A stretch of DNA of 64,000 bases from Halohasta litchfieldiae (GTDB lineage: Archaea > Halobacteriota > Halobacteria > Halobacteriales > Haloferacaceae): NCBI RefSeq assembly GCF_002788215.1, contig NZ_CP024845.1, positions 3,100,001 through 3,164,000 on the forward strand, written 5' to 3'. This document shows positions 1-64,000 of the stretch, piece after piece. The notes below the pieces were generated by a model. It searched no databases. It was not told the origin of the DNA and saw nothing but the letters and a program-made list of their open reading frames with translations. Positions within the stretch are counted from its first letter, which is position 1. Every line of letters starts with the position of its first letter. The translations under genes and the position numbers were made by a program.

Positions 1-291
1 CGTGGCCACCGGGAGGTGGCTCATCTCGCCCTGCAACAGTCGACTGTCGGGAACGGTTTCGGCGGCCAGCGAGAGACCACGGCGGGCGAAATCGAGGCCG
101 ATACTTCCCGGCGGCAGATTGGCGAGCGTTCGCGCGCCGTCGCCACAGCCCAGATCGAGAACCAATGGTTCGGAGGGCAGGGCCGCCAGCAGGTCATCGA
201 TCAGGTCTGCATCCGAACCATCCGGGTTGCGTCGCTCGGCATACGCCGTCGACAACGCCTCCCACGCCTGTCGTCGCTCATGGCGGTCCAT
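1..291 (-). CDS. SAM-dependent methyltransferase, N-terminal part (runs off window start)
   Basis: Only the first 97 codons are present; the rest lies to the left of the window. The protein begins MDRHERRQAWEAL and carries a class I methyltransferase motif I (LDLGCGDGARTLA, about residues 45-57) followed by an acidic strand-2 end (GLDFA), the usual SAM-binding arrangement of the type 11/25 methyltransferases. The substrate cannot be told from the N-terminus. An in-frame ATG 19 codons upstream (ending at 348) is possible, but the downstream start fits the family better because the intervening residues look unlike the family. It is divergent from the lipid reductase that follows. Confidence 0.8.
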   Translation of the reverse strand, partial: MDRHERRQAWEALSTAYAERRNPDGSDADLIDDLLAALPSEPLVLDLGCGDGARTLANLPPGSIGLDFARRGLSLAAETVPDSRLLQGEMSHLPVAT

Positions 292-405
292 ACCGAACAG
301 AGGGCCGCCACAGCAATCAGTGTGTTCGCTACCAACTATGTGTTGCATACAAAGCGACTGATTTCGAGATAAAGAGTTTTCGCCACGGAGGTTGGATTTT
401 GGCCA

Positions 406-1776
406 ATGACTACCTACGAGTACGATATCGCCGTTGTTGGCGCGGGGACATCGGGCTGTTATGCTGCGGCGACCGCCGCCAACGCTGGCCTCGATGTCGT
501 CATCATCGAGCGGAAAGACGCCGAAGAGGCAGGCCACATCGCCTGCGGCGACGCCCTCAAAGGCGCTGACGCCTTCCCCGAGGCGATTCCGAAGTCCAAG
601 ATCGAACCCTCCTTCACGAACACGGACGTCGACCACGGTCGCTTCGAGATCCCGAGCCACGACACGGTGCTCGAAATCCCAGTCCCTGGCGAACTCGCCG
701 TGATTGATCGACTGAAGTACGGGAAACTCCTCATCGAAGGCGCCGAAGAGTCCGGCGTGGAGTTCCATTACGATACGGTCGTCCAAGACGTCACCCAAGC
801 CGACGACGGCACCGTCACCGGCGTCACTGGGAAATCGAACGGCGAGGCCGTCGAATACGACGCCGAGGTCGTGATCGACGGGGGTGGCTCGCTCTCGTTG
901 CTGCAGGACAAAGTCGACTTCGACGGGACCACGTTCGACACAAACGTCCAGTACTCCCAGTTCTGCTCGGCCTACCGAGAGATCGTGGAGGTCGAGGAGG
1001 ACGTCGAGTGGGACGATGCACTCGTCTTCAAGCCGACCAAGCGTGCGGCGGGCTATCTGTGGTACTTCCCGCGCACGTCGACAACGATCAACGCCGGCCT
1101 CGGTTTCCAGATGAACGAAGAACCGATGCAGATGATCGAGGACCTCAAAGAGGACCTCAAAGATCGCGAGGAGTTCGAGAACGGCGAGGTCACCGACAAA
1201 CTCGGCGCGGCCCTCCCAACCCGGCGCGTCTACGACTCGGCTGTGGCTCCCGGATACATGGCGGTCGGCGACGCTGCGGCCCACGTCAATCCGACCACCG
1301 GCGGCGGAATCGCTGGTGCGGCCTACGCCGGGAAGTACGCCGCCGAACAGGCCGTCGAGGCGATTGAGGCGGGCGACGTGAGCGAGGACGCCCTCTGGCA
1401 TTACAACGAGCGCGTGATGGACCACTTCGGCTCCCGGTATGCGGGCCTCGACGTCTACAATATTCTTTCGACCGCCGTCGACATCGACGACCTGATGGGC
1501 CTCTTGGCTGCGCTGCCGGGCGAAAAGCTGGCTGAGGCGTTGTATACGGGCAAAACGTCGATGGGGCCACTGCTGGCTGCTCGGACCGCCGTCGACAGCT
1601 TCGGCTACTGGCGGCAGATTCTGGACTTCTACAAGGTCAAACAGCTTGCAGAGAAGCTGATCAACCACTACGAGCGATATCCGTCGACGCCTGCGGCCCT
1701 CGAAGCATGGCAACGTCAGCGCGACGAACTGATGGACGAAATCTACGAGACGACCGGCGCTGAGCCGAAATACTAA
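406..1776 (+). CDS. Geranylgeranyl reductase family FAD protein (archaeal lipid saturation)
   Basis: A 456-residue flavoprotein. It has an N-terminal FAD Rossmann motif (VGAGTSGCYAA, residues 11-21), a central substrate-binding region and the second FAD motif GDAAAHVNPTTGGGI near residues 287-301, all typical of digeranylgeranylglycerophospholipid reductases. Members of this family saturate the isoprenoid chains of archaeal ether lipids, or other geranylgeranyl compounds, at the membrane. Haloarchaea carry several paralogues, so the precise substrate (phospholipid versus menaquinone side chain) is inferred only. A GGAGG lies at 387-391 before the ATG. The gene is followed after 8 nt by the convergent DUF309 gene. 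Confidence 0.88.
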   Translation: MTTYEYDIAVVGAGTSGCYAAATAANAGLDVVIIERKDAEEAGHIACGDALKGADAFPEAIPKSKIEPSFTNTDVDHGRFEIPSHDTVLEIPVPGELAVIDRLKYGKLLIEGAEESGVEFHYDTVVQDVTQADDGTVTGVTGKSNGEAVEYDAEVVIDGGGSLSLLQDKVDFDGTTFDTNVQYSQFCSAYREIVEVEEDVEWDDALVFKPTKRAAGYLWYFPRTSTTINAGLGFQMNEEPMQMIEDLKEDLKDREEFENGEVTDKLGAALPTRRVYDSAVAPGYMAVGDAAAHVNPTTGGGIAGAAYAGKYAAEQAVEAIEAGDVSEDALWHYNERVMDHFGSRYAGLDVYNILSTAVDIDDLMGLLAALPGEKLAEALYTGKTSMGPLLAARTAVDSFGYWRQILDFYKVKQLAEKLINHYERYPSTPAALEAWQRQRDELMDEIYETTGAEPKY

Positions 1777-1784
1777 GCTGGAAA

Positions 1785-2420
1785 CTACTCTTCGTTCTCG
1801 TCGGCAGGATCGAACAGCCCTGCGACATCCTTCTCTTTCCGCCGTCGACGCTCGACCTGTGATGCTAATCTATTATAAACGATTCCGCGGTGTGTCGACT
1901 CGCCGACGAAGGTCGTGAGCAGGCTGATATACTCCGTCTGGCTCTCGTCTACTTCCTCGCGGGCGTACTCGATGGCATCGTGGATGACGCTGTCGTCGTA
2001 CTGGTCGAACTCCTCGGTGAGAACCCCTGCGGCCGTCGTGATCGCCCCGAGTTCCAGATCGGCTGCTGCAAGTGGCTGTCCCTTATAAGTAAGCACGGGC
2101 GGAGAGGCGCGTTCGATTCGCTCGGGGTCGGTTTCGAGTGCCTGTAAGTAGCTCCGGACAGCCACGGTGTCGACACCGCGGTAGGTCGATGGTAACCCAA
2201 TTAAATACTCCCTACCGCTCTCACAGAGGCCGACCGCGCCGCTCCAGTTTCGGTTCTGGGCGTGGTAGATTGCGGCCGTAAACTGGATCAGTCCGTGGAG
2301 CAATTGCTCGTCGTCGCTCCCGGTCGGGAGGTCGAGCCACACGTCCTCCCACGCGTCGTGGGCGGCATGGGTGGCTCCGGCATTATAAATAGCAAGCCCG
2401 GCGCGAAGTTGCTCCTCCAT
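1785..2420 (-). CDS. DUF309 domain protein
   Basis: A 211-residue protein. The start MEEQLRAGLAIYNAG places the DUF309 signature (HAAHDAWEDVWLDLP, roughly residues 17-31) close to the N-terminus, as is usual for the family. The open frame continues upstream, but that extension is Arg/Pro-rich and unlike haloarchaeal protein, so I reject it. DUF309 proteins are small helical proteins with a conserved His/Glu-Trp core and no established reaction. The C-terminal half (helical, ending in a charged RRRRKEKD tail) is less conserved. The gene lies tail-to-tail with the reductase and head-to-head with the Yip1-like gene. Confidence 0.72.
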   Translation of the reverse strand: MEEQLRAGLAIYNAGATHAAHDAWEDVWLDLPTGSDDEQLLHGLIQFTAAIYHAQNRNWSGAVGLCESGREYLIGLPSTYRGVDTVAVRSYLQALETDPERIERASPPVLTYKGQPLAAADLELGAITTAAGVLTEEFDQYDDSVIHDAIEYAREEVDESQTEYISLLTTFVGESTHRGIVYNRLASQVERRRRKEKDVAGLFDPADENEE

Positions 2421-2506
2421 ACAGAGAGGGGTGCCAGCGGGAGGGAAAAATCCGTGGACTCCGCGCGATAGTAACGCTGATAGGACCGCCAGCCCTCCGG
2501 TCGACC

Positions 2507-3124
2507 GTGACAACGTGGGTCGAAACGCCGCGTGGCGGCCGTGATCGAGGGCCAACTGGCTTGGTGCGCGCGTGGGGCGAAGTCCTCCGTCGACCGCGCC
2601 GGTTTTTCGCCAATGGCGTCGCCCCGGGCGACCAAGCACCGGGACTGAGTTTCGCAATCGTCGTGGCACTGATTTACGTCGGTGGCCTGCTGGCTGTCCA
2701 GCCCGAACGCCTACTCGGCGAGGGCCGGATTCCGATCATGGCCGACAGCCTCGGCCTCACCGCGGTCTTCGTTTTGCTGCTGTTGGCTGTCGTCGTCGCC
2801 CCTGCGGCGCTCCATCTCGTTTCGGCCATCCAGACAGTCATTCTTATGCTACTTGTCGACGACCGCGCTGGCGTCAGCGAGACGGTCCAGATCATCGGCT
2901 ATGCAACCGCGCCCTGTGTGTTCGCATGGGTTCCGATTCCGGGGGTGGCTGCGCTCTGTGGGCTGTACGCGACCGGCCTGCTCATTGTCGGTCTGGCAGT
3001 CGTCCACCGGACGACATCCCTTCGGGCCGCTGTAGCTGGGATGCTGCCAGCGATACTCGTTTTCGGTGTAGGGTTCGGAGCGATTCGGGCTGGGCAGGCA
3101 GTGGCCGCCGGAGTAGTCGGCTAA
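2507..3124 (+). CDS. Yip1-like multi-pass membrane protein
   Basis: A 205-residue protein with a GTG start at 2507. After a short basic N-terminus (RAWGEVLRRPRRFFANGVAPGD), which is typical of haloarchaeal Yip1-domain proteins, there are about five hydrophobic segments (near residues 47-63, 80-103, 106-117, 135-165 and 178-203). Yip1-family membrane proteins have no defined enzymatic role in archaea; a structural or trafficking-like role in the cytoplasmic membrane is only an analogy. The start overlaps the 5' flank of the divergent DUF309 gene, so both probably share a compact promoter region. Confidence 0.65.
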   Translation: MTTWVETPRGGRDRGPTGLVRAWGEVLRRPRRFFANGVAPGDQAPGLSFAIVVALIYVGGLLAVQPERLLGEGRIPIMADSLGLTAVFVLLLLAVVVAPAALHLVSAIQTVILMLLVDDRAGVSETVQIIGYATAPCVFAWVPIPGVAALCGLYATGLLIVGLAVVHRTTSLRAAVAGMLPAILVFGVGFGAIRAGQAVAAGVVG

Positions 3125-3178
3125 CACCCCAGCGCGTTTCGACAACGGTTAAAGGGTGGGTCCATATTTTTTTAGCAA

Positions 3179-5389
3179 ATGGGTTCGTGTATCATCTGTG
3201 ACGTCCCTGTTGATGGCGGTCACGTTTGTGACAGTCATCAAGAAGACGTCATCTTCGAGTTCCGTGGAAACCATGCATCGCAACTTATCGACAACCGATT
3301 CTATCAGGGAACGGTCGACGGCTACGCCGATTTCGGCGTCTTCATCGATCTCGCCCCCGGCGTCACCGGCCTGCTTCACCGCAGTGAGCTAGATCGTCGC
3401 CTCGAAAGTCTCAACTGGGAACCGGGCGACACCGTCTGCGTTCGCGTCAACAACGTCCGAGACAACGGCAACATCGATCTCGGCAAATCGATCCGACAGT
3501 CCGACCGCGAGTTCCGTGGCAAACTGATCCTCGACGGCACCGACGAAAAGCTCGCCGCAGAGGTCGACGACAACGAGTCGGAAGCCGAGACTCAGACAAG
3601 CGAACCGGAGCCAGAACCGGAGCCGGAAGTCGAGACCGAAAGCGTCGAGACCGACGCAGTCGACGAAGGCGAAACTGACGACGCCGAACCTGAGTCAGTC
3701 GAAACCGACGAATTCGACACCGGCGAGGTCGCCGTCAGCCACGGTCCCGAGACCGGAAGCGAGACCAAGGAGGCCGTTATTGGCGGCGAAACCGACACCA
3801 GTACGCCGAGCAGCAACTCCTCGGGCGGTGCGGTCACCGTTTCCGAGCGCGAGGCCGAATCAGCCGAAGCAGACGGCGAGCCCGTCGCTGAGGGCTACGA
3901 CGAAGTCAGCATCGAAGCACTCGCTGATCTCGTCGACGAGCGCGTCCGACTCGACGGCGAGATCGTGAGCATCCGCCAGACCGGCGGCCCGACCGTCTTC
4001 GAACTCCGCGACGAGACCGGCGTCGTCGACTGTGCCGCGTTCGTCGAGGCTGGCGTCCGCGCCTACCCCGAGATCGAACTCGGCGACATCGTCCGACTCG
4101 ACGGCGAGGTCGAACGCCGCCGCGGCGAACTCCAGGTCGAAACCGACGAACTCGTCGCCCTCGAAGACGAGGAACGCGAGGCCGTCACCACGCGACTGGC
4201 CGACGCGCTCACCGACCGTGCCCGACCCGACTCGCTGGAGCCAATCGGTGACCACGACGCGGTCGACGCCATCGCCGAACCGCTCCTCGACGTGGCCGAG
4301 GCGATCCGCCGAGCCGTTCTCGAATCCCGCCCGGTCGTCATCCGACATCCAGCCACCGCCGACGGCTACGTTGCCGGAGCGGCCATTGAGCGCGCCGTCC
4401 TCCCGCTCGTCCGTGAGGAACACGCCCGCTCGGATGCCGAGTACCACTACATCGTCCGCCGGCCGCTCGACAACGCCATCTACGGGATGGATGCGGCGAC
4501 CAAAGACGCGACCCGCATGCTTCAGGACCGAGACCGTCACGACGAGAAACTGCCACTGTTCTGCTTCGTTGGAGCCGCCAGCACCGCCGATTCGGCCGAC
4601 GGACTCGGCCTCTTGGGTGTGTACGGTGCCGAACGAATCGTTCTCGATTCGATCTCGGCCGACACCGATGTCGACGACGTGGCCGAACAGGTTGTCACCG
4701 CGGACGAAGAGGCAACGGATCTCTCGGTCGGCGCGCTGACCGCGACGCTCGCTGCGGCGCTCAACACCGACGTGAGCGACGACATGCAGCACCTCCCCGC
4801 AGTGAGCTACTGGGAGGACACCCCCGAGGCTTACACCGCAGCCGCCGAAGACGCGGGCTACGACGCCGAGCAGGTAACCAACATCCGCGAGGCAGTCGCC
4901 CTTGAGGCCTACTACCAGTCGTATCAGGACAAACGCGAACTGATTACGGATCTGTTGTTCGACGACGCCGGCGGCCTCGCTGGCCACATCGCCGAGCAGT
5001 TCCGCGAGAAGCTCGACACCGAGCTCTCGACCGCCCAAGCCAACCTCGAAGGCGAGGAACGCGACGGTGTCTCGATGGCCGTCCTCGACACCGATCAGTT
5101 CAGTCACCGCTTCGACTTCCCGTCGACGGAACTCCTGCTCGACGAACTCCATCGCGCCGAACGCGAGGGTGAGGCGTTCGTCACTGTCGGCATCGGCATG
5201 GACGAACTCTACCTCCGAAGTACCGAACCGCTCGACATTCGCGCCGTCGCCGAGCAGGCCGCCGAGGCCGCTCCTGAAGCCGACGTCACCGCACGCGGCG
5301 TCCGCGAAGGCCGCATCGAGTTCCTCGCCGGCAAACGCGAGGCCGCCAAGGACGCCGTCCTTGAGGCCGCCGCAGAGCAGTTCAACTAA
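3179..5389 (+). CDS. Zn-finger / S1 / OB-fold / DHH-like RecJ-family protein, probably catalytically degraded
   Basis: A 736-residue protein. In order: a small Cys/His cluster (C4, C7, C17, H20); an S1 domain (about residues 40-110, GYADFGVFIDL); a strongly acidic Glu/Thr/Ser linker (about 120-235); an OB-fold nucleic-acid-binding domain (about 240-330, RLDGEIVSIRQTGG); and a C-terminal DHH/DHHA1-like region (about 375-736). Haloarchaeal proteins with this order are usually labelled DHH phosphoesterase or RecJ-like. At the position of motif I I read IRHPATADGY rather than a canonical HxDxDG, no DHH triplet is visible, and the DHHA1 GGGH is replaced. A structural, Cdc45-like or RNA-binding role therefore seems as likely as nuclease activity. 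It appears monocistronic. Confidence 0.75.
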   Translation: MGSCIICDVPVDGGHVCDSHQEDVIFEFRGNHASQLIDNRFYQGTVDGYADFGVFIDLAPGVTGLLHRSELDRRLESLNWEPGDTVCVRVNNVRDNGNIDLGKSIRQSDREFRGKLILDGTDEKLAAEVDDNESEAETQTSEPEPEPEPEVETESVETDAVDEGETDDAEPESVETDEFDTGEVAVSHGPETGSETKEAVIGGETDTSTPSSNSSGGAVTVSEREAESAEADGEPVAEGYDEVSIEALADLVDERVRLDGEIVSIRQTGGPTVFELRDETGVVDCAAFVEAGVRAYPEIELGDIVRLDGEVERRRGELQVETDELVALEDEEREAVTTRLADALTDRARPDSLEPIGDHDAVDAIAEPLLDVAEAIRRAVLESRPVVIRHPATADGYVAGAAIERAVLPLVREEHARSDAEYHYIVRRPLDNAIYGMDAATKDATRMLQDRDRHDEKLPLFCFVGAASTADSADGLGLLGVYGAERIVLDSISADTDVDDVAEQVVTADEEATDLSVGALTATLAAALNTDVSDDMQHLPAVSYWEDTPEAYTAAAEDAGYDAEQVTNIREAVALEAYYQSYQDKRELITDLLFDDAGGLAGHIAEQFREKLDTELSTAQANLEGEERDGVSMAVLDTDQFSHRFDFPSTELLLDELHRAEREGEAFVTVGIGMDELYLRSTEPLDIRAVAEQAAEAAPEADVTARGVREGRIEFLAGKREAAKDAVLEAAAEQFN

Positions 5390-5510
5390 CGCCGCAACCG
5401 ACTCGGTTTGATTTTATTGTTATCAACGCGATCCAGCGATGGCTTCGTCTAACGTCGACACCGACACGCGGCGAACCTGTCAGTGAGTACTATTATAACT
5501 GATGCGTGTA

Positions 5511-5531
5511 CTGGTATAGCTACCATACCAG
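5511..5531. promoter_or_regulatory. Inverted repeat (operator candidate) before the integrase-like/CheF operon
   Basis: CTGGTAT (5511-5517) and ATACCAG (5525-5531) are perfect 7-bp inverted arms with a 7-nt spacer. A TATA-like TATTATAA lies at 5491-5498 and the ribosome-binding sequence AGAGGTGA begins inside the right arm (5530-5537). The repeat therefore sits at or just after the expected transcription start, the position of an archaeal repressor operator. Alternatively it forms an mRNA hairpin that masks the ribosome-binding site. The sequence is seen; the function is inferred. Confidence 0.5.
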
Positions 5532-5541
5532 AGGTGAAAAA

Positions 5542-6384
5542 ATGGACGAGCGCATGTCAGGTCGACCGGAAGCACTGTCAGCGGCATCGGTCCCGCCATC
5601 GAAGGCACTTGATCCGGCGGCGTTCTATAGCTTATATTTGGGCGGCTTGGCGTTTTCCGACCGACAGCGGCGGGTTCGGTCGACCGCCATCCTCATCCTC
5701 AGCGGTCGACTCGGGTTGCGACCGGGAGAGATCCAGCATCTCCACGAGGGATGGATCGACTGGGACCGCGGCGTGATCCGGATTCCAAAGCGCGATCCCT
5801 GTGCCTGCAATCTCTGCTACGAGACCGCTCGACACCGCCAGCGCGCGGGCGACGGTCGACAGGTACTCGATATTCTTGCGGAGTCGACGTGGACCCCACC
5901 CGGTGGTGAACGGACCGCCCCCTTCGGGTGGTCCCAACGACTGACCGCAGTGCTGGCGACACTCTGTGATGTGGAGGGCTATCTCGGCCTCTCGGCGGAG
6001 GCGATGGCCCGACTCATCAATCGGAGCGCCCATCAGGCTGAGGGATTGGACTACGACAGTATCGATATCCAGAGCCTCAGAGCGACCGCGGCGGCGTTTT
6101 TCGCCGACGCTGGCTTTTCGGCCCGCCGGATCGCGGGCCTGCTCGGCGAAGATGTCGACACCGCCGGTGCGTTCGCCCGGCGAGAAGGTGGCGACGCCCG
6201 CGAACAGCTCTTCGCGCAGTTCACCGAGTCGACGGTCGCAGATCCCGGTGCGGCGTATGCACTGCTCGCCGAGCCGGAACCGTTCGATCACGAGCCGTTC
6301 GATCCGCGGACGTACGACGCCGACTGGCTCGCGCAGAGCAGCGGGCGAGCTACCCCGACTCGCTCCGCAACCCACGGCCGGTGA
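5542..6384 (+). CDS. Tyrosine-recombinase-like protein with lost catalytic residues
   Basis: A 280-residue protein. I chose ATG 5542 over the in-frame GTG at 5506 because an AGAGGTGA ribosome-binding site sits directly before it. The fold signature of phage integrases is visible: LGLRPGEIQHL (Arg60 = catalytic Arg I), WIDWDRGVIRIPKRD, and the C-terminal SLRATAAAFFADAGFSARRI (Arg180 = Arg II) followed by LLGEDVDTAGAFARR. The box-II His is Gln/Ser, the GH motif is GE (Glu203) and the nucleophilic Tyr is Phe211, so strand cleavage is not expected. A CxCxxC cluster (Cys87, 89, 92) is inserted after the beta-hairpin. The stop overlaps the GTG start of the CheF gene (GTGA), indicating translational coupling. 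A domesticated DNA-binding role is inferred. Confidence 0.7.
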   Translation: MDERMSGRPEALSAASVPPSKALDPAAFYSLYLGGLAFSDRQRRVRSTAILILSGRLGLRPGEIQHLHEGWIDWDRGVIRIPKRDPCACNLCYETARHRQRAGDGRQVLDILAESTWTPPGGERTAPFGWSQRLTAVLATLCDVEGYLGLSAEAMARLINRSAHQAEGLDYDSIDIQSLRATAAAFFADAGFSARRIAGLLGEDVDTAGAFARREGGDAREQLFAQFTESTVADPGAAYALLAEPEPFDHEPFDPRTYDADWLAQSSGRATPTRSATHGR

Positions 6385-7637
6385 CCAGTTCGGTCGACAG
6401 CTCGTTCAACGTCGCCGATCTCGGCGACCGGATGCATCTCGACCGCGACAGCGAGCTGGTCGACGAAGACGGTGCAGCCGTCACGCTGCAGCAGTGGGTA
6501 AGCCGCCGCGAGGCACAGCGATACGACGCTCTCGACGCGGAATCGACCGATCAGTCCAAGGGGGCGGCGAGCCGAGAGGCAGGCTCGGCCGATGGTCGGT
6601 CGACAGCCGCCGAAAGTCACTCAACAAATCAGTCCGGACAACTGGACATAGCACCGGACGAGGGGAGTACAAGCGATTCCGAGGGACAGACCGGTGGGAC
6701 GGCCAGCGTCGACAGCGGTGGCCTCTTCGATCCACGAGAGCGAATCTCGGGGGACCCAATCCTCACGACCGAGACGACAGTTGCCTGTTCCGGGCTTGCC
6801 GATGGCCAGCCAGTCGCCTGCCGTGTCGTGCTGGGTGCGTCCGAGTTGGTGCTGGCCCGCGCCGACGACACGATGGGCGAGGAGTACACAGCCATCCCGG
6901 TCGACTCCATCGTCGACCTCTCGCCGGATCAGATTCCCTCGGAGTTCGCCGAGACCTTCGAGTCGACGGTCGCCATCGCCTCCGACGAAGGTGAGGGTCG
7001 ACAGCTGGCGATCATCGAACTCCGGGGGAACAAACAGATCGGCTTTGCGAACGAACTGTTCAAGCTGATCCTCCAAGGTTGTGAAATCATCGTCACCCAC
7101 CCTGCAAAGAAGGGTGGCCGCGTCTTAGAAACCGATCCGGTCCCCGGCGAGCTTACAGTCGACGACCGGTCGGTATCGATCACCGCCGCCGACGGAGACG
7201 ACGAGCTGACGATTCGGCTGTCGGATATCATCCACATCGGGACGGGGAAACAGACCTACGAGAACCTCCGTATGCGGGGGCTGTCGATTCGCCATCTCCA
7301 CGCCTCCAAGGAGGCGGCCGAAACCGCAATCAAGCTCCGAGATGATAGGAAACAAAAACTGTTCGAGCGGTTCGTCAGACAGAGCTACCGGAAACGGAAA
7401 CGGAAAATCGAGCAGCTCACGATCACCGAGGCGTTCAAGGAGGTCCTCGTTGCGCTCTACTCGGCCAGCGACGAGATGGATCTCTCGATGATTATCGATA
7501 AAAACCCCGGCGAACTCCAAGACGTATTCGACTCGCTACAAGACGTTGGGCTGGTCCGCATGACAGACGACGGGACGGTACTCACCGGCCTAGGTCGGGT
7601 CGTCGTCAACGAGAAGATACAGGATGTAAATACATAA
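6381..7637 (+). CDS. CheF-family archaeal taxis protein with long N-terminal extension
   Basis: A 418-residue protein with a GTG start overlapping the preceding stop. Residues from about 118 on match the archaeal CheF family (DUF439): successive beta-rich segments, ATHPAKKGGRV-like motif (here VTHPAKKGGRV), a helical EALVALYS-like element (EVLVALYSASDE) and a winged-helix-like end closing with LGRVVVNEKIQDVN. CheF proteins link CheY and the Che machinery to the archaellum motor in haloarchaea. Residues 1-117 are an unusual acidic, Ser/Thr/Gly-rich extension beginning FNVADLGDRMHLDRDSELVDEDG. No other che or archaellum gene is nearby, so this is a stand-alone paralogue paired with the integrase-like protein. 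Whether it acts in taxis is unproven. Confidence 0.78.
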   Translation: MTSSVDSSFNVADLGDRMHLDRDSELVDEDGAAVTLQQWVSRREAQRYDALDAESTDQSKGAASREAGSADGRSTAAESHSTNQSGQLDIAPDEGSTSDSEGQTGGTASVDSGGLFDPRERISGDPILTTETTVACSGLADGQPVACRVVLGASELVLARADDTMGEEYTAIPVDSIVDLSPDQIPSEFAETFESTVAIASDEGEGRQLAIIELRGNKQIGFANELFKLILQGCEIIVTHPAKKGGRVLETDPVPGELTVDDRSVSITAADGDDELTIRLSDIIHIGTGKQTYENLRMRGLSIRHLHASKEAAETAIKLRDDRKQKLFERFVRQSYRKRKRKIEQLTITEAFKEVLVALYSASDEMDLSMIIDKNPGELQDVFDSLQDVGLVRMTDDGTVLTGLGRVVVNEKIQDVNT

Positions 7638-7688
7638 TGAGCGCTGACTGGCCGATGGTGGAGATCGCATCCACACAATAGCAGACAA

Positions 7689-7715
7689 ACGTATTTATTT
7701 AAATACGTATAAAAA
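7689..7715 (+). promoter_or_regulatory. 20-bp palindrome joined to a TATA box, upstream of putative RNA gene
   Basis: ACGTATTTA-TT-TAAATACGT (7689-7708) is a perfect 9-bp inverted repeat with a 2-nt centre, directly followed by TATAAAAA (7708-7715). The site is between two convergent genes, so it cannot serve as promoter for either. It points to a transcription start near 7735-7740 on the plus strand. The AT-rich palindrome itself could be a regulator site. Confidence 0.5.
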
Positions 7716-7735
7716 CGTGAGAAATCGCAGACGAT

Positions 7736-7880
7736 ACCGTTTAGTCTAGCTAGTTTTAACGAGTATTCGCAGAGATGGGGGAACGCTCACAGAGCGTTGT
7801 TCTCTGCATGGAAGGGCGGTGCGGGGGCGCTGCCCTTTTGACTACGAGATGAGAGCGTTGCACGCTGCTTCTAAAATATA
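7736..7880 (+). ncRNA. Putative structured non-coding RNA
   Basis: In the 277-bp gap between the convergent CheF and ZIP genes, several stable elements follow a TATA box. A closing stem TAGTC (7742-7746) / GACTA (7840-7844) encloses two hairpins. Hairpin 1 has a lower stem GCAGAGA (7769-7775) / TCTCTGC (7801-7807), a 6/2 internal loop, and an upper stem AACGCTC (7782-7788) / GAGCGTT (7792-7798). Hairpin 2 is an 11-bp stem (7812-7822 / 7827-7837, with G-U pairs) capped by GGGG and followed by T's. A third small hairpin is AGCGT-TGC-ACGCT (7854-7866). I do not recognise a known family: no tRNA, SRP, RNase P or clear C/D or H/ACA signature. Ends are approximate. A duplicated CTAG (7746-7753), rare in haloarchaeal DNA, lies in the 5' part. 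Confidence 0.45.
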
Positions 7881-7914
7881 TACGGACAATGTTCGGATCA
7901 AGTCGCGAAACAGT

Positions 7915-8700
7915 TCACACAGCTAAGCCGACGTCGACGCCGAGCATGATCGCAAAGCCGAGAATAAACGTCACTGTTGCTGTGTCAGCGTAGCCGTGAC
8001 TGTGACTTTCGGGGATGAGTTCGCGGAAGACGACCGCCATCATCGCGCCAGCCGCGAACCCAGCCGCAGCGGGGAAGACACCGGTGACGACCCCGACGAG
8101 TGCAAAGCCCGCCGCCGCCGCAATCGGCTCCGGAATCGCCCCCGAGAGGGTTGTATACAGGATCGTCTTGACCTTCGAGAGTCCGGTCTGGCTCGCGGGC
8201 ACCGCCATCGCAAACCCGTCGGGCACGTTCTGGATCGCAATCGCCCCTGCGAGTGCGATGCCGACTTCCTCGAACCCACTGGCGAAGGCGATCCCGATAG
8301 CAAGCCCTTCGGGAACGTTGTGAATCGTGATCGAACTTCCGATCAGGACCGCCCGGCGCATGGCGTCGTCTTCCTCGTCGACCGGCTGTGACTCGGGGAA
8401 CTCGTCGCCGTTCGGGCCTCTGAACAGCATATGAGCGTGTGGAATCGCCCAGTTGGCCGCAAGCAGAAACCCGCCGCCGACAATGAAGCCGCCGCTGACC
8501 TCCGCGAGCGTGCCGAGTTCGAGGCCCGGAACGACCAGCGCAAACACTGCCGCACCGACCATGATCCCCGCCGCGAGACCGAGCGCGCCGTCGTACACAC
8601 GGTGGCTGACGTTGCTCGCTATCAGAATCGGCAGCGCACCGAGCCCAGTGGCCGCGCCAGCCAGCAGGGCGATGAACGTCACGTCGACCACTGATATCAT
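7915..8700 (-). CDS. ZIP family divalent metal transporter
   Basis: A 261-residue integral membrane protein with about eight hydrophobic segments. The ZIP signature HNVPEGLAIG sits at residues 127-136 in transmembrane helix 4, with a second helix-5 motif QNVPDG about 30 residues later. The acidic loop between helices 3 and 4 (FPESQPVDEEDD, about 101-112) replaces the His-rich loop of many ZIPs. The family moves Zn, Fe or Mn into the cytoplasm down a gradient; the metal here is unknown. It is transcribed alone on the minus strand, convergent with the putative RNA gene, and divergent from rqcH after 89 bp. Confidence 0.9.
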   Translation of the reverse strand: MISVVDVTFIALLAGAATGLGALPILIASNVSHRVYDGALGLAAGIMVGAAVFALVVPGLELGTLAEVSGGFIVGGGFLLAANWAIPHAHMLFRGPNGDEFPESQPVDEEDDAMRRAVLIGSSITIHNVPEGLAIGIAFASGFEEVGIALAGAIAIQNVPDGFAMAVPASQTGLSKVKTILYTTLSGAIPEPIAAAAGFALVGVVTGVFPAAAGFAAGAMMAVVFRELIPESHSHGYADTATVTFILGFAIMLGVDVGLAV

Positions 8701-8789
8701 AATTCGACTGCCGCATTCAAGGAATAAAAAACGCCTGTTCCCGGAGTGCGGAGCGACACCCCTTTTTCACGTCGTGGTGAACTCACCGT

Positions 8790-10913
8790 ATGGACCCCAA
8801 GCGGGAGCTTTCGAGCATCGACCTTGCGGCACTCGTCACCGAGTTGGGCCGGTACGAGGGCGCAAAGGTCGACAAGGCGTATCTCTACGGCGACGATCTG
8901 CTGCGGCTCAAGATGCGGGATTTCGACCGCGGTCGCGTCGAACTCATGATCGAGGTTGGCGACACCAAACGCGCTCACATGGCCGACCCCGACCACGTCT
9001 CCGACGCACCGGGTCGACCGCCGAACTTCGCCAAAATGATCCGGAACCGCCTCGGCGGGGCGGATTTTGCTGGTGTCTCCCAGTACGAATTTGATCGAAT
9101 CTTGGTCTTCGAGTTCGAGCGACCCGACGCCAACACGACGATTGTCGCCGAACTGTTCGGACAGGGCAACATCGCAGTTCTGGACGAAGCCGGCGAGGTC
9201 GTCCAGAGCTTGGAGACGGTTCGGCTCAAATCCCGAACCGTCGCGCCCGGTTCCCAGTACCAGTTCCCCGACTCACGGCTCAACCCCTTGTCGGTCAGCT
9301 ACGACGCCTTCGAGCGAGAGATGGAGGCCTCAACTACGGACGTCGTCCGGACACTCGCCACCCAACTCAACCTTGGGGGACTGTACGCCGAAGAGGTCTG
9401 TACCCGCGCCAACGTCGACAAAGAACTCGATATCGACGAGGCCGACGAGTCGACGTTTCAGGCCATCTACGACGTACTCGACAACCTCGCAACGCGTGTG
9501 AACGCCGGGGATTTCGAGCCGCGACTGTATCTCGACGAGGAGGCGGTTGTCGACGTCACTCCGTTCCCACTGGCCGAACGCGAAGCCGAGAATCTCGACG
9601 AGGAGGCCTACGACAACTTCAACGACGCCGTCGACGAGTACTTCTTCCGACTGGATCGTTCGGACGACGAGACCGACGACACCGAACCCACGACCAGCAA
9701 ACCGGATTTCGAAAGCGAAATCGCCAAACAGAACCGCATCATCGAACAACAGCAGCAGGCCATCGAAGGCTTCGAGGAGCAGGCCGAGGCCGAACGCGAG
9801 AAGGCCGAAGCGCTGTATGCCAAATACGATCTGGTCGACGAGATCCTCTCGACCATCCAGACCGCCCGCGAGCAGGGCGTTCCATGGGATGAGATCGGCG
9901 AAACCTTGCAGGCGGGAGCCGAGCAGGGAATCCCGCAAGCCGAGGCTGTGGTGAACGTCGACGGCTCCCAAGGGACCGTCACGGTCGACCTCGGCGAAAC
10001 ACAGGCGACGATTGATGCGACCACCGGCGTCGAAAAGAACGCCGACGAGCTTTATAAAGAGGCCAAACGCGTCGAAGAGAAAAAGGAAGGCGCGAAGGCG
10101 GCTATCGAAAACACCCGTGAGGATCTCGAAGCTGCCAAAGCCCGGCGTGAGGCGTGGGATGCCGAGGATCAGGAAGACGAGGACGATGACAACGGAGTGA
10201 CCGACGAGGACTACGAGGAGATGGACTGGACGGCCCGAAAATCGGTCCCGATCAAGCGAAACGAGCAGTGGTACGAGCGGTTCCGCTGGTTCCACACGAC
10301 CGACGACTTCCTCGTCATTGCCGGCCGAAACGCCGACCAGAACGAGGAACTTGTCAAGAAGTATATGAGCCGCGGTGACAAGTTCTTCCACGCCCAGGCC
10401 CACGGCGCGCCGGTGACGATTCTCAAAGCGACAGGCCCCAGCGAGTCGGCTAAGGATATCGACTTTCCGGAGTCGACGCTCGAAGAGGCCGCCACCTTTG
10501 CGGTCTCGCATTCGTCGGTCTGGAAAGCCGGCCAGTACGCAGGCGACGTCTACATGGTCGATCCCGATCAGGTCTCGAAAACCCCCGAGAGCGGCGAGTA
10601 CATCGACAAGGGGAGCTTCGTGATTCGCGGGGACCGTACCTACTTTGACGATACGGCAGTCGACCTCGCGGTCGGGATTCAGTGTGAGCCACAGACCCGC
10701 GTCGTTGGCGGTCCCACGGATGCGGTCGACAAAAACGCCGCAACCCAGATTGGGCTGCAGCCCGGCAAATTCGCCCAAAACGACATGGCAAAACGCTGTT
10801 ACCGCGAACTCAAAGAGCGGTTCGTTGACGAAGGCTTCGTCAGGAAGGTCGCCAGCCCCGATCTGATCCAGGAGCATCTGCCGGCCGGTGGCAGCCAGCG
10901 TGTCGACCAGTAG
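8790..10913 (+). CDS. rqcH: Ribosome rescue protein RqcH (NFACT / Rqc2 / NEMF family)
   Basis: A 707-residue protein. NFACT-N occupies about residues 1-220 and contains the conserved Asp-Arg pair (D102-R103 in FDRILVFEF) needed for tRNA-dependent tailing in family members. A helix-hairpin-helix/coiled-coil section follows (about 300-470, with the IEQQQQAIEGFEEQAEAERE helix). NFACT-R (DUF814) begins near DWTARKSVPIKRNEQW and runs to about 640, with RGDKFFHAQAHGAP. The family binds peptidyl-tRNA-obstructed large subunits after ribosome splitting and adds Ala/Thr tails. The C-terminal NFACT-C region of eukaryotic homologues is absent, as is usual in archaea. It appears monocistronic; pelota lies 4 kb downstream. 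Confidence 0.92.
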   Translation: MDPKRELSSIDLAALVTELGRYEGAKVDKAYLYGDDLLRLKMRDFDRGRVELMIEVGDTKRAHMADPDHVSDAPGRPPNFAKMIRNRLGGADFAGVSQYEFDRILVFEFERPDANTTIVAELFGQGNIAVLDEAGEVVQSLETVRLKSRTVAPGSQYQFPDSRLNPLSVSYDAFEREMEASTTDVVRTLATQLNLGGLYAEEVCTRANVDKELDIDEADESTFQAIYDVLDNLATRVNAGDFEPRLYLDEEAVVDVTPFPLAEREAENLDEEAYDNFNDAVDEYFFRLDRSDDETDDTEPTTSKPDFESEIAKQNRIIEQQQQAIEGFEEQAEAEREKAEALYAKYDLVDEILSTIQTAREQGVPWDEIGETLQAGAEQGIPQAEAVVNVDGSQGTVTVDLGETQATIDATTGVEKNADELYKEAKRVEEKKEGAKAAIENTREDLEAAKARREAWDAEDQEDEDDDNGVTDEDYEEMDWTARKSVPIKRNEQWYERFRWFHTTDDFLVIAGRNADQNEELVKKYMSRGDKFFHAQAHGAPVTILKATGPSESAKDIDFPESTLEEAATFAVSHSSVWKAGQYAGDVYMVDPDQVSKTPESGEYIDKGSFVIRGDRTYFDDTAVDLAVGIQCEPQTRVVGGPTDAVDKNAATQIGLQPGKFAQNDMAKRCYRELKERFVDEGFVRKVASPDLIQEHLPAGGSQRVDQ

Positions 10914-10964
10914 CGTTCCAGAAACCTACACGAACTGACCAGTAAGGGACAGTTCTCTGTGGGG

Positions 10965-10970
10965 TTTATT
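10965..10970 (+). promoter_or_regulatory. TATA-like box of the class II aldolase gene
   Basis: TTTATT is centred about 28 nt before the ATG at 10996, which fits a leaderless or near-leaderless haloarchaeal promoter. Confidence 0.5.
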
Positions 10971-10995
10971 TCCCTCCACACACATCTATCTCAGT

Positions 10996-11988
10996 ATGAC
11001 ATTTCGTGGTGGCGCTGACCTGTCGACAGTGTACGACGACGCCCTCGACGAGGGGTTCGGGCTGATCGCGAGTAACATCGCCGAACCGAACACAATGATC
11101 GGACTGATCGAGGGGGCCCAGCGGGTCGACTCGGATCTCCTCCTGCAGATGTCCAACGGGGCCTGCTCGTTCGCCGGCAACGGCAATCCGATTGCGGGCC
11201 TCAAAGCGATGAGCAACTACATCGACCTCATCGCCGACCAGTACGATATCGGCGTCTTTCTCAACATGGATCACCAGACGGATCTCGATACGATCCGGAA
11301 ACAGATCGAGTTGGAGATCCCCTCCTCGATTATGATCGACGCCTCCCACGACCCCTTCGAGGAGAACGTCAAAAAATCCAAACAGGTCGTCGACTGGGTC
11401 GACGAGGCCGACGCCGACATCCTCGTTGAGGCCGAACTCGGCACGATCAAGGGCGTCGAAGACGAGATCGTCGCCGACGAGGCCTTTTATACCGATCCCG
11501 AGCAGGCCGTCGAGTTCGTCGACCGCACAGGCTGTGATCTGCTGGCGATTTCGGTCGGCACCCAGCACGGCGTCGCCAAAGGCAAGGATCTCGAACTCCG
11601 ACCCGATCTGACCGAAGATATTCGGATGGCGCTTCGAGACCACGGTCTCGACACGCCGCTGGTGCTGCACGGCTCGTCGGGTGTCCAGCCCGAACAGCTT
11701 CAGGAGATGCTGAAACACGGAATCTGTAAGGTCAACAAGGATACCCGCTACCAGTACGAGTACACCCGGACGGCGTTCGATCTCTACCGGGAGGAGACCG
11801 ATGAAATCGTCCCGCCGGAGGGGATCGAAGACCACCGGGATACATTTTTCAACGATGTCGACTGGGCCCCGAACAAGGATCGGTTCGACCCCCGCGTTGC
11901 GGGCCGGAACATCCGCGACCGGATCGCGGACGTGTACGCCGACCTCGCAACCGTCGCCGGGAGTGCTGACCGAAGCAAGTTCAGCTAA
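10996..11988 (+). CDS. fba: Class II (metal-dependent) fructose-bisphosphate aldolase
   Basis: A 330-residue enzyme interconverting fructose 1,6-bisphosphate and the triose phosphates in the cytoplasm. Metal and active-site residues are visible: FLNMDHQTD (His93), the [12 protein letters not shown] segment (Glu146/148), QHG (His191) and VLHGSSGV (His225), followed by the phosphate-binding [11 protein letters not shown]-terminal SNIAEPNTM takes the place of the usual AFNxxN motif. Class II enzymes of this subtype are the main aldolase of several haloarchaea. A second, unrelated class I aldolase lies at 24163-24987. The gene has its own promoter and is convergent with the sensor kinase gene. 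Confidence 0.92.
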
Positions 11989-12008
11989 GCAGTCGACTTG
12001 ACATCCTC

Positions 12009-12026
12009 CCACGACGAAAGTCGTGG
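12009..12026. repeat. GAAA-capped perfect hairpin, IS605/IS1341-end-like or terminator
   Basis: CCACGAC (12009-12015), GAAA, GTCGTGG (12020-12026). The flanks ACATCCTCC on the left and ACTTTCGCCTC on the right resemble the terminal hairpin of haloarchaeal IS605/IS1341 (OrfB/TnpB) elements. No transposase is present, so this would be a solitary end or a remnant. Since it lies between two convergent gene ends it may now work as a bidirectional terminator. Confidence 0.5.
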
Positions 12027-12087
12027 ACTTTCGCCTCGAAACTCTGTAACTGGCGGTTCTTACTGTGGTCCGAGAAACGGTCGTCTG

Positions 12088-13623
12088 CTAGCGTGAACCG
12101 CGGTCCGTCCGCTTGGAGATATCTCGCCCGACGATGAGATGATGGCCGGGAACGATGTTCGTCGTCCCGGTGTACTCGATACGCCGGTCGACGCCGTCGC
12201 CGCCGACGATGGTGACCGTATCGTGTTCGGAGTCTTTGGTCTGGAACCGGCTCCACGCGCCTTCGTAATCGAACTCCTCGGGCAGGAACTCCGCAATCGG
12301 CCGCCCGAGGAGTTGCTGGCTCTCGACCCCATAGACGTCAGCGACCGCCGGGTTGGCTTCGATGATTCGGCCCTCCGTGTCGACGATCACCATCGCGTCG
12401 GAGGCCTCCTCGAAGGCTGCCTGATACTGATCGTGAGCGCGCTTGAGCGTGGGTTGGTGGCTGTCCGTAGTCGACTCCGTCTGCTGGGGGAGACTGATCG
12501 TCATCGTCGTCCCCGCGTCGGTCACTGTGGCATCGATGCTGCCGCCGTGGCCAGTTACGATCCAGTGAGAGATCCACAGCCCGAGTCCACTCCCATGGGT
12601 CAGGGGCGTCTCCGAGCCTGTTTCGAGTACTTTCGCCTCCTGGGGAGCCAGACCGGGACCGTCGTCAGAGACCCGTATTTCGACGCCATCCGATACCTCC
12701 GTAATACAAACGGTAATCGTCGAGGGTGGGCCACCGTGTTTCGCGGCGTTCTCGATCAGCTCTAAGAGGGCTCGCTCGAAACTCGGCAGTACACTGACCG
12801 TGACAGAGTCCACCTGATCGATCTCGATACTCGTATTCGGATGCTGAGAAATAACTCTCTCGGCGACCGCCCGGACGAGCGCAGTGATGTCAGTTGGTTC
12901 GGGGTCGGTCTCAAGGCTGATTATCTGGTCGAGGTCCCGGGCTTTTTGACAGAGTTCGATGATAGTGTCGACACTTTGGAGGGCTATCTCTCCGGACTCA
13001 GTCGCTGAATCTGCCATCAGTTGTATATGCCCACGCGCAATCGACAGCTTGTTTCGGAGGTTGTGCCGGAGCACACGGTTGAGGACGGTCGTAAGGTTGG
13101 CCTGTCTCGTGAGTTCGGTTTCGTGCTGTTGGCGTTCGAGTTCACGTTCGAGCAGTCGGGCAATCATCTCGGCAAACAGACTCTCGCAGTCGCTGAACTC
13201 CCCGCGGGGATCTTCGGCCACGAAACAGACCGTTCCATAGGGCTCACCATCGACGATCAGTGTCGTTCCGTGATAACAGTGCAATCCTTGGGCCTGAAAC
13301 GCAGGGTCGTCAGCCCACCCCTGATTTGGGGCATCGTGGAGTGTGATCTGTTCGTCCGAGTCGACCGTCCGTCGACAGTAGGACAGCTCGAAATCGATCT
13401 CCTGTCCGGTCGGGGCCTCGCCGTCGAACGGCTCGGTGCTGACCAGTATCTCCCAGTACTCCGTTTCGGCGTCGACGCGTGCGAGATAGCCACTGTCGGC
13501 ACTCAAAAACCGCACCCCGATGTCGAGTGCCGCCTGTGCTTTGGTCTCAAACGAGCCGTCGCCCCGAATAATGTCATACAGCTCCTCTCTGGCCGCCTGA
13601 GACGTCAGTGAGTCGCCCGTCAT
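12088..13623 (-). CDS. Sensor histidine kinase: GAF - HisKA - HATPase - PAS
   Basis: A 511-residue protein from ATG 13623 (MTGDSLTSQAAREEL). An in-frame upstream start would add 24 Arg/Gly-rich residues and is less likely. A GAF domain (about 12-155, with CYHGTTLIVDGEPYGTVCF) is followed by a coiled linker, HisKA with the phosphoacceptor in RVLRHNLRNKL (His187), HATPase_c (about 285-390: N box ELIENAAKHGG, G boxes DDGPGL and GSGLGL) and, unusually, a C-terminal PAS domain (about 400-505). No membrane segment is seen, so it is cytoplasmic. The GAF-kinase part resembles haloarchaeal light/redox-type kinases. No response regulator is adjacent; the partner is unknown. Confidence 0.85.
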   Translation of the reverse strand: MTGDSLTSQAAREELYDIIRGDGSFETKAQAALDIGVRFLSADSGYLARVDAETEYWEILVSTEPFDGEAPTGQEIDFELSYCRRTVDSDEQITLHDAPNQGWADDPAFQAQGLHCYHGTTLIVDGEPYGTVCFVAEDPRGEFSDCESLFAEMIARLLERELERQQHETELTRQANLTTVLNRVLRHNLRNKLSIARGHIQLMADSATESGEIALQSVDTIIELCQKARDLDQIISLETDPEPTDITALVRAVAERVISQHPNTSIEIDQVDSVTVSVLPSFERALLELIENAAKHGGPPSTITVCITEVSDGVEIRVSDDGPGLAPQEAKVLETGSETPLTHGSGLGLWISHWIVTGHGGSIDATVTDAGTTMTISLPQQTESTTDSHQPTLKRAHDQYQAAFEEASDAMVIVDTEGRIIEANPAVADVYGVESQQLLGRPIAEFLPEEFDYEGAWSRFQTKDSEHDTVTIVGGDGVDRRIEYTGTTNIVPGHHLIVGRDISKRTDRGSR

Positions 13624-13876
13624 CCGATACCAGCCTCTCCGAAGGCGGACTCCCGGTGTCTGGTCGCCCCCTGTACGCCCGTTTCTGACAACCATCCGGT
13701 AGAGGACATTGTGTTAGTTACCATACTGTTTCTACGCACAAATAGGTGTGTGTCAGTCACACCCAAGCCTCAGGGAAAGCAGTTACATCCATCGTCGACC
13801 CTCACAAAGGGTCATCGAGCGACGCGGTTTGTGTCCACCACAGTACATAAGATGGGTGGGGTACTGGATATAGCCA

Positions 13877-15079
13877 ATGCTGAGCGAGTCGCTCCGGGTG
13901 CCCTACCGTGCCGACGACGCCTTCGGGACGATCCTCGTCGGTTCGGTGTTGGCTTTTTTTACACCGGTGTTAGTGGCAGTTTGGACCGTGTTACTGGTCG
14001 CATCGCCATGGGTTGGACTCGCCGCCACGCCGGTGGTCGCCCTGCCGAGTCTCGTACTGCGAGGCTATCTGCTTGCGGTCGTCGACAGTGGCATCCACGA
14101 CCGACCCACTGTCCCGTCGTTCGTGCGCTGGGGGACGCTCGTCCGAAGGGGCGGTTCGTCGACGCTGCTTTCGGCGGTCTATCTGCTTCCGGCGGCTGTG
14201 CTGGGTGGGATTGCGATAGGCGGGTGGGTCGCGGCGGCGATACAGCCGCCGGGGTTCACCGAGTCGGCACAGGCGCTGGTCGGCGTGCTAATTTTGGTCG
14301 CGGGGTTCGGACTCCTGCTCTACGGACTCGTCTATCTCTACGTTCGGCCCGCCGCGCGGGCGGTGTTTGCGTCGACTGGCTCGCTTCGGGCGGCGCTTGG
14401 GGTTCGCCGGGTGCTCCGACTGGCCGCAACCGGTGACTACCTCACGGGGTGGTTGATCGCAATGGGGCTGCTGACGGCCGCGCCAACCCTCCTCCTTCCA
14501 TTGGTTGGGATCGCAGTAGCTGTAGGCTATCTCTCACCGGCAGCCGCGCTGATCATCCTGTTGGTGACGATCCTGCTCGGATTCTACCTTGGGTTCGTCA
14601 TCCGGGTATCGGCGGCATGGGCGACCGGTCGCGGGGGGAGTACGGGACTCGCCGAGATCTATCCGGCATCCGTACGGGACACGACCGCGGAAACGGGCGT
14701 GCTGATGACCGCGGATTCGGCGTCAGCGCCCAGCCCCAAGACCGAACCCAGTCGACCGGAGGCCGACCCAGCCATACAGACGGGACGAACCGTGGGGCTG
14801 AATCCCGCCGAGTCACAGCCTCCCGGAAAGTCGGATCTCCCGGCGGTCGACAGCCAGTCGACACCGACCGAGGCTGATGGCAATGGGTCAGTGTCGGATG
14901 ACGACGGTGAGTCAGTCGACGACGAGAGCAACCAGTTGCGGAGTGATGACGACAACGATAGCAGAGCGGCAAACAGCGTCGGTGCCGACAGCGACGAACC
15001 CGAGGCTCCTGATGGCGATGGCGAGACTAACAACACCGACGACCACGGCTTCGTCTGGGGCGTCGACGACGACCAGTAG
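13877..15079 (+). CDS. DUF4013 membrane protein with long acidic tail
   Basis: A 400-residue protein. Residues 1-250 form a DUF4013 domain with about six hydrophobic segments and the family's N-terminal YRADDAFGTILVGSVLAFF. Residues 255-400 are hydrophilic, low complexity and very acidic (runs of Asp/Ser/Asn), ending in GFVWGVDDDQ, and would lie on one side of the membrane. The family is widespread in haloarchaea; function unknown. The upstream 253-bp gap contains two small hairpins (GGTGTG/CACACC at 13745-13763 and GACCCT/AGGGTC at 13797-13813). A second DUF4013 protein lies at 27689-28402. Confidence 0.75.
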   Translation: MLSESLRVPYRADDAFGTILVGSVLAFFTPVLVAVWTVLLVASPWVGLAATPVVALPSLVLRGYLLAVVDSGIHDRPTVPSFVRWGTLVRRGGSSTLLSAVYLLPAAVLGGIAIGGWVAAAIQPPGFTESAQALVGVLILVAGFGLLLYGLVYLYVRPAARAVFASTGSLRAALGVRRVLRLAATGDYLTGWLIAMGLLTAAPTLLLPLVGIAVAVGYLSPAAALIILLVTILLGFYLGFVIRVSAAWATGRGGSTGLAEIYPASVRDTTAETGVLMTADSASAPSPKTEPSRPEADPAIQTGRTVGLNPAESQPPGKSDLPAVDSQSTPTEADGNGSVSDDDGESVDDESNQLRSDDDNDSRAANSVGADSDEPEAPDGDGETNNTDDHGFVWGVDDDQ

Positions 15080-15133
15080 CCAGAGGCCCAGATCAAACGG
15101 AAGGGTTGTTAGCCGGTCGGCCGAAGAAGGGGT

Positions 15134-16201
15134 ATGCGAATCGCGAGCCGCGGTCGTGGCGAGGAGGGCCGAGAACGGATGACGCTGGTCCCCGAAACCG
15201 TCGATGATCTGTGGCATCTCTCCTACGTCCTCGAACCGGGCGATCTCGTCTCCGGCGACACCACCCGCCGCATCCAGCGCAACGACGACCAGATGCGCGA
15301 CACCGGCGGCCAGCGCGAACACATCTCAGTGACGATTGAGGTCGAGAGCGTCGAGTTCGCCCGCTTCGCCAACCGACTCCGCGTGGGTGGGGTCATCACC
15401 GGCTGCTCCCGCGAGGACCAGCTCGGACTCCACCACACGCTCAATGTCGAACAGCACGAAGAGCTAACCATTGAAAAGCATTTCAAACCGGATCAGATCG
15501 ACCGCATCGAGGAGGCCGAGGAGGCCGCCGACAACCCGGATGTCGCCATCGCCACCGTCGAAGAAGGCGAGGCCTACATCCATCTGGTCAAAGAGTACGG
15601 CGTCGACGAGTACGCCTCCTTCACGAAGCCGACCGGCAAAGGAGAATACTCTCGGCCCCGCGATGAACTGTTCGGCGAGCTGGGAAGCGCACTCAGCCAT
15701 CTCGACACCGACGCGATCATTCTCGCTGGACCGGGATTTACCAAACAGGACGCTCGGGACTACATCGCCGAGAACTATCGGGATCTGGAGGAACTGATTA
15801 CGGTGGTCGACACCTCCAGTGCGGGCGGTCGCGGGGTCCACGAAGTGCTCAAACGCGGTGCGGTCGAAGAGGTCCAAGACGAGACCAGAATCGCCCGCGA
15901 GGCCGAGACCATCGACGAACTGATGACCCGCATTGGCGACGGCGCGAAGGCCGCCTATGGGATCGAGCAGGTCCAAGAGGCCGCCGAGTTCGGGGCTGTC
16001 GAAGAGCTACTGATCCTTGATGAGCGACTCCGAGACGAACGACAGAAAGAGGGCGACTGGGACCTCGACGTCAACGAGGTTATCGAGACTGTCGAACAGA
16101 AGGGTGGCGAAATCACCGTCTTCTCGAAGGAGTTCCAGCCGGGCCAACAGCTGAAAAATCTCGGTGGAATTGCAGCGTTGCTTCGCTACCGGCTCCAGTA
16201 G
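15134..16201 (+). CDS. pelA: mRNA surveillance protein pelota (Dom34)
   Basis: A 355-residue protein of normal family length. N-terminal Sm-like domain (about 1-130, with [18 protein letters not shown]), central domain (about 135-260, [17 protein letters not shown]) and C-terminal eRF1-domain-3-like part (about 265-355, ending [11 protein letters not shown]). With the archaeal aEF1A/ABCE1 partners it splits stalled ribosomes and supports no-go and nonstop decay. RqcH at 8790-10913, which acts on the obstructed large subunit after splitting, lies in the same neighbourhood. It has its own upstream region of 54 nt after the DUF4013 gene. Confidence 0.95.
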
Positions 16202-16262
16202 TCGACGGTGTCGGTCGCTTCTACCAGTATCTCTTAGTTTCCTGCTTGCAGGGGTGTAGGTA

Positions 16263-17132
16263 ATGGTACTTCCGCAGTCAGTCGACAGTCTCGTTCCGAA
16301 ATACGCGGCTCTTCTCGGACAGCTCGGGGAGTTGCTTGTCGTTGCGGCTGTGGTCTACATCCCCGGTCGATACCTGTTGGAACCGGCCGTCGCGTGGCTG
16401 TTTGGCCGCCGAAACATGGATCCAACCATCGAGCGGGCCCTTCAGAAGGTACTCCACGTGGGCGTCATCGTAGGCACGCTCGCCGTTGCCGCGGCAGCCG
16501 CGGGCTTTAGTGGTCTATTGGGTGGCTCGGCACTCATTGTCGCCGCGCTAACGCTGGCAGTCGGTTTCGCCGCCCAAGACGTGATCTCAAACTTCGTCGC
16601 GGGCGTGTTTATCGTTCAGGATCGGAACTTCACTATCGACGACTGGATCGAGTGGGACGACAAGGCGGGCTTTATCGACGATATTGGCTTCCGGGTGACT
16701 CGCGTCCGAACGTTCGACAACGAGACGATCACCGTCCCCAACACGGAGCTTGCGACGACCTCAGTGACAAACAGAATGAGCAACGACACACTCCGCATTT
16801 CCTACAAATTCGGCATCGGCTACGCGGATAATATCGATGAAACAACGCGTATTTTGCTCGATGTGGCCGATGACCACGACGAAATCCTCACCGATCCCGA
16901 ACCCTCGGTTCGGATGGCTGATCTCGGTGATACCGCAGTACTACTGCAGGCCCGGTTTTGGATCGGCGACCCCGACCGCGAGGAGTTTTCCGAAACCCGG
17001 TCCGAATACATTCAAATAGTCAAAGATCGGTGTGAGGCTGCTGGCATCGATCTCAGTACGACCACTCAACACGATCTGTCGGGCAAACTCACAGTCGACG
17101 AGCCCCCGACATCACTGACTTCCGAACAGTAG
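16263..17132 (+). CDS. MscS-type small-conductance mechanosensitive channel
   Basis: A 289-residue channel. Three hydrophobic helices (about 20-45, 60-82 and 85-115) are followed by the MscS beta domain (IVQDRNFTIDDWIEWDDKAGF, about 117-137) and the alpha/beta cytoplasmic domain (about 170-275). The pore-lining helix region LTLAVGFAAQDVISNFVAGVF is typical. Such channels release solutes on hypo-osmotic shock. It is convergent with a second, shorter MscS-like gene only 8 bp away. Confidence 0.88.
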   Translation: MVLPQSVDSLVPKYAALLGQLGELLVVAAVVYIPGRYLLEPAVAWLFGRRNMDPTIERALQKVLHVGVIVGTLAVAAAAAGFSGLLGGSALIVAALTLAVGFAAQDVISNFVAGVFIVQDRNFTIDDWIEWDDKAGFIDDIGFRVTRVRTFDNETITVPNTELATTSVTNRMSNDTLRISYKFGIGYADNIDETTRILLDVADDHDEILTDPEPSVRMADLGDTAVLLQARFWIGDPDREEFSETRSEYIQIVKDRCEAAGIDLSTTTQHDLSGKLTVDEPPTSLTSEQ

Positions 17133-17140
17133 TCTCCGGC

Positions 17141-17719
17141 TTACTTCAAACCCGAATCGGTCGACGACACCTCATCGTCGGTTGGAGCTTCTTGAACCCA
17201 CTTCTTTTCGACATCCCGATTGGCAACGACAATCAGGTCGCCCTCCTCGCTCCGAATCCGGGTTTTACGCAGATCGATGCCGGTGACGGTGCCGGTTACT
17301 GAGGCCGTGGTCACCAGATCACCCTCGTTGAAATCCGCATCCTGAAGCAGGTAGACCCCGGCGACCGTGTCGGCAATCATCTCCTTGAGGGCGAAGGCAA
17401 TACCCAAGGCGACAAAACCGGTTGCAGTCCCAAGACTCGCTGCCACATCGTCCATCCCGACGATTTTGAACAGCGTCAGGCCAGCCCCGAACCAGAGGAA
17501 CACAGTGACGACCGTCACCACGAGGTCGACGATGAGTTGTTCCTCCTGAGAGTAGAGCCGACCGAGTGTGGACCGAAGCACCGACCGGATAACACGAATC
17601 AGGATGTAGGCGAGCGTCAGAAACACCAGTCCCGAGATGAGTGTCGGGAGAATACTGAGTATATCCGTAAGGAACTCCGAGACGACCCGCTCGGCGATGT
17701 TCGACGGCAGTTGAAGCAT
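17141..17719 (-). CDS. Short MscS-like channel lacking the C-terminal cytoplasmic domain
   Basis: A 192-residue protein. Helices at about 17-45, 62-85 and 92-122 and the beta domain (YLLQDADFNEGDLVTTASVTGTV) are present and the sequence then ends, after VEKKWVQEAPTDDE, without the alpha/beta vestibule domain. The stop is followed by ordinary intergenic DNA, so this looks like a genuine short family form rather than a broken gene; such short MscS homologues occur in haloarchaea. It is convergent with the full-length channel gene, suggesting an ancient duplication or a paired osmoregulatory locus. Confidence 0.8.
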   Translation of the reverse strand: MLQLPSNIAERVVSEFLTDILSILPTLISGLVFLTLAYILIRVIRSVLRSTLGRLYSQEEQLIVDLVVTVVTVFLWFGAGLTLFKIVGMDDVAASLGTATGFVALGIAFALKEMIADTVAGVYLLQDADFNEGDLVTTASVTGTVTGIDLRKTRIRSEEGDLIVVANRDVEKKWVQEAPTDDEVSSTDSGLK

Positions 17720-17763
17720 ACGGATAGTAGTCGACGCCTACCGTAAGAGTATACGGTCCCTAC

Positions 17764-18762
17764 TTACTCGCCAGTCAGTGCCTCGTTGGCCGGTGCAAAC
17801 GAGATTGTCGACCCGAGTCCTTCGGCTTTCGCTCGTTCGTAGAGCATCCCAGCCGCGGCGACAGTCTCGATCCCGGTGCCGCCGCTGTCGAACACCGTAA
17901 CCTCCGTCTCGCTTTGTCGCCCGACTGCGTTGCCAGCGACGATCTCACCCAACTCGGCATGGATGTCGACTTCGCTGACGACGCCCGCCTCGACAGCGTG
18001 CATGAACGAGCCAGCGTCCTGCATGACGCGTTCACGGAGATCCGGCACGTACCGGCTCCGGGCGATGGTGGTCGTATCGAGTTCGCGCTTCGAGGGCGTG
18101 TACTGTCCCATTGCAGTCACGTGGGTGCCGGGAGCCAGCAGATCGCCATCAAACACCGGCTCGTCGGCATTCGTTGCTGTAATGACGATATCGGCCCCAG
18201 TGACCGCATCGGCACTGGAGTCGACCGCAGTCACCTCGCAGTCGAGCGCCGCAGTCATTTCGTCGGCGAACGTCTCGCGGTTGGCTGGCGTCGGTGAGTA
18301 GACCTCGACTGCTGAGAGCTCTCGAACAGTCGCCGTCGACCGGAGCTGGCCGCGAGCCTGTGGTCCCGACCCGATGATCCCGACCGTCTCGGCGTCAGCG
18401 CGGGCGAGGTGGTCGACGCCAACCGCACCTGCCGCACCCGTTTTAAACGGATTCATGCTGGCCCCATCCAGAAGCGCGAGTGGTTCGCCACTGTCGGCAT
18501 CGAACAGCGGCGTCATGAACCACGCATCGCGCTCGCCGAAGCCAGCCGAATACATGTAGCCACCCATATAGCCAGCCTCCGGAAGCACTGCCGCGTAGTC
18601 GGTGAACATCCCCGGCGGCGACTCGTTGATGAGTTTCGTTCGTGGTTCGGCTGGCGCGCCTTCGCCACGCTGGCGATAGCCCTCGGTGACGGCGTCGACG
18701 TAAGCCGCTGGCTCGGCGAGTCCCTGGACATCGCTGCTACTCAAAAAGAGGCAGTCGGTCAT
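17764..18762 (-). CDS. Ornithine cyclodeaminase / mu-crystallin family enzyme
   Basis: A 332-residue protein of normal family length. The substrate-binding half includes MNPFKTGAAGAVGVDHLA and GGYMYSAGFG, and the NAD Rossmann motif VGIIGSGPQARGQL lies near residue 126. Members include ornithine cyclodeaminase, archaeal alanine dehydrogenase, N-methyl amino acid reductases and related imine reductases. Substrate cannot be assigned from sequence alone. Monocistronic, transcribed away from the small membrane protein gene. Confidence 0.85.
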   Translation of the reverse strand: MTDCLFLSSSDVQGLAEPAAYVDAVTEGYRQRGEGAPAEPRTKLINESPPGMFTDYAAVLPEAGYMGGYMYSAGFGERDAWFMTPLFDADSGEPLALLDGASMNPFKTGAAGAVGVDHLARADAETVGIIGSGPQARGQLRSTATVRELSAVEVYSPTPANRETFADEMTAALDCEVTAVDSSADAVTGADIVITATNADEPVFDGDLLAPGTHVTAMGQYTPSKRELDTTTIARSRYVPDLRERVMQDAGSFMHAVEAGVVSEVDIHAELGEIVAGNAVGRQSETEVTVFDSGGTGIETVAAAGMLYERAKAEGLGSTISFAPANEALTGE

Positions 18763-18862
18763 GCTAGCTCAACAGAAGACAGCAAGAAGGAAAGGTACAT
18801 CGACGGTCCGTTGGTCGGTTACGGAGCGAACTGATCCGAACGTAGTCGACGACTACTGTGAG

Positions 18863-19084
18863 TTAGTCAGCGTTTGATGGCTGAACGGCGGATCGCTGGT
18901 CGGCCGTCGGCTCGGCCCGACCCGGAACGTTGACGAACAGCGCGTGTCCGATAACGAGAACCGCAGCCCCGGCTCCGACTGGCACGGCCATCGTCAACTG
19001 GATGCCTGCGAGGAATAAAATCGCAGTCAGTCCGAACATCACAGCCGGAATCAGGCCAAGCACGAAGTCGTAGTACCGGGTCAT
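18863..19084 (-). CDS. Small two-helix membrane protein
   Basis: 73 residues starting MTRYYDFVLGLIPAV. Two hydrophobic helices (about 8-28 and 32-53) and a hydrophilic tail ending in SNAD. The ATG at 19084 is preferred over an in-frame ATG at 19096 because the TATA-like box at 19111-19120 predicts transcription starting about 4 nt before it, which would leave the upstream ATG outside the mRNA. Similar tiny membrane proteins are common in haloarchaea; no function is known. Confidence 0.65.
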   Translation of the reverse strand: MTRYYDFVLGLIPAVMFGLTAILFLAGIQLTMAVPVGAGAAVLVIGHALFVNVPGRAEPTADQRSAVQPSNAD

Positions 19085-19110
19085 AATACATGACATACTA
19101 TGGGCAATAC

Positions 19111-19120
19111 ATATTTAATT
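19111..19120 (-). promoter_or_regulatory. TATA-like box of the small membrane protein gene
   Basis: Read on the minus strand, AATTAAATAT lies 27-36 nt before the ATG at 19084, implying a leaderless transcript. A separate palindrome CTCATAA-C-TTATGAG is at 19169-19183 in the same gap. Confidence 0.5.
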
Positions 19121-19288
19121 CTTTCTGGTGGGTAACCCAAAGCCATTGAGGGTGGTAGGAAAATCCAACTCATAACTTATGAGTCGCTGTCGGCAGGAGG
19201 AGATCCAATGTAGCTACTCGAAGGGGAATTCTTAGAACTGATTACGGACGAATATATTGTCGACCGAACCCGAAAAGAGGCGAGACAG

Positions 19289-22057
19289 CTACGCGTTCAG
19301 CACGCCACGGAGGATTTCGGGGGCCGCCTCAAGCGCGTCATCGAGTGCGTCGACATCCGGCCCACCACCCTGTGCGAAATCCGGTGGGCCGCCACCACCA
19401 CCGCCGACACGACCAGCGAGTTCGCCGACGACCTCACCGGCATTGATTCCTGCGGCGTCGGGGACACCGACGACGAACACCGCGCTGCCGCCCTCGCCGC
19501 TACCGAGGACGGCGATTTTGCCCTCCTCGACGAGCGCGTTGGCGGTCGCCCGGAGTTCGTCGACATCCGCATCGATGCGCTGAATCACGGCGGGCTGATC
19601 GCCAACCGATATCTCGTCGGCCTCGGCGGCGGCGCGAGCCTCCGCGAGTTCGTCTTTGAGACGGTCGATCTGCTTGCCGCGTTCCTTCCACTCGGTGAAG
19701 AAGCGTTCGGCCGTCTCGGGGACCTCCTGTGGATTCACGTCCAAGACATCGGCGGCGTCGTACAGCGCATCCTCGGTGCGCTGGGTCGACTCGATGGCCG
19801 CCTCGCCGGCCGCAAAGACGATTCGCTCGACGCCGTCCTGAACTGGTTCGGTCTTACGAATCTTGATCGCGCCGACGTTGCCGGTCCGGCTAACGTGGGT
19901 GCCACCGCAGGCCTGAACATCCTCGCCGATGTGGATCAGTCGGATGTTGGTCCCCGGTGGGATGCCACCCTGATACAGGTCAAACCCGTGTTCCTCTTGG
20001 GCCTCGTTGCGGTGGGGCCACTCCTGTGTGACCGAGATGTTGTCCCGCACGAGTTCGTTGGCGATCCGTTCGATCTCTGTGACCTCCTCGCGCGTAATGC
20101 GCTCGTAGTGCCGAACGTCGAGTCGTGAGGAGTTGATCCCTTTCTGAGCGCCTGCCTGCCGAATATGCTCACCGAGGACCTTTCGGGTCGCGTGACCGAT
20201 GATGTGAGTCGCCGTGTGGTGGCTCATCAGTCGACGCCGCCGGTCGGCGTCGATCTGGCCACGGACGAACTCGCCCTTGCCCGGATCACGATCCGTGCGG
20301 TGGAGGACGACGCCGTCGACGATCTGGACATCGTCGACCTCGGCGGTGGCCTCCTCGCTGGTCAGCGTCCCGTGGTCGGCGGGCTGGCCACCACCCTCGG
20401 GGTAGAACATCGTCTGATCGAGAACGACATCGTAGCCCTCGTCGGCCTCGAACACGTCGAGGACGACCGCCTCGAACTCCATCCGCTCTTGGTTGTCGTA
20501 GTAGAGTTTATCAGTCTCCGGGAGATCACCCAGTCGTTCGTCCTGTTCAGAAGACGTGGTTGCCTCACCGGCCTCATCGTGGCGCGCGGCGACCAGCGAG
20601 TAGAAGTCATCCGGAATCTCGACGGTCGCATCGCGCTCGGCGGCGATCTCGGCGACCATATCCGGCTGAATTCCGTGGGAGTCGTACAGTTCGATCAGCT
20701 GGTCGACCGGAATCGACTCGTCGGTTCCGGCGTAGTCGTCGGCCAACTGTTCGACTTTCCGGGAGCCGCGTTCCAGCGTTTCGCGGTATTTGGCCTCCTC
20801 AGTCCGGACAATATCGCGGATCGTATCACGATTCTCGTATTCCAGCCGGGTGGCCTGCATATCCACGAGTTCGTCCAGCGGCGCGTCGACGCCGACGTTG
20901 TCGACGAGGCGCTTCGTTCGCCGCAAGACCATTCGGGCGAGATAGCCCGTGCCGACGTTCGAAGGGACGATCCCGTCGCCGAACATGTAAGCCAGCGCCC
21001 GGCAGTGGTCGGCGATAGCGTAGATGTCCTCCAGCGGCTCCATGAGTTCGGTGAGTCGGTCGACAGAGACGTCTAAGCGGTCAGCGATCTCTGCTCTCGC
21101 GCTGTCCATGTCGTCGGCCTCGTCGATATCCATGTGGCCCGCGAGTTTGGCGACCCGGTGGATGAGCTGTTCTTCCTCGTTGGTGTGATCAATATCAGCG
21201 TGATCTTTGAGGAAGGCGATCATCTCGGGGTAGATCGCCTCGTAAACCGTCGGGGTGCCTTGGCTCATCCACGTCCAGCGTTCGAGGCCATAGCCGGTGT
21301 CGACGATGTAGGTGTCCATCTTCGAATACCGGTTGCCGTCTTTCATCTCGTATTCACCCTCCGAGTCCTGCTCCATCGACATGAAGACCAGCGTGGCGAG
21401 CTCCGCGCCTTTATAAATGACCTCGATGGCTGGGCCAGCGTTGCCGCCGCCAACCCACGGATCTTCGATGTAGGTGATCTCTTCGAGATCAGCACCGAGA
21501 GACTCGAAGAGGCCATCACAGAACTCGACGGTTTCGTCCTTCCAGTAGACCTCGCCCTCGTAGGCATACTCTCCCTCGGCCTCGGCGCGGGCGTTGAACG
21601 CGTGGTGGGCCATCATCTCGAAGGCCATCGTGTGTCGACCCGTTTTGCCGACATTGTCGATGTCCTGCATCCGAATGCAGGGCTGGGAGATACAGAGCGG
21701 GTTGGCCGGTGGTGGTGTCTGGCCGCTGGTGACGAGTGGTTGGAAATCGTAGATAGATGCTTGGGTCAGAAGCACGTCGTCACGCCAGCGGTTTGCAGCG
21801 ACCGGGTAGGGCTCGATTCGCTCGTGGTCGTGGTCCTCGAAATACGAGAGGAACGCCTCGCGCATCGTTTCGAGGGTGTGTTCCTCGTCGAAACTCGGGT
21901 CATCAATAAATCGGTAGTCCTCACACGGCGGCTCACCGCAGAGTTCGCGGTCGTGGTCGCGCGTCCAGAAGTGTGCCCCACACGAGGAACACTCCCGGCG
22001 CACGAAGTCTTCGGCCTCGAAGTAGTCGAGGCGGTACTCCTGCTCTAGATTACTCAT
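19289..22057 (-). CDS. alaS: Alanyl-tRNA synthetase (archaeal type)
   Basis: A 922-residue class II synthetase. ATG 22057 ([13 protein letters not shown]) is preferred over a start six codons earlier because it has an AGGAG just before it. The archaeal N-terminal zinc-like segment ([14 protein letters not shown]...CGEPPC) precedes the catalytic core (about 60-330). The editing domain carries [11 protein letters not shown] and [10 protein letters not shown], the metal-binding HxxxH and CxxxH ligands, and a DHHA1-type C-terminal domain ends with a Gly-rich [14 protein letters not shown] segment and a helical tail. It charges tRNA-Ala and clears Ser/Gly-tRNA-Ala. A TATA-like box lies at 22081-22088. 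Confidence 0.96.
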
Positions 22058-22080
22058 TACTCCTGTTTGGCGCATGAGGT

Positions 22081-22088
22081 TCTAAAAG
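22081..22088 (-). promoter_or_regulatory. TATA-like box of alaS
   Basis: CCTTTTAGA read on the minus strand, centred about 27 nt before ATG 22057; consistent with a very short leader. Confidence 0.4.
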
Positions 22089-22118
22089 GGTTCGGACAAC
22101 GGCTTGACGACGCTAACC

Positions 22119-22137
22119 CCGGAATCCGGTATAAAAA
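22119..22137 (+). promoter_or_regulatory. Promoter of the M29 aminopeptidase gene with palindrome at the BRE
   Basis: TATA box TATAAAAA (22130-22137) is directly preceded by the 11-bp palindrome CCGGA-A-TCCGG (22119-22129), which occupies the BRE position. A factor bound there would compete with TFB. The predicted start site is near 22160, giving a leader of about 25 nt. Confidence 0.45.
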
Positions 22138-22185
22138 CAGCCGCCGAAGGTGAAGTTATTCAGCCACGGCGACACCACGGGGTGT

Positions 22186-23265
22186 ATGGACTCACGAATC
22201 CGCCAACACGCCGAAACAATCGTCGACCACTCGGTCGACCTTCAGGAAGGCGACCGTGTCGTTATTCAAGTCCCAAAAGAGGCCGAAGACCTCGCTGTTG
22301 CGCTCCACGAACTGTGTGGGGAACGCGGCGCGATTCCGATCTGGTTGGCCCACTCCCAGCGGGCCTCGCGGGCCTACCTCCGGGCCGGTGGCGAGGAGTA
22401 CGAAACCCCCGATCACCAACAGGCCCTCTTCGAGGAAACTGATGCGTTCATCATCGCCCGCGGCGGCCCCAACGTCACTGAAACCAGCGACGTGCCACCC
22501 GAGAACAACGCGGCCTACAAGCGAGCGGTGCGGCCAGTCCAAGAGGAACGTCTCTCGAAACGCTGGTGTTTGACGCAGTTTCCGACCAGCGGCCACGCCC
22601 AACTCGCGGGGATGAGCACCGAGGGGTACGAAAATTTCGTCTGGGACGCTGTGAGTCTCGACTGGGAGGCCCAACGCGAGTTCCAGGCTCAAATGGTCGA
22701 CCGCCTTGACGCCGCCGACGAAGTCAGGATCGTCGCCGGCGAGGAGACCGACATCCGCTTTTCTATCGCCGGCAATCCGACACTCAACGATTACGCCGAA
22801 AAGAACTTGCCGGGTGGTGAGGTGTTTACCTCGCCGGTCGTCGACAGCGTCGAGGGATCGGTCTACTTCGATGTGCCACTCTATCGGCAGGGCAGAAAGA
22901 TCGAGGACGTCCGGCTCACCTTCGAAGACGGCGAAGTGGTCGACCACAGCGCCGAGAGCGGCGAGGACCTCCTTACTGAAATCCTGAACACCGACGATGG
23001 CGCACGCCGCATCGGCGAGTTCGGCGTCGGAATGAACCGCGCTATCGATCAGGTGACCTACAACATGCTGTTCGACGAGAAGATGGGCGACACGATCCAT
23101 CTCGCAGTTGGGTCGGCATACAAGGATACCGTCGGTGAGGGCAACGAGCGCAACGAGTCGGCCGAACACGTCGACATGATCGTCGACATGAGCGAGGACT
23201 CCCGAATCGAACTCGATGGCGACATCGTCCAACAGGACGGAACGTTCGTCTTCGAAGAGGAATAG
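22186..23265 (+). CDS. M29 family aminopeptidase
   Basis: A 359-residue metalloaminopeptidase, ATG 22186 (MDSRIRQHAETIVDHSVDLQEGD). The N-terminal alpha/beta domain is followed by the catalytic half, where the conserved Glu/His/Tyr/Asp ligands of the thermophilic (AmpS/PepS) family appear in EVFTSPVVDSVEG (Glu), EFGVGMN (Glu), HLAVGSAY (His), and HVDMIVDM (His, Asp). It releases N-terminal residues from peptides in the cytoplasm. Length matches the family. Upstream in-frame extension to 22150 is rejected since it crosses the predicted transcription start. Confidence 0.9.
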   Translation: MDSRIRQHAETIVDHSVDLQEGDRVVIQVPKEAEDLAVALHELCGERGAIPIWLAHSQRASRAYLRAGGEEYETPDHQQALFEETDAFIIARGGPNVTETSDVPPENNAAYKRAVRPVQEERLSKRWCLTQFPTSGHAQLAGMSTEGYENFVWDAVSLDWEAQREFQAQMVDRLDAADEVRIVAGEETDIRFSIAGNPTLNDYAEKNLPGGEVFTSPVVDSVEGSVYFDVPLYRQGRKIEDVRLTFEDGEVVDHSAESGEDLLTEILNTDDGARRIGEFGVGMNRAIDQVTYNMLFDEKMGDTIHLAVGSAYKDTVGEGNERNESAEHVDMIVDMSEDSRIELDGDIVQQDGTFVFEEE

Positions 23266-23287
23266 TATCTTTCGGAGTCGGCGTCGA

Positions 23288-24163
23288 CTACTCGTCGACG
23301 AGGTGGGCCTCAACGCGGTCGATCAGCTGTTCGTTGCCAAGGTGGACAGGCACACGCTGGTGAACCTCAGTGGCCTCGACATCCAAGATCGATTGGGTTC
23401 CGTCCGAGGACGCGCCGCCAGCACACTCGATGATGTAGGCCATCGGAATCCCTTCGAATTCGAGGCGAAGCTTTCCGTTGGGCGACGACTGGAGTGCGGG
23501 ATACGAGAAGATCCCACCGTAGGTCAGTACCTGATTCACGTCGGCGACCATCGAACCGCCGTACCGAAGCTTGTACTCGTCTTCGACCTCGTCGATAAAC
23601 GCCGAAAAGCCGGGCGTCCAGTCGGGAGCACGGCCACCCATCCCATAGACGGTCGGCTCCTCGGGGAGCTGAACGCTCTCGGTGATAACCTCACTCTCAC
23701 CGTTTTCGACCATGTATTCGGTAAGTGTGCCGTTGCGGGCGACCGACATCGTCATGATCGGGCCGAAGAGGACGAAGCCGGAGGCCAGCAGCTCGTCGCC
23801 ACCGGCCGGAAGCTCACCCTCGTAGACGGCGATGATCGTTCCCATTGGACTGTTGGGTTTGAGGTTCGACGAGCCATCGAGTGGGTCGAGGGCGACCGTC
23901 ACACCCTCGCCGTGGTCGAGTGGTTCGGCCTGCTCCTCACTGGCGTAGAACCCAACACCGTCAATTGCGCCGAGTGCCTCTTCGAGGAGTTCGTCGGCGT
24001 AGGCGTCGGCTTCCATCTGCGTCTCGCCGCTGGGGTTCGTTTCGGTACTTTTGGTCCGTCGACCGGGCAGCGAAGCCCGGATTTCGGGGGCGAGTTCGGC
24101 AAGCGTTTCGAAGATATCGTCCAAGACCGCCTCGTGGTCGGAGTCAGTAGTTGGTGAACTCAT
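23288..24163 (-). CDS. fbp: Fructose-1,6-bisphosphatase (class I)
   Basis: A 291-residue phosphatase. The metal/phosphate signature of class I FBPase is clear: VTVALDPLDGSSN (Asp-Pro-Leu-Asp-Gly-Ser-Ser) near residues 88-100, and the late EFEGIPMAYIIECAGG segment. It hydrolyses fructose 1,6-bisphosphate in gluconeogenesis. This is the bacterial/eukaryal-type enzyme, not the bifunctional archaeal FBP aldolase/phosphatase. Its ATG overlaps the stop of the class I aldolase gene by one base (TAATG), so the two are translated from one operon and catalyse consecutive steps. Confidence 0.95.
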   Translation of the reverse strand: MSSPTTDSDHEAVLDDIFETLAELAPEIRASLPGRRTKSTETNPSGETQMEADAYADELLEEALGAIDGVGFYASEEQAEPLDHGEGVTVALDPLDGSSNLKPNSPMGTIIAVYEGELPAGGDELLASGFVLFGPIMTMSVARNGTLTEYMVENGESEVITESVQLPEEPTVYGMGGRAPDWTPGFSAFIDEVEDEYKLRYGGSMVADVNQVLTYGGIFSYPALQSSPNGKLRLEFEGIPMAYIIECAGGASSDGTQSILDVEATEVHQRVPVHLGNEQLIDRVEAHLVDE

Positions 24164-24987
24164 TACTCAAGGGCCGCCGGATTGGTTGGTTCGGATCCCA
24201 TCACGTCGAGTGCGTCTTTCACACTGGCTTCCTCAAAGATTACGGCTTCGAGTCCGTCGAGGATCTGTTCTGGATTGTCGCGCTGGAAAACGTTTCGACC
24301 GACTGCAAGCCCGTTGGCTCCGGCATCCATCGCGTTGCGGACTGTCGCCAAGAAGTCTTGATCGTCGGTCTTCGAGCCACCGCTCATGACGACCTTGGAG
24401 TTGCCGGCCATGGTGACCGCGTGGTTCATCGCCTCCGGCGAACCGGGGTATTTGACCTTCGTGATGTCGGCACCGAGTTCGAGACCGAGTCGCGTCGAGT
24501 AGGCGATGGTGTCGGGAGTCGTCGCGTTTTTCAGGCCCTGTCCGCGCGGGTAGGACCACATAACGACACCGAGATCGTGTTCACGGGCGGCCTCCTGGGC
24601 CTCGCGGAACTCTTCGACCATCTCGATCTCGTGGTTCGAGCCGCCGTAGACCGTGAACCCAATCGCGTCGGCACCGACCTCGGCGGCGTTTTCGACCGTC
24701 CAGTTGACCGACGAGTTCGGTTCTCCCATCCAGAGGTTCGAGGTGCCGTTGAGTTTCGCCAGGAGCGTCACGTCATCCTCGTAGGACGGGTAGTAGCCCT
24801 CGGCGATCCCCTTCTGGACGGCAACCGCAGTCACCGCGTCGTGGGTGGCCAGTTCGAAGACGCGGTCGGGATCGGCGGTGGCCGGATTCGGCTCGAAGTC
24901 GACGGGGCCGTGTTCTAGTCCGTGATCGTAGGCGAGTATCAGCGACTTATCGTCGCGTGTTATCGCCTCGTCAGCGTGAGGGATCAT
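24163..24987 (-). CDS. fba1: Class I fructose-bisphosphate aldolase (DhnA type)
   Basis: A 274-residue TIM-barrel aldolase of the archaeal DhnA type. The Schiff-base lysine lies in DITKVKYPGS (Lys177) and the proton-donor Tyr in WSYPRG (Tyr146), matching the numbering of the Thermoproteus tenax enzyme; the phosphate loop is MSGGSKTDD and LAVGRNVFQ. Cotranscription with fbp favours a gluconeogenic role. However, the same family includes the ADH synthase of archaeal aromatic amino acid synthesis, which shares these residues, so that activity cannot be excluded. A class II aldolase is encoded at 10996-11988. A TATA-like box at 25010-25018 indicates a leaderless mRNA. Confidence 0.88.
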   Translation of the reverse strand: MIPHADEAITRDDKSLILAYDHGLEHGPVDFEPNPATADPDRVFELATHDAVTAVAVQKGIAEGYYPSYEDDVTLLAKLNGTSNLWMGEPNSSVNWTVENAAEVGADAIGFTVYGGSNHEIEMVEEFREAQEAAREHDLGVVMWSYPRGQGLKNATTPDTIAYSTRLGLELGADITKVKYPGSPEAMNHAVTMAGNSKVVMSGGSKTDDQDFLATVRNAMDAGANGLAVGRNVFQRDNPEQILDGLEAVIFEEASVKDALDVMGSEPTNPAALE

Positions 24988-25308
24988 CAGTACTATGTCC
25001 CGTAATCTAGGATAAAAACGCTGTGGTCAATCCTTCAGATTTGATACGTTAGAGAGTCCCGTACGCACATTTTTGGGCTCACAGCGTTACTTTGTTTTGT
25101 AGTAAAAACTTCGCAGATTTTAGTTTTCCCCGCCAGATTTTGTGCGCAAATTATCGTAGACGCGTGTGAAAATGACTGAATCGATCATTATAATTAATTC
25201 ATAGACATTGGGCAGCGCGATACCGTCGGCTTATAGCTATGTCTCTTGTATTGGGATTCCCGAGTCGACGAGCGGTCGGTGTCGACTTGTTGATCTATTT
25301 GAATCCTC
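24988..25308. other. 321-bp AT-rich intergenic region
   Basis: No credible gene was found here. It holds the aldolase/fbp promoter near 25010, is clearly more AT-rich than its surroundings, and contains the direct repeat CAGATTTT at 25114-25121 and 25134-25141 (20-bp period), a related CAGATTTG near 25037, and a very AT-rich core around 25186-25200. No tRNA or stable long hairpin was recognised. The repeats are two helical turns apart and could be a regulator site for the glycolytic operon; this is inference. Confidence 0.4.
25010..25018 (-). promoter_or_regulatory. TATA-like box of the aldolase-FBPase operon
   Basis: TTTTTATCC on the minus strand, centred 27 nt before ATG 24987, as expected for a leaderless haloarchaeal transcript. 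Confidence 0.5.
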
Positions 25309-26016
25309 CTAGGATCGGTCGTGGGCATCCCGCGCGGCCTGATGCCACTCGTCGACAACCGCTTTTGAAAGCTCCAGCACGTCGGCGACGTGTTCGGCAT
25401 CGGCGGTGGCGAGGCTTCGAACCGAGATAATCCCCGCCTCCGCAAGCTGGTCGGCCGACGCCGCGTCGACCGCATCCAGCTCATCGACGGGCGTCGGTTT
25501 GCTCCGGGCGCGCCAGGCGGCCTCCGCACGGATCGCATCGCCGCTCCCATCGGTCGCGGTGCCAGTCGTAGTCGTATCCGCAGTCGACTCGCCGTGAGTC
25601 GGCCACGGTGTCGGCGTCTCGTCGCTCTCGTCGGTTACGGTATCGGAATCGGCGGCTGAGTCGGCCGTCGACTGCTGGCTGGCCACCGTCTGCTCGGAGG
25701 CCGCTTCCCAGTCACCGGCCGAGGCGGCGACCCACTCGGCCTCTGCGGTGCCGAGGCCCCTGATTTGTGCCGACCGTCGGTCGAGGTCGCCGCCGGAGCT
25801 AAACGACCACGACAGCGAGTGCTCGCGGCGGATCTTCGCGGCGACACCCGGATTCACGCCCGCCTCGACCAACATCCGGTAGGAGACGCGCTTGTCGGTG
25901 ATGGCTGTGGCATCGTACCCGTGGGTATCGAGCGCGGTCGCGGTTGCGGGACCGACGAACCGCACTGATTGTAACGGGCTGTCGACAGTACACCGATCTG
26001 TACCATCGCTAGACAC
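25309..26016 (-). CDS. Helix-hairpin-helix domain protein
   Basis: A 235-residue protein. An N-terminal helix-hairpin-helix-like segment (VRFVGPATATALDTHGYDA, about 18-37, then VSYRMLVEAGVNPGVAAKIRREHSL) is followed by an acidic Thr/Ser/Asp-rich linker (about 110-165) and a second HhH-like segment (LDAVDAASADQLAEAGIISV, ending LELSKAVVDEWHQAA). Such paired HhH motifs bind DNA backbone in repair and recombination proteins. No catalytic domain is seen; the protein may be an accessory DNA-binding factor. Its own promoter lies in the 280-bp gap shared with the divergent hydroxyacyl-CoA dehydrogenase gene. Confidence 0.7.
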   Translation of the reverse strand: MSSDGTDRCTVDSPLQSVRFVGPATATALDTHGYDATAITDKRVSYRMLVEAGVNPGVAAKIRREHSLSWSFSSGGDLDRRSAQIRGLGTAEAEWVAASAGDWEAASEQTVASQQSTADSAADSDTVTDESDETPTPWPTHGESTADTTTTGTATDGSGDAIRAEAAWRARSKPTPVDELDAVDAASADQLAEAGIISVRSLATADAEHVADVLELSKAVVDEWHQAARDAHDRS

Positions 26017-26296
26017 AACCAGTCACCATTCCATACGAATCTTGGACCCATCGCTAATGAATATTTGCATCACTTTACGACTAATGAGAGGTAGAAATCA
26101 GTGGCATACGTCGAGACACCGGCCATACTTATCAGTACTGTGCTATTTATGCGGCCGTAGTGTGACAGACCGATCACTGCTCGCGGTCGTTCTGCGTTCC
26201 GGGTCGACGCAACAGCTCTCTCGAATCGGGAAGCACGATGGGTGGGTATGGAGGCCGGTCCCTCATATTTAGGCTATTGGGAACAGAGGGTTATGT

Positions 26297-27160
26297 ATGT
26301 ACGCCCTCGCTGAGATCGACACAGTCGGCGTCGTCGGTGCGGGAACGATGGGCCATGGGATCGCCCAATCGTGTGGGACCGCCGGCTACGCGGTCAGGAT
26401 GTGCGACGTAGACCCGGCGGCCGTCGACCAAGGGCTGGCGGCCATCGACGAAAGCCTCTCGCGGCTGGCCGACGACGGACGCCTCCCGGCGTCGAACTCG
26501 GTGTCGGCAGTTCGCAACCGCGTAACCGGCACAACCGATCTCGCCGATCTCGCCGACTGCGATCTCGTCATCGAGGCCGTCGTCGAGGATATCGATATCA
26601 AACGGGATCTGTTCGCGGATCTCGACGGGCTCGTCGACAGCGAGGCCCTCCTCGCGACCAACACGAGCACGCTCTCGATCACGACGATTGCCGCGGCCAC
26701 CGACCGCCCACAGCAGGTGGTCGGTATCCACTTTATGAACCCCGTCGCAGTGATGAAGGGCGTCGAGATCGTCGTCGGCGAAAAAACGGCATCGGAGGCG
26801 GTCGACTGCGCCCACGCGTTCGCCGAGCGACTGGGTAAGGAGACGTGGGAGGCCGACGACAAGCCGGGATTCGTCACCAACCGAATCCTGATGCCGTGGA
26901 TCAACGAGGGGATTCGCGCCTACGACGAGGGTGTTGCGACAAAAGAGGATGTCGACCGCGGGATGAAACTCGGGACGAACGTCCCGATGGGCCCGCTCGA
27001 ACTCGCCGACCATATCGGATTGGATGTCTGTCTTCATGCCTCCCGGACGCTCGCTGACGAGTTGGGTGATCGGTATACGCCCGCCTATCTGCTGAAACGA
27101 AAGGTCGAAGCGGGCGATCTCGGCAAAAAGACGGGTGCCGGATTTTATACCTATCAGTGA
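26297..27160 (+). CDS. hbd: 3-hydroxyacyl-CoA dehydrogenase (NAD-binding)
   Basis: A 287-residue enzyme of the short, single-function type. NAD motif VGVVGAGTMGHGIAQ (about residues 10-24), catalytic His in GIHFMNPVAVMKGVE, Glu in VIEAVVEDIDIK, and the C-terminal helical domain (GFVTNRILMPWINEGI; GPLELADHIGLDV) are complete. It oxidises 3-hydroxyacyl-CoA (for example 3-hydroxybutyryl-CoA) in beta-oxidation or runs in reverse for PHA-type metabolism. Methylmalonyl-CoA enzymes lie 1.4 kb away but on separate transcripts. A TATA-like TATTTAGG near 26267 precedes the start. Confidence 0.93.
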   Translation: MYALAEIDTVGVVGAGTMGHGIAQSCGTAGYAVRMCDVDPAAVDQGLAAIDESLSRLADDGRLPASNSVSAVRNRVTGTTDLADLADCDLVIEAVVEDIDIKRDLFADLDGLVDSEALLATNTSTLSITTIAAATDRPQQVVGIHFMNPVAVMKGVEIVVGEKTASEAVDCAHAFAERLGKETWEADDKPGFVTNRILMPWINEGIRAYDEGVATKEDVDRGMKLGTNVPMGPLELADHIGLDVCLHASRTLADELGDRYTPAYLLKRKVEAGDLGKKTGAGFYTYQ

Positions 27161-27265
27161 CTGATCCCGGTTGAATCAGCGCGAAGACGGGTATGACAGC
27201 CTTCAGAAGTTACTATGTCCGTGTAGAATATCTGTTAAAAACGGTACTGTCCGAACGCTCTGTGA

Positions 27266-27547
27266 TTAGACCTGAATCGCACCCGAATTTATTTTTTGGG
27301 CCTGCAGGTAGGCGTCAACAGCGGACGCTACCGGAATCAAAAACAGGACTGGGAACAAAAACAGACCGAGTCCTGCTGTTAAAAAGCTGAACAGACCGTA
27401 GAGGACCCCGGCACCGATTGAGCCGACCAACCAGAAGGCTCCCCGCTTGGTCTGCTTATTAATGACAATGTGACCCAATCCAACGATTATCAACGAAAGA
27501 AGCGCAGAGACGATTCCACTGACTTCTTCGGTGTTCTGTTGCACCAT
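27266..27547 (-). CDS. Small TM2-like membrane protein
   Basis: 93 residues. Two or three hydrophobic stretches (about 10-30, 38-58, 58-76) with a short polar turn NKQTKRGAFW between them, a pattern reminiscent of TM2/DUF5683-like small membrane proteins. No catalytic residue is evident. The local base composition is lower in GC than neighbouring genes, in common with the small membrane gene next to it. Function unknown. Confidence 0.6.
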   Translation of the reverse strand: MVQQNTEEVSGIVSALLSLIIVGLGHIVINKQTKRGAFWLVGSIGAGVLYGLFSFLTAGLGLFLFPVLFLIPVASAVDAYLQAQKINSGAIQV

Positions 27548-27688
27548 ACCGCGTTTGTCAAATCCAAATGCTTTAACTCTTACTTATCTCTCGTTCATAT
27601 ATTCATAATAGTTTATTATTTCGAATCGACTTGTGATTCACCAATAAGTTTGAGAGTCGACGGCTCGATACCAGCGGATCAACGCGGG

Positions 27689-28402
27689 TTAGTCCGCAGA
27701 GACGGCAGGTGACGCACGAGCCGTTCCTGACCGACGCGTGACGCTCTCGAAGGCCGAGCCGAACATTCTGAACACCGCGACCTGTCCGTAGAACTGGAGG
27801 AACGGAACGAGTACGAGACCGATAACCGTGAGACCCAAGATACTCGTTGCGATCCAGAGCAACACTGAGACGACGAGCGGCAGTAGCGTGGCGACCAGGT
27901 ACTCACTGCTCAGCAGGATCGGTTTTATTGTCCCGAAGTCGAAGGCCGCCCCAAACTCGTCCTCGATGGCGTAGTTGGTGAGTGCCGCCGGGACCATGTA
28001 GTACACGATGAACAAAACCGGGACGAACAGTAGCCCGAGGATCAGGATCGCCGTGAATCCGAGGCCAGCAACGATGCCACCGCCATCACCGCCAGCACTC
28101 CCCGCAAGGCCAACAACACCGAACAGAACGGAGCCCAGAATCCCGAACACGACGAACGGTACAACCGAGTAGATGACCGAAATAACCGTTCCAACAATTC
28201 CCTTCACAAAGAGATCACCCCAATCGTCGAACGCCGGTGGTTCGTCGACGCCCGCAACAGTCCGTTCAAGTACTCTGATTAGATACCCCACCAAGAAAAA
28301 TATTGGAATCAAAAAGATCGAAAAAATGAACAACAGTCCACCGATCACTGTTCGTCCGAACCAATCACCGCGAACGGGATACGCCATTCCATCTTCGAAC
28401 AT
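27689..28402 (-). CDS. DUF4013 membrane protein
   Basis: A 237-residue protein with about six hydrophobic helices and the DUF4013 hallmark of an N-terminal YPVRGDWFGRTVIGGLL segment and a central DFGTIKPILLSSEYLVA. Unlike the paralogue at 13877-15079 it has no acidic tail, ending in a short Ser/Arg/Ala-rich stretch. The role is unknown; these proteins are often found in multiple copies in haloarchaea. An AT-rich TATA region at 28427-28440 lies about 30 nt before the ATG. Confidence 0.72.
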   Translation of the reverse strand: MFEDGMAYPVRGDWFGRTVIGGLLFIFSIFLIPIFFLVGYLIRVLERTVAGVDEPPAFDDWGDLFVKGIVGTVISVIYSVVPFVVFGILGSVLFGVVGLAGSAGGDGGGIVAGLGFTAILILGLLFVPVLFIVYYMVPAALTNYAIEDEFGAAFDFGTIKPILLSSEYLVATLLPLVVSVLLWIATSILGLTVIGLVLVPFLQFYGQVAVFRMFGSAFESVTRRSGTARASPAVSAD

Positions 28403-28426
28403 AGTCTGTGGATTATGATACTGCCT

Positions 28427-28440
28427 GATATATTTTATTC
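28427..28440 (-). promoter_or_regulatory. TATA region of the DUF4013 gene
   Basis: AATAAAATATATC-like sequence on the minus strand, centred about 30 nt upstream of ATG 28402. Confidence 0.45.
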
Positions 28441-28536
28441 AAATGTAATCGTCTTTGTCATTAATAACCACACGAATAGATTTCTGCGACCGTTCGGTGG
28501 GTCGACTGAGCAGTGACCTTATGATGCAGTCGAGCG

Positions 28537-28554
28537 GTGATACCGCGGTATCAC
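28537..28554. promoter_or_regulatory. Perfect 18-bp palindrome
   Basis: GTGATACCG followed directly by CGGTATCAC, with no spacer, 10 bp beyond the stop of the epimerase gene. A spacer-less palindrome is a poor RNA hairpin and has no T-tract after it, so a dimeric DNA-binding protein site is more likely than a terminator. It is about 135 bp upstream of the DUF4013 start, so a long-range role there is possible. Confidence 0.45.
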
Positions 28555-28564
28555 AGCCCCGTCG

Positions 28565-28948
28565 TTAGTCGTCGACGAACTCGACGAGCACCCCACCCGT
28601 CGACGCCGGATGCAGAAAGGCGACATCGTGGCCCCACGCGCCGGGCCGCGGCTCGGTGTCGATCAGCTCAATGCCACACTCTCGGGCGGTCGACAGCGCA
28701 GCCTCGATATCGTCGGTCGCCACGGCCAGATGGTGGATGCCCGGACCGTGGCTGTCGAGATAGTTCGCAATCGGCCCGCCGTCGTGTGGCTCCAACAGTT
28801 CGAAATAGCTCCCATCGAGATCGAGAAAAACGACAGTCATCCCATCGAACCGTTCGTCGTGGACCACAGGCACGTCGAACAGTTCGCCGTAGAGTTCGGC
28901 CAGTCGGTCGGTATCGGCGGTCGCGATCCCGGCGTGGTGGAAACGCAT
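28565..28948 (-). CDS. mce: Methylmalonyl-CoA epimerase
   Basis: A 127-residue vicinal-oxygen-chelate protein with two beta-alpha-beta-beta-beta modules. Metal ligands are in place: MRFHHAGIAT (His), YFELLEP (Glu), GIHHLAVATDD (His) and VLVEFVDD (Glu). It interconverts the (S) and (R) isomers of methylmalonyl-CoA for the B12-dependent mutase encoded at 29321-30997 on the same strand. A ybjQ-like gene on the opposite strand separates them, so they need separate promoters. Confidence 0.93.
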   Translation of the reverse strand: MRFHHAGIATADTDRLAELYGELFDVPVVHDERFDGMTVVFLDLDGSYFELLEPHDGGPIANYLDSHGPGIHHLAVATDDIEAALSTARECGIELIDTEPRPGAWGHDVAFLHPASTGGVLVEFVDD

Positions 28949-29068
28949 ACGTCATCGGTCGACGGCAGCCCGTATAAAAGGCCAGCCGCTACTGTGGCGG
29001 ATTACGGTGTGAGAAGTTGCCGTCACCTCGCCGACACAATTAGTAGCCCACACTGAGAGTCAGTCGAC

Positions 29069-29305
29069 ATGATCGTTACGACAACCGAAACGGTCCCCGA
29101 TCGAACAATCTCCACCACACACGGTGTGGTCCGCGGCTATACGGAACTCGCCACGAACTCCCGCGAGCGGGCCGAAAAACGGATGGAAGCCGAGGCGAAG
29201 TCGATGGGCGCGGACGCCATCGTCGGCGTCCGGTTTATGACCGGCAACGACGGCGATGGGGCGTCGGAGGTCCTCGCGTACGGAACGGCCGTCTCGCTTC
29301 AGTGA
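29069..29305 (+). CDS. YbjQ/UPF0145 family protein
   Basis: 78 residues, shorter than the usual ~105-residue family but with the core features: VVRGYTELATNSRERAEKRMEAEAKSMGADAIVGVRFMTG, followed by a last strand EVLAYGTAV. The family forms pentameric rings of unknown function. It sits between the mutase and epimerase genes on the opposite strand, ending 15 bp before the mutase stop. A haloarchaeal TATA box is not obvious. Confidence 0.8.
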   Translation: MIVTTTETVPDRTISTTHGVVRGYTELATNSRERAEKRMEAEAKSMGADAIVGVRFMTGNDGDGASEVLAYGTAVSLQ

Positions 29306-29320
29306 GCCACAGCCACCGCC

Positions 29321-30997
29321 TCAGACGCCGGGCTGATACTCGCCGAACTCATCGCGAAACACGTCACAGATTTCCTGGACCGTGGCGTAGGCTTTGACCG
29401 CCTCGATCACCGGTGGCAAGACGTTCTCGCCGCCCGCCGCCGCCTCGGCAACCGCCGTCAGCGCATCGTCGACCGCCTCCTCCTCGCGATCTGTTTTGAC
29501 CCGCTCCAGTCGGTCGACCTGCCGAGCCCCGTCCTCTTCGTCCACGGATTCGAGATCCATTTTCGGCTCCTCGTCGACTTCGAACTCGTTGACGCCGACG
29601 ATGATCCGCTCGCCGTCTTCGATCTCCCGCTGGCGTTCGTAGGCCACGTCCTGAATCTGCTGTTGGACGAAGCCGGTGTCGACCGCCCGGAGCATCCCGC
29701 CGCGCTCGTCGATGGTGTCGATGATCTCGCGGGCTTCGGCCTCCACGTCGTCAGTCAGCGATTCGACGTAGTAGCTTCCCGCAAGCGGGTCGATGGTGTC
29801 GGCCGCGCCCGACTCGTGGGCCAGAATCTGCTGGGTCCGCAGGGCGGTCCGCACCGACTCCTCGGTCGGCAGTGAAAGCGCCTCGTCCTTGCCGTTGGTG
29901 TGGAGGCTCTGGGTCCCACCGAGGACCGCCGCGAGTGCCTGATACCCCACGCGGACGACGTTGTTCTCGATCTGTTGGGCCGTTAGCGTCGACCCCCCGG
30001 TCTGGGCGTGGAATTTGAGCTGTTTGGATTTGGGATTCTCCGCACCGAACCGCTCGTCCATAATCGTGGCCCAGAGCCGCCGGGCGGCGCGGAATTTCGC
30101 TACCTCCTCGAAGATGTTGTTGTGGGCATTGAAAAAGAAGGAGAGCTGTGGGGCGAACTCGTCGACATCCTGTCCGGCTTCGATGGCGGCCTCAACGTAC
30201 TCGATCCCGTTGGCGAGCGTAAAGGCGATCTCTTGGGCCGCAGTTGAGCCAGCCTCGCGGATGTGATACCCCGAAATCGAGATCGTGTTGAAGTTGGGAA
30301 CCTCCTCGGCCCCAAAGGCGAACGTATCCGTGATCAGCCGCATCGACGGCTCCGGCGGGTAGATGAACAGATTCCGGGCGATATACTCCTTCATGATGTC
30401 GTTTTGGAGCGTTCCCCTGAGTTCCTCGCGGTCGACGCCCTGTTTGTCGCCGACGGCGATATACATCGCCAACAGGACGACCGCCGGGGCGTTGATCGTC
30501 ATGCTCGTCGAGACCTCGTCGAGCGGAATCCACTCGAAGACGGTCTCGAAATCAGCGAGGGTATCGATGGAGACGCCAGCCTTTCCGACTTCGCCAGCGG
30601 CCATTGAGGCGTCAGAATCATATCCCATCTGGGTTGGGAGATCGAACGCCATCGAGAGTCCTGAGGAGCCTTGGTCGATCAGATAATTGAACCGCTCGTT
30701 GGTTTCGCGGGCGGTGCCCATCCCGGCGTACTGCCGCATCGTCCACAGTCGACCACGGTGCATCGTGGGGTAGACGCCCCGTGTGTAGGGTTCCTCGCCG
30801 GGGAAGCCGAGATCCTCGGTGTAGTCGAGGTCGGCAACGTCGTCGGGCGTGTAGAGCCGGTCGACGTCCTGACCGCCGGTGTCGGTGTCGAACTGCTCGG
30901 CGCGCTCGCCGAACCGGTCTACGGTCGGTTCGAGCGTCTCGGCTTCCCACTCGGCTTTGGCCTCGCGGATCGTCGCGAGGTCCTCGTCATCGAACAT
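29321..30997 (-). CDS. mcmA: Methylmalonyl-CoA mutase, large (catalytic) subunit
   Basis: A 558-residue catalytic subunit without the B12-binding domain, which in archaea is encoded separately and is not in this window. Substrate-binding and TIM-barrel features are complete: [34 protein letters not shown], the CoA channel segment [32 protein letters not shown] and [13 protein letters not shown]. It isomerises methylmalonyl-CoA and succinyl-CoA. Together with the epimerase it serves propionyl-CoA use or the methylaspartate-type cycle. A TTTAAC-type box at 31021-31028 fits a leaderless start. Confidence 0.95.
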
Positions 30998-31020
30998 TGT
31001 CGACGCTGACGCGGTGTGGC

Positions 31021-31028
31021 CTGTTAAA
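31021..31028 (-). promoter_or_regulatory. TATA-like box of the mutase gene
   Basis: ATTTAACA on the minus strand, 24-31 nt before ATG 30997. Confidence 0.4.
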
Positions 31029-31045
31029 TGTCGTTGGCGAGTTGG

Positions 31046-32026
31046 CTATCGTGTCAGCGTCATCATTCCACCGCTGTCGGTGCCGCCATCTGCGCGTTCG
31101 CCTGCCTCTGCGTCGACGACCGTGATGACCTCGAAGGCCTCGTCGACGGGCGCGTCTTCGGGACTGACATAGCCCGTGGCGAACGCCGAGTAGACGGTTT
31201 GGCCTTCGGCGGCGAGATCGAACTCCGCGACCGGTTCCTGTGTCGACTGGGCGTCTTCGGGTTCAGGCTCCTGTTGAGTCTGGTTCGTCTCGTTTTGGGC
31301 CTGCTGATCGTCGTCATCGGCCGGAACAACCCCCAGCGAGTAGTCGCCTGCTGGAACCTCTTGGGCGGTCGACTCGCCGAAGCCAACGGCTTCGAACAGC
31401 ACGGCTCCCTGCTGTGGCAGGTCGGTTGGCTGTCCGTCTTGGGTCTGATTTTCCTCTGTTCCCTCTTCGGTCTGATTTTCTTCCGGCTGTTGTCCGCCTT
31501 CGGGAGCCTCGGTAACGATGATATTCACGTCACCGGCGTCCGGCGAAGCGTGGAACAGCCGGACACGACTCATCCCTTCGCCCGGATCACTCGGATCGTC
31601 TTCGAGAACGTCGACGGTAAAGGCGGTGTCAGGACCGCCGGAAGCCTCACCGTAGGCGACGGCGGTGTTTGTGACTCCCGCTTGGGCCTCGATTTCCTCG
31701 TCGAAGACGAGCGTCTCCGGATCGCCGGTCGCCGCGACCTGTACCTGATAGGGTCCCGGTTCGAGTTCCTGATAGGGACTTACCTCACGGAAGCCGAGAT
31801 CCTCGATCACAGGCTCCTCGTCGACCAAGACGTCGACGTTCGGCGCATCCGTCGACATGTGAGCAACCCGGAACGCACCCATCTGTCCGCCATCCTGTTG
31901 GGTGCCGTCCGTCTCGTTTTGCTGCCCTGTCGATTGTCCCTCGCCTCCGGCACAGCCTGCCAAGCCGCCGACAATGGCGACCGTTCCCGCGGCTTTCAGT
32001 ACGTCTCTGCGTGGTGTCTGTGTCAT
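31046..32026 (-). CDS. Tat-exported DUF4397 lipoprotein
   Basis: 326 residues. The N-terminus is a Tat lipoprotein signal: twin Arg in TPRRDVLKAAG, hydrophobic core, lipobox GLAGC. Two DUF4397 modules (MGAFRVAHMSTDAPNVDVLVD and MSRVRLFHASPDAGDVNIIV) are interrupted by a Gln/Glu/Asn-rich insert of about 30 residues, and a further Gln/Asn-rich stretch follows the second. DUF4397 is a beta-rich extracellular domain of unknown ligand. ATG 32026 is chosen; two codons upstream only a TTG is available. Confidence 0.82.
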   Translation of the reverse strand: MTQTPRRDVLKAAGTVAIVGGLAGCAGGEGQSTGQQNETDGTQQDGGQMGAFRVAHMSTDAPNVDVLVDEEPVIEDLGFREVSPYQELEPGPYQVQVAATGDPETLVFDEEIEAQAGVTNTAVAYGEASGGPDTAFTVDVLEDDPSDPGEGMSRVRLFHASPDAGDVNIIVTEAPEGGQQPEENQTEEGTEENQTQDGQPTDLPQQGAVLFEAVGFGESTAQEVPAGDYSLGVVPADDDDQQAQNETNQTQQEPEPEDAQSTQEPVAEFDLAAEGQTVYSAFATGYVSPEDAPVDEAFEVITVVDAEAGERADGGTDSGGMMTLTR

Positions 32027-32108
32027 GTGCAACCACCCAAATTTCGGCCGGCAGAAGTGTAGTCATTTTTATAGTATCCGAGACTCTCAGTCAGGCGCGT
32101 GTGTCACG

Positions 32109-32142
32109 ATTCGGTCGACATTCGGGGGGAATTCGGTCGACA
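32109..32142. repeat. 12-bp direct repeat upstream of the NAC-TrmI operon
   Basis: ATTCGGTCGACA occurs at 32109-32120 and 32131-32142, start-to-start distance 22 bp (two helical turns). It lies 88 bp before the NAC start and 83 bp upstream of the divergent lipoprotein gene, so it could be a regulator site for either. Confidence 0.4.
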
Positions 32143-32229
32143 CAGTGCTGAGATCACGGGCGGCTGGAGGGCAGTGGGGAGGCGGCTGGCTTCGCCACGT
32201 TTTTCGTCGTTCCCCGAGAAGATCTACCT

Positions 32230-32613
32230 ATGTTTGGAGGCGGCGGTATGAACCCACGGAAGATGCAACAGATGATGGAACAGATGGGAATCGATGTCAC
32301 GGATATCGATGCCGAGACCGTGACCATCACGACCACCAACGGCGAGCAGCTCGTCTTCGACGCGCCGGAGGTCACCCGAATGGACGCTCAGGGCAGCCAG
32401 ACCTACCAGATCGTCGGCGAGGCCGAAACGAAGGACGCCGCAGGCGCTATCGAGGACAGCAGCGGTGAGGACGCCGGAACCGACGAGGAAGCCATCCCGG
32501 AAGACGACGTCAAACTCGTCGCCTCGCAGGCTGGTGCGTCGAAAAGCGACGCGCGTGAAGCGCTCGAAGCCGAAGACGGCGATCTCGCCGCGGCGATCTC
32601 TCGCCTCGGGTGA
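32230..32613 (+). CDS. nac: Nascent polypeptide-associated complex protein (archaeal NAC)
   Basis: 127 residues. N-terminal Gly/Met-rich tail (MFGGGGMNPRKMQQMMEQMGI), NAC domain (about 20-70, VTITTTNGEQLVFDAPEVTRM), acidic linker and a C-terminal UBA helix bundle (DDVKLVASQAGASKSDAREALEAEDGDLAAAISRLG). Homodimeric archaeal NAC binds nascent chains at the ribosome exit. Its stop overlaps the GTG start of trmI by 4 bases, so the two are coupled. Confidence 0.95.
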   Translation: MFGGGGMNPRKMQQMMEQMGIDVTDIDAETVTITTTNGEQLVFDAPEVTRMDAQGSQTYQIVGEAETKDAAGAIEDSSGEDAGTDEEAIPEDDVKLVASQAGASKSDAREALEAEDGDLAAAISRLG

Positions 32614-33338
32614 TCCTCCTCACACACGGTGACAGGGAGTACCTCCGCGCACCCGGTGCGGAGCTTCACACCGATCTCGGCATGCTGACCGTCCCCGAAG
32701 ACGTCGAAAGCGGGGACGTCCTTGAGACGCATCTCGGCGACGAGTTCGTCGCCCGCGAACTCCGCGGGCCGGATCTGTTTAATCACCTCGAACGAACCGG
32801 CGCGCCGATGATGCCCCGCGATATCGGGCTCGTAATCGGCCACACCGGTGCGGCAGCCGACGACAGCGTTCTCGACGCCGGGACTGGAACTGGCGTGCTA
32901 TCGGCGTATCTGGGTCGACTCGGTGCCTCGGTCACCACCTATGAGCAGTCGGCCGACTTCGCTGAAGTCGCCCGCGAGAACATGGAGACCGCCGGTGTCG
33001 AGGATCACGTCGACGTCCGTAGCGGCGACATCAAAGCGGATCTCGACAGCCTCACCGAGAGTGAGCCGTTCGATCTCCTCACGCTCGACACCGAAGACGC
33101 CCCCGAGATCGTCGACTCGGCTCCCGATCTCCTCACGTACGGCGGCTACGTTGCGGTCTACTCGCCGTTTATCGAGAACTCCCGGAAGACAGTAGCTGCG
33201 GCCGAGGAAGCCGGACTCAGCGGAATTGTGACGATTGAGACCATCCAGCGAGAGATGATGTTCGACGACCGCGGCTCGCGGCCGTCGACGGCTGGCGTCG
33301 GCCACACCGGCTATCTGACCTTCGCTCGCAACAGTTAG
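32610..33338 (+). CDS. trmI: tRNA (adenine-N1) methyltransferase TrmI
   Basis: A 242-residue enzyme, GTG start at 32610 inside the NAC stop. The N-terminal beta domain (DREYLRAPGAELHTDLGML) is followed by a class I methyltransferase fold: VLDAGTGTGVLSAYLGRLGA (motif I, about residues 89-108), VTTYEQSADFA (motif II) and LLTLDTEDAPEI. Archaeal TrmI forms m1A at positions 57/58 of the tRNA T-loop. The order NAC-TrmI is conserved in haloarchaea and links nascent-chain and tRNA functions. Confidence 0.93.
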   Translation: MILLTHGDREYLRAPGAELHTDLGMLTVPEDVESGDVLETHLGDEFVARELRGPDLFNHLERTGAPMMPRDIGLVIGHTGAAADDSVLDAGTGTGVLSAYLGRLGASVTTYEQSADFAEVARENMETAGVEDHVDVRSGDIKADLDSLTESEPFDLLTLDTEDAPEIVDSAPDLLTYGGYVAVYSPFIENSRKTVAAAEEAGLSGIVTIETIQREMMFDDRGSRPSTAGVGHTGYLTFARNS

Positions 33339-33404
33339 GATCGGTGTCGCTGGCGGCCGGACGACACCAGACTCTTTGTATCGGCCCGCCTGAGTACAAC
33401 TACG

Positions 33405-33632
33405 ATGTCGACAGACGATTCCAGCGGTCAATTCAACGAGACTGAAACGTGGCCGGAGCTGGCGATTGGCCTCTACGAGCGACTGACGGGCCGGGGAGCC
33501 GAGATCACCTACGAGTTCGAGGATATGGAGGTCGACGTCCCCGACCGGATCGGCGAGGACGCCGACCACGCCCAGTGGCGGCTCAACGGCACCGTCAAAA
33601 TCCGGGCCCGCGAACGCAACAGCGACAAGTGA
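33405..33632 (+). CDS. Small acidic haloarchaeal protein
   Basis: 75 residues (MSTDDSSGQFNETETWPELAIGLYERLTGRGAEITYEFEDMEV...). One helix followed by beta strands ending WRLNGTVKIRARER; soluble and acidic; no family named with confidence. Its stop overlaps the GTG start of the next gene (GTGA), so the pair is coupled. Confidence 0.65.
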   Translation: MSTDDSSGQFNETETWPELAIGLYERLTGRGAEITYEFEDMEVDVPDRIGEDADHAQWRLNGTVKIRARERNSDK

Positions 33633-34036
33633 CCACAACCGACGAGCCTCGCGAGGCATCCGACGAGCAGCGCGGTGTCGCTGACAAGCATCGTGGGCTC
33701 CTGATTGAGGCCGAGCTGACTGTCGACCTCCCGAACTCGGTCCTCGAACTCCACACCGAACACGACACCCTGTACGTCGAGGCAAAGAGCTTCGCCGCCC
33801 TGCGTAAGCTCCGCGCGACAGCCCAGAGTGAGGCCGTCGACTGGCTCCGCCAGTTGGGTCTCGGCAGCCCCCTCCGGATCGAGACGCCAGTACTCGTCCG
33901 CGTTCAGGGTGTCCCAGTTGCCCGCTACGACCCCTCCCAGCCACCGGGTCGACTCGCCGACCTGTTCGGGATCAGTCCGTTTCGGATCGATCTCAGCGGC
34001 GTTGTGCAGGCCGGCATACGTCGACGCCGCGGCTAA
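33629..34036 (+). CDS. Haloarchaeal protein of unknown function, coupled to preceding gene
   Basis: 135 residues from GTG 33629; the frame stays open upstream but that part overlaps the preceding gene and is Arg/Gly-rich, so the coupled GTG is preferred. Core LTVDLPNSVLELHTEHDTLYVEAKSFAALRKLRATAQ looks like a beta-alpha-beta unit, and the C-terminal half (PLRIETPVLVRVQGVPVARYDPSQPPG) is beta-rich. No catalytic motif recognised. The GTGA overlap suggests that both proteins are made in similar amounts and may interact. Confidence 0.65.
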   Translation: MTTTDEPREASDEQRGVADKHRGLLIEAELTVDLPNSVLELHTEHDTLYVEAKSFAALRKLRATAQSEAVDWLRQLGLGSPLRIETPVLVRVQGVPVARYDPSQPPGRLADLFGISPFRIDLSGVVQAGIRRRRG

Positions 34037-34088
34037 CGTCGCGGCGTGTGACGAAACGTTATACCGTCTCGTTTGTGAACCAGTAGTA

Positions 34089-34571
34089 ATGACTGCATAC
34101 ACACGCCGTCAACTGCTTGCGATTGGCGGGGCGACCACGGTGGCCGGGATTGCGGGCTGTTCGGGAGCGGAGAACACGGCTGACGCCGAGGGTGATTCAT
34201 CGCAGGCGACTGGACCGGTGTTGGAGTCGATTTCGCTGGAGAACCTCAACGACCAGTCCCATACGCTCGACATATTCATCGAGTGGGACGGTGAAAACGA
34301 GTACTGGCGGACACACGAACTGGCCGCAAACGGCGGGAACGACAGCAGTCTCACGCTCAGTGGCGACTGGCCGACCGACCCAGGCTCTTTTCAGTTGATC
34401 GTCCGTCTCGACAACGACACGCGGGCCCAGTTCTCCTCAACACAACTCCCGGAGCGTGACTGTATCGACCTCGTCGTGATGGTCACTCGTGAGGGCGACC
34501 TCTCGATCCTCACCGACGTAAGCGGTGGGTCCTGTTCGACCGAGTCGACCGACAGCAGTACTGAAGAGTAA
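34089..34571 (+). CDS. Tat-exported lipoprotein, function unknown
   Basis: 160 residues. Signal: YTRRQLLAIGG twin Arg, hydrophobic TTVAGIAGC lipobox, then an acidic spacer rich in Asp/Ser. The mature part is a small beta-sandwich-like domain (LESISLENLNDQSHTLDIFI, then FQLIVRLDNDTRAQF) and two Cys residues (ERDCIDL, GGSCSTE) that could form a disulfide outside the cell. Similar short lipoproteins are common in haloarchaea. Convergent with the next gene. Confidence 0.72.
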   Translation: MTAYTRRQLLAIGGATTVAGIAGCSGAENTADAEGDSSQATGPVLESISLENLNDQSHTLDIFIEWDGENEYWRTHELAANGGNDSSLTLSGDWPTDPGSFQLIVRLDNDTRAQFSSTQLPERDCIDLVVMVTREGDLSILTDVSGGSCSTESTDSSTEE

Positions 34572-34581
34572 GCGACTCCGT

Positions 34582-35175
34582 TTACTGCTCGCCACAGCCC
34601 TCGATCAACGCCAACAGTTCCTCGCGGGCGGCGGCCGGATCGATGTGTTCAGCGAGCTTCGAGGCGAGTTCCGGCGAGCCACGCGTCGGTCGACCGGCCG
34701 GAAATGCGCCACCGGCAACGTGGTACTCCTCGTCGGCCCAGACCGCGAGATAGCCCTCGACCGGGAGTTCGAGCGTGGTGGACTCGACCATCAGTCGACA
34801 GCGCGCTCGATACCGATACCGAACTCCCTCATTGTCGCCGATTGTGACCTGCTCCGTGCCAGATTTGCGTATCTGCTCGAAGCCGCGTTCGGAGAGCCGG
34901 TCGACGAACGTGGCGCTGACTTTTCGTCGAACAAGCGCGGTCAAAAGTGAGGAGGGTCGCTTCGGTGGATCAAGTCGGATTCGACTGGCGAAAAAGAACC
35001 GCCATGGCTCGTCGATCCCGGTCGACGCCCGAAGCTCCTGGTGGTCGGCATCGTACACACAGGTATGGGCCACCACGGACACAATCGGTGTCGAAAACGG
35101 GGTCTGCACGATCTGCTCGGTCTGCCGCCAGTCGACCAACTGCGACTCCGGAACCGACGGCGGCGGGATTGTCAT
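34582..35175 (-). CDS. Conserved haloarchaeal protein, cotranscribed with transcription factor S
   Basis: 197 residues. N-terminal helical start, then long beta-rich region (ARCRLMVESTTLELPVEGYLAVWADEEYHVAGGAFPAGRP) and a C-terminal helix. Soluble, no signal peptide. I do not recognise a named family. It begins 2 nt after the stop of the transcription factor S gene on the same strand, so it is almost certainly in the same operon, and it ends convergent with the Tat lipoprotein gene. Confidence 0.65.
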   Translation of the reverse strand: MTIPPPSVPESQLVDWRQTEQIVQTPFSTPIVSVVAHTCVYDADHQELRASTGIDEPWRFFFASRIRLDPPKRPSSLLTALVRRKVSATFVDRLSERGFEQIRKSGTEQVTIGDNEGVRYRYRARCRLMVESTTLELPVEGYLAVWADEEYHVAGGAFPAGRPTRGSPELASKLAEHIDPAAAREELLALIEGCGEQ

Positions 35176-35177
35176 GC

Positions 35178-35498
35178 CTAGTGGTCGTCCTCACGCCACT
35201 TGTGTTCGCACTCTGTACAGATGAAGAATCGCGTTTCGCTCTCGTCGGCCGCCCGGATCTGCTGCATATACCAGTAAGCCTTGTCGTTGTCACATTTCGG
35301 GCATTGGGCTTTCGTGCTTGGCAGCCCCTGATCCTCGGCGTCACTGACGTCGACGATCTCGGTGCTGACCTGGCCCTGTGTGGTCGTCATCGCCTGTTCC
35401 TGTTTTTCGTCGCGTGGCTTTTCGAACTCACAGGACCCACAAACCCAGTGGTCGCCCTCCGTCTTCATCATCGAACCGCAGTCGTCACAAAACTCCAT
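35178..35498 (-). CDS. tfs: Transcription factor S (TFS; transcript cleavage factor)
   Basis: 106 residues from ATG 35498 (MEFCDDCGSMMKTEGDHW). N-terminal zinc ribbon C4, C7 and C20, C23, and a C-terminal TFIIS-type ribbon CPKCDNDKAYWYMQQIRAADESETRFFICTECEH whose loop holds the catalytic Asp-Glu (ADESE). Archaeal TFS rescues backtracked RNA polymerase by stimulating RNA cleavage. The start 9 codons upstream in frame is unlikely because the extra residues precede the zinc ribbon without homology. It heads an operon with the downstream unknown protein. Confidence 0.93.
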   Translation of the reverse strand: MEFCDDCGSMMKTEGDHWVCGSCEFEKPRDEKQEQAMTTTQGQVSTEIVDVSDAEDQGLPSTKAQCPKCDNDKAYWYMQQIRAADESETRFFICTECEHKWREDDH

Positions 35499-35548
35499 TA
35501 GCGAATCGAAAGACGGCTGGCACACTTAAACGCCGGGATTCCCAGCAG

Positions 35549-35806
35549 TCAGGCGTCGCCATCGGACTGGCCGGGCTCGCCGACTGCTTCGATGGGCATC
35601 ACGTTGTTGAGTTCGGTATCGAGGTCGTCGACCGAGTCGAACCGATTTCGGTCGGCTTGGGCGATCAACTCGCCGAGGTTCGTCTGGCCGTCGGCAAATA
35701 CCAGCGTCACGTCAGCGAACGCGCTGGCGGCCTCATCCCTCCCTGTGGGGTAGTCGATTCGTCCGAGCACGTTTTTGACGCGATTGATTTTGATACGGTC
35801 TGTCAC
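35549..35806 (-). CDS. DUF5789 family protein
   Basis: 85 residues; NRVKNVLGRIDYPTGRDEAASAFADVTLVFADGQTNLGELI is characteristic of the haloarchaeal DUF5789 family. Small, acidic, soluble; no known role. Its promoter region is shared with the divergent DUF5797 gene. Confidence 0.75.
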   Translation of the reverse strand: MTDRIKINRVKNVLGRIDYPTGRDEAASAFADVTLVFADGQTNLGELIAQADRNRFDSVDDLDTELNNVMPIEAVGEPGQSDGDA

Positions 35807-35893
35807 AGCATCTATAACGGTTCCACACGACTTAGCCGCTCTGGAGGGTTTCCTGACAGGTCCGACAGCGAGTCGAACCCGGAACCCCGATAT

Positions 35894-36436
35894 ATGGCGA
35901 GGAATAACAATCGGTCGATGAGCCTCACGGACGACGAGTTAGATCGGCTGGGAGACATCGTCGAACTCCAGCCAACGAAGAACAAGGAGCTACAGGACCG
36001 CTGGGGGCTCGACAGCGGCAGTGAGGTCCACCAGTATCTCGAAGGCCACCTCAAGGAGTACTACTTCCGGGACGACAACAGCCTCATCCGCTCTACGGCC
36101 GAGGCCGTCGACCTCACGGGCGTCGAACCCGGTGTCGAACCCCCAACCGAGGGCCAAGGCACCGACGAGCCGCCGAGTTCGATCCGCGTCTCCCCCCTAG
36201 AGGCCAAGGTGTTCGACACCGTCGCCGGTCCTGACGACCGCTCACAGAGTGTCGTTAGCGTGCTCAACGCCCTCCGGGAGGCCTACGATGTCGAACCCGA
36301 GGCTGGCGAGGTGCGACGCGCCCTTCAGAGCCTCAAACGAAAAGGCGTGGTCGAAGTGATCTACCGAACGGTCCCAACCTTCCGGCTCTGTGTCGACCGA
36401 GATGCGGTCGACGTCGAAACCACAGACGACGAATAG
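35894..36436 (+). CDS. DUF5797 family winged-helix-like protein
   Basis: 180 residues from ATG 35894. The N-terminal half reads LTDDELDRLGDIVELQPTKNKELQDRWGLDSGSEVHQYLEGHLKEYYFRDDNSLIR, a helix-turn-helix-like segment conserved in haloarchaeal DUF5797. An acidic linker follows, and then a second winged-helix-like part (VFDTVAGPDD...RRALQSLKRKGVVEVIYRTVPTFRL). Two HTH domains suggest a DNA-binding regulator, which is inference. The long in-frame extension upstream overlaps the DUF5789 gene antisense and is rejected. Convergent with the DUF5787 gene after 6 bp. Confidence 0.75.
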   Translation: MARNNNRSMSLTDDELDRLGDIVELQPTKNKELQDRWGLDSGSEVHQYLEGHLKEYYFRDDNSLIRSTAEAVDLTGVEPGVEPPTEGQGTDEPPSSIRVSPLEAKVFDTVAGPDDRSQSVVSVLNALREAYDVEPEAGEVRRALQSLKRKGVVEVIYRTVPTFRLCVDRDAVDVETTDDE

Positions 36437-36442
36437 AGGCAG

Positions 36443-37438
36443 TTACTCCTCAGCGTTGAGGCCCGACGCACCGACGTGATTATACTGCTCAGCCCGACTT
36501 TTAAGAAGCCGTTTGAGTCCCTTACCGGGACCGCCTTCGATTGGCCAGCCGCGGGTCCGCCATGTGGGTGGCTCCGGTTCGAACTCGTCGCAGGAACTCC
36601 CACAGACCGTCGACGACTGATGGCACTGTTTGGCTTCGCACCACGGGAGAAGAGCGCGTCCGGCGGGGCGAAGCTGGAAGTGTCGACAGTCAGGTCGCAT
36701 CGTTCGCTCGTAGTTACGCCACCCCCGGCCGTAGGCCCGTTCGGCGAGTTCGAGCCGCCGGTCGTGGCGGTCCTCATCAGCCTGAAGCCGCGTTGGATAC
36801 CATTCGATGCTGGCCGACTCGGCGTCGACACCACCCTCGAAATCGGTGGTCAGAATCCCGGCTTCGACCGGGAGCGATTCGAGCAGGGCTGGTTCGACCC
36901 GTCGACCCGTTTTTGCGGTGGCGACCCAGACCTCGTCGGCCAGTCCAGCCGCTACGTCGTGCTCAAGTTGATCGGCCAGTTGGCGGGCCGCGCTGGCGTC
37001 GAGATCCGGCTTGTTTTCGATGGCGATGAGTCGACCGAGCCAGTCGGGATACGGCGCAATTTGCTTGATCTCGATTCGATTGCCGTTGCGGCGCGTCTGG
37101 ACGATGCCGCGGTCGTCGGCCCGGTGAATCGACTCTCGGACGTAGCGCCACGGGTAGTCAGGTTTGGGTAGTGCGTCGCGATAAAACGCCCAGTCGGCGG
37201 GAGCGTGGCGGACGACGTGAAGCAGGTCAGCATCGAGTTCCTGTTCACCGAACTGTCGACGGGCGGCCAACCCCTCAGGGTCGGCTTCGATGACGACCGT
37301 ATCCCAGCGTCGCTGCTTCGTGCCGAGTTGGCGGGCGACGAGGTAGGCCGGTGGCGTTGGCTCTTCGGGTGGCCATGCGAGTTCGGCCCACCGACAGACC
37401 TGTAGTTCGTAGACGAACTCCGAGCGACCAGTCGACAC
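36443..37438 (-). CDS. DUF5787 protein; PD-(D/E)XK nuclease with Cas4-like Cys cluster (predicted)
   Basis: 331 residues. An early ELQVCRWAEL (Cys15), a nuclease-like core PYPDWLGRLIAIENKPD (Pro131-Asp132, Glu141-Asn-Lys143) followed by ARQLADQ (Gln153), and a C-terminal cluster of Cys251, 267, 272, 279 and 283 match the topology of Cas4/AddB-type nucleases: N-terminal Cys, PD-ExK-Q core, C-terminal Cys group holding Fe-S or Zn. DUF5787 has no established activity. It lies 11 bp downstream of the Nudix gene stop on the same strand (likely operon) and convergent to the DUF5797 gene. Confidence 0.7.
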   Translation of the reverse strand: MSTGRSEFVYELQVCRWAELAWPPEEPTPPAYLVARQLGTKQRRWDTVVIEADPEGLAARRQFGEQELDADLLHVVRHAPADWAFYRDALPKPDYPWRYVRESIHRADDRGIVQTRRNGNRIEIKQIAPYPDWLGRLIAIENKPDLDASAARQLADQLEHDVAAGLADEVWVATAKTGRRVEPALLESLPVEAGILTTDFEGGVDAESASIEWYPTRLQADEDRHDRRLELAERAYGRGWRNYERTMRPDCRHFQLRPAGRALLPWCEAKQCHQSSTVCGSSCDEFEPEPPTWRTRGWPIEGGPGKGLKRLLKSRAEQYNHVGASGLNAEE

Positions 37439-37449
37439 GGTCGCCTCGC

Positions 37450-37893
37450 TCAGATGTACTCGCCGTCGTCGTCTTTGAGTTCCTCTAAGTACTCGTGGGC
37501 GTCTTCGAGGATCTCACGGGGACCGTCTTGGGTGATCGTGTTGAGCGCCTGCTCGTAGTCACGCCACTGGAGATCGCGGTGTTCCTTCGAGAGCTCGGCG
37601 CTTGCCTCGAAGGAGTGGGCGATAAACAGGTGGACCGTCTTGTGGATGGTCTTCCCGTTGGCCTGAAACACGTAGTCGTAGTCCTTGCGAAAGCCGTTGA
37701 TGAGTCGAAACTCCTCGATACCGGCCTCCTCTGATACCTCTCGAATCGCCGTCTGCTGGAGCTCCTCTTTCCCTTCGACCCCGCCTTTGGGGAACTCCCA
37801 GTCCCCCGGACGGCTTTTGAGGAGCAAATACTCCCGTCGGCCGCGGGTGTCGCGGAAGAGGATTGCACCAGCACTGGTTGCCTCAACCGTCAT
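37450..37893 (-). CDS. Nudix hydrolase, bis(5'-nucleosyl)-tetraphosphatase type
   Basis: 147 residues from ATG 37893. The Nudix box GGVEGKEELQQTAIREVSEEAGI is complete (Gx5Ex7REVxEExG) after EYLLLKSRPGDWEFPKGG. C-terminal residues KTVHLFIAHSF fit the Ap4A-hydrolase subgroup. Substrate is inferred. It is upstream of, and likely cotranscribed with, the DUF5787 gene; a nucleotide-cleansing enzyme beside a predicted nuclease is suggestive but unproven. Confidence 0.9.
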   Translation of the reverse strand: MTVEATSAGAILFRDTRGRREYLLLKSRPGDWEFPKGGVEGKEELQQTAIREVSEEAGIEEFRLINGFRKDYDYVFQANGKTIHKTVHLFIAHSFEASAELSKEHRDLQWRDYEQALNTITQDGPREILEDAHEYLEELKDDDGEYI

Positions 37894-37989
37894 TAGCAAC
37901 CGGTATGCGACCGCATGTTAAGAGGGTGTCGGAGGATATACCAGTCGACACCCGTGAGTACCACGATTCTCCCGAAACCACTGTCAGTA

Positions 37990-38054
37990 GTCGACCACTA
38001 CGGACTGGTAGTCACGTATTACTGCCAGTCAGTCACCCATTACTGGTGGTCGAC
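37990..38054. promoter_or_regulatory. Cluster of inverted repeats upstream of the S10-like gene
   Basis: GTCGACCAC (37990-37998) and GTGGTCGAC (38046-38054) are inverted, with smaller GTAGT/ACTAC and ACTGGT/ACCAGT-type repeats between. This lies in the 245-bp gap between the divergent Nudix and S10-like genes and may be an operator array; nothing else in this gap is recognisable except a TTTTTAG box near 38101. Confidence 0.35.
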
Positions 38055-38138
38055 ACCGTCGCTCGTGGGAGAGTCTCACAGTCCGGCAAGCGGTAGATGC
38101 GTTTTTAGTGTTCGCGGCCACACTGGGCTGTAGTCACC

Positions 38139-38468
38139 ATGACGTTCGTCACAAAACTCACGTTTCAGTCGGGCGACCGGGCAGTGCTTGAAGATACCGT
38201 CTCCTCGCTCAAAGAGATGGTCGAGCGGAAGGGCGGCCAATGTAAAGGCCCCCACACCTCCCCAGTCGAACAGCACAACGTCCCCCAGTATCAGACCCTT
38301 CAGCCCGGAGATACGTTCTCCAACTGGACCTATGCCGTCTACGAGCGGCGGGTCGACATCCACGGCGCAGACCACATCGCCAACAAAGTCGGCCATATGG
38401 AGTTCCCTGACTCGATCCACGTTGAAATCGAAGTCGAACAGAAGAAACCACTCGGCCACAAGAACTGA
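38139..38468 (+). CDS. uS10/mL48-family protein (ribosomal S10-like paralogue)
   Basis: 109 residues. MTFVTKLTFQSGDRAVLEDTVSSLKEMVERKGGQCKGPHTSP matches the uS10 fold (beta-alpha-beta) with the loop motif KGPHTSP (compare KGPIPLPT in S10) and a basic-ending second half with RRVDIHG. It differs from the true S10: it is longer at the C-terminus (VEQKKPLGHKN) and stands outside any ribosomal operon. It may be an accessory ribosomal or specialised paralogue. Own promoter with TTTTTAG about 35 nt upstream. Confidence 0.75.
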   Translation: MTFVTKLTFQSGDRAVLEDTVSSLKEMVERKGGQCKGPHTSPVEQHNVPQYQTLQPGDTFSNWTYAVYERRVDIHGADHIANKVGHMEFPDSIHVEIEVEQKKPLGHKN

Positions 38469-38538
38469 TCGAACCAAATCGAGTCGAACGTCGACTGCGT
38501 ACATCTAGCTTTATTTTCTTCGGTCGTCTCCATCGGCT

Positions 38539-39831
38539 ATGACCGATTCTGCAGTCCAAACTGACGATGATCTCCGGTCGCTGCGCCGCGATCTCCACCG
38601 CCACCCCGAGCCAGCGTGGTGTGAATTTTATACCACTGCCCGGCTGATTGAGGAGCTACGCACCCGCCCGATTGACGAACTCCACTACGGTCGGGAGATC
38701 CACGCCGCCGACCAGCGACTCAACGTCCCCGACGAATCGACCCGGACTAAGTGGCTGAACCGCGCCCGCGAAGCCGGAGCCAACGGCACGATCCTCGATG
38801 AGATCAGCGAGAGTTTCACCGGCGCAGTCGCGGTCGTCGACCGCGGCCCCGGGCCGACCATCGCCCTCCGGGTCGACATCGACGCGCTTCCAATCCTCGA
38901 AGCCGACGACGCGGGCCACGTGCCTGTCGATGAGGGATTCAGATCCGAAAACGAGGGCTACATGCACGCCTGCGGCCACGACGCCCACGCAACCATCGGC
39001 CTCGGCGTCCTCGATCAAATCCTCGACAGCGACTTTTCGGGCACGTTTAAAATCATCTTCCAGCCGAGCGAAGAACAGATCTCCGGCGCGAAACCGATGG
39101 CCGAATCGGGGATCATCGACGACGTCGACCACCTGCTCGCGCTCCACATCGGGCTCGACCATCCCTCCGGACAGGTCGTCGCCGGTATCGATGACTTTCT
39201 GGCGGTCACGCAGTTCCGCGTCGACTTCTCCGGCGAGTCGGCCCACGCCGGAGCCCGTCCCGAATCCGGTGCGAACGCGGTCCAAGCGATGGCCGCAGCA
39301 GTCCAGAACCTCTATGGTATCCCCCGACACTCCGCGGGCGAAACCCGCGTCAACGCGGGCCACGTCGGCGGGGGGACCGCCGACAACATCGTCCCCGAAC
39401 ACGCATTTATAAAGGGCGAAGTCCGCGGCGAAACCACCGAGCTGATGAGTTATATGTGGGATCACGCCCAGCGTATCCTGGATTCGGCCGCCGAGATGCA
39501 CGACTGTACGGCCGATATCCAGATGTTGGGTGAGGCTCCGAGCGCCGAAAGCGACCAGCAGTTGGTCGACATCGTTGGCGACGTGGCTCGGCAAACCGCA
39601 GGTGTCGACGACGTGCTCGAACGCGACAGTCTCGGCGGCAGTGAGGACGCCACCTTCCTCATGCAACACGTCCAAAATCAGGGCGGGCTGGCAACCTACG
39701 TCGGTGTCGGCACCGACCACCCCGGCGGCCATCATACGCCGACGTTCGACGTCGACGAACGGGATATTGGCATCGCGGTCGACGTGCTGTCGGCCGCAAT
39801 CGGTGAGATTGCAGCAGCCGATCCGGTGTAG
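38539..39831 (+). CDS. M20 family amidohydrolase (AbgA/HipO-like)
   Basis: 430 residues. Metal ligands are visible: the LHRHPEPAWCEF N-terminal motif, MHACGHDAHAT (two His and Asp), QPSEEQISGAK (Glu-Glu, catalytic base) and GTDHPGGHHTP near the end. A dimerisation (lid) domain is at about 225-335. The group hydrolyses N-acyl amino acids or aminobenzoyl-glutamate; substrate not determinable. Starts 70 bp after the S10-like gene on the same strand. Confidence 0.9.
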   Translation: MTDSAVQTDDDLRSLRRDLHRHPEPAWCEFYTTARLIEELRTRPIDELHYGREIHAADQRLNVPDESTRTKWLNRAREAGANGTILDEISESFTGAVAVVDRGPGPTIALRVDIDALPILEADDAGHVPVDEGFRSENEGYMHACGHDAHATIGLGVLDQILDSDFSGTFKIIFQPSEEQISGAKPMAESGIIDDVDHLLALHIGLDHPSGQVVAGIDDFLAVTQFRVDFSGESAHAGARPESGANAVQAMAAAVQNLYGIPRHSAGETRVNAGHVGGGTADNIVPEHAFIKGEVRGETTELMSYMWDHAQRILDSAAEMHDCTADIQMLGEAPSAESDQQLVDIVGDVARQTAGVDDVLERDSLGGSEDATFLMQHVQNQGGLATYVGVGTDHPGGHHTPTFDVDERDIGIAVDVLSAAIGEIAAADPV

Positions 39832-39900
39832 ACGGACACGATCAGTTAGCGATCCGGACGGTACGAACACGGAAGACCAGTGAGACCAAACCGAGATTAG

Positions 39901-40431
39901 ATGGCCGCATCCCACCGCCTCCAGTCGACCAACTGGCTCACACTGACCGAGGGCGAAACCATCGAGTGGACCGGTCGACCATCCCTGTTTACGGTTGCGC
40001 CACAGCTACTCGGGGCGGCCCTCGTCGGCGGTCTCGCTGCCTTCGGTGTGTCACTGCTCGGGTCTGTACTGAGTCAGCCGTTGCCACCGGTTGTCCGTGT
40101 CCTGCCACTGCTGGCGGCGCTGTCTATCTTCGCCGTTGTCCTGGCGAACTGGTATCGGGTAGTGTATGTCATCACCTCGGAGGTGATCTACATCAAACGG
40201 GGGTTCGTCTCGCTGGATGTCGACCAAATCCGGCTCGCGCGGGTTCAGAACACGACGCTCAGCCAGTCGGTCCGCGAACGATTACTGGGGTACGGTGACG
40301 TGGTTGCCTTTACTGCAGGCTCGGACACGCTGAATATCGAACTCAAGGACGTGCCGAATCCTTCGCAGGTCAATCAGACGCTTTCGGAGCAACTGCATCG
40401 ACCTGACAACCAACCGCAGGAGAGTCTGTAG
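39901..40431 (+). CDS. Bacterial-PH-domain membrane protein (YdbS/DUF304-like)
   Basis: 176 residues. Helices about 33-60 and 64-80 are followed by a bPH2-type domain: WYRVVYVITSEVIYIKRGFVSLDVDQIRLARVQNTTLSQSVRERLLGYGDVVAF. Such proteins are membrane-attached with a pleckstrin-like fold of unknown ligand. Convergent with the winged-helix membrane protein gene. Confidence 0.8.
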   Translation: MAASHRLQSTNWLTLTEGETIEWTGRPSLFTVAPQLLGAALVGGLAAFGVSLLGSVLSQPLPPVVRVLPLLAALSIFAVVLANWYRVVYVITSEVIYIKRGFVSLDVDQIRLARVQNTTLSQSVRERLLGYGDVVAFTAGSDTLNIELKDVPNPSQVNQTLSEQLHRPDNQPQESL

Positions 40432-40458
40432 CCGAGCCGAGACACCAGCAATCAGCGA

Positions 40459-41169
40459 TTATGAGAACTGGCTGACGAAGGGGCGGACCGCTCGGCGAAC
40501 GATCCCGGAGAGGCCACCGGCAGCCAATCGACCAAAGCCGCTGACTCCCATCTTCCGATCATCCAACGTGTACCGCGGCTGGCCGTTGTCGGTCGACTCC
40601 CCAGTCGGGTAGATGGTTCCATCGTCACCTGCGATCTCGATGGCCTCCCGAACCCGCGACTCGGTCAGATCGCACTCCGTAGCGAGTTCGGGGATGGTTT
40701 TCGGCCGGTCACCGAGATGGTCGGCAACGAGACTCGTGTGTTGGATGAGCAGCATAGCCTCGCGACTGCTCAGATCGTCGGCGGCGTCGACTGTCTCAGC
40801 GACGCCAAACTGGTGGCCCTGAACGAAGTCCGCACGGGTATCCAACAGCAGCCACAACCCACCGACAACCGCCAGTATGGGGAACCACACGGTGTAGTCA
40901 CGCGTCGGTGTCTGGAGGTCGGCCCAGAGCCAGAAGCAACTCAACCCCAGAAAGACGACCGAAAAGCCTGCCTTCACCCATCGCTCGTCGACGCCCGGAA
41001 CGGCGTTGAGAACCTCGACTGTCTCGGTAATCACTGCGGCAGTCAGAAGGCCCACGACGAGTGCTGCGTTGCGCGTGACGGCGAAGATCCCGCCGAGAAC
41101 CAGTGTCCATTTGAGTATGCCACTGACCGAGAGACGCTGTCTGATCAGGGGACCGAGCGCCGAGTGCAT
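40459..41169 (-). CDS. Membrane protein with C-terminal winged-helix domain
   Basis: 236 residues from ATG 41169 (MHSALGPLIRQRLSVSGILKW). Three to four hydrophobic helices (about 18-45, 60-82, 93-110) are followed by a soluble winged-helix-like part (LIQHTSLVADHLGDRPKTIPELATECDLTESRVREAIEIAGDDGTIYPTGE). A far longer in-frame extension runs antisense through the TrkA gene and is not coding. The fusion of a membrane segment with a DNA-binding-like module suggests a membrane-tethered regulator. Divergent from the TrkA-type gene (120-bp gap). Confidence 0.75.
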   Translation of the reverse strand: MHSALGPLIRQRLSVSGILKWTLVLGGIFAVTRNAALVVGLLTAAVITETVEVLNAVPGVDERWVKAGFSVVFLGLSCFWLWADLQTPTRDYTVWFPILAVVGGLWLLLDTRADFVQGHQFGVAETVDAADDLSSREAMLLIQHTSLVADHLGDRPKTIPELATECDLTESRVREAIEIAGDDGTIYPTGESTDNGQPRYTLDDRKMGVSGFGRLAAGGLSGIVRRAVRPFVSQFS

Positions 41170-41289
41170 ACACCGAACACATGTCGGCGAGTAATATAAA
41201 ATCAGGGACCGAACCGCCAGTTCGGGACGAATCCACGGCTGGAGAAACGAGGACACACCTTTTTGCGCTCGACGGTTGTACGGTGTGGT

Positions 41290-41949
41290 ATGCAAATCAT
41301 TGTCGTAGGTTACGGTCGTGTTGGGTCCCGCACCGCCCGTGTGCTCGCCGAAGAGGGGTACGACGTCATGGTGGTCGACAACAATCACCTCAAAGTCGAA
41401 CGGGCCCGTGAGCAGGGACTCACCGTCGTCGAGGGCGACGGCACCGACGAGGACGTTCTCATCGAGGCAGGCATCGAGACCGCCGACGCCCTCGGCGGGA
41501 TCACGGGCGACGTCGACATCAATCACAAAATCTGTCTCATCGGGAAGGAGTACGGCTGCCGGACCGTGATGCGAATCAGTGAGGACGTGAGCACCGACGT
41601 CTACGAGACTTACGTCACCGACTGCGACGAGGTAATCTATCCCCAGCGGCTCGGCGCAGCGGGTGCCAAAACTGCCCTCCTTGGCGGGAGCCTCAACGCT
41701 ATCGGTGACCTGACCGAACAGCTCCAGCTGACCGTGTTTACGGTCGACCACGAGTCGCCGGTGATCGGAAGCCGCATCTCGGAGATCGAACTCCCGGCGA
41801 CTGCACGCCTCTATGCCCACGGTGCGGACTCCAAGCCCATGACGATTCCCCTCCCCACAACGACAGTCAGTGCTGGCGACCGGCTGGCGCTCGTCACCGA
41901 ACAGGAGTCAATCGACGAGGTTGAATCCATTCTGCTCGGTGACGAATGA
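41290..41949 (+). CDS. trkA: TrkA-type K+ channel regulatory protein (KTN + RCK_C)
   Basis: 219 residues from ATG 41290 (MQIIVVGYGRVGSRTARVLAEEGYDVMVVD). The KTN Rossmann domain binds NAD(H)/nucleotide; the RCK_C domain (about 135-219, QLTVFTVDHESPVIGSRISEIELP) follows. Such proteins gate Trk/Ktr channels or act as regulators. No channel gene is adjacent. Its stop overlaps the ATG of the next gene (ATGA). Confidence 0.9.
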   Translation: MQIIVVGYGRVGSRTARVLAEEGYDVMVVDNNHLKVERAREQGLTVVEGDGTDEDVLIEAGIETADALGGITGDVDINHKICLIGKEYGCRTVMRISEDVSTDVYETYVTDCDEVIYPQRLGAAGAKTALLGGSLNAIGDLTEQLQLTVFTVDHESPVIGSRISEIELPATARLYAHGADSKPMTIPLPTTTVSAGDRLALVTEQESIDEVESILLGDE

Positions 41950-42545
41950 GTTGGGTCGACTGCTTCGCTCAAGCTCCCGACGATGTGACGGTCGACGAGA
42001 TTCGGTCGGCACTCGCGGCCCATCGCAGTAGCAAAGCCGCCGAAAGCGGCGACAGCGAGTCGACCGCGAGCGAGCCACCCGAGCCGAGTCCGGCACGCGT
42101 CGTCGCCGATGCCGACGTGTTGGCCGCCGACTGCTGTATAGACGGCGACGCCAGACGGGCGCTCGATTCCCTTCGCCAGCATTCGTGGACGACACTGGTC
42201 GCCAGCGATCAGCTTCTTGACGACACCGAGGCCATCATCGAGGCGATCGCCGACGAGTCGCTGGCCGTCGACTGGCGGGCGTGTATCGAACGGTGGCGCG
42301 ACCCGGTCGACCAACCTCCGGGAGATCATCCCGCCCTCGCCTCGGCCTACCGCGGCGGGGCGATGCATCTGCTGTCGTTTGATGAGTCGTTGACCGATTC
42401 GTCGACGGGCGCAGCCCTCCACAACCGGTTTCCGGTCAGCGTCCGCCAGCCGGACGCCTTTGGACTGCTGTTCGATCCCGAGAGCCTCTATGAGGCCGAA
42501 CTGTCGGGCGAGTATCCCGGTCCCGACCGCGATCCGCGAGCCTAG
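41946..42545 (+). CDS. PIN-like domain protein, coupled to the TrkA-type gene
   Basis: 199 residues. After an acidic Ser-rich N-terminal part, VVADADVLAADC (Asp at strand 1), the helical RRALDSLRQHSWTTLVASD and HLLSFDESLTD (late Asp) follow the PIN fold pattern, but conserved acidic residues are fewer than in classical toxin nucleases. Whether it is active is unclear. The ATGA overlap with the TrkA-type gene indicates coupled translation. Confidence 0.6.
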   Translation: MSWVDCFAQAPDDVTVDEIRSALAAHRSSKAAESGDSESTASEPPEPSPARVVADADVLAADCCIDGDARRALDSLRQHSWTTLVASDQLLDDTEAIIEAIADESLAVDWRACIERWRDPVDQPPGDHPALASAYRGGAMHLLSFDESLTDSSTGAALHNRFPVSVRQPDAFGLLFDPESLYEAELSGEYPGPDRDPRA

Positions 42546-42610
42546 AGCTGTCGAGTTTGGAGCGCTCGAAAAGCAAGGAGTGTGTGAACGTCGGGGAAAT
42601 CGGCGTCAGT

Positions 42611-43033
42611 CTACAGGCCGAGGCCGATGTTGACTGCGTAGGGCCACGGCACGGTGGCGACGACGAGGAAGGCGACTGCAGCACCGGCACCGTAGATATT
42701 TTTCAGGAAGCTGTTCATCTCACTCTGCTTTTCGTCTTCGTCGACGGCCCAGAAGTCGTGCATCGCGACCCCGGAGGCGACGAGGAAGACGGCGAGTGCG
42801 CCCGCACCGATCACGGCGTACACGCCCGCGATGAGCGAGAGCCCGCCGAAGATCAGCAGCCCGCCGCTCAGCAGCACCGAGGCACGCGGGGCTGGCAGGC
42901 CCTTGAACTCGGCGTAGCCCGCCATCCCGTCGACGTCCGAGAAGTGGTTCAGTCCGGTAAAGGCCATGACGCCACCGAACAGCAGCCGTGCAATCAGGAA
43001 CAGCTCGCCTGCGCCCGCTGCGTCGAACACCAT
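42611..43033 (-). CDS. DoxX family membrane protein
   Basis: 140 residues, four hydrophobic helices (about 10-28, 55-72, 74-92, 117-137). FLIARLLFGGVMAFTGLNHFSD and GYAEFKGLPAPRASVLLSGGLLI are typical DoxX-like elements. Family roles include quinone-linked or thiosulfate-related membrane proteins, but none can be assigned. Own upstream region of about 190 bp with the opposite-facing HAM1 gene. Confidence 0.85.
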   Translation of the reverse strand: MVFDAAGAGELFLIARLLFGGVMAFTGLNHFSDVDGMAGYAEFKGLPAPRASVLLSGGLLIFGGLSLIAGVYAVIGAGALAVFLVASGVAMHDFWAVDEDEKQSEMNSFLKNIYGAGAAVAFLVVATVPWPYAVNIGLGL

Positions 43034-43221
43034 TAGGCACCCACCTCAACGACCGCGGTTGCTTGTGAACGATACTGCCCGGCAAATGAACGTCGTTGCA
43101 TCACGGTGGTTCCTACACGCTATGCCCATATATCATTTATTGGACACAAAGGTAACCTAGTAACACCTGTGTCACCCACCCATGGTGTCGACTATCGTTG
43201 GTCGAACGCCATGGCGTCGAC

Positions 43222-43851
43222 CTACCGCTGGTCGAACCAGTCGGCGAACTTCGCCAGCGCCCGGCCGCGGTGTGAGAGGGCGTTTTTCTCCTCGGAGCTG
43301 CGTTCGGCGAACGTTGAGCCGTCGTGTTCGAAGATCGGGTCGTAGCCGAAGCCGCCGTCGCCGCGTGGGGCGACCAGCGTACCGCGAACCGAGCCGACGA
43401 ACAGTTTTACGGGTAGTGGTTCGTCGTCCTGATATCTTTCGCCAGCACCAGCGGCAGCAGCGGCCGCGCGGTCATCCCGGTCGACTGGATCGGGCGAAGC
43501 CGCAACCGGCTCGCCGTCGCAGTAAGCGAGGATACACCGGAACGACGCCGCGCGGTCGTCGACCGTCTTCCCCAGTTCCCACACGTTCTCGATGCCGAGT
43601 TTCGACTCGACATACGAGGAGTAGGGACCCGGGAACCCGTCGAAGGCGTTGATAAACAGGCCCGAGTCGTCGACGATCACCGGGCCGCCGACCTCGCGGT
43701 AGGCTTCCCGTGCTCCCTCAGCGGCGATGGTTTCCAGCGATTCGCTTTGGATCTCGGTGTAGTCGTAGTCGTAGCCGTCGACCGTGTCGTCGCCCAAATA
43801 CGCCCGGGCCTCGTGGAGTTTGCCGGGGTTGGTCGTCACGTAGTGAAGCAT
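43222..43851 (-). CDS. XTP/dITP pyrophosphatase (HAM1/RdgB family)
   Basis: 209 residues from ATG 43851 (MLHYVTTNPGKLHEARAYLG). The nucleotide-binding TTNPGKLHEA, DDSGLFINAFDGFPGPYSSYV and GDGGFGYDPIFEHDGSTFAE motifs are complete. It removes non-canonical purine triphosphates. Compared with the ~185-residue family there is an Ala/Asp-rich insert (RDDRAAAAAAGAGERYQDD) between strands, a typical haloarchaeal surface loop. The far longer in-frame extension upstream is antisense to the DUF5808 gene and rejected. Confidence 0.9.
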   Translation of the reverse strand: MLHYVTTNPGKLHEARAYLGDDTVDGYDYDYTEIQSESLETIAAEGAREAYREVGGPVIVDDSGLFINAFDGFPGPYSSYVESKLGIENVWELGKTVDDRAASFRCILAYCDGEPVAASPDPVDRDDRAAAAAAGAGERYQDDEPLPVKLFVGSVRGTLVAPRGDGGFGYDPIFEHDGSTFAERSSEEKNALSHRGRALAKFADWFDQR

Positions 43852-43918
43852 AGTCGTCGGTTCGGTCGACGGGCCAAAGTGTCGTCGGTTCGGCTGAGAA
43901 CGGTGAAAACAGGTCAGT

Positions 43919-44203
43919 TCAGTCTTCGACGATGACTTCGACGGGCTCGTCGACGTCGGTCTCCGCGTCGGCCTCGTCGGCCGAGCCGGAGCGTCGTTCC
44001 TGATAGAGCAGCGCGCCCGCGACGCCGAGGACGACCCACGACCGCCAGCTGGCGAGGTTGATCGTGTAGCCGATGCCGAACGGCTTTTTGACCAACATGC
44101 CCTCGCCGGGCTGGAAGTACGACGACAACATCCGCCCAATCGAGGGCCGTTCGAAGTTGTACGGAATCCCGAAGATCTCACCGGAGTCTGGTTTGTCTAC
44201 CAT
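43919..44203 (-). CDS. DUF5808 domain protein
   Basis: 94 residues. SGEIFGIPYNFERPSIGRMLSSYFQPGEGMLVKKPFGIGYTINLASWRSWVVLGVAGALLY is the DUF5808 signature, with one possible C-terminal membrane helix (about 53-66) and an acidic tail. Function unknown. It is 67 bp upstream of the HAM1 gene on the same strand and could be cotranscribed. Confidence 0.8.
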   Translation of the reverse strand: MVDKPDSGEIFGIPYNFERPSIGRMLSSYFQPGEGMLVKKPFGIGYTINLASWRSWVVLGVAGALLYQERRSGSADEADAETDVDEPVEVIVED

Positions 44204-44310
44204 ACACGTCTCTACAGGCTTCGCCGTAATGAAAATTCGCCTTCAGACAGTCACGTGTCGATGTCGCTCTGCGAAATCGGGTCAATCACAGCCTCACTCC
44301 AATCGAAGAC

Positions 44311-47142
44311 TCAGTTCGGAGTCCGTGGCTCCTCATCCGGGGACGCCGGTGTGCGCCGCGATATCGTCCCCGTTTTTATTAGGGTCTCCGCGTCGGGATC
44401 GTACTCGACACCCGAGAGATGGTGAGCCGCAACCACGAGCAGTTCAGCGTTGACCTGCGAGGAGTCGAGTTGGCCGTCCCGCTGAAGCGTCTTTCGCACG
44501 TTTGGTTCGAGTGCGGCAAACCCGTCGACCGCCGACTGCTGTCGCTCAATAGTTTCTTTGGCTTCGACCAGCGCGGTCGCCCGCGAGAGCCACGCCTCGC
44601 TGAACGCCGCGACACCCTCGGCGGTCGACACCGAGGCGGCCGACTCCTCACGAAGCACTGTCGGTGGCTCCCGGAATACCGGTGGAGGCGAGGGGTCGGT
44701 CTCGACCATCCTGCTGTGACTCTTCGAGGCGGTCTCGACGGCTGTCGACAGCGCCTCAAGCGAGATTTCCGAGACCCACTGGAGCAGCGAGTCGACGTCC
44801 GGCTCGGTGTACAGTGGGTCGAGTCCCGAGATCGCGATCCCGACCGAACCAATCAGATCCGGATACGGCGGGCCAGCGATGTCCAGCAGCGCGTGGTCAG
44901 CCGCCGCCTCGGTGAACGCCCAGAGGTCGACGAACGCGGGCGCACAGAACGTCCGCCGGAGCCGCCGCCCGGCCGGGGCAACCTCGGGTGCTCGCCGGTC
45001 ATTCGGTAATGGCACCGTTAGCTCCGGTCGGTTGGTAACCGCCTCCGGCGTTGGCTCCTTGGCAAGCCCGGCGATGTCGACCGCGGTCTTAGTCAGCGAC
45101 CGTGCGAGGTCGGTCAGCCCATTGGTTCCAGCTCGGTTGCTGAGTACGTCGAGGCGGTCGGCGACCCGTTCGTACTGGTCGACGGCTGCGTCGACGTTGC
45201 CGGCGGTCGCGGCCTCGTCGGCCGTCTCAAGGTGTCGACGAAGCCGGGCAATCGACCGGGCGATCTCGGCCTGCTGGTAGCGGTCGTCGGCGAGGTCGAC
45301 CGGCGGGACGGCTGCATCGATCCGGGTGCGAGTCTGCCGGAGCGTGCGCAGGCTCCGGACGATGGTTCGGCGGGCATCGGTGTCGACGGTCGGCGGCGGT
45401 TGTTCGCCGTAGAGGTCGTTGGTGGCCGCGATCACTGCGGCGGCTGTATCGTGGCAGATCGCCTCGATGGCCGTCCCGAGTCGACTGGTCTCCGAAGCGT
45501 ATGTCTCGGCGCTCGCCGTGACACCTCCCTCCTCGTTGGTCGAACTGTCGGTATCGCTGGCGTCGTCGGGCTGGGCGTGCTTGCTCGTCGCGGTCTTGGC
45601 GGAGTCGTCGGCGATGTCGTAGGCCTGACGGTAGGCTTTGATCGCGGCGAGATAGGCGACCAGCGCGCGCTGGTAGTTGCCGGCTGAGAGGGCCTGATCG
45701 CCCGCCTGCACCGAGTACCAGCCGTCGGCGGCCGCGGCCCGAATCCGCGATAAGGCGGTGTCGAACCCCTCACCGGATTCCTCGTCGATGAGCCGTTCGA
45801 GTAGCTGCTGGATCAGCTGAAACCCTTCGGGATCATCGTCGTCGACCGGACGCCGCTCCTCGCCGAGCAGGCTGTCGATTCGTGCGAACAGCGGTGCCAG
45901 TGTGTCGAAGATGGTATCAACTCCGTTGCGTCGACCGCGGAGGATGGCCGAGGCCACCGAGCCGATTGTCGGTGCAGCCAGTTGCAAGGCGGTGTCGGTC
46001 AACGATTCGGCGCGCTCGGTGTCGCCGCGCTGGCGAGCCTCTTCGGCCGCCGAAAGCTGGAGTGCCATCCCGGCGTTGAGCGTCTCCCGGGAGAGCGTGC
46101 CGCTGAACCGGATCCAGAGCGTGGAAATCCGGTCGCGCAGTCCGCTATTGGTCGCGGTGAGATTCTCTAACTCTTCGGCGGCTTTGATCACCAACTCGCG
46201 GTCAGCGAAATCGGTGGCGACTCCCTCGATGAGTCGACTGGCCGCCGCGACCGAGTCGGCGTCGTCTGCGGCGGCGGTCTCCTCGCTTTGGCCTTCGCCG
46301 TCGCCCGACTCGGAGTCCTGTTGTGGGCCATCGGGTCGACGGCGGTCGAGCCAGTCCTCGATCCGATTGAGCAGCCGATAGACGCGCTCGACGAACCGAT
46401 CACGGAGTCGACTGACCCGCTCGGAGCGGCCGCCACTGACCGCCCAGAGTCCGAGACTGTACAGTGCGCCACAGCCGACCCCAATCGGGAACGCGTCGAG
46501 TCCGCCGGAGCCGAACAGCGCGACCGCCCGCGAACCGAACGGGACTCCCACCGCTAACCCCGCAATCGCCGTGGCCTCGATGCCGAACCGCGTGGCTGGC
46601 TCGATGCGTTCGGCGTCTTTTGATCGCTGCGGACCGCCCGATGTCGACCGAACGAAACCGAAGACGAGCCCGCTGAGCGGGACGAGCAGGCCAGCCACCA
46701 GCCCGCCGAACAGCACGGCGAGAAACAGCAGTGAATCGTCGACCACCAGCAGTCCGGCCGCGCCGCCGATCACCGCCAGCAGGAGTCCGGCGATGGCGGC
46801 GAACCCGCCCAGATCATCGAGCGCAAGCCCGCTCACCAACAGCCACGTGGCGACGATCCCGATGGCGTAACCGAGGGTTACCGTCCAGATCGATGGGAGC
46901 CATCGCGTCGACACAATGACGACCGAGACGGTGGCGATGATGAGACCCGTCGACAGCGTGACGACGAGCGTCGACAGCGTCGGCCGCGAGAGCCGCGTGT
47001 TGGCCGCATAGAGGCTGCCAACTGCGACGCCGGCAAGGAGGCCGAGCACGAAAACCGTGTTTCGTGGCATCGTCAGCCGAACAAGCCCGGCGGTGATGAG
47101 GCCGACGAGCGCCCAGATCAGTCCGTCGAGGAGCCTGCTCAT
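44311..47142 (-). CDS. Large membrane protein with extended helical/TPR-like cytoplasmic part
   Basis: 943 residues from ATG 47142. About eight hydrophobic helices (residues roughly 1-265, e.g. LVGLITAGLVRLTM, AGLLLAVIGGAAGLLVV) are followed by about 670 soluble residues, mostly helical and Ala/Asp-rich, with TPR-like packing in the AGDQALSAGNYQRALVAYLAAIKAYRQAYDIADDS stretch and coiled-coil-like YQQAEIARSIARLRRHLETAD. I do not recognise a family. It begins 4 nt after the stop of the Tat lipoprotein gene on the same strand, so they form an operon and probably a membrane assembly. Confidence 0.7.
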   Translation of the reverse strand: MSRLLDGLIWALVGLITAGLVRLTMPRNTVFVLGLLAGVAVGSLYAANTRLSRPTLSTLVVTLSTGLIIATVSVVIVSTRWLPSIWTVTLGYAIGIVATWLLVSGLALDDLGGFAAIAGLLLAVIGGAAGLLVVDDSLLFLAVLFGGLVAGLLVPLSGLVFGFVRSTSGGPQRSKDAERIEPATRFGIEATAIAGLAVGVPFGSRAVALFGSGGLDAFPIGVGCGALYSLGLWAVSGGRSERVSRLRDRFVERVYRLLNRIEDWLDRRRPDGPQQDSESGDGEGQSEETAAADDADSVAAASRLIEGVATDFADRELVIKAAEELENLTATNSGLRDRISTLWIRFSGTLSRETLNAGMALQLSAAEEARQRGDTERAESLTDTALQLAAPTIGSVASAILRGRRNGVDTIFDTLAPLFARIDSLLGEERRPVDDDDPEGFQLIQQLLERLIDEESGEGFDTALSRIRAAAADGWYSVQAGDQALSAGNYQRALVAYLAAIKAYRQAYDIADDSAKTATSKHAQPDDASDTDSSTNEEGGVTASAETYASETSRLGTAIEAICHDTAAAVIAATNDLYGEQPPPTVDTDARRTIVRSLRTLRQTRTRIDAAVPPVDLADDRYQQAEIARSIARLRRHLETADEAATAGNVDAAVDQYERVADRLDVLSNRAGTNGLTDLARSLTKTAVDIAGLAKEPTPEAVTNRPELTVPLPNDRRAPEVAPAGRRLRRTFCAPAFVDLWAFTEAAADHALLDIAGPPYPDLIGSVGIAISGLDPLYTEPDVDSLLQWVSEISLEALSTAVETASKSHSRMVETDPSPPPVFREPPTVLREESAASVSTAEGVAAFSEAWLSRATALVEAKETIERQQSAVDGFAALEPNVRKTLQRDGQLDSSQVNAELLVVAAHHLSGVEYDPDAETLIKTGTISRRTPASPDEEPRTPN

Positions 47143-47146
47143 GGTG

Positions 47147-47557
47147 TCAAAAAACGTCTCCACACCAGCCACGGTAGACTGTGACTGTCGTCTCCCACCG
47201 ACCGCTGCCGTCGGTCGACTCGTTGCGCGTTACCACCGAGTACGTTCCCGGCTCGCTGACCTCGAAGACGCGTTCGAGCCGGTCGACGTTCTGGAGACGC
47301 AGTAGCGACTCCTCGTTCGGTCCGAATACACTGAGACTGGCTCGCGGCCCGTCGAGTCGTCGAAAGTTGAGATACAGTCGCTGGCCCGCCGCGGCCTCGA
47401 TATCGTAGATCTCCATACTGCTGATGTCGACCGTTGCGATCCCGTCGAACGCAGTCCGACAGTCTCCCTCGCCGGCGCTGGTGCAGCCAGCCAGCCCCGC
47501 GACACCGGCCGCGGTTGTGGCCAACAGCGACCGGCGGGAAATCGGATGGCGGACCAT
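47147..47557 (-). CDS. Tat-exported lipoprotein upstream of the 943-aa membrane protein gene
   Basis: 136 residues. Signal: ISRRSLLATTAAGVAGLAGC (twin Arg and lipobox), then a mature domain with two further Cys (DCRTAF, GWCGDVF) and beta strands (ASLSVFGPNEESLLRL, TYSVVTRNESTD). The mature sequence resembles a small beta-sandwich of unknown family. Its TGA ends 4 nt before the ATG of the large membrane protein gene, implying a two-gene operon with an extracytoplasmic partner. Confidence 0.78.
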   Translation of the reverse strand: MVRHPISRRSLLATTAAGVAGLAGCTSAGEGDCRTAFDGIATVDISSMEIYDIEAAAGQRLYLNFRRLDGPRASLSVFGPNEESLLRLQNVDRLERVFEVSEPGTYSVVTRNESTDGSGRWETTVTVYRGWCGDVF

Positions 47558-47635
47558 AGGGGACGAGTGTGGTCGACTGGCTTAAGCGTCGGCTACTAAG
47601 AATCGGATCTGATACTGGTTTCGAGCCACAGACAG

Positions 47636-49327
47636 CTACTGGTATCGGCCGCGGTCTTCGATGGTTGCGAGTCGGTCGACGACCTCGCTACGGCCAACCT
47701 CGCTGTAGCCCGCCATCACCGCCTCACAGAGCGGTGCTGGATCGTCGGCAGTGGCTTCGAGGCTCTGCCGGAAGACGTGGAGATCCATCGCGTGGTCCTC
47801 GACGTGGCCGGTATAAAAGCCGAGACCGAAATCGATGAGCCACGTCCGGTCGCCGATTCTGACGTTCCGGGTCGTCGGATCGCCGTGAACGAATCCGGCC
47901 TCGTGAATCGTGGCCAGCGATTGGCCGACCGCTCGCACTGGCTCGATGGTGAGATCGGCCGCAAGGTCGCTCGTGCCGACGTGTTGGAACCAGATCGTCG
48001 ACTCCTCGGGGTCGACATCCCAGACGAGCGGTGTCGGTACCCCTGCCCGCCGGGCCTGCGAAGTGAGCCGCGCCTCGGCGGTCGTGCGCTCGGCCCGCAG
48101 CGTCTCGTCCAACAGGGGATGGCGATAGGCTTTCGGCACTCGGCGCTTGCGGACACAGCGAGCCGGCAGGCTCAGCCCCGCTTCGGCAGGGTCGAGAACG
48201 TCGACGACTGCCTCCGCGCCGCGCTGGGTCGTGGTCTCGTCACTCGCGGTGGTGGTCGTCCCGTCACTCGCGGTTGTCGCGCCAAGCCCACGAGCCACCG
48301 ACTGCTCGTCGACCCGCCACGTCACTGGCACTTGATCTGGTCGGAAGTTAGGGTCGACCGTCGACGCCTCGATGGCGAGGGTATCACCGACGGCGAACTG
48401 TTTGGCCCCCAATACGGCGATCATCCCGGCGTTGTCCCGGAGGAATCGCGGCTCAGGCACGTGAAAGTCGGCACCACGCTCGGCGCACATCGTTCGGAGC
48501 ATCTCTTGGAGCCGCTCGTTTTGCCCAACTCCACCGCCGAGCACGAGTTCGTCGGTGGCTGTCAGCGACAGCGCGCGCTCGGCAACTTCGGTTAGCATTC
48601 CGAAGACGTGTTCCTGAAGCGAGAAACAGATGTCCTCGATAGCTTCGCCGTCATCGGCGGCCTGTTTGGCCGCGCTCATAATTCCAGAAAAGGAGAAATC
48701 CATCCCCTTGACGACGTACGGGAGATCGATGAACTCGCCGTCATCGGCGGCTTCTTCGACCTTTGGGCCGCCGGGATGGCTCCAGCCGATATGCCGCGTG
48801 AACTTGTCTAAGGCGTTGCCGACGCCGGTATCCATCGTTTCGCCGAGCACGCGGTACCGACCGTTGTGGAAGCCCAGCAGGTGGGCGTTCGCGCCCGAGG
48901 CGTTGAGGCAGACCGGCGAGTCGAAGCCCGATTGGTGTCGACCGATCTCCAAATGGGCGACCATATGGTTGACGCCGACAAGCGGGACGCCGAGGCTCTG
49001 GGCCGCCGCGCGGGCGGCAGTGCCGACCGTCCGGAGGCAGGGACCGAGTCCCGGCCCACGCGAAAAGGCGACGGCGTCGATTCCGTACTCATTGGGCGCG
49101 GCGTCGACCGCCCGTCCCTCGCCGTCGGCCGTCTCGGCGGCGTGGTTCAGCACTCGCTGGATGACCTGTGGGATCGCCTCGCCCATGTGTTCGGCGGCCT
49201 CACGCGGGTGAATGCCGCCGCTGTCGGGTTGGTAGGGATCGCTCTCGATGAAAACAGTATCCTCGGCATCGTCGTAGAGGGCGGCGCTTGCGGCCCACGC
49301 GGTCCCCTCGATGCCGAGAACGCGCAT
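47636..49327 (-). CDS. kae1-bud32: Kae1-Bud32 fusion: tRNA t6A37 synthase and KEOPS kinase
   Basis: 563 residues. Kae1 part (about 1-340): nucleotide-binding GIEGTAWAASAA, metal His pair in VNHMVAHLE (His121, His125), FSFSGIMSAAKQ and LVLGGGVGQN. A low-complexity Thr/Ala linker (ARGLGATTASDGTTTT, about 345-365) joins the Bud32 kinase (about 375-563) with HGDPTTRNV and the DFG of IDFGLGFYTG. In Halobacteria the two KEOPS subunits are fused. Together with Pcc1/Cgi121 elsewhere it makes threonylcarbamoyl-A37. It is 9 nt downstream of rps24e on the same strand. Confidence 0.96.
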   Translation of the reverse strand: MRVLGIEGTAWAASAALYDDAEDTVFIESDPYQPDSGGIHPREAAEHMGEAIPQVIQRVLNHAAETADGEGRAVDAAPNEYGIDAVAFSRGPGLGPCLRTVGTAARAAAQSLGVPLVGVNHMVAHLEIGRHQSGFDSPVCLNASGANAHLLGFHNGRYRVLGETMDTGVGNALDKFTRHIGWSHPGGPKVEEAADDGEFIDLPYVVKGMDFSFSGIMSAAKQAADDGEAIEDICFSLQEHVFGMLTEVAERALSLTATDELVLGGGVGQNERLQEMLRTMCAERGADFHVPEPRFLRDNAGMIAVLGAKQFAVGDTLAIEASTVDPNFRPDQVPVTWRVDEQSVARGLGATTASDGTTTTASDETTTQRGAEAVVDVLDPAEAGLSLPARCVRKRRVPKAYRHPLLDETLRAERTTAEARLTSQARRAGVPTPLVWDVDPEESTIWFQHVGTSDLAADLTIEPVRAVGQSLATIHEAGFVHGDPTTRNVRIGDRTWLIDFGLGFYTGHVEDHAMDLHVFRQSLEATADDPAPLCEAVMAGYSEVGRSEVVDRLATIEDRGRYQ

Positions 49328-49336
49328 TGCGTCGCG

Positions 49337-49642
49337 TTAGGCTTCCTCTGCTTCGGCTTCGGTCTCGTCGATCTTGTTGCGGTCGAGCATGTGGTCCTGC
49401 TCGACGTCACGGGCGAACTCGGCCGAATCGTAGACCTTGGCGTAGCCGACGGTTTTCCGCATGCCGAAGGCGGTGTCGAGTTCGTGGACGACGACCTCGT
49501 CGGAGCCCTTGTCGAGTTTGGCCGCGAGGCTGTCGCGGACCGACAGGCGTGACGGTGTGGTCTCGTTGTGGACCGTTTCGAATCGGATGTCGGTGCGGTG
49601 CAGCATCGGGTTCTCCTCCTCGGAGATGATAGTGACGTCCAT
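49337..49642 (-). CDS. rps24e: Ribosomal protein eS24 (S24e)
   Basis: 101 residues from ATG 49642 (MDVTIISEEENPMLHRTDIRFE). Two-strand/helix core, KLDKGSDEVVVHELDTAFGMRKTVGYAKVY, and an acidic haloarchaeal tail are normal for the family. The gene order places it between the dephospho-CoA kinase and kae1-bud32. In many haloarchaea the eS31/S27ae gene lies between S24e and kae1; here there are only 9 nt between them, so S27ae must be elsewhere. Confidence 0.94.
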   Translation of the reverse strand: MDVTIISEEENPMLHRTDIRFETVHNETTPSRLSVRDSLAAKLDKGSDEVVVHELDTAFGMRKTVGYAKVYDSAEFARDVEQDHMLDRNKIDETEAEAEEA

Positions 49643-49743
49643 GGTCAGTTGCTCATAACTCCTCGGGAACGCTGTAAAAGGATTTCGAAGCCCTGCGTCG
49701 ACGGCAGGGGGTCTCACGGCGACTCAATGGGGTCGTATGGGGC

Positions 49744-50313
49744 TCACGTGATCAGTAACTCCATCGCGCCGTCGGTGTCGCCATCGAACTGTTCGAGCAG
49801 TCGACGCGCGTTGTCGATCTCGGACTCGGTGACCGTAACGTGGACCATCCCTGTACCGGGTTGGCCGTAGATCACGCTTGCGCCCACCGGAGCGAGCACA
49901 ATCGCCGGGAGCGTCGCCAGATCCTCCTCGCCGTCGACGATAATTGTCACCGGCTCGGGATTCCTGATCGCCTCCCGGAGCGCGAGTAGCATCGCTTTGG
50001 AGAGTTCGGCCGGTGGGTTTGTCACCCGGCACGTCTCGGTGTCGGGATCGGCAAGGGCGGCTTCGATCTCCGCGTCGACTGCCTCGCGTTCGGTTTTCCC
50101 GTCGATCACCGCCACGTCGGGCTGTCGACCAGCCTCCAGTAGGTGGTAGGTAACGACATCGCCGACAGCAATGAGTGGGGCCGCAGAATCGTCTGTCGTA
50201 TCAGCCTCAACACCGGCCTCCCGAACTGCCGCCAGTAGCTGCTCGGTGTCCGTGTAGACGGGACCGAACGGCTCTTTGAACGCACTGCGGAGCGAGTCGG
50301 GGAGGGTAATCAC
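49744..50313 (-). CDS. GTP-dependent dephospho-CoA kinase (DUF359)
   Basis: 189 residues, as expected for the archaeal GTP-dependent dephospho-CoA kinase. Conserved segments include GDVVTYHLLEAGRQPDVAVIDGKTER, CRVTNPPAELSKAMLLALREAI and VIYGQPGTGMVHV. It carries out the last CoA step with GTP as phosphate donor, replacing bacterial CoaE. It follows spt4 and rpo7 after 3 nt, so it belongs to the long transcription/translation operon. Confidence 0.92.
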   Translation of the reverse strand: MITLPDSLRSAFKEPFGPVYTDTEQLLAAVREAGVEADTTDDSAAPLIAVGDVVTYHLLEAGRQPDVAVIDGKTEREAVDAEIEAALADPDTETCRVTNPPAELSKAMLLALREAIRNPEPVTIIVDGEEDLATLPAIVLAPVGASVIYGQPGTGMVHVTVTESEIDNARRLLEQFDGDTDGAMELLIT

Positions 50314-50316
50314 AAA

Positions 50317-50514
50317 CTACCGGACCTTCAGCGCGTAGCTACCGGGTTCGGTGACGTTCATTTCGGTTGCGATCTCGCTCTGTTCGGGATGTGGAATGAT
50401 AACGTAGCCCGCCCAGTCTTCGGTCAGGCTCGAGGATCCACAGCTCTGACAGTTCTGGAGGTCAGCCTCGTTGACGTAGTGACACTCCCGGCAGGCGAGT
50501 CGCGATTTGGCCAT
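50317..50514 (-). CDS. spt4: Transcription elongation factor Spt4 (RpoE'')
   Basis: 65 residues. Zinc ribbon with CRECHY and CQSCGS (Cys9, 12, 22, 25), followed by the Spt5-binding SLTEDWAGYVIIPHPE. It begins directly after the rpo7 stop and cooperates with Spt5 at the RNA polymerase clamp. Length typical of archaeal Spt4. Confidence 0.94.
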   Translation of the reverse strand: MAKSRLACRECHYVNEADLQNCQSCGSSSLTEDWAGYVIIPHPEQSEIATEMNVTEPGSYALKVR

Positions 50515-51093
50515 CTAGGTTCCCTCCGAAGTGGCTTCTTGGGTGCGTTTACTGCGGTCAGATTCGAGCCACTCGTGTTTGCCCAGCCCCGGCTGTTTGG
50601 CCGTCAGGCCGATTTTTGAATCTCGGGGATTCCGTTCGTCGATGCTCTTTGTGACGACCCGCACGCGGACGGGATCGTCGACGCCGAGCGTCTGGTTGGA
50701 CTCCGTCGAGGCGAGCTGCTGGTTCTCGCCATCGAAGGCGAGGTATTCGTCCGAAATCTGGGAGACGTGGAGCAGTCCGTCGACCGGACCAATCCCGACG
50801 AAGGCACCGAATTCGACGACCTCGACGACCGTGCCGTCGACGACCTCCTGCATGTCGGGGTCGAACGTGATCGCGTCGAACTCCGCTTCGTAGTAGACGC
50901 CGGGCCGATTGGGGAGCACCGTGCCCTCCCCGATGTCGTGTACCTCGGCGATACTGACGACACTGCCGACATCCTCGTCCATCCGTCCTTCTAGTTTGTC
51001 CTGCAGCAGGTGTTTGACCCGCTGTGGACTTACATCCGCCAACTGACGTGGCGGCACTTCAACCGTATCTTTGAGTCGTACCCGTTTGTACAT
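50515..51093 (-). CDS. rpoE1: DNA-directed RNA polymerase subunit Rpo7 (RpoE')
   Basis: 192 residues. N-terminal RNP-like domain (MYKRVRLKDTVEVPPRQLADV...) and C-terminal S1 domain (GTVVEVVEFGAFVGIGPVDGLLHVSQI, about 89-115). With Rpo4 it forms the stalk that binds emerging RNA. The stop abuts spt4. The PIN gene stop lies 1 nt upstream of the ATG, continuing the tight operon. Confidence 0.94.
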   Translation of the reverse strand: MYKRVRLKDTVEVPPRQLADVSPQRVKHLLQDKLEGRMDEDVGSVVSIAEVHDIGEGTVLPNRPGVYYEAEFDAITFDPDMQEVVDGTVVEVVEFGAFVGIGPVDGLLHVSQISDEYLAFDGENQQLASTESNQTLGVDDPVRVRVVTKSIDERNPRDSKIGLTAKQPGLGKHEWLESDRSKRTQEATSEGT

Positions 51094-51094
51094 A

Positions 51095-51472
51095 TTATGG
51101 TTCTGTTATCCCGAGTCTGTTTCCCCGGACACCGACGACGCGAACACCGCGGGACAGCAGGCGGTCGCGCAAGGGGCGGTCATTCGTGACGACGGCGTCG
51201 AACTCGCCCTCCGTGGCGAGTTCGACAATCGCATCGTCAGCGTACGACGCATTCGTTTCGACTACACGACATCGATTGGCAAGATCTTTTCCCACGCTGG
51301 CGGCGGTTGCGGCCTCACCGTGGCCCGACGAAAGGTCGTCGAGTTCGTCGACGACAGCCTCTGGAACGAGACATTCGGTCTCGTCGAACAGCCGGTCGAC
51401 CTCCTCGAAGACGCGAATCCCGAGTTCGACCGGCATCATCAGCGCGTTCGTATCCATGCCAACGCGTGTCAT
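51095..51472 (-). CDS. PIN-domain nuclease of the aIF2-gamma operon
   Basis: 125 residues. PIN residues Asp7 (VGMDTNALMMPVE), Glu/Asp in AVVDELDDL and Asp in VVTNDRPLRDRL are in order. Archaeal Fcf1/Nob1-like or VapC9-type PIN proteins in this position (between aIF2-gamma and rpo7) are conserved and thought to act in rRNA processing. No antitoxin is adjacent, which argues against a toxin. Confidence 0.88.
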   Translation of the reverse strand: MTRVGMDTNALMMPVELGIRVFEEVDRLFDETECLVPEAVVDELDDLSSGHGEAATAASVGKDLANRCRVVETNASYADDAIVELATEGEFDAVVTNDRPLRDRLLSRGVRVVGVRGNRLGITEP

Positions 51473-51473
51473 C

Positions 51474-52703
51474 TTACTCCGTCAGCGTGCCAACGCCGAT
51501 CAGTCGCCATCGCGCGCCGACTCGGCGGTTGATGGCAATTTTGGCTCCGGCTGGCGCACACACTGGTCGTTTGAGTTTGACCTCACACTCGCCGGAGCGC
51601 GCACTCGTCACCGCACCGACTGTCGTCGCGGTGCCGACGGTGAGCATCAGCGGCTCACCGGTCGAGATCTCTTCGACTTCGTCGTTTTCGCCAACGACGC
51701 GGTCCAGCAGTTCAACGTCCATCTCGAAGGCTTCCCGCGTCGGTGGCAGACTGCCGGGCGTCCCGGCGACCTGTCCGCCGAGCGCATCGCCCTTTGCGAA
51801 GCTTGGGTCAAGACCGGTACCGACACCGATCAGTCCGCCGGGCGTCACCGAGTCGACGTTCTCGCTGCCGGCCTGTAGCGACCGGATCGACGTTTCAATC
51901 GACCGCCACTCGGTTTGGCCCTCCTCGTCGACCTCGCGGCCGGGTCGGAGTTGGATGTCGTCGCCGTTCTCGAACTCGCCGTCGACGAGACTGCCGCCAA
52001 TGACGCCACCTGAGAGGTTCTCCCACGTGGTGCCGGGACGGTTGATGTCGAAACTCCGCGCGACGTACATCCGGGCGTCCTCGCCTTCGGTTCGTTCGGG
52101 CGTCGGAATCGTCTCCTCGATGGCGCCGATCAGGAGATCCATGTTGACCTCCTGCTGAGCGCTGATCGGGACGATTGGGGCGTCCTCGGCGACGGTGCCC
52201 TCGACGAACTCCTGGATCTGCTCGTAGTTGTCGACCGCGCGGTCGCGATCCACGAGGTCGACTTTGTTCTGGGCGATGACGATGTTCTCGATGCCGATGA
52301 TGTCGAGCGCCATCAGATGCTCTTCGGTCTGCGACTGGGGGACGTCCTCGGTCGCAGAGATCACGAGCACCGCGCCGTCCATCAGCGAGGCCCCCGCCAG
52401 CATCGTTGCCATCAGCGTTTCGTGGCCGGGCGCGTCGACGAACGAGACCGTTCGAAGTCGCTCGCTCGGTGTTCCATCTTCACATTCCTCCTCGACGGTG
52501 TAACAGTCGGGCTCCTCGACGCCCGGGCATTGGCGGAACGTTGCGTCCGCATACCCCAGCCTGATGGAGATACCGCGCTTCATCTCCTCAGAGTGCTGAT
52601 CGGTCCACGAACCGCTCAACGCTTGGACGAGCGTCGTCTTTCCGTGGTCGACGTGGCCGACGAGTCCGATGTTCACCTCCGGTTGTGTTGTCTCTTGTGT
52701 CAC
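51474..52703 (-). CDS. eif2g: Translation initiation factor aIF2, gamma subunit
   Basis: 409 residues from GTG 52703 ([16 protein letters not shown]), preceded by a GGAGG ribosome-binding site. GTPase motifs [15 protein letters not shown] and NKVD are complete; a zinc-knuckle-like [16 protein letters not shown] follows switch I. Domains II and III (about 205-409) bind Met-tRNA-initiator. The open frame extends a further 39 codons upstream but that part is Arg/Ser-rich and has no homology. It heads the operon running aIF2-gamma, PIN, rpo7, spt4, dephospho-CoA kinase. Confidence 0.95.
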
Positions 52704-52922
52704 CTTTGACCTCCTCAGAGTAATCTTGTGAAAAATTCGCCCCGAACGACTGATAAAGTTGCTGTTCTCCCGGCGTCTCGTCACACCGTGACGTGATCGG
52801 TGTCGACTGCGGGCTGACAATCAATAGGCGTGTCGACTGGTCAATATTCTGTAGCGACTGTGAGGCGTTCGCGCAATACCGCGATTCACTAATAGGTCAT
52901 GACTTCGATACTGTGGACGAAG

Positions 52923-53150
52923 ATGGCACGATGGATTCAGACAGCCGACGACGGGGAGATTACGGAGATAGTCGACGCCGAGCCAGCCGACGGGAGCAAC
53001 TGGATCGAGATCACGGAACTCGCCTATATGAGTGATGCCGCTCCCGACGGCCACGAGTCGACGCGCTACTACAAGCCGGAGGCCGACGAGCCGGCCGACG
53101 GCTGGGCTATCGAATCGGAAACAGTCGGAAAAACGTTTTACGAAGCGTAG
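52923..53150 (+). CDS. Small haloarchaeal protein
   Basis: 75 residues from ATG 52923 (MARWIQTADDGEITEI). Sequence WIEITELAYMSDAAPDGHEST with a C-terminal RYYKPEADEPADGWAIESETV segment. Acidic, soluble; no family named. Upstream in-frame extension of 8 codons is not preferred. Divergent from aIF2-gamma, convergent with DUF5809. Confidence 0.6.
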   Translation: MARWIQTADDGEITEIVDAEPADGSNWIEITELAYMSDAAPDGHESTRYYKPEADEPADGWAIESETVGKTFYEA

Positions 53151-53161
53151 CGATCCGACGC

Positions 53162-53575
53162 TCAGAACTGCTCGCGGTAGTGTCGACCGAACGCTCGGCG
53201 GCGGACGGTTGCGGCGGCCGCCTCCGGCTCGGCCTGATAGCTGGCGGCGACAACTGTTTTGTCTATCGCGACTGGATGCCAGACGACCGACTCTACGTCG
53301 TCACTCCCGACAAGGTCGACGCTGTCCTGCCGATTTTCGCACCACTCCTCGAACTCGGCCTGAGAGCCGTGGTAGACTTTTAAAAGAGAGGCAAACAGCG
53401 CATCCCGGGCGGTTTCGATCACCGCGCCGGTGACGCGCTCGTCGTACTCCGCGTTGTCGAACTCCATGGCCTTCGTGGCCTCCTTGACGACGATCTGGGC
53501 GGCTGGACCGGCGGTTTCGTAGGCTTCCCGTGCGGCTTCGACCGTCTCGGGTTCGGAGACGCCTTCGGTGTGCAT
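53162..53575 (-). CDS. DUF5809 family protein
   Basis: 137 residues. PAAQIVVKEATKAMEFDNAEYDERVTGAVIETARDALFASLLKVYHGSQAEFEEWC fits DUF5809: helical, conserved acidic and aromatic residues. The neighbour is DUF5810; the two families occur side by side in haloarchaea and are probably functionally linked. Confidence 0.78.
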   Translation of the reverse strand: MHTEGVSEPETVEAAREAYETAGPAAQIVVKEATKAMEFDNAEYDERVTGAVIETARDALFASLLKVYHGSQAEFEEWCENRQDSVDLVGSDDVESVVWHPVAIDKTVVAASYQAEPEAAAATVRRRAFGRHYREQF

Positions 53576-53598
53576 GGCGTCGACACTGTGGCGACCCG

Positions 53599-54048
53599 TT
53601 AGGTTTCTTTGCTTTCGTCCTCGGTGTCGGCGTCGGGACCACGCTGTTGCATCTTTCGGGTCAGCTCCCGGGCCTCGTTGAGAATGGATTGTGCGTCGGC
53701 ATCCAAGGCCTCGGTCTCTCCGGGTGATTCTGTGATCGCTGGCTGGCCGGGTTGCTGCTGCTCACCAGCGTTGTCGACTGGCTGGTCACCACCATTGTCG
53801 ACTGGATGGGTATGGTCGCCGGGATGGTCGTGGTCGGTGGTCTCCGCGGCGCGTTCTGCGACGATTGCCGCGAGATCGGCGCGTGGCACCGACTCCCAGT
53901 CGTCAGTGCCATCGTCTCGCTCGTCGACTGCCTCGGCGAGCCACTGGTCGTGGGCCTCGCCGTGGAGAATCGCCGTCACTGCGAGATGGTTGGCACACTG
54001 GGCTTCATCACCGAACGGCTCCTCACAGACCGGACACAGATACCCCAT
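53599..54048 (-). CDS. DUF5810 zinc-finger-like protein
   Basis: 149 residues from ATG 54048. The N-terminus MGYLCPVCEEPFGDEAQCANHLAVTAILHG has Cys5, Cys8 and His/Cys (Cys18, His21) spacing of a C2H2/C2HC-type finger. A long hydrophilic Gln/Pro/Asp-rich linker follows and then a helical C-terminus. It lies 23 bp upstream of the DUF5809 gene on the same strand (likely cotranscribed), and 53 bp downstream of rimI. Confidence 0.78.
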   Translation of the reverse strand: MGYLCPVCEEPFGDEAQCANHLAVTAILHGEAHDQWLAEAVDERDDGTDDWESVPRADLAAIVAERAAETTDHDHPGDHTHPVDNGGDQPVDNAGEQQQPGQPAITESPGETEALDADAQSILNEARELTRKMQQRGPDADTEDESKET

Positions 54049-54101
54049 TGCCGGCGATAGGGGCGCGATGAGTAAAACGCCGGTGGTCCGAAACGTGGTG
54101 T

Positions 54102-54590
54102 TCACTCCGGCGTATAAACGAGAATCAGCGCAGCCTCGCCGTCGCTGTAGTAGCGCGGCACCCGCCGGACGGTTTCGAACCCTTCGTCGGCGTACAGGCG
54201 TTGGGCAGCGGTGTTGCCCGCCCGAACTTCGAGTTTGATTCGGCTGACGCCCCTGACTAGCAGGCGGGAGACGGCATGGCGCAACAGGAGTCGACCCACG
54301 CCGTTCCGTCGACCATCGGGATGGACCGCGAGATCCTTGACATGGCCCAGCTCCCGGCCGGAGTTCGGCATCCAGTCGGCGACGATGTAGCCCAACAGTT
54401 CGCCGTCGACCTCCGCGAGCAGAAACGCCGGTTCGTCGAGAAATCCCTCGAACGCCGAGTAGGACCACGGCTCGTCGAACACTGTTTTTTCGAGCCGCGA
54501 GATTGCGAGGAGGTCCGCACGCGTGGCTTGCCGGACCCCGATGTCCTCGGTGTCGACCGCCGAACGACTATCCACAGCGACCGTACACAC
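54102..54590 (-). CDS. rimI: RimI-type N-acetyltransferase (ribosomal protein/N-terminal)
   Basis: 162 residues, GTG start at 54590 (others nearby are possible). GNAT acetyl-CoA motif VHPDGRRNGVGRLLLRHAV and the earlier GYIVADWMPN, KLEVRAGNTAAQRLYADEGFETV are complete. Archaeal RimI/Ard1 proteins acetylate the N-termini of ribosomal and other proteins. Operon with DUF5810 and DUF5809 on the same strand. Confidence 0.9.
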   Translation of the reverse strand: MCTVAVDSRSAVDTEDIGVRQATRADLLAISRLEKTVFDEPWSYSAFEGFLDEPAFLLAEVDGELLGYIVADWMPNSGRELGHVKDLAVHPDGRRNGVGRLLLRHAVSRLLVRGVSRIKLEVRAGNTAAQRLYADEGFETVRRVPRYYSDGEAALILVYTPE

Positions 54591-54654
54591 TGGGTAATGA
54601 AAAGCACTGCGCGCCCGCGTTCCGACAGCCCCACTCGTTCACGGCGTGATCGGA

Positions 54655-56733
54655 TTACGCGTCAACGTAGGCCGCGACCAGTTTCCGCTCGGCCGCGCGG
54701 AGATGCTGGTGGAACGTCTGTCGCGTAATATCCATCGTCTCGGCAATCGTTTCGCCGTCGACCGGGCGGGGCGACTCGAAGTAATCGTTGAGGTGGGCCG
54801 CTTCGAGGGCAGCCGTCTGTCGCTCGGTGAGGTGCTCGTCGACGACAGCCCTGAACTCAGTGGGTCGCTGCTCCCGCCGTTCTCGCTCGGTTTTGGCCCG
54901 GAGGTCGACGGTGTCATACTGCGACTGAAGCGTCTCAAGCAGTGGGCGCACGTCCTGTTCGGGCGGTGCTTCGACTGTTAGTGTCCCACCGTCGGCTGTA
55001 GCGGTCGTGTCGGTGACGACAGCCCCGAAGGCGGCCAACTCGTCGTCGGGCGGGAGCTGTGCCATCGTGACCGACAGCGTCAGCTCACTGTCGGTCTTGG
55101 AGACTACCCGTGCAGCCTGAATAAACGATAGCGATATGAGTGCCTCGGGGTCGACGTCCACGGTGGCCGCGGCCTCAGGGGTATCCACGGCGTCGACGGC
55201 GTCACCAGCCTCAGTGGAGTCTACGGCGTCGGCAGCGTCGGTTGTCAGATACAGCTCGTAGTCGCCGCTGGCCGTGGTGGTTGTCCCACAGCGTTCGACC
55301 GGACTGCCGATCACTGCGGCGATCTGGGCGAGCCGAAACGACGGGTCCCGGATCTCGATCCGGAGTTCGGTGACGTCGTCGGTCGTCAGAATACGGGTGG
55401 TTTCGACCGCGTGGAGTCCGTTTGCGATCATCTTCCCGAGTGAGTCAAACAGTTCCTGTTCCCGTGTGTCGAGGGCCGCAGCGTCGATGCCGTACACCCC
55501 GAGCACGCCATACCGTCGTTCATCGTCGCAGAGCGGGACGACCAGCAGTCGACGCCCACCGACAGTCGACGGATCGAGACCAGTCTCGGATTGCCCCTCG
55601 GGTTCAGCCTCCGCATCGTCGACCGAACATAGGTGGCAGGCGTCAGTGTCGACGGCGTCGCCGACTGCGGCTGGAAGCGCCGCGATGGGAACCGTCTCCG
55701 GAATCTCGGTTGGCAGCCCCTTCGTGGCCGACAGCCGGAGATCGGTCCCATCGGAGCTGACCGTGCCGATCCAGCCACCCAGGTAGCCCTCTTCGGCCGC
55801 AATCGTTTCGCAGACCCGGTGTTCGATCTCTCGACGCTCGGTCGACTCGACGAGCACGCCCGACACCTCCCGGAGCAGTCCGTTGACTCGGTCGAGCACC
55901 CGCCGGAGCGTGCGTCGTTCCGATTCGAGCGTTTCGGCCCGCTCTGTCGCGAGCTGTTCGGCCTCCCGGCGGTCGGTGACATCGATCTGGAAGCCAACGT
56001 AGTAGAGGAGGTCGCCGCCGTCGTCGTAGATCGGCGCAATGGTGAGTTCGTTCCAAAACGGTTTCCCGTCCCGTCGATAGTTGCGGATCTCGACGCTCAC
56101 TGGCTCCTCGTTGGCAATCGCCTCGGAGAGTCGGTCGACGGTCTCGGGGTCGGTGTTCGGACCCTGCAACAGCCGCGGGTTCCGGCCGAGCAGGTCCGCG
56201 GCCTCGTACCCTGTCAGCTCCTCCCACGCGTCGTTGACGTAGACGAGGGGGTAATCGGTCAGTGATGGATTGCTGAGGCTGATTCCAATCGGGGCCGTAT
56301 CCATCGTCCTGACGAGTTCATCGGGAGAAGGTTCGGCGCTGGAGACGTCCTGTTGGGAGGCTGTCAACGCCGCGGTGGGCTGGGTCGCCGTCACCTCGCT
56401 CACGAGTCGGTCGACCGACGCCGCGCCGTTTTTCCGGACGTAGCTGTCGTACTCGGCGTCGACCACCGACTCCTCGATAGCGTCGCTTGCAGTAAACAGG
56501 ATGAACGGGAGTTCGGGGTCGAGTTGGCGGACAGCCGACCGTAGCGCAAGGCCGTCATCACCCGGCAACTCGAACTCGCTGACCAAGCAGTCCCACCTCT
56601 CGGTCGACAGCGTTGCGAGAGCCTCCGTCGCCGTCGCTACCTGCTGTACCCGACAGCCGGCGGTCTCGAAGGCATCCTTGAGCCGACTGCCCCCCTCGGC
56701 TGGATACACCAGCAGAACTCGCGGGGCTGTCAT
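54655..56733 (-). CDS. Bat-like transcription regulator: pseudo-receiver, LOV-like PAS, GAF, HTH_10
   Basis: 692 residues. A receiver-like domain (1-115) has Glu53 where the phosphoacceptor Asp is expected (LVSEFELPGDDG) and lacks the upstream acidic pair, though KNG (Lys101) is kept. A PAS domain (about 140-260) has a LOV-like core (VNDAWEELTGYEAADLLGRNPRLLQG, NYRRDGKPFWNELTIAPIYDD), but the photoactive Cys of GRNCRFLQ is Pro186. A GAF domain (about 290-450), a Bat-type segment, and HTH_10 (EHLTERQTAALEAAHLNDYF, ending TFHQHLRAAERKLVAA) follow. It is divergent from halorhodopsin, as expected for a rhodopsin-gene regulator, with a TATA box at 56757-56765. Confidence 0.85.
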   Translation of the reverse strand: MTAPRVLLVYPAEGGSRLKDAFETAGCRVQQVATATEALATLSTERWDCLVSEFELPGDDGLALRSAVRQLDPELPFILFTASDAIEESVVDAEYDSYVRKNGAASVDRLVSEVTATQPTAALTASQQDVSSAEPSPDELVRTMDTAPIGISLSNPSLTDYPLVYVNDAWEELTGYEAADLLGRNPRLLQGPNTDPETVDRLSEAIANEEPVSVEIRNYRRDGKPFWNELTIAPIYDDGGDLLYYVGFQIDVTDRREAEQLATERAETLESERRTLRRVLDRVNGLLREVSGVLVESTERREIEHRVCETIAAEEGYLGGWIGTVSSDGTDLRLSATKGLPTEIPETVPIAALPAAVGDAVDTDACHLCSVDDAEAEPEGQSETGLDPSTVGGRRLLVVPLCDDERRYGVLGVYGIDAAALDTREQELFDSLGKMIANGLHAVETTRILTTDDVTELRIEIRDPSFRLAQIAAVIGSPVERCGTTTTASGDYELYLTTDAADAVDSTEAGDAVDAVDTPEAAATVDVDPEALISLSFIQAARVVSKTDSELTLSVTMAQLPPDDELAAFGAVVTDTTATADGGTLTVEAPPEQDVRPLLETLQSQYDTVDLRAKTERERREQRPTEFRAVVDEHLTERQTAALEAAHLNDYFESPRPVDGETIAETMDITRQTFHQHLRAAERKLVAAYVDA

Positions 56734-56756
56734 GACTACTAGGTTGCACGTAGGCG

Positions 56757-56765
56757 TATAAAATA
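56757..56765 (-). promoter_or_regulatory. TATA box of the Bat-like gene
   Basis: GTATAAAAT on the plus strand, read TTTTATAC on the minus, centred about 28 nt before ATG 56733; leaderless. Confidence 0.55.
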
Positions 56766-56780
56766 TTTCCGCCAAATAAA

Positions 56781-56790
56781 ACTATATATG
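56781..56790 (+). promoter_or_regulatory. Possible TATA box for hop
   Basis: ACTATATATG; it would imply a start near 56812 and a 74-nt leader to the ATG at 56886. The real hop start may instead be nearer the ATG; the TATA assignment is uncertain. Confidence 0.3.
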
Positions 56791-56829
56791 TACTGTTTAG
56801 ACAGCCTGCGGAGTACTACTGGCAACGAT

Positions 56830-56846
56830 GCTTACTAGTCAGGGTG
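56830..56846. promoter_or_regulatory. ACTAG-containing element upstream of hop (UAS-like)
   Basis: CTTACTAGTCAGGGTGT. The ACTAG core and following TCAGG resemble the published core of the bop-gene upstream activating sequence (ACCcnactagTTnGG), and the distance to ATG 56886 is about 50 nt. A second CTAG (56737-56740) sits beside the Bat-like start. CTAG is rare in haloarchaeal genomes, so two copies in 152 bp stand out. Match is partial. Confidence 0.35.
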
Positions 56847-56885
56847 TGTGCTTTTGACAGCAACTGTCGATTATTTGTTCGGACT

Positions 56886-57725
56886 ATGATAGCAACTGCA
56901 GGAGTCGACCTCCTCGCACAGACAGGGGGCGAACTCACACAGCCGGAGGTGTATCAACTGGTTCAAGACAACCTGCTGTTGAACCTCTCGTTTTGGGCCA
57001 ACATCGCGCTGGCGGGGCTGTCGATCCTGTTTTTCGTCTATCTCGGACGCAACGTCGAGGAGCCACGGGCACAGTTGATCTTCGTGTCGACGCTGATGGT
57101 GCCACTGGTCTCGCTGTCGAGCTATCTGGGGCTGGTATCCGGTCTCACGATCAGCGTCCTAGAGATGCCAGCAGGCCACGCGCTTGCGGGCGAGGAGGTC
57201 CTGACTATGTGGGGGCGATATCTCACATGGGCACTGTCGACGCCGATGATCCTGCTGGCCTTAGGGCTCCTTGCGGGATCGAACCTGACGAAAATCTTCA
57301 CCGCGCTTGTGATGGACATCGGAATGTGTATCACCGGGCTTGCGGCGGCGTTGACCACCTCCTCGTACGCCCTGCGGTGGTTCTGGTATCTGATTAGCTG
57401 TGCGTTTTTCGTGGCTGTGCTCTACGTCCTGCTCGTGGAGTGGCCCAAAGACGCTGAGATTGCTGGCACAGCCGACATCTTCGGCACGTTAAAAAGCCTG
57501 ACTGTCGTGCTGTGGTTCGGCTATCCGCTCTTCTGGGCCCTCGGCGCGGAGGGCTTTGCGGTCCTCGATGTGGCGATCACGTCGTGGGCCTACAGCCTGC
57601 TGGATATCGGAGCGAAGTACGTCTTCGCGTTCCTCCTGCTGCGCTGGGTTGCCGCCCATGAGGGCACCATCGGTGCACTGACGACAACCGGTATCGAATC
57701 GTCGACGGCGGCCGCTGACGATTAG
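56886..57725 (+). CDS. hop: Halorhodopsin (light-driven chloride pump)
   Basis: 279 residues from ATG 56886. Seven helices. The pump-type residues read as halorhodopsin: helix-C R111-Y-L-T114-W-A-L-S118-T-P, with A125 (the bacteriorhodopsin Asp85/Thr89/Asp96 positions are Thr/Ser/Ala, the TSA chloride-pump motif). EMPAGHALAGEE, WYLISCAFFVA, GYPLFWALGAEG and the Schiff-base Lys244 in LLDIGAKYVF are conserved. It imports chloride in the light. The Bat-like gene is divergent, and the gene overlaps the end of the next, convergent gene by 4 bp. Confidence 0.97.
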   Translation: MIATAGVDLLAQTGGELTQPEVYQLVQDNLLLNLSFWANIALAGLSILFFVYLGRNVEEPRAQLIFVSTLMVPLVSLSSYLGLVSGLTISVLEMPAGHALAGEEVLTMWGRYLTWALSTPMILLALGLLAGSNLTKIFTALVMDIGMCITGLAAALTTSSYALRWFWYLISCAFFVAVLYVLLVEWPKDAEIAGTADIFGTLKSLTVVLWFGYPLFWALGAEGFAVLDVAITSWAYSLLDIGAKYVFAFLLLRWVAAHEGTIGALTTTGIESSTAAADD

Positions 57726-58720
57726 CTCGTCTGTCGGGCACCGATATCGGCTTCGAGATGGGCAGCATGCTGTCGACAGACCATCGACATATCGGCCGCA
57801 GCACTGACTGTCGGCGGTGTGGCAGCCAGATACCAGCCCGTGTCGACGCCGAGCCGTTCGAGGTACGCCCGCACCAGCAGCGAAGACAGCCCCTTTTCGA
57901 CGGCTTCTTGCGCGTAGATCGCCCGCCACTCCTCGTTCGGCAACACCAGCCGGTCGCCATGGAACCCGTTGCCGAACGAGTCGACACTGAGTCGGTGGTG
58001 ACGGGCCTGCTGTAGGATCGTTTTGATATCTGCGATCAGGTCGACCAGCAGCGTCGGCGTCGTCGGGTCCAGCGACCGCCACTCGACCCGCGACCCGTCA
58101 TCCAAGAGGGCGACCGGCTGCCAGTCGGTCGATGAGTCGGTGGCTGCTGTGGCAGTGTCGTTCGACGACGGGCCCCCCACTGCCACGTCACCGAAACGAT
58201 ACTGAGCGATGGAACCACGGTGATACAGCGAGGGTCGACCACAGGCATACTGCTGACCATCGGCGGCCCGACTGGTCGTGTTCACCAACACGAAGGCTGG
58301 ATCGAGCGCCAACAACACGTTATACAGGTCGGTCGACGCCGCAGGATCGGGTTCGAAACTGACCCGTGTGCCGGCCGTGGCCACCGGCGGCTGGTCGGTC
58401 ACCGGGGAGGCCGACTCAGTTAACAGATCCGGCCGGAGCCCGAGTCCGAGCAGTCGACAGCTCCGGTCGTGGGCGGCCTCGACGGTCGCCGCAAGCCGGG
58501 CGTCGAGTGCCGCCTCCAGTTCGACACAGCGTTCACAGGGTGGGGTTTCGACAGCAACGCTGTACGGCGAGGCTGTCCCCGCGGCTCCCGGCAGTCCCGC
58601 GATCAGATCCGGATCGGCGAGGTGCCCGGCCTCGTCGACAACCCAGTACTCGGTCGTGAGAGTCGTAGTCAACGAGAGCGCGCCGGTGTCCGGACGCGAG
58701 AGTCTTGCATCATAATACAT
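57722..58720 (-). CDS. GCS2-like (glutamate-cysteine ligase superfamily) protein
   Basis: 332 residues. TLTTEYWVVDEAGHLADPDL at the start resembles the EEEYxVVDxxG start of haloarchaeal GCS2-type carboxylate-amine ligases, and GLGLRPDLLTE and RLSVDSFGNGFHGDRLVLPNEEW are consistent with that superfamily. The catalytic acidic set and C-terminal motifs are only partly recognisable, so activity is uncertain. In haloarchaea gamma-glutamylcysteine is a major thiol. It ends tail-to-tail with hop, with a 4-bp overlap. A TATA-like TATAGTAC abuts the ATG. Confidence 0.55.
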   Translation of the reverse strand: MYYDARLSRPDTGALSLTTTLTTEYWVVDEAGHLADPDLIAGLPGAAGTASPYSVAVETPPCERCVELEAALDARLAATVEAAHDRSCRLLGLGLRPDLLTESASPVTDQPPVATAGTRVSFEPDPAASTDLYNVLLALDPAFVLVNTTSRAADGQQYACGRPSLYHRGSIAQYRFGDVAVGGPSSNDTATAATDSSTDWQPVALLDDGSRVEWRSLDPTTPTLLVDLIADIKTILQQARHHRLSVDSFGNGFHGDRLVLPNEEWRAIYAQEAVEKGLSSLLVRAYLERLGVDTGWYLAATPPTVSAAADMSMVCRQHAAHLEADIGARQTS

Positions 58721-58928
58721 TATAGTACTAGAGCGACGGTCGACTCGCTCAAATCACTGTTTACCATCGGCGAATCAGCTACGTACCAGTCGGTGTCGGA
58801 TCACTGAAAAATGAAGAGATCGATCCGGCGTGGGCCGATGAACAGGCGTTGGGATCGATGGTCGACAGCGGTACAGCGGTGGATCAGCAGTGGGTCGATT
58901 AGAGTGTAAGTAGGCTAATGGCCGACGT

Positions 58929-60620
58929 TTACATTGCGCCGCCCATGCCACCCATACCGCCCATGCCGCCCATGCCGCCGCCCATTCCGCCGCCGGGCAT
59001 GTCCGGTCCGTCGTCATCGTCGTCGCCGACCTGTCCGCCTGCGAGGTCGCCAGCGGCGATCACGTCGTCGATCCGGAGGATCATCACTGCGGCCTCGGTC
59101 GCGGACTCGATGGCCTGCGTTTTGACCTGCAGCGGTTCGACGACACCCTCTGCTTCCATGTCGATCACGTCGCCCGTGTAGGCGTCGAGACCGGCACCGA
59201 ACTCGCCGCTATCGTGCTGCGAACGGAGTTCGACGAGGGAATCAATCGTGTCGAGTCCAGCGTTCTCGGCGAGCGTGCGTGGGATGACTTCGAGTGCCTC
59301 AGCGAAGGCTTCGACTGCGAGCTGCTCGCGGCCTCCGACCGAATCGGCGAAGTCACGAAGCTGGAGTGCCAGCTCTGCTTCGGGTGCGCCGCCACCGGGG
59401 AGGACGTGGCCCTCCAGCAGCGTCGACCGGACGACACCGAGCGAGTCGTCGATGGCGCGCTCGATCTCGTCGACGACGTGTTCGGTGCCACCGCGGACGA
59501 TCAGGCTGACGCTTTTGGCGTCTTCGACATCTTCGACGAAGATTCGCTGGTCGCCGCCGATGTCCTTCTGGGCGACACTGCCAGCGAAGCCGAGATCGTC
59601 TTCGGAGAGATCATCGAGGTTTGCGACGACGCGAGCACCGGTTGCGCGAGCAACGGCGGTCAGCTCGGAGCTTTTGACGCGTCGGGCCGCGATGATGCCC
59701 TCTTGGGCGAGGTAGTGTTTGGCCATGTCGTCGATGCCGTCGCCAACGAAGACGACGTCGACGTCGGCTGCGACGAGCTGGTCGACCATTTCCTTGAGCT
59801 GTTTTTCCTCTTCGTCTATGAACTCTTGGAGCTGCGATGGATCAGTGACGTTGACCTCGGCGTCGATCTCGGTCTCGGCGATCTCGAAGGCGCCGTCGAA
59901 GACGGCAATGTTGGCGTCCTCGGCGAAGTACGGCATGTTCTCGTCGACGCGCTCTTTGCCGACGATGACACCCTCGACGAGCTCTGCGTTGTCGATGGAG
60001 CCACCGACGACGGTTTCGACGTTGATGTTGTCGAGGTCGATGCCGTCGTCGTCCTGGACTGCGAGGACGGCGTCGACGACGAGTTCGGCGAGCAGGTCTT
60101 TCGACCCTTCTGCGCCCTTGCCGGTCATTGCGGTCTCGGCAATGTTGATGAGCGTTTCGCGGTCGTCCGGCGAGACCTCGATGGCCTCGGCTTCAAGAAT
60201 CTCTTTGGCTTTTTCGGCGGCCTGTCGGTATCCCTGCGCGACGGTGGTCGCGTGGATATCCTGATCGATGAGTTCCTCGGCCTGATCGAGGAGCTCACCG
60301 GCGATGACGACTGCGGAGGTGGTGCCGTCGCCGACTTCGGTCTCCTGTGTTTCGGAGACTTCGACGATCATATTCGCGGCGGGGTGGTCGATGTCCATCT
60401 CTTTGAGGATGGTGACACCGTCGTTGGTGACGACCACGGAGCCGCCGTTGTCGACGAGCATCTTGTCCATACCCTTTGGACCGAGGGTGGTTCGCACGGA
60501 CTCGGCGACTGCCTTGCCGGCTGTGATATTCATAGACTGCGCGTCCTTTCCGGAGGTTCGCTGACTGTCCTCGGAAAGTACGATCATCGGCTGGTTACCC
60601 ATGCGTTGTCGCTGAGACAT
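58929..60620 (-). CDS. thsA: Thermosome (group II chaperonin) subunit
   Basis: 563 residues from ATG 60620 ([15 protein letters not shown]), preceded by GAGGTGAT. Equatorial [14 protein letters not shown] and [15 protein letters not shown] (ATP loop), intermediate and apical domains, helical protrusion, a GGGAPE segment near the equatorial C-terminal part and the GGM-rich tail ([19 protein letters not shown]) typical of haloarchaeal Cct subunits. It folds proteins and is heat/salt induced in relatives. A TATA box TTATATAG at 60646-60653 is about 27 nt before the ATG, suggesting a near-leaderless transcript. Confidence 0.96.
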
Positions 60621-60645
60621 AATCACCTCGTGATTGTTTGTGATT

Positions 60646-60653
60646 CTATATAA
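60646..60653 (-). promoter_or_regulatory. TATA box of the thermosome gene
   Basis: TTATATAG on the minus strand, centred 30 nt before ATG 60620, in a 229-bp gap shared with the divergent DUF1508 gene. Confidence 0.5.
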
Positions 60654-60818
60654 GCCTTTTGCGTGTGGTTCAGTGAGACCGCCCCCGTCGGACGGATTTA
60701 TCCATGTTATTGCGTGTCAATGACGTATTTTATATATGAGTACAGCAGTCGGATCAGTCAGTGACGACGGTAGTATTTCGCGTCAGACATATCTAAAACA
60801 ATATTCATTTATGATACA

Positions 60819-60825
60819 CATATAA
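60819..60825 (+). promoter_or_regulatory. TATA box of the DUF1508-repeat gene
   Basis: CATATAAG-type sequence; centred 27 nt before ATG 60850, consistent with a leaderless transcript. Confidence 0.5.
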
Positions 60826-60849
60826 GCGTCTAGGAAAATATTACCGCTT

Positions 60850-62397
60850 ATGGCACAACCGACATCGGATAACGTCTTGCTGGACTGGTACAGTCGACGG
60901 ATCGGCGAGCCCGCTACGAGCGACGAGGTGACAGGCTACTGGCTGTTCGTTGCGGGGATCGTCCTCGGGATGGCGGGGGTCGCCCTGTTTTTCGGCACTA
61001 CGGCGGCAACCGAGAGCCGTGGCCTCGCCTATGGGCTCGTGGCGCTGGCACCGCCGTTCGTCCTGCTCGGGGCAACTATTCGGTTTCCGCTCCGACGAGC
61101 CGCGACCACGCTTGGGTATAGTGGAGCGATCCTCAGTTCCATTGCGGTGGTCTGGTTCGTCGCGATCTTCCCCGGCGGCTGGGCCGTGACGACGGGGCAG
61201 ACGGGTGTTATCGTTCTCTACGCCGTCGGCATCGTCGCTACCGGGCTCGCGGGCACGATCATTCCGCTACTCACCGAACCACTGTTGACCGAATCACAGA
61301 AGGCAACCTACGCCAAGGCTTCCGCCGACTCGGCCGGGGAGATCGCGGCAGCCAACGAGCGCACCGAGGACCTCGAAGCCGAAACCGAGGAGCTTGAAGC
61401 CGAGGTCGACGACCTCCAGACGGCGGCCGACGAAAGCCGGCAGAGTGCCGCCCGATTCGAGCTGTTTGCCGACAACGGTGGCAAATTCCGCTGGCGGCTC
61501 CGCCACCGCAACGGCAACATTATCGCCGACTCCAGTCAGGGGTACACCGCGCTCCACAACGCCCAAAAGGGCATGCAGAGCGTCCGACGGAACGCACTCG
61601 GTGCGGGCACCCTCCGAATCGAACCCGAGCCGGACGCTGAGAGCGAGGACGACCCAGTCCCCGAGGACGCCGACGAACCGATTGTCGCTGTTCCGGCGGC
61701 CGTCGACGAGGTCGACAGCAAAGCGACCTTCGAGCAGTTCACCGACAAGGCCGGAGAGAGTCGGTGGCGGCTCCGCCACGACAACGGCAATATCATCGCC
61801 GACTCGGGTGAGGGCTACAGCTCGAAATCCGGAGCGAAAAAATCCATCGACCGGCTCAAAGAGTACGTCGGTCCGGCCGACTACCTCTGGTTCGATCCCG
61901 CCGGATTCGAGGTCTACCGCGACAACGCAAACGAATGGCGCTGGCGGCTTGTCCATCGCAACGGCAACATCCTCGCCGACGGTGGCGAGGGCTACAGCCG
62001 TCGACACGACGCCAGCCGAGCCGTCGACCGGATTCGCGAGCGGGTCGACGAACTCACGTTTTCAATCTCCGAGGACAGCGCCGGCGAGTTCCGCTGGCGG
62101 CTCCAGAACGACGGCGGCGAGATTCTCGGCGACAGCGGCGAGGGCTACAGCTCCCAGCGGGAAGCCCAAAACGCCGTCAACCGTGTCAAAAACCACGCTT
62201 CCGACGCTGACACACTCGAAATCGGTGTCGCGGCCTTCGAAATATACGAAGACAACGAAGGAAAATTCCGCTGGCGGCTCCGCCACCGCAACGGCAACAT
62301 CCTCGCCGACTGTGGCGACGGATACGCGAACCGAAGCAAAGCCCGCGATGGGATCGAGAGCGTGAAACGCAACGCGCCCGGTGCCGCCACCGAATAG
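60850..62397 (+). CDS. Membrane protein with five YegP/DUF1508 repeats
   Basis: 515 residues. An N-terminal membrane region with four helices (about 30-48, 55-75, 83-105, 115-138), an acidic coiled-coil linker (about 165-200), then five DUF1508 (YegP) repeats of roughly 45-65 residues each, starting near residues 203, 293, 353, 402 and 461. Each repeat has a core like FRWRLRHRNGNI(I/L)ADSGEGY. DUF1508 is a small fold of unknown ligand often in tandem pairs; the present five-fold membrane-attached form is longer. It is leaderless and alone in its transcript. Repeats 1 and 5 share 38 identical bases at 61483-61520 and 62263-62300. Confidence 0.82.
   Translation: MAQPTSDNVLLDWYSRRIGEPATSDEVTGYWLFVAGIVLGMAGVALFFGTTAATESRGLAYGLVALAPPFVLLGATIRFPLRRAATTLGYSGAILSSIAVVWFVAIFPGGWAVTTGQTGVIVLYAVGIVATGLAGTIIPLLTEPLLTESQKATYAKASADSAGEIAAANERTEDLEAETEELEAEVDDLQTAADESRQSAARFELFADNGGKFRWRLRHRNGNIIADSSQGYTALHNAQKGMQSVRRNALGAGTLRIEPEPDAESEDDPVPEDADEPIVAVPAAVDEVDSKATFEQFTDKAGESRWRLRHDNGNIIADSGEGYSSKSGAKKSIDRLKEYVGPADYLWFDPAGFEVYRDNANEWRWRLVHRNGNILADGGEGYSRRHDASRAVDRIRERVDELTFSISEDSAGEFRWRLQNDGGEILGDSGEGYSSQREAQNAVNRVKNHASDADTLEIGVAAFEIYEDNEGKFRWRLRHRNGNILADCGDGYANRSKARDGIESVKRNAPGAATE
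61483..61520 (+). repeat. 38-bp direct repeat within the DUF1508 gene, copy 1
   Basis: Identical to 62263-62300; encodes the KFRWRLRHRNGNI core. Such identity across synonymous positions indicates recent duplication or gene conversion between repeats 1 and 5. Confidence 0.85.
62263..62300 (+). repeat. 38-bp direct repeat within the DUF1508 gene, copy 2
   Basis: Second copy of the repeat described for 61483-61520, 780 bp downstream. Confidence 0.85.
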
Positions 62398-62502
62398 CTC
62401 GACAGACTGCGTCGACGCGTTCGTTTCACCTGCGTCGACGTTCTTTTTGAAGTGTTTATACGGGATGAGGCTCTCTGGTGTCCATAGAGAGGGAGTCGAC
62501 TC

Positions 62503-63105
62503 ATGATGTTACCTACCCACGCGATCATCGGGCTGGCGATAGCGACGCCGATGGTGGCGCTCGCGCCGGATCTCGCCCCAGCCGCACTCGCTGGCGGCCT
62601 CGCTGGTGGGATTTTTCCGGATCTCGATCTGTATTCGGGCCACCGGAAGACGCTCCATTTCCCGACTGGCTACCTGTTTGCGGTCCTGCCTGCGACTGCT
62701 GTGGCGGTGCTGATTCCACAACCCGCCGCGATTGGGTTCGCCTTCTTCGTCGGTGGCGCGGCCGCCCACTGTCAGATGGATCGGTTCGGCGGCGGCCTCG
62801 AACTCAAACCGTGGGAGGGTGGCTCCGAACGTGCGGTGTACGACCACGTCCGCGGCGAGTGGCGTCGACCCAAGCGCTGGATACCGTACGACGGCTCGCC
62901 ACACGATTTGCTACTGCTGTCGACGGTTGCGGTCCCACTGCTCGTCGTACTCGACAGCCCGTTTCGACTCGTTGTCGGCCTCGCGCTGCTCATCGGCGTG
63001 CTCTACGTCGGCCTTCGTCGACGACTGGCGGCGATTGCGCCGGTCGTCTTCGGACTCGTCCCCGACCGACTCAGCCAGTACGTCCCTGAGCGATATCGGA
63101 ACTAA
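62503..63105 (+). CDS. YdjM-like membrane-bound metal-dependent hydrolase (DUF457)
   Basis: 200 residues. HAIIGLAIATP and GIFPDLDLYSGHRKTLHFPTGY carry the His/Asp metal-binding signature of the LexA-binding, inner-membrane YdjM family, and four to five hydrophobic segments follow. A second conserved part is HDLLLLSTVAVPLLVV. Family reaction unproven; the bacterial member is an SOS-regulated putative hydrolase. A TATA-like TTTATAC near 62454 precedes it. Confidence 0.82.
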   Translation: MMLPTHAIIGLAIATPMVALAPDLAPAALAGGLAGGIFPDLDLYSGHRKTLHFPTGYLFAVLPATAVAVLIPQPAAIGFAFFVGGAAAHCQMDRFGGGLELKPWEGGSERAVYDHVRGEWRRPKRWIPYDGSPHDLLLLSTVAVPLLVVLDSPFRLVVGLALLIGVLYVGLRRRLAAIAPVVFGLVPDRLSQYVPERYRN

Positions 63106-63187
63106 GCCGGCTGTGGCTCTGATCTGACAGTCGACCGAACTGAACCGCTCTACAAGACTTATCAGGAGCAGTGACCACGCACCAATC

Positions 63188-63835
63188 ATGCAATCAGCAG
63201 ACGATCACAGCGCTGGGCCGCCGGACGTGCTCGCTCGGTTATTTAAAAGTGGCCGGACGAATGCCGTCATTTCGTGGCTGCTGGTCGGGGTTCTCACGGT
63301 CGTCTTTGTCGAGAGCGTCGTCGACGTCGACTGGCTCTGGATGTTGTTCGTTGGTGCGACGGCCGCAATCGTACTGATTCCGCCGGTCGCCTACCGCGAC
63401 TGGCGAATGATGCTGCCGTGGGAGCTGCTCACCATCGCGCTGTTGCCGATTTTGGTTCGGGCACTCGTCGGCGGCGAGGTCGGCACCTTTGGCTACTATC
63501 TGTCGGTCGCCGGGCTCGCACTTCTCGTGACTGTCGAACTCCACATGTTTACCGAAATTCAGCTCACACACTGGTTTGCGGTGCTGTTGGTCGTGCTGAC
63601 GACGCTGGCCTCGGTGGCGGCGTGGTCGGTTGTCCGCTGGAACATGGACCAGCAGTTCGGCACCCAGTTTTTGATCGAGCCGGGAATGTCACAGGAGGCC
63701 GCCAACGCGGCGCTGATGAACGAGTTTATCGTAGTGACGCTGGCTGGCCTTGTTGGTGGCGTGCTGTTCGATGCCTACTTTAGAGGGCGTGGTCGGAGTC
63801 TTCGGCGTCGACTCCGGCAGGTGGTTCGCCGATGA
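63188..63835 (+). CDS. Haloarchaeal integral membrane protein
   Basis: 215 residues with about five helices (about 27-45, 47-65, 75-95, 105-125, 125-150 and 175-198). EVGTFGYYLSVAGLALLVTVELHMFTEIQLTHWFAVLLVVL suggests a conserved acidic/His pair in membrane helices. No named family recognised. Its stop overlaps the ATG of the next gene (ATGA), so the two are coupled. Confidence 0.7.
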   Translation: MQSADDHSAGPPDVLARLFKSGRTNAVISWLLVGVLTVVFVESVVDVDWLWMLFVGATAAIVLIPPVAYRDWRMMLPWELLTIALLPILVRALVGGEVGTFGYYLSVAGLALLVTVELHMFTEIQLTHWFAVLLVVLTTLASVAAWSVVRWNMDQQFGTQFLIEPGMSQEAANAALMNEFIVVTLAGLVGGVLFDAYFRGRGRSLRRRLRQVVRR

Positions 63836-64000
63836 CGATTCTCCCCCGACCCTCGGTGACAAATCAGCGTCGACTCACCCGTGGAATGCAGTTGGTGCTG
63901 GTCGGGATCGTTCTCTACGGCATCATCGCGGGACAGACGAAAGCGATCACCAACGGCAGCATGGGGCTTTCCGTCTCGTTCGTGCCGGCACTGATGGAGC
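63832..64000 (+). CDS. Membrane protein, N-terminal part (runs off window end)
   Basis: Only 56 codons are present: MTILPRPSVTNQRRLTRG, then a hydrophobic stretch MQLVLVGIVLYGIIAG. It starts inside the preceding stop codon (ATGA), so it is cotranscribed with the membrane protein before it. Nothing more can be said. Confidence 0.6.
   Translation, partial: MTILPRPSVTNQRRLTRGMQLVLVGIVLYGIIAGQTKAITNGSMGLSVSFVPALME

Follow-up and report, generated by a model that had tools for sequence, protein, structure and literature searches.

Two overlapping reading frames on the chromosome of Halohasta litchfieldiae, one resembling a tyrosine recombinase without its full catalytic set and the other the chemotaxis protein CheF, raise the question of whether they form an operon, a decaying remnant or a single gene. 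CheF is described as an adaptor that links CheY-P to the archaellum switch; it binds CheY-P through its C-terminal domain and the terminal carboxylate, and its PH domains are proposed to face ArlCDE (PMC9126983). What the CheF2 paralogue of haloarchaea does has not been settled. OE2404R, the CheF2 of Halobacterium salinarum, binds CheY, CheD, CheC2, FlaCE and FlaD, and its deletion has a weak phenotype (PMC2666748).

The stretch analysed here (the window) comprises 64,000 nucleotides, positions 3,100,001-3,164,000 of a single-contig haloarchaeal genome of 3,332,022 bp; coordinates below are those of the window unless a contig is named. The upstream frame (5542-6384, plus strand) and the CheF-like downstream frame (GTG 6381 to 7637, plus strand, 418 residues) share a GTGA overlap, exactly as originally predicted. 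Their neighbours, named by eye, are a RecJ/DHH-like gene, a ZIP-like transporter gene and an RqcH-like gene. The locus does not lie in the che gene region, and the distance from che genes that had been noted is confirmed: the che-cluster CheF is found at about 1.76 Mb, ~1.34 Mb away. We consider it about an even bet that the locus is one gene, frameshifted here, encoding a dead tyrosine-recombinase domain, a flexible acidic linker and a CheF2-type domain, and that its product is a signal-coupled docking protein, most likely docking on DNA. The anatomy of the fusion is firm, whereas its mechanism is inferred. The features of the locus are:

5511..5531, strand not applicable: imperfect inverted repeat, 8/10 pairs, not significant and not conserved
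5542..6384, plus strand: tyrosine-recombinase domain, predicted dead; ATG start, 280 codons up to a TGA attributed to the frameshift
6325..6360, plus strand: frameshift stretch (7-nt net deletion relative to four close relatives), its exact place uncertain by alignment
6345..6380, plus strand: CheF-frame codons 5' of the GTG, encoding the conserved ASYPDSLRNPRP of the fusion
6381..6725, plus strand: interdomain linker, acidic and of low complexity; translation could restart at GTG 6381
6726..7637, plus strand: CheF2-type domain with two PH-like domains and a C-terminal CheY-P-binding-type domain, ending in IQDVNT

The relatives reveal the organisation of the gene. When each protein was searched against 170 genomes of the same family, the strong matches to one and to the other came from an identical set of six further genomes, in 6/6 of which they formed one uninterrupted frame. 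Order- and family-wide profile searches added the later members and brought the total to 16 including the window. The relatives are those of Halohasta litorea (G046), H. salina (G047) and Halonotius terrestris (G060), a metagenome-assembled genome (G474, contig L086), and G159, G160, G161, G326, G385, G502, G397, G333, G172, G488 and G491. A single frame of ~570-850 residues holds the recombinase and CheF parts in all 15 of these haloarchaeal genomes, and the window copy is the only split one (1/16). The carriers span two haloarchaeal families; no fusion was found outside them in samples of 392 genomes from the order and 391 from the class. The expectation that the pair would be conserved is thus borne out in a stronger form, the two parts being kept together as one protein, and the same result overturns both the coupled gene pair and the stand-alone CheF of the original prediction.

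The split in the window can be traced to the junction. The distance from the EPFD motif to the NPRP motif is 96 nt in all four closest relatives and 89 nt in the window, which holds an additional, earlier EPFD at a 15-nt offset that, used as the anchor, gives -8 instead of the 7-nt difference. In the CheF frame, the window encodes SYPDSLRNPRPVTSSV over the GTG and the codons before it; 5' of the GTG this frame still reads ASYPDSLRNPRPV, as in the relatives, and retains the conserved NPRP motif. Given the 7 nt missing from the junction in the window and the position of NPRP upstream of the GTG, the GTGA overlap is most simply explained as a side effect of a deletion that shifted the reading frame within the linker of a fused gene. 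What had been taken for an unusual 117-residue acidic N-terminal extension is indeed acidic (net -16) but is the interdomain linker. The deletion would leave two polypeptides in this strain, the second of which requires translation to resume at or near GTG 6381. The window copy would therefore be newly broken or newly split, and may either be failing or work as two chains.

How far this copy has decayed bears on the strain and not on the family. There is a serious possibility, somewhat short of even, that the 7-nt deletion is inactivating and that the two frames are decaying remnants of a pseudogene, as the shifted frame and the single split copy among 16 would suggest. Against such decay, no other stop interrupts ~700 codons, the window branch is not faster in either tree, the GC3 pattern is intact on both sides of the junction, and the in-frame GTG overlaps the stop and would permit a restart. 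A sequencing or assembly error that hides an intact fusion is unlikely: all relatives are continuous and both halves are otherwise intact, but the difference amounts to 7 nt and not to a single base in a homopolymer, even if a true gap of 6 nt plus a 1-nt error could produce it. Two separate, translationally coupled genes in an operon that carries a palindromic operator at its 5' end are highly improbable despite the GTGA overlap, being contradicted as the ancestral arrangement by the single frame in 15/15 relatives, the NPRP upstream of the GTG and the non-conserved palindrome, and could hold solely as a recent state of the window copy.

The inverted repeat itself, proposed as a regulatory element at the 5' end of the operon, finds no support. 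The repeat CTGGTATAGCTACCATACCAG pairs at 8/10 positions; comparable 21-mers occur 75 times in the window (1.2 per kb), and a repeat as good arises in 12% of cases when the intergenic stretch is shuffled. It was absent upstream of the fusion in all relatives examined, where no conserved operator was found either, and was rejected as an operator on both counts.

The fold of the upstream part is that of a tyrosine recombinase, as had been proposed. Pfam returns no more than an integrase match below threshold for this protein; the AF2 model of the domain reaches a pLDDT of 86 (24-row alignment), and its top Foldseek matches in the PDB are all tyrosine recombinases (probability 1.00, with modest E-values of ~2e-3). 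For the catalytic residues, the HxxR and Tyr columns were fixed by profile alignment to XerA-like and XerD chains, and the Lys column was assigned by alignment to active relatives rather than by structure superposition. Active haloarchaeal relatives carry the set R-K-H-R-W-Y. Numbered from the ATG at 5542, the window has R60, P120 in place of the Lys, Q177 in place of the HxxR His, R180 and F211 in place of the Tyr; the box-III Trp of the active relatives is deleted, and Glu203 is the next residue. The Phe at 211 is therefore as predicted. The supposed loss of both His holds for the HxxR His only, the box-III residue of the active relatives being a Trp and Glu203 merely its neighbour.

Across the family the losses go further. 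Thirteen fusion members could be aligned: Lys, His and box-III Trp are each found in 0/13, Arg I in 7/13, Arg II in 10/13 and Tyr in 3/13 (the rest being F in 7, M in 1 and V in 2). The remaining three, scored by eye, keep both Arg, have Phe at the Tyr column and lack Lys and Trp, with the His in G491 only. This brings the family to Lys 0/16, Trp 0/16, His 1/16, Arg I 10/16, Arg II 13/16 and Tyr 3/16, and none of the 16 has an intact catalytic set. Judged by these residues, the domain is catalytically dead throughout the fusion family, with all recombination chemistry lost. The residue states originally called for the window were right, including the retention of both catalytic Arg, but the loss of the Lys at Pro120 had been missed and the Arg are not conserved in the family. 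The three members with a Tyr at the catalytic column, which would nominally speak against an inactive lineage, nevertheless lack Lys and His.

Other features of the domain concern its surface and architecture. In the model the catalytic domain is not preceded by a helical one, i.e. the core-binding domain is absent, as it is in the short stand-alone relatives. Arg56, Arg124 and His66 are invariant in 24/24 dead and active relatives, and Arg133 nearly so. Lysine is scarce in the fusion domains (0-2 each), some of which are quite acidic (pI 4.4-5); examined as a pointer to DNA binding, the charge of dead domains overlaps with that of active ones. A CxCxxC motif (C87, C89, C92) is, like His66, invariant in 24/24 dead and active domains (about 5737-5817), and the four residues may form a metal site with a structural role, specific to this integrase family.

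The downstream part belongs to the CheF family, in agreement with the original assignment. PF04283 matches at 114.7 bits against a cut-off of 25 (E=7e-33), the AF2 model has a pLDDT of 86, and the closest fold is the CheF crystal structure 7ovp (E=2e-13, probability 1.00); along the full chain the TM reaches only 0.52, in line with a flexible elongated protein. The PH-PH-CTD fold of CheF is present in the model. Most fusions end in xDVNx, matching the IEDVNM end of the genome's own CheF2; in G326 and G385 the C-terminus of the CheF part has diverged.

Set against known systems, the fusion shares with the CheF2-type CheF/DUF439 proteins (OE2404R; 7ovp, 7od9) the two PH-like domains, the CheY-P-binding-type C-terminal domain and the xDVNx ending; it differs in its additional recombinase domain and linker, and in sitting away from che genes. 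DUF439 has been described as confined to che regions, with the exception of two H. marismortui paralogues (PMC2666748). The recombinase domain is of the same fold and family as haloviral and plasmid tyrosine recombinases (the HCTV-5 integrase, PhiCh1 Int1 with its phiH1 orthologue, and haloarchaeal plasmid integrases), at ~26-36% identity, and its distant relatives on haloarchaeal plasmids and viruses include those of HCTV-5, CGphi46 and PhiCh1 (Int1). The PhiCh1/phiH1 Int1 gene is located in an invertible tail-fibre region (PMC6210493). The short stand-alone integrases that align with the domain mostly keep R-K-H-R-W-Y and are unfused, whereas the fusion clade has lost this chemistry. A eukaryotic counterpart is provided by the crypton-derived domesticated recombinases of vertebrates, in which the recombinase domain was recruited as a non-catalytic module into host proteins; these are of independent origin and have other partner domains.

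Both domains trace back to single ancestors. The fusion recombinase domains form one clade (96/96) relative to the short stand-alone and the longer integrases. In a tree of the fusion domains and the CheFs of the carrier genomes, the fusion CheF domains form one clade (100/99) within the CheF2-type branch, apart from CheF1, and a strict one-clade test is not rejected (AU p=0.067). These concordant clades point to one fusion event, the sources of which would be a CheF2 paralogue and the haloviral/plasmid integrase family. Pairwise dN/dS lies at 0.12-0.44 for the recombinase domain and 0.10-0.37 for the CheF domain, and reaches up to 0.75 in the linker, where one pair is saturated; both domains are under purifying selection. 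The proposal of a domesticated, inactive recombinase with a CheF-like partner is thus strengthened by the single protein in 15 other genomes, by its one origin and by selection on both parts.

The genomic setting is chromosomal, the gene standing by itself amid core genes. In three Halohasta species the fusion occupies the same locus between DHH/RecJ-like and ZIP-like transporter genes, and in other genera it adjoins unrelated chromosomal genes (both by eye). At the loci viewed, no mobile-element genes were seen beside it, and it was never found inside a che cluster. Separate full-length CheF, ArlDE-family and CheW genes are present in 12/12 carriers tested, and 9/9 carriers in the second family are CheF-positive. 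CheF is common anyway (134/170 and 98/146 genomes in the two families), and because most relatives have it, the link to CheF-carrying genomes lends weak support; che co-occurrence was rejected as proof of function, with which it is consistent.

What the fused protein does can be approached from its parts. By analogy with CheF2, its CheF part would keep the CheF contacts, CheY-P on the C-terminal domain and the archaellum switch proteins on the PH domains, and we infer such binding of CheY-P and motor proteins for the fusion. The recombinase part would be a docking module, most likely one that binds DNA without cutting, and the whole protein would act as a regulator or tether that links a DNA site to the state of chemotaxis or the archaellum. 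DNA binding is contested. The retained fold, the arginines common to active enzymes and the ancestry count in its favour; the missing core-binding domain, the lysine depletion, the acidic members and the loss in 6/16 of Arg I, which contacts a DNA phosphate in active enzymes, count against it. It is a tentative suggestion that the fusion is an archaeal chemotaxis-responsive DNA binder, in which the CheF2 part reads CheY-P or the archaellum state and acts through the linker on a dead recombinase bound at chromosomal sites, for gene control or polar DNA tethering.

A possible alternative, equally tentative, is a variant CheF adaptor that works at the chemotaxis/archaellum machinery, with the dead recombinase as a protein-protein docking or dimer-spacing module off the DNA. 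The retained CheF2-type PH and C-terminal domains would fit such an adaptor, as would the acidic, lysine-poor recombinase domains of several members, the 6/16 members that have lost Arg I and the 3/16 that have lost Arg II, and the ArlDE-family and CheW genes of all carriers tested. The retention of the arginines common to active enzymes is harder to reconcile with it, there is no known reason for choosing a recombinase fold, and the gene was never found in a che cluster. A signal-coupled protein that docks on DNA is rated slightly above a pure protein-docking CheF variant.

A literature search that did not reach most subscription journals found no published CheF-recombinase fusion, only incidental matches; both domains are known, and to our knowledge the fusion architecture and its spread have not been described. 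A CheF2 joined permanently to a dead recombinase implies a second CheF output, possibly on DNA; if a DNA-bound output is true, the taxis pathway would be linked directly to gene control or polar DNA tethering. The fusion is a defined protein in cultured, named species (Halohasta litorea, H. salina and Halonotius terrestris) and adds an archaeal case of a recombinase under selection despite lost chemistry. It also serves as a warning for annotation, in that overlapping 'coupled' genes can be frameshifted fusions.

Several minor observations accompany these results. In G326 a stand-alone CheF-like gene (L100:6721-7683, minus strand) lies in tandem with the fusion (L100:4374-6299, minus strand) and falls inside the fusion CheF clade; as it groups with the fusion's CheF domain, a local duplicate or fission product is suggested. 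Contig L086 (JAQCNK010000131.1) was assigned to a Haloarcula sp. bin, but its fusion groups with Halonotius (99/97), suggesting either mis-binning or recent transfer. The linkers of L068 (G160) and L069 (G159) hold the near-repeats DTTDSTAGDAMDSARD and DGSARPNTSAST; they are spacers of low complexity that change fast.

The longer haloarchaeal integrases (460-560 aa; L070, L071, L072, L105 and L115) have a tail motif (P.PF..EPF, PR, YDP) downstream of the recombinase domain in common with the fusions, but end in apparent transmembrane segments (by eye) where the fusions end in CheF. Such transmembrane-looking ends are seen at L070:3700-5139, L072:4338-5777, L105:3964-5559 and L115:3768-5438, and it would be unusual for an integrase to be tethered to the membrane. 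The catalytic residues are present in L070 and L072, whereas L105 has lost the HxxR His; in L070 and L072 the integrase adjoins a gene for a helicase-looking protein of ~1,160-1,220 residues. Finally, the Halonotius group (L123, L124, L125; G056-G060) has an expansion of CheF, of which no published description was found, with 6-9 CheF-like matches per genome; some of these forms are ~220 residues long and match only the second PH and the C-terminal domain.
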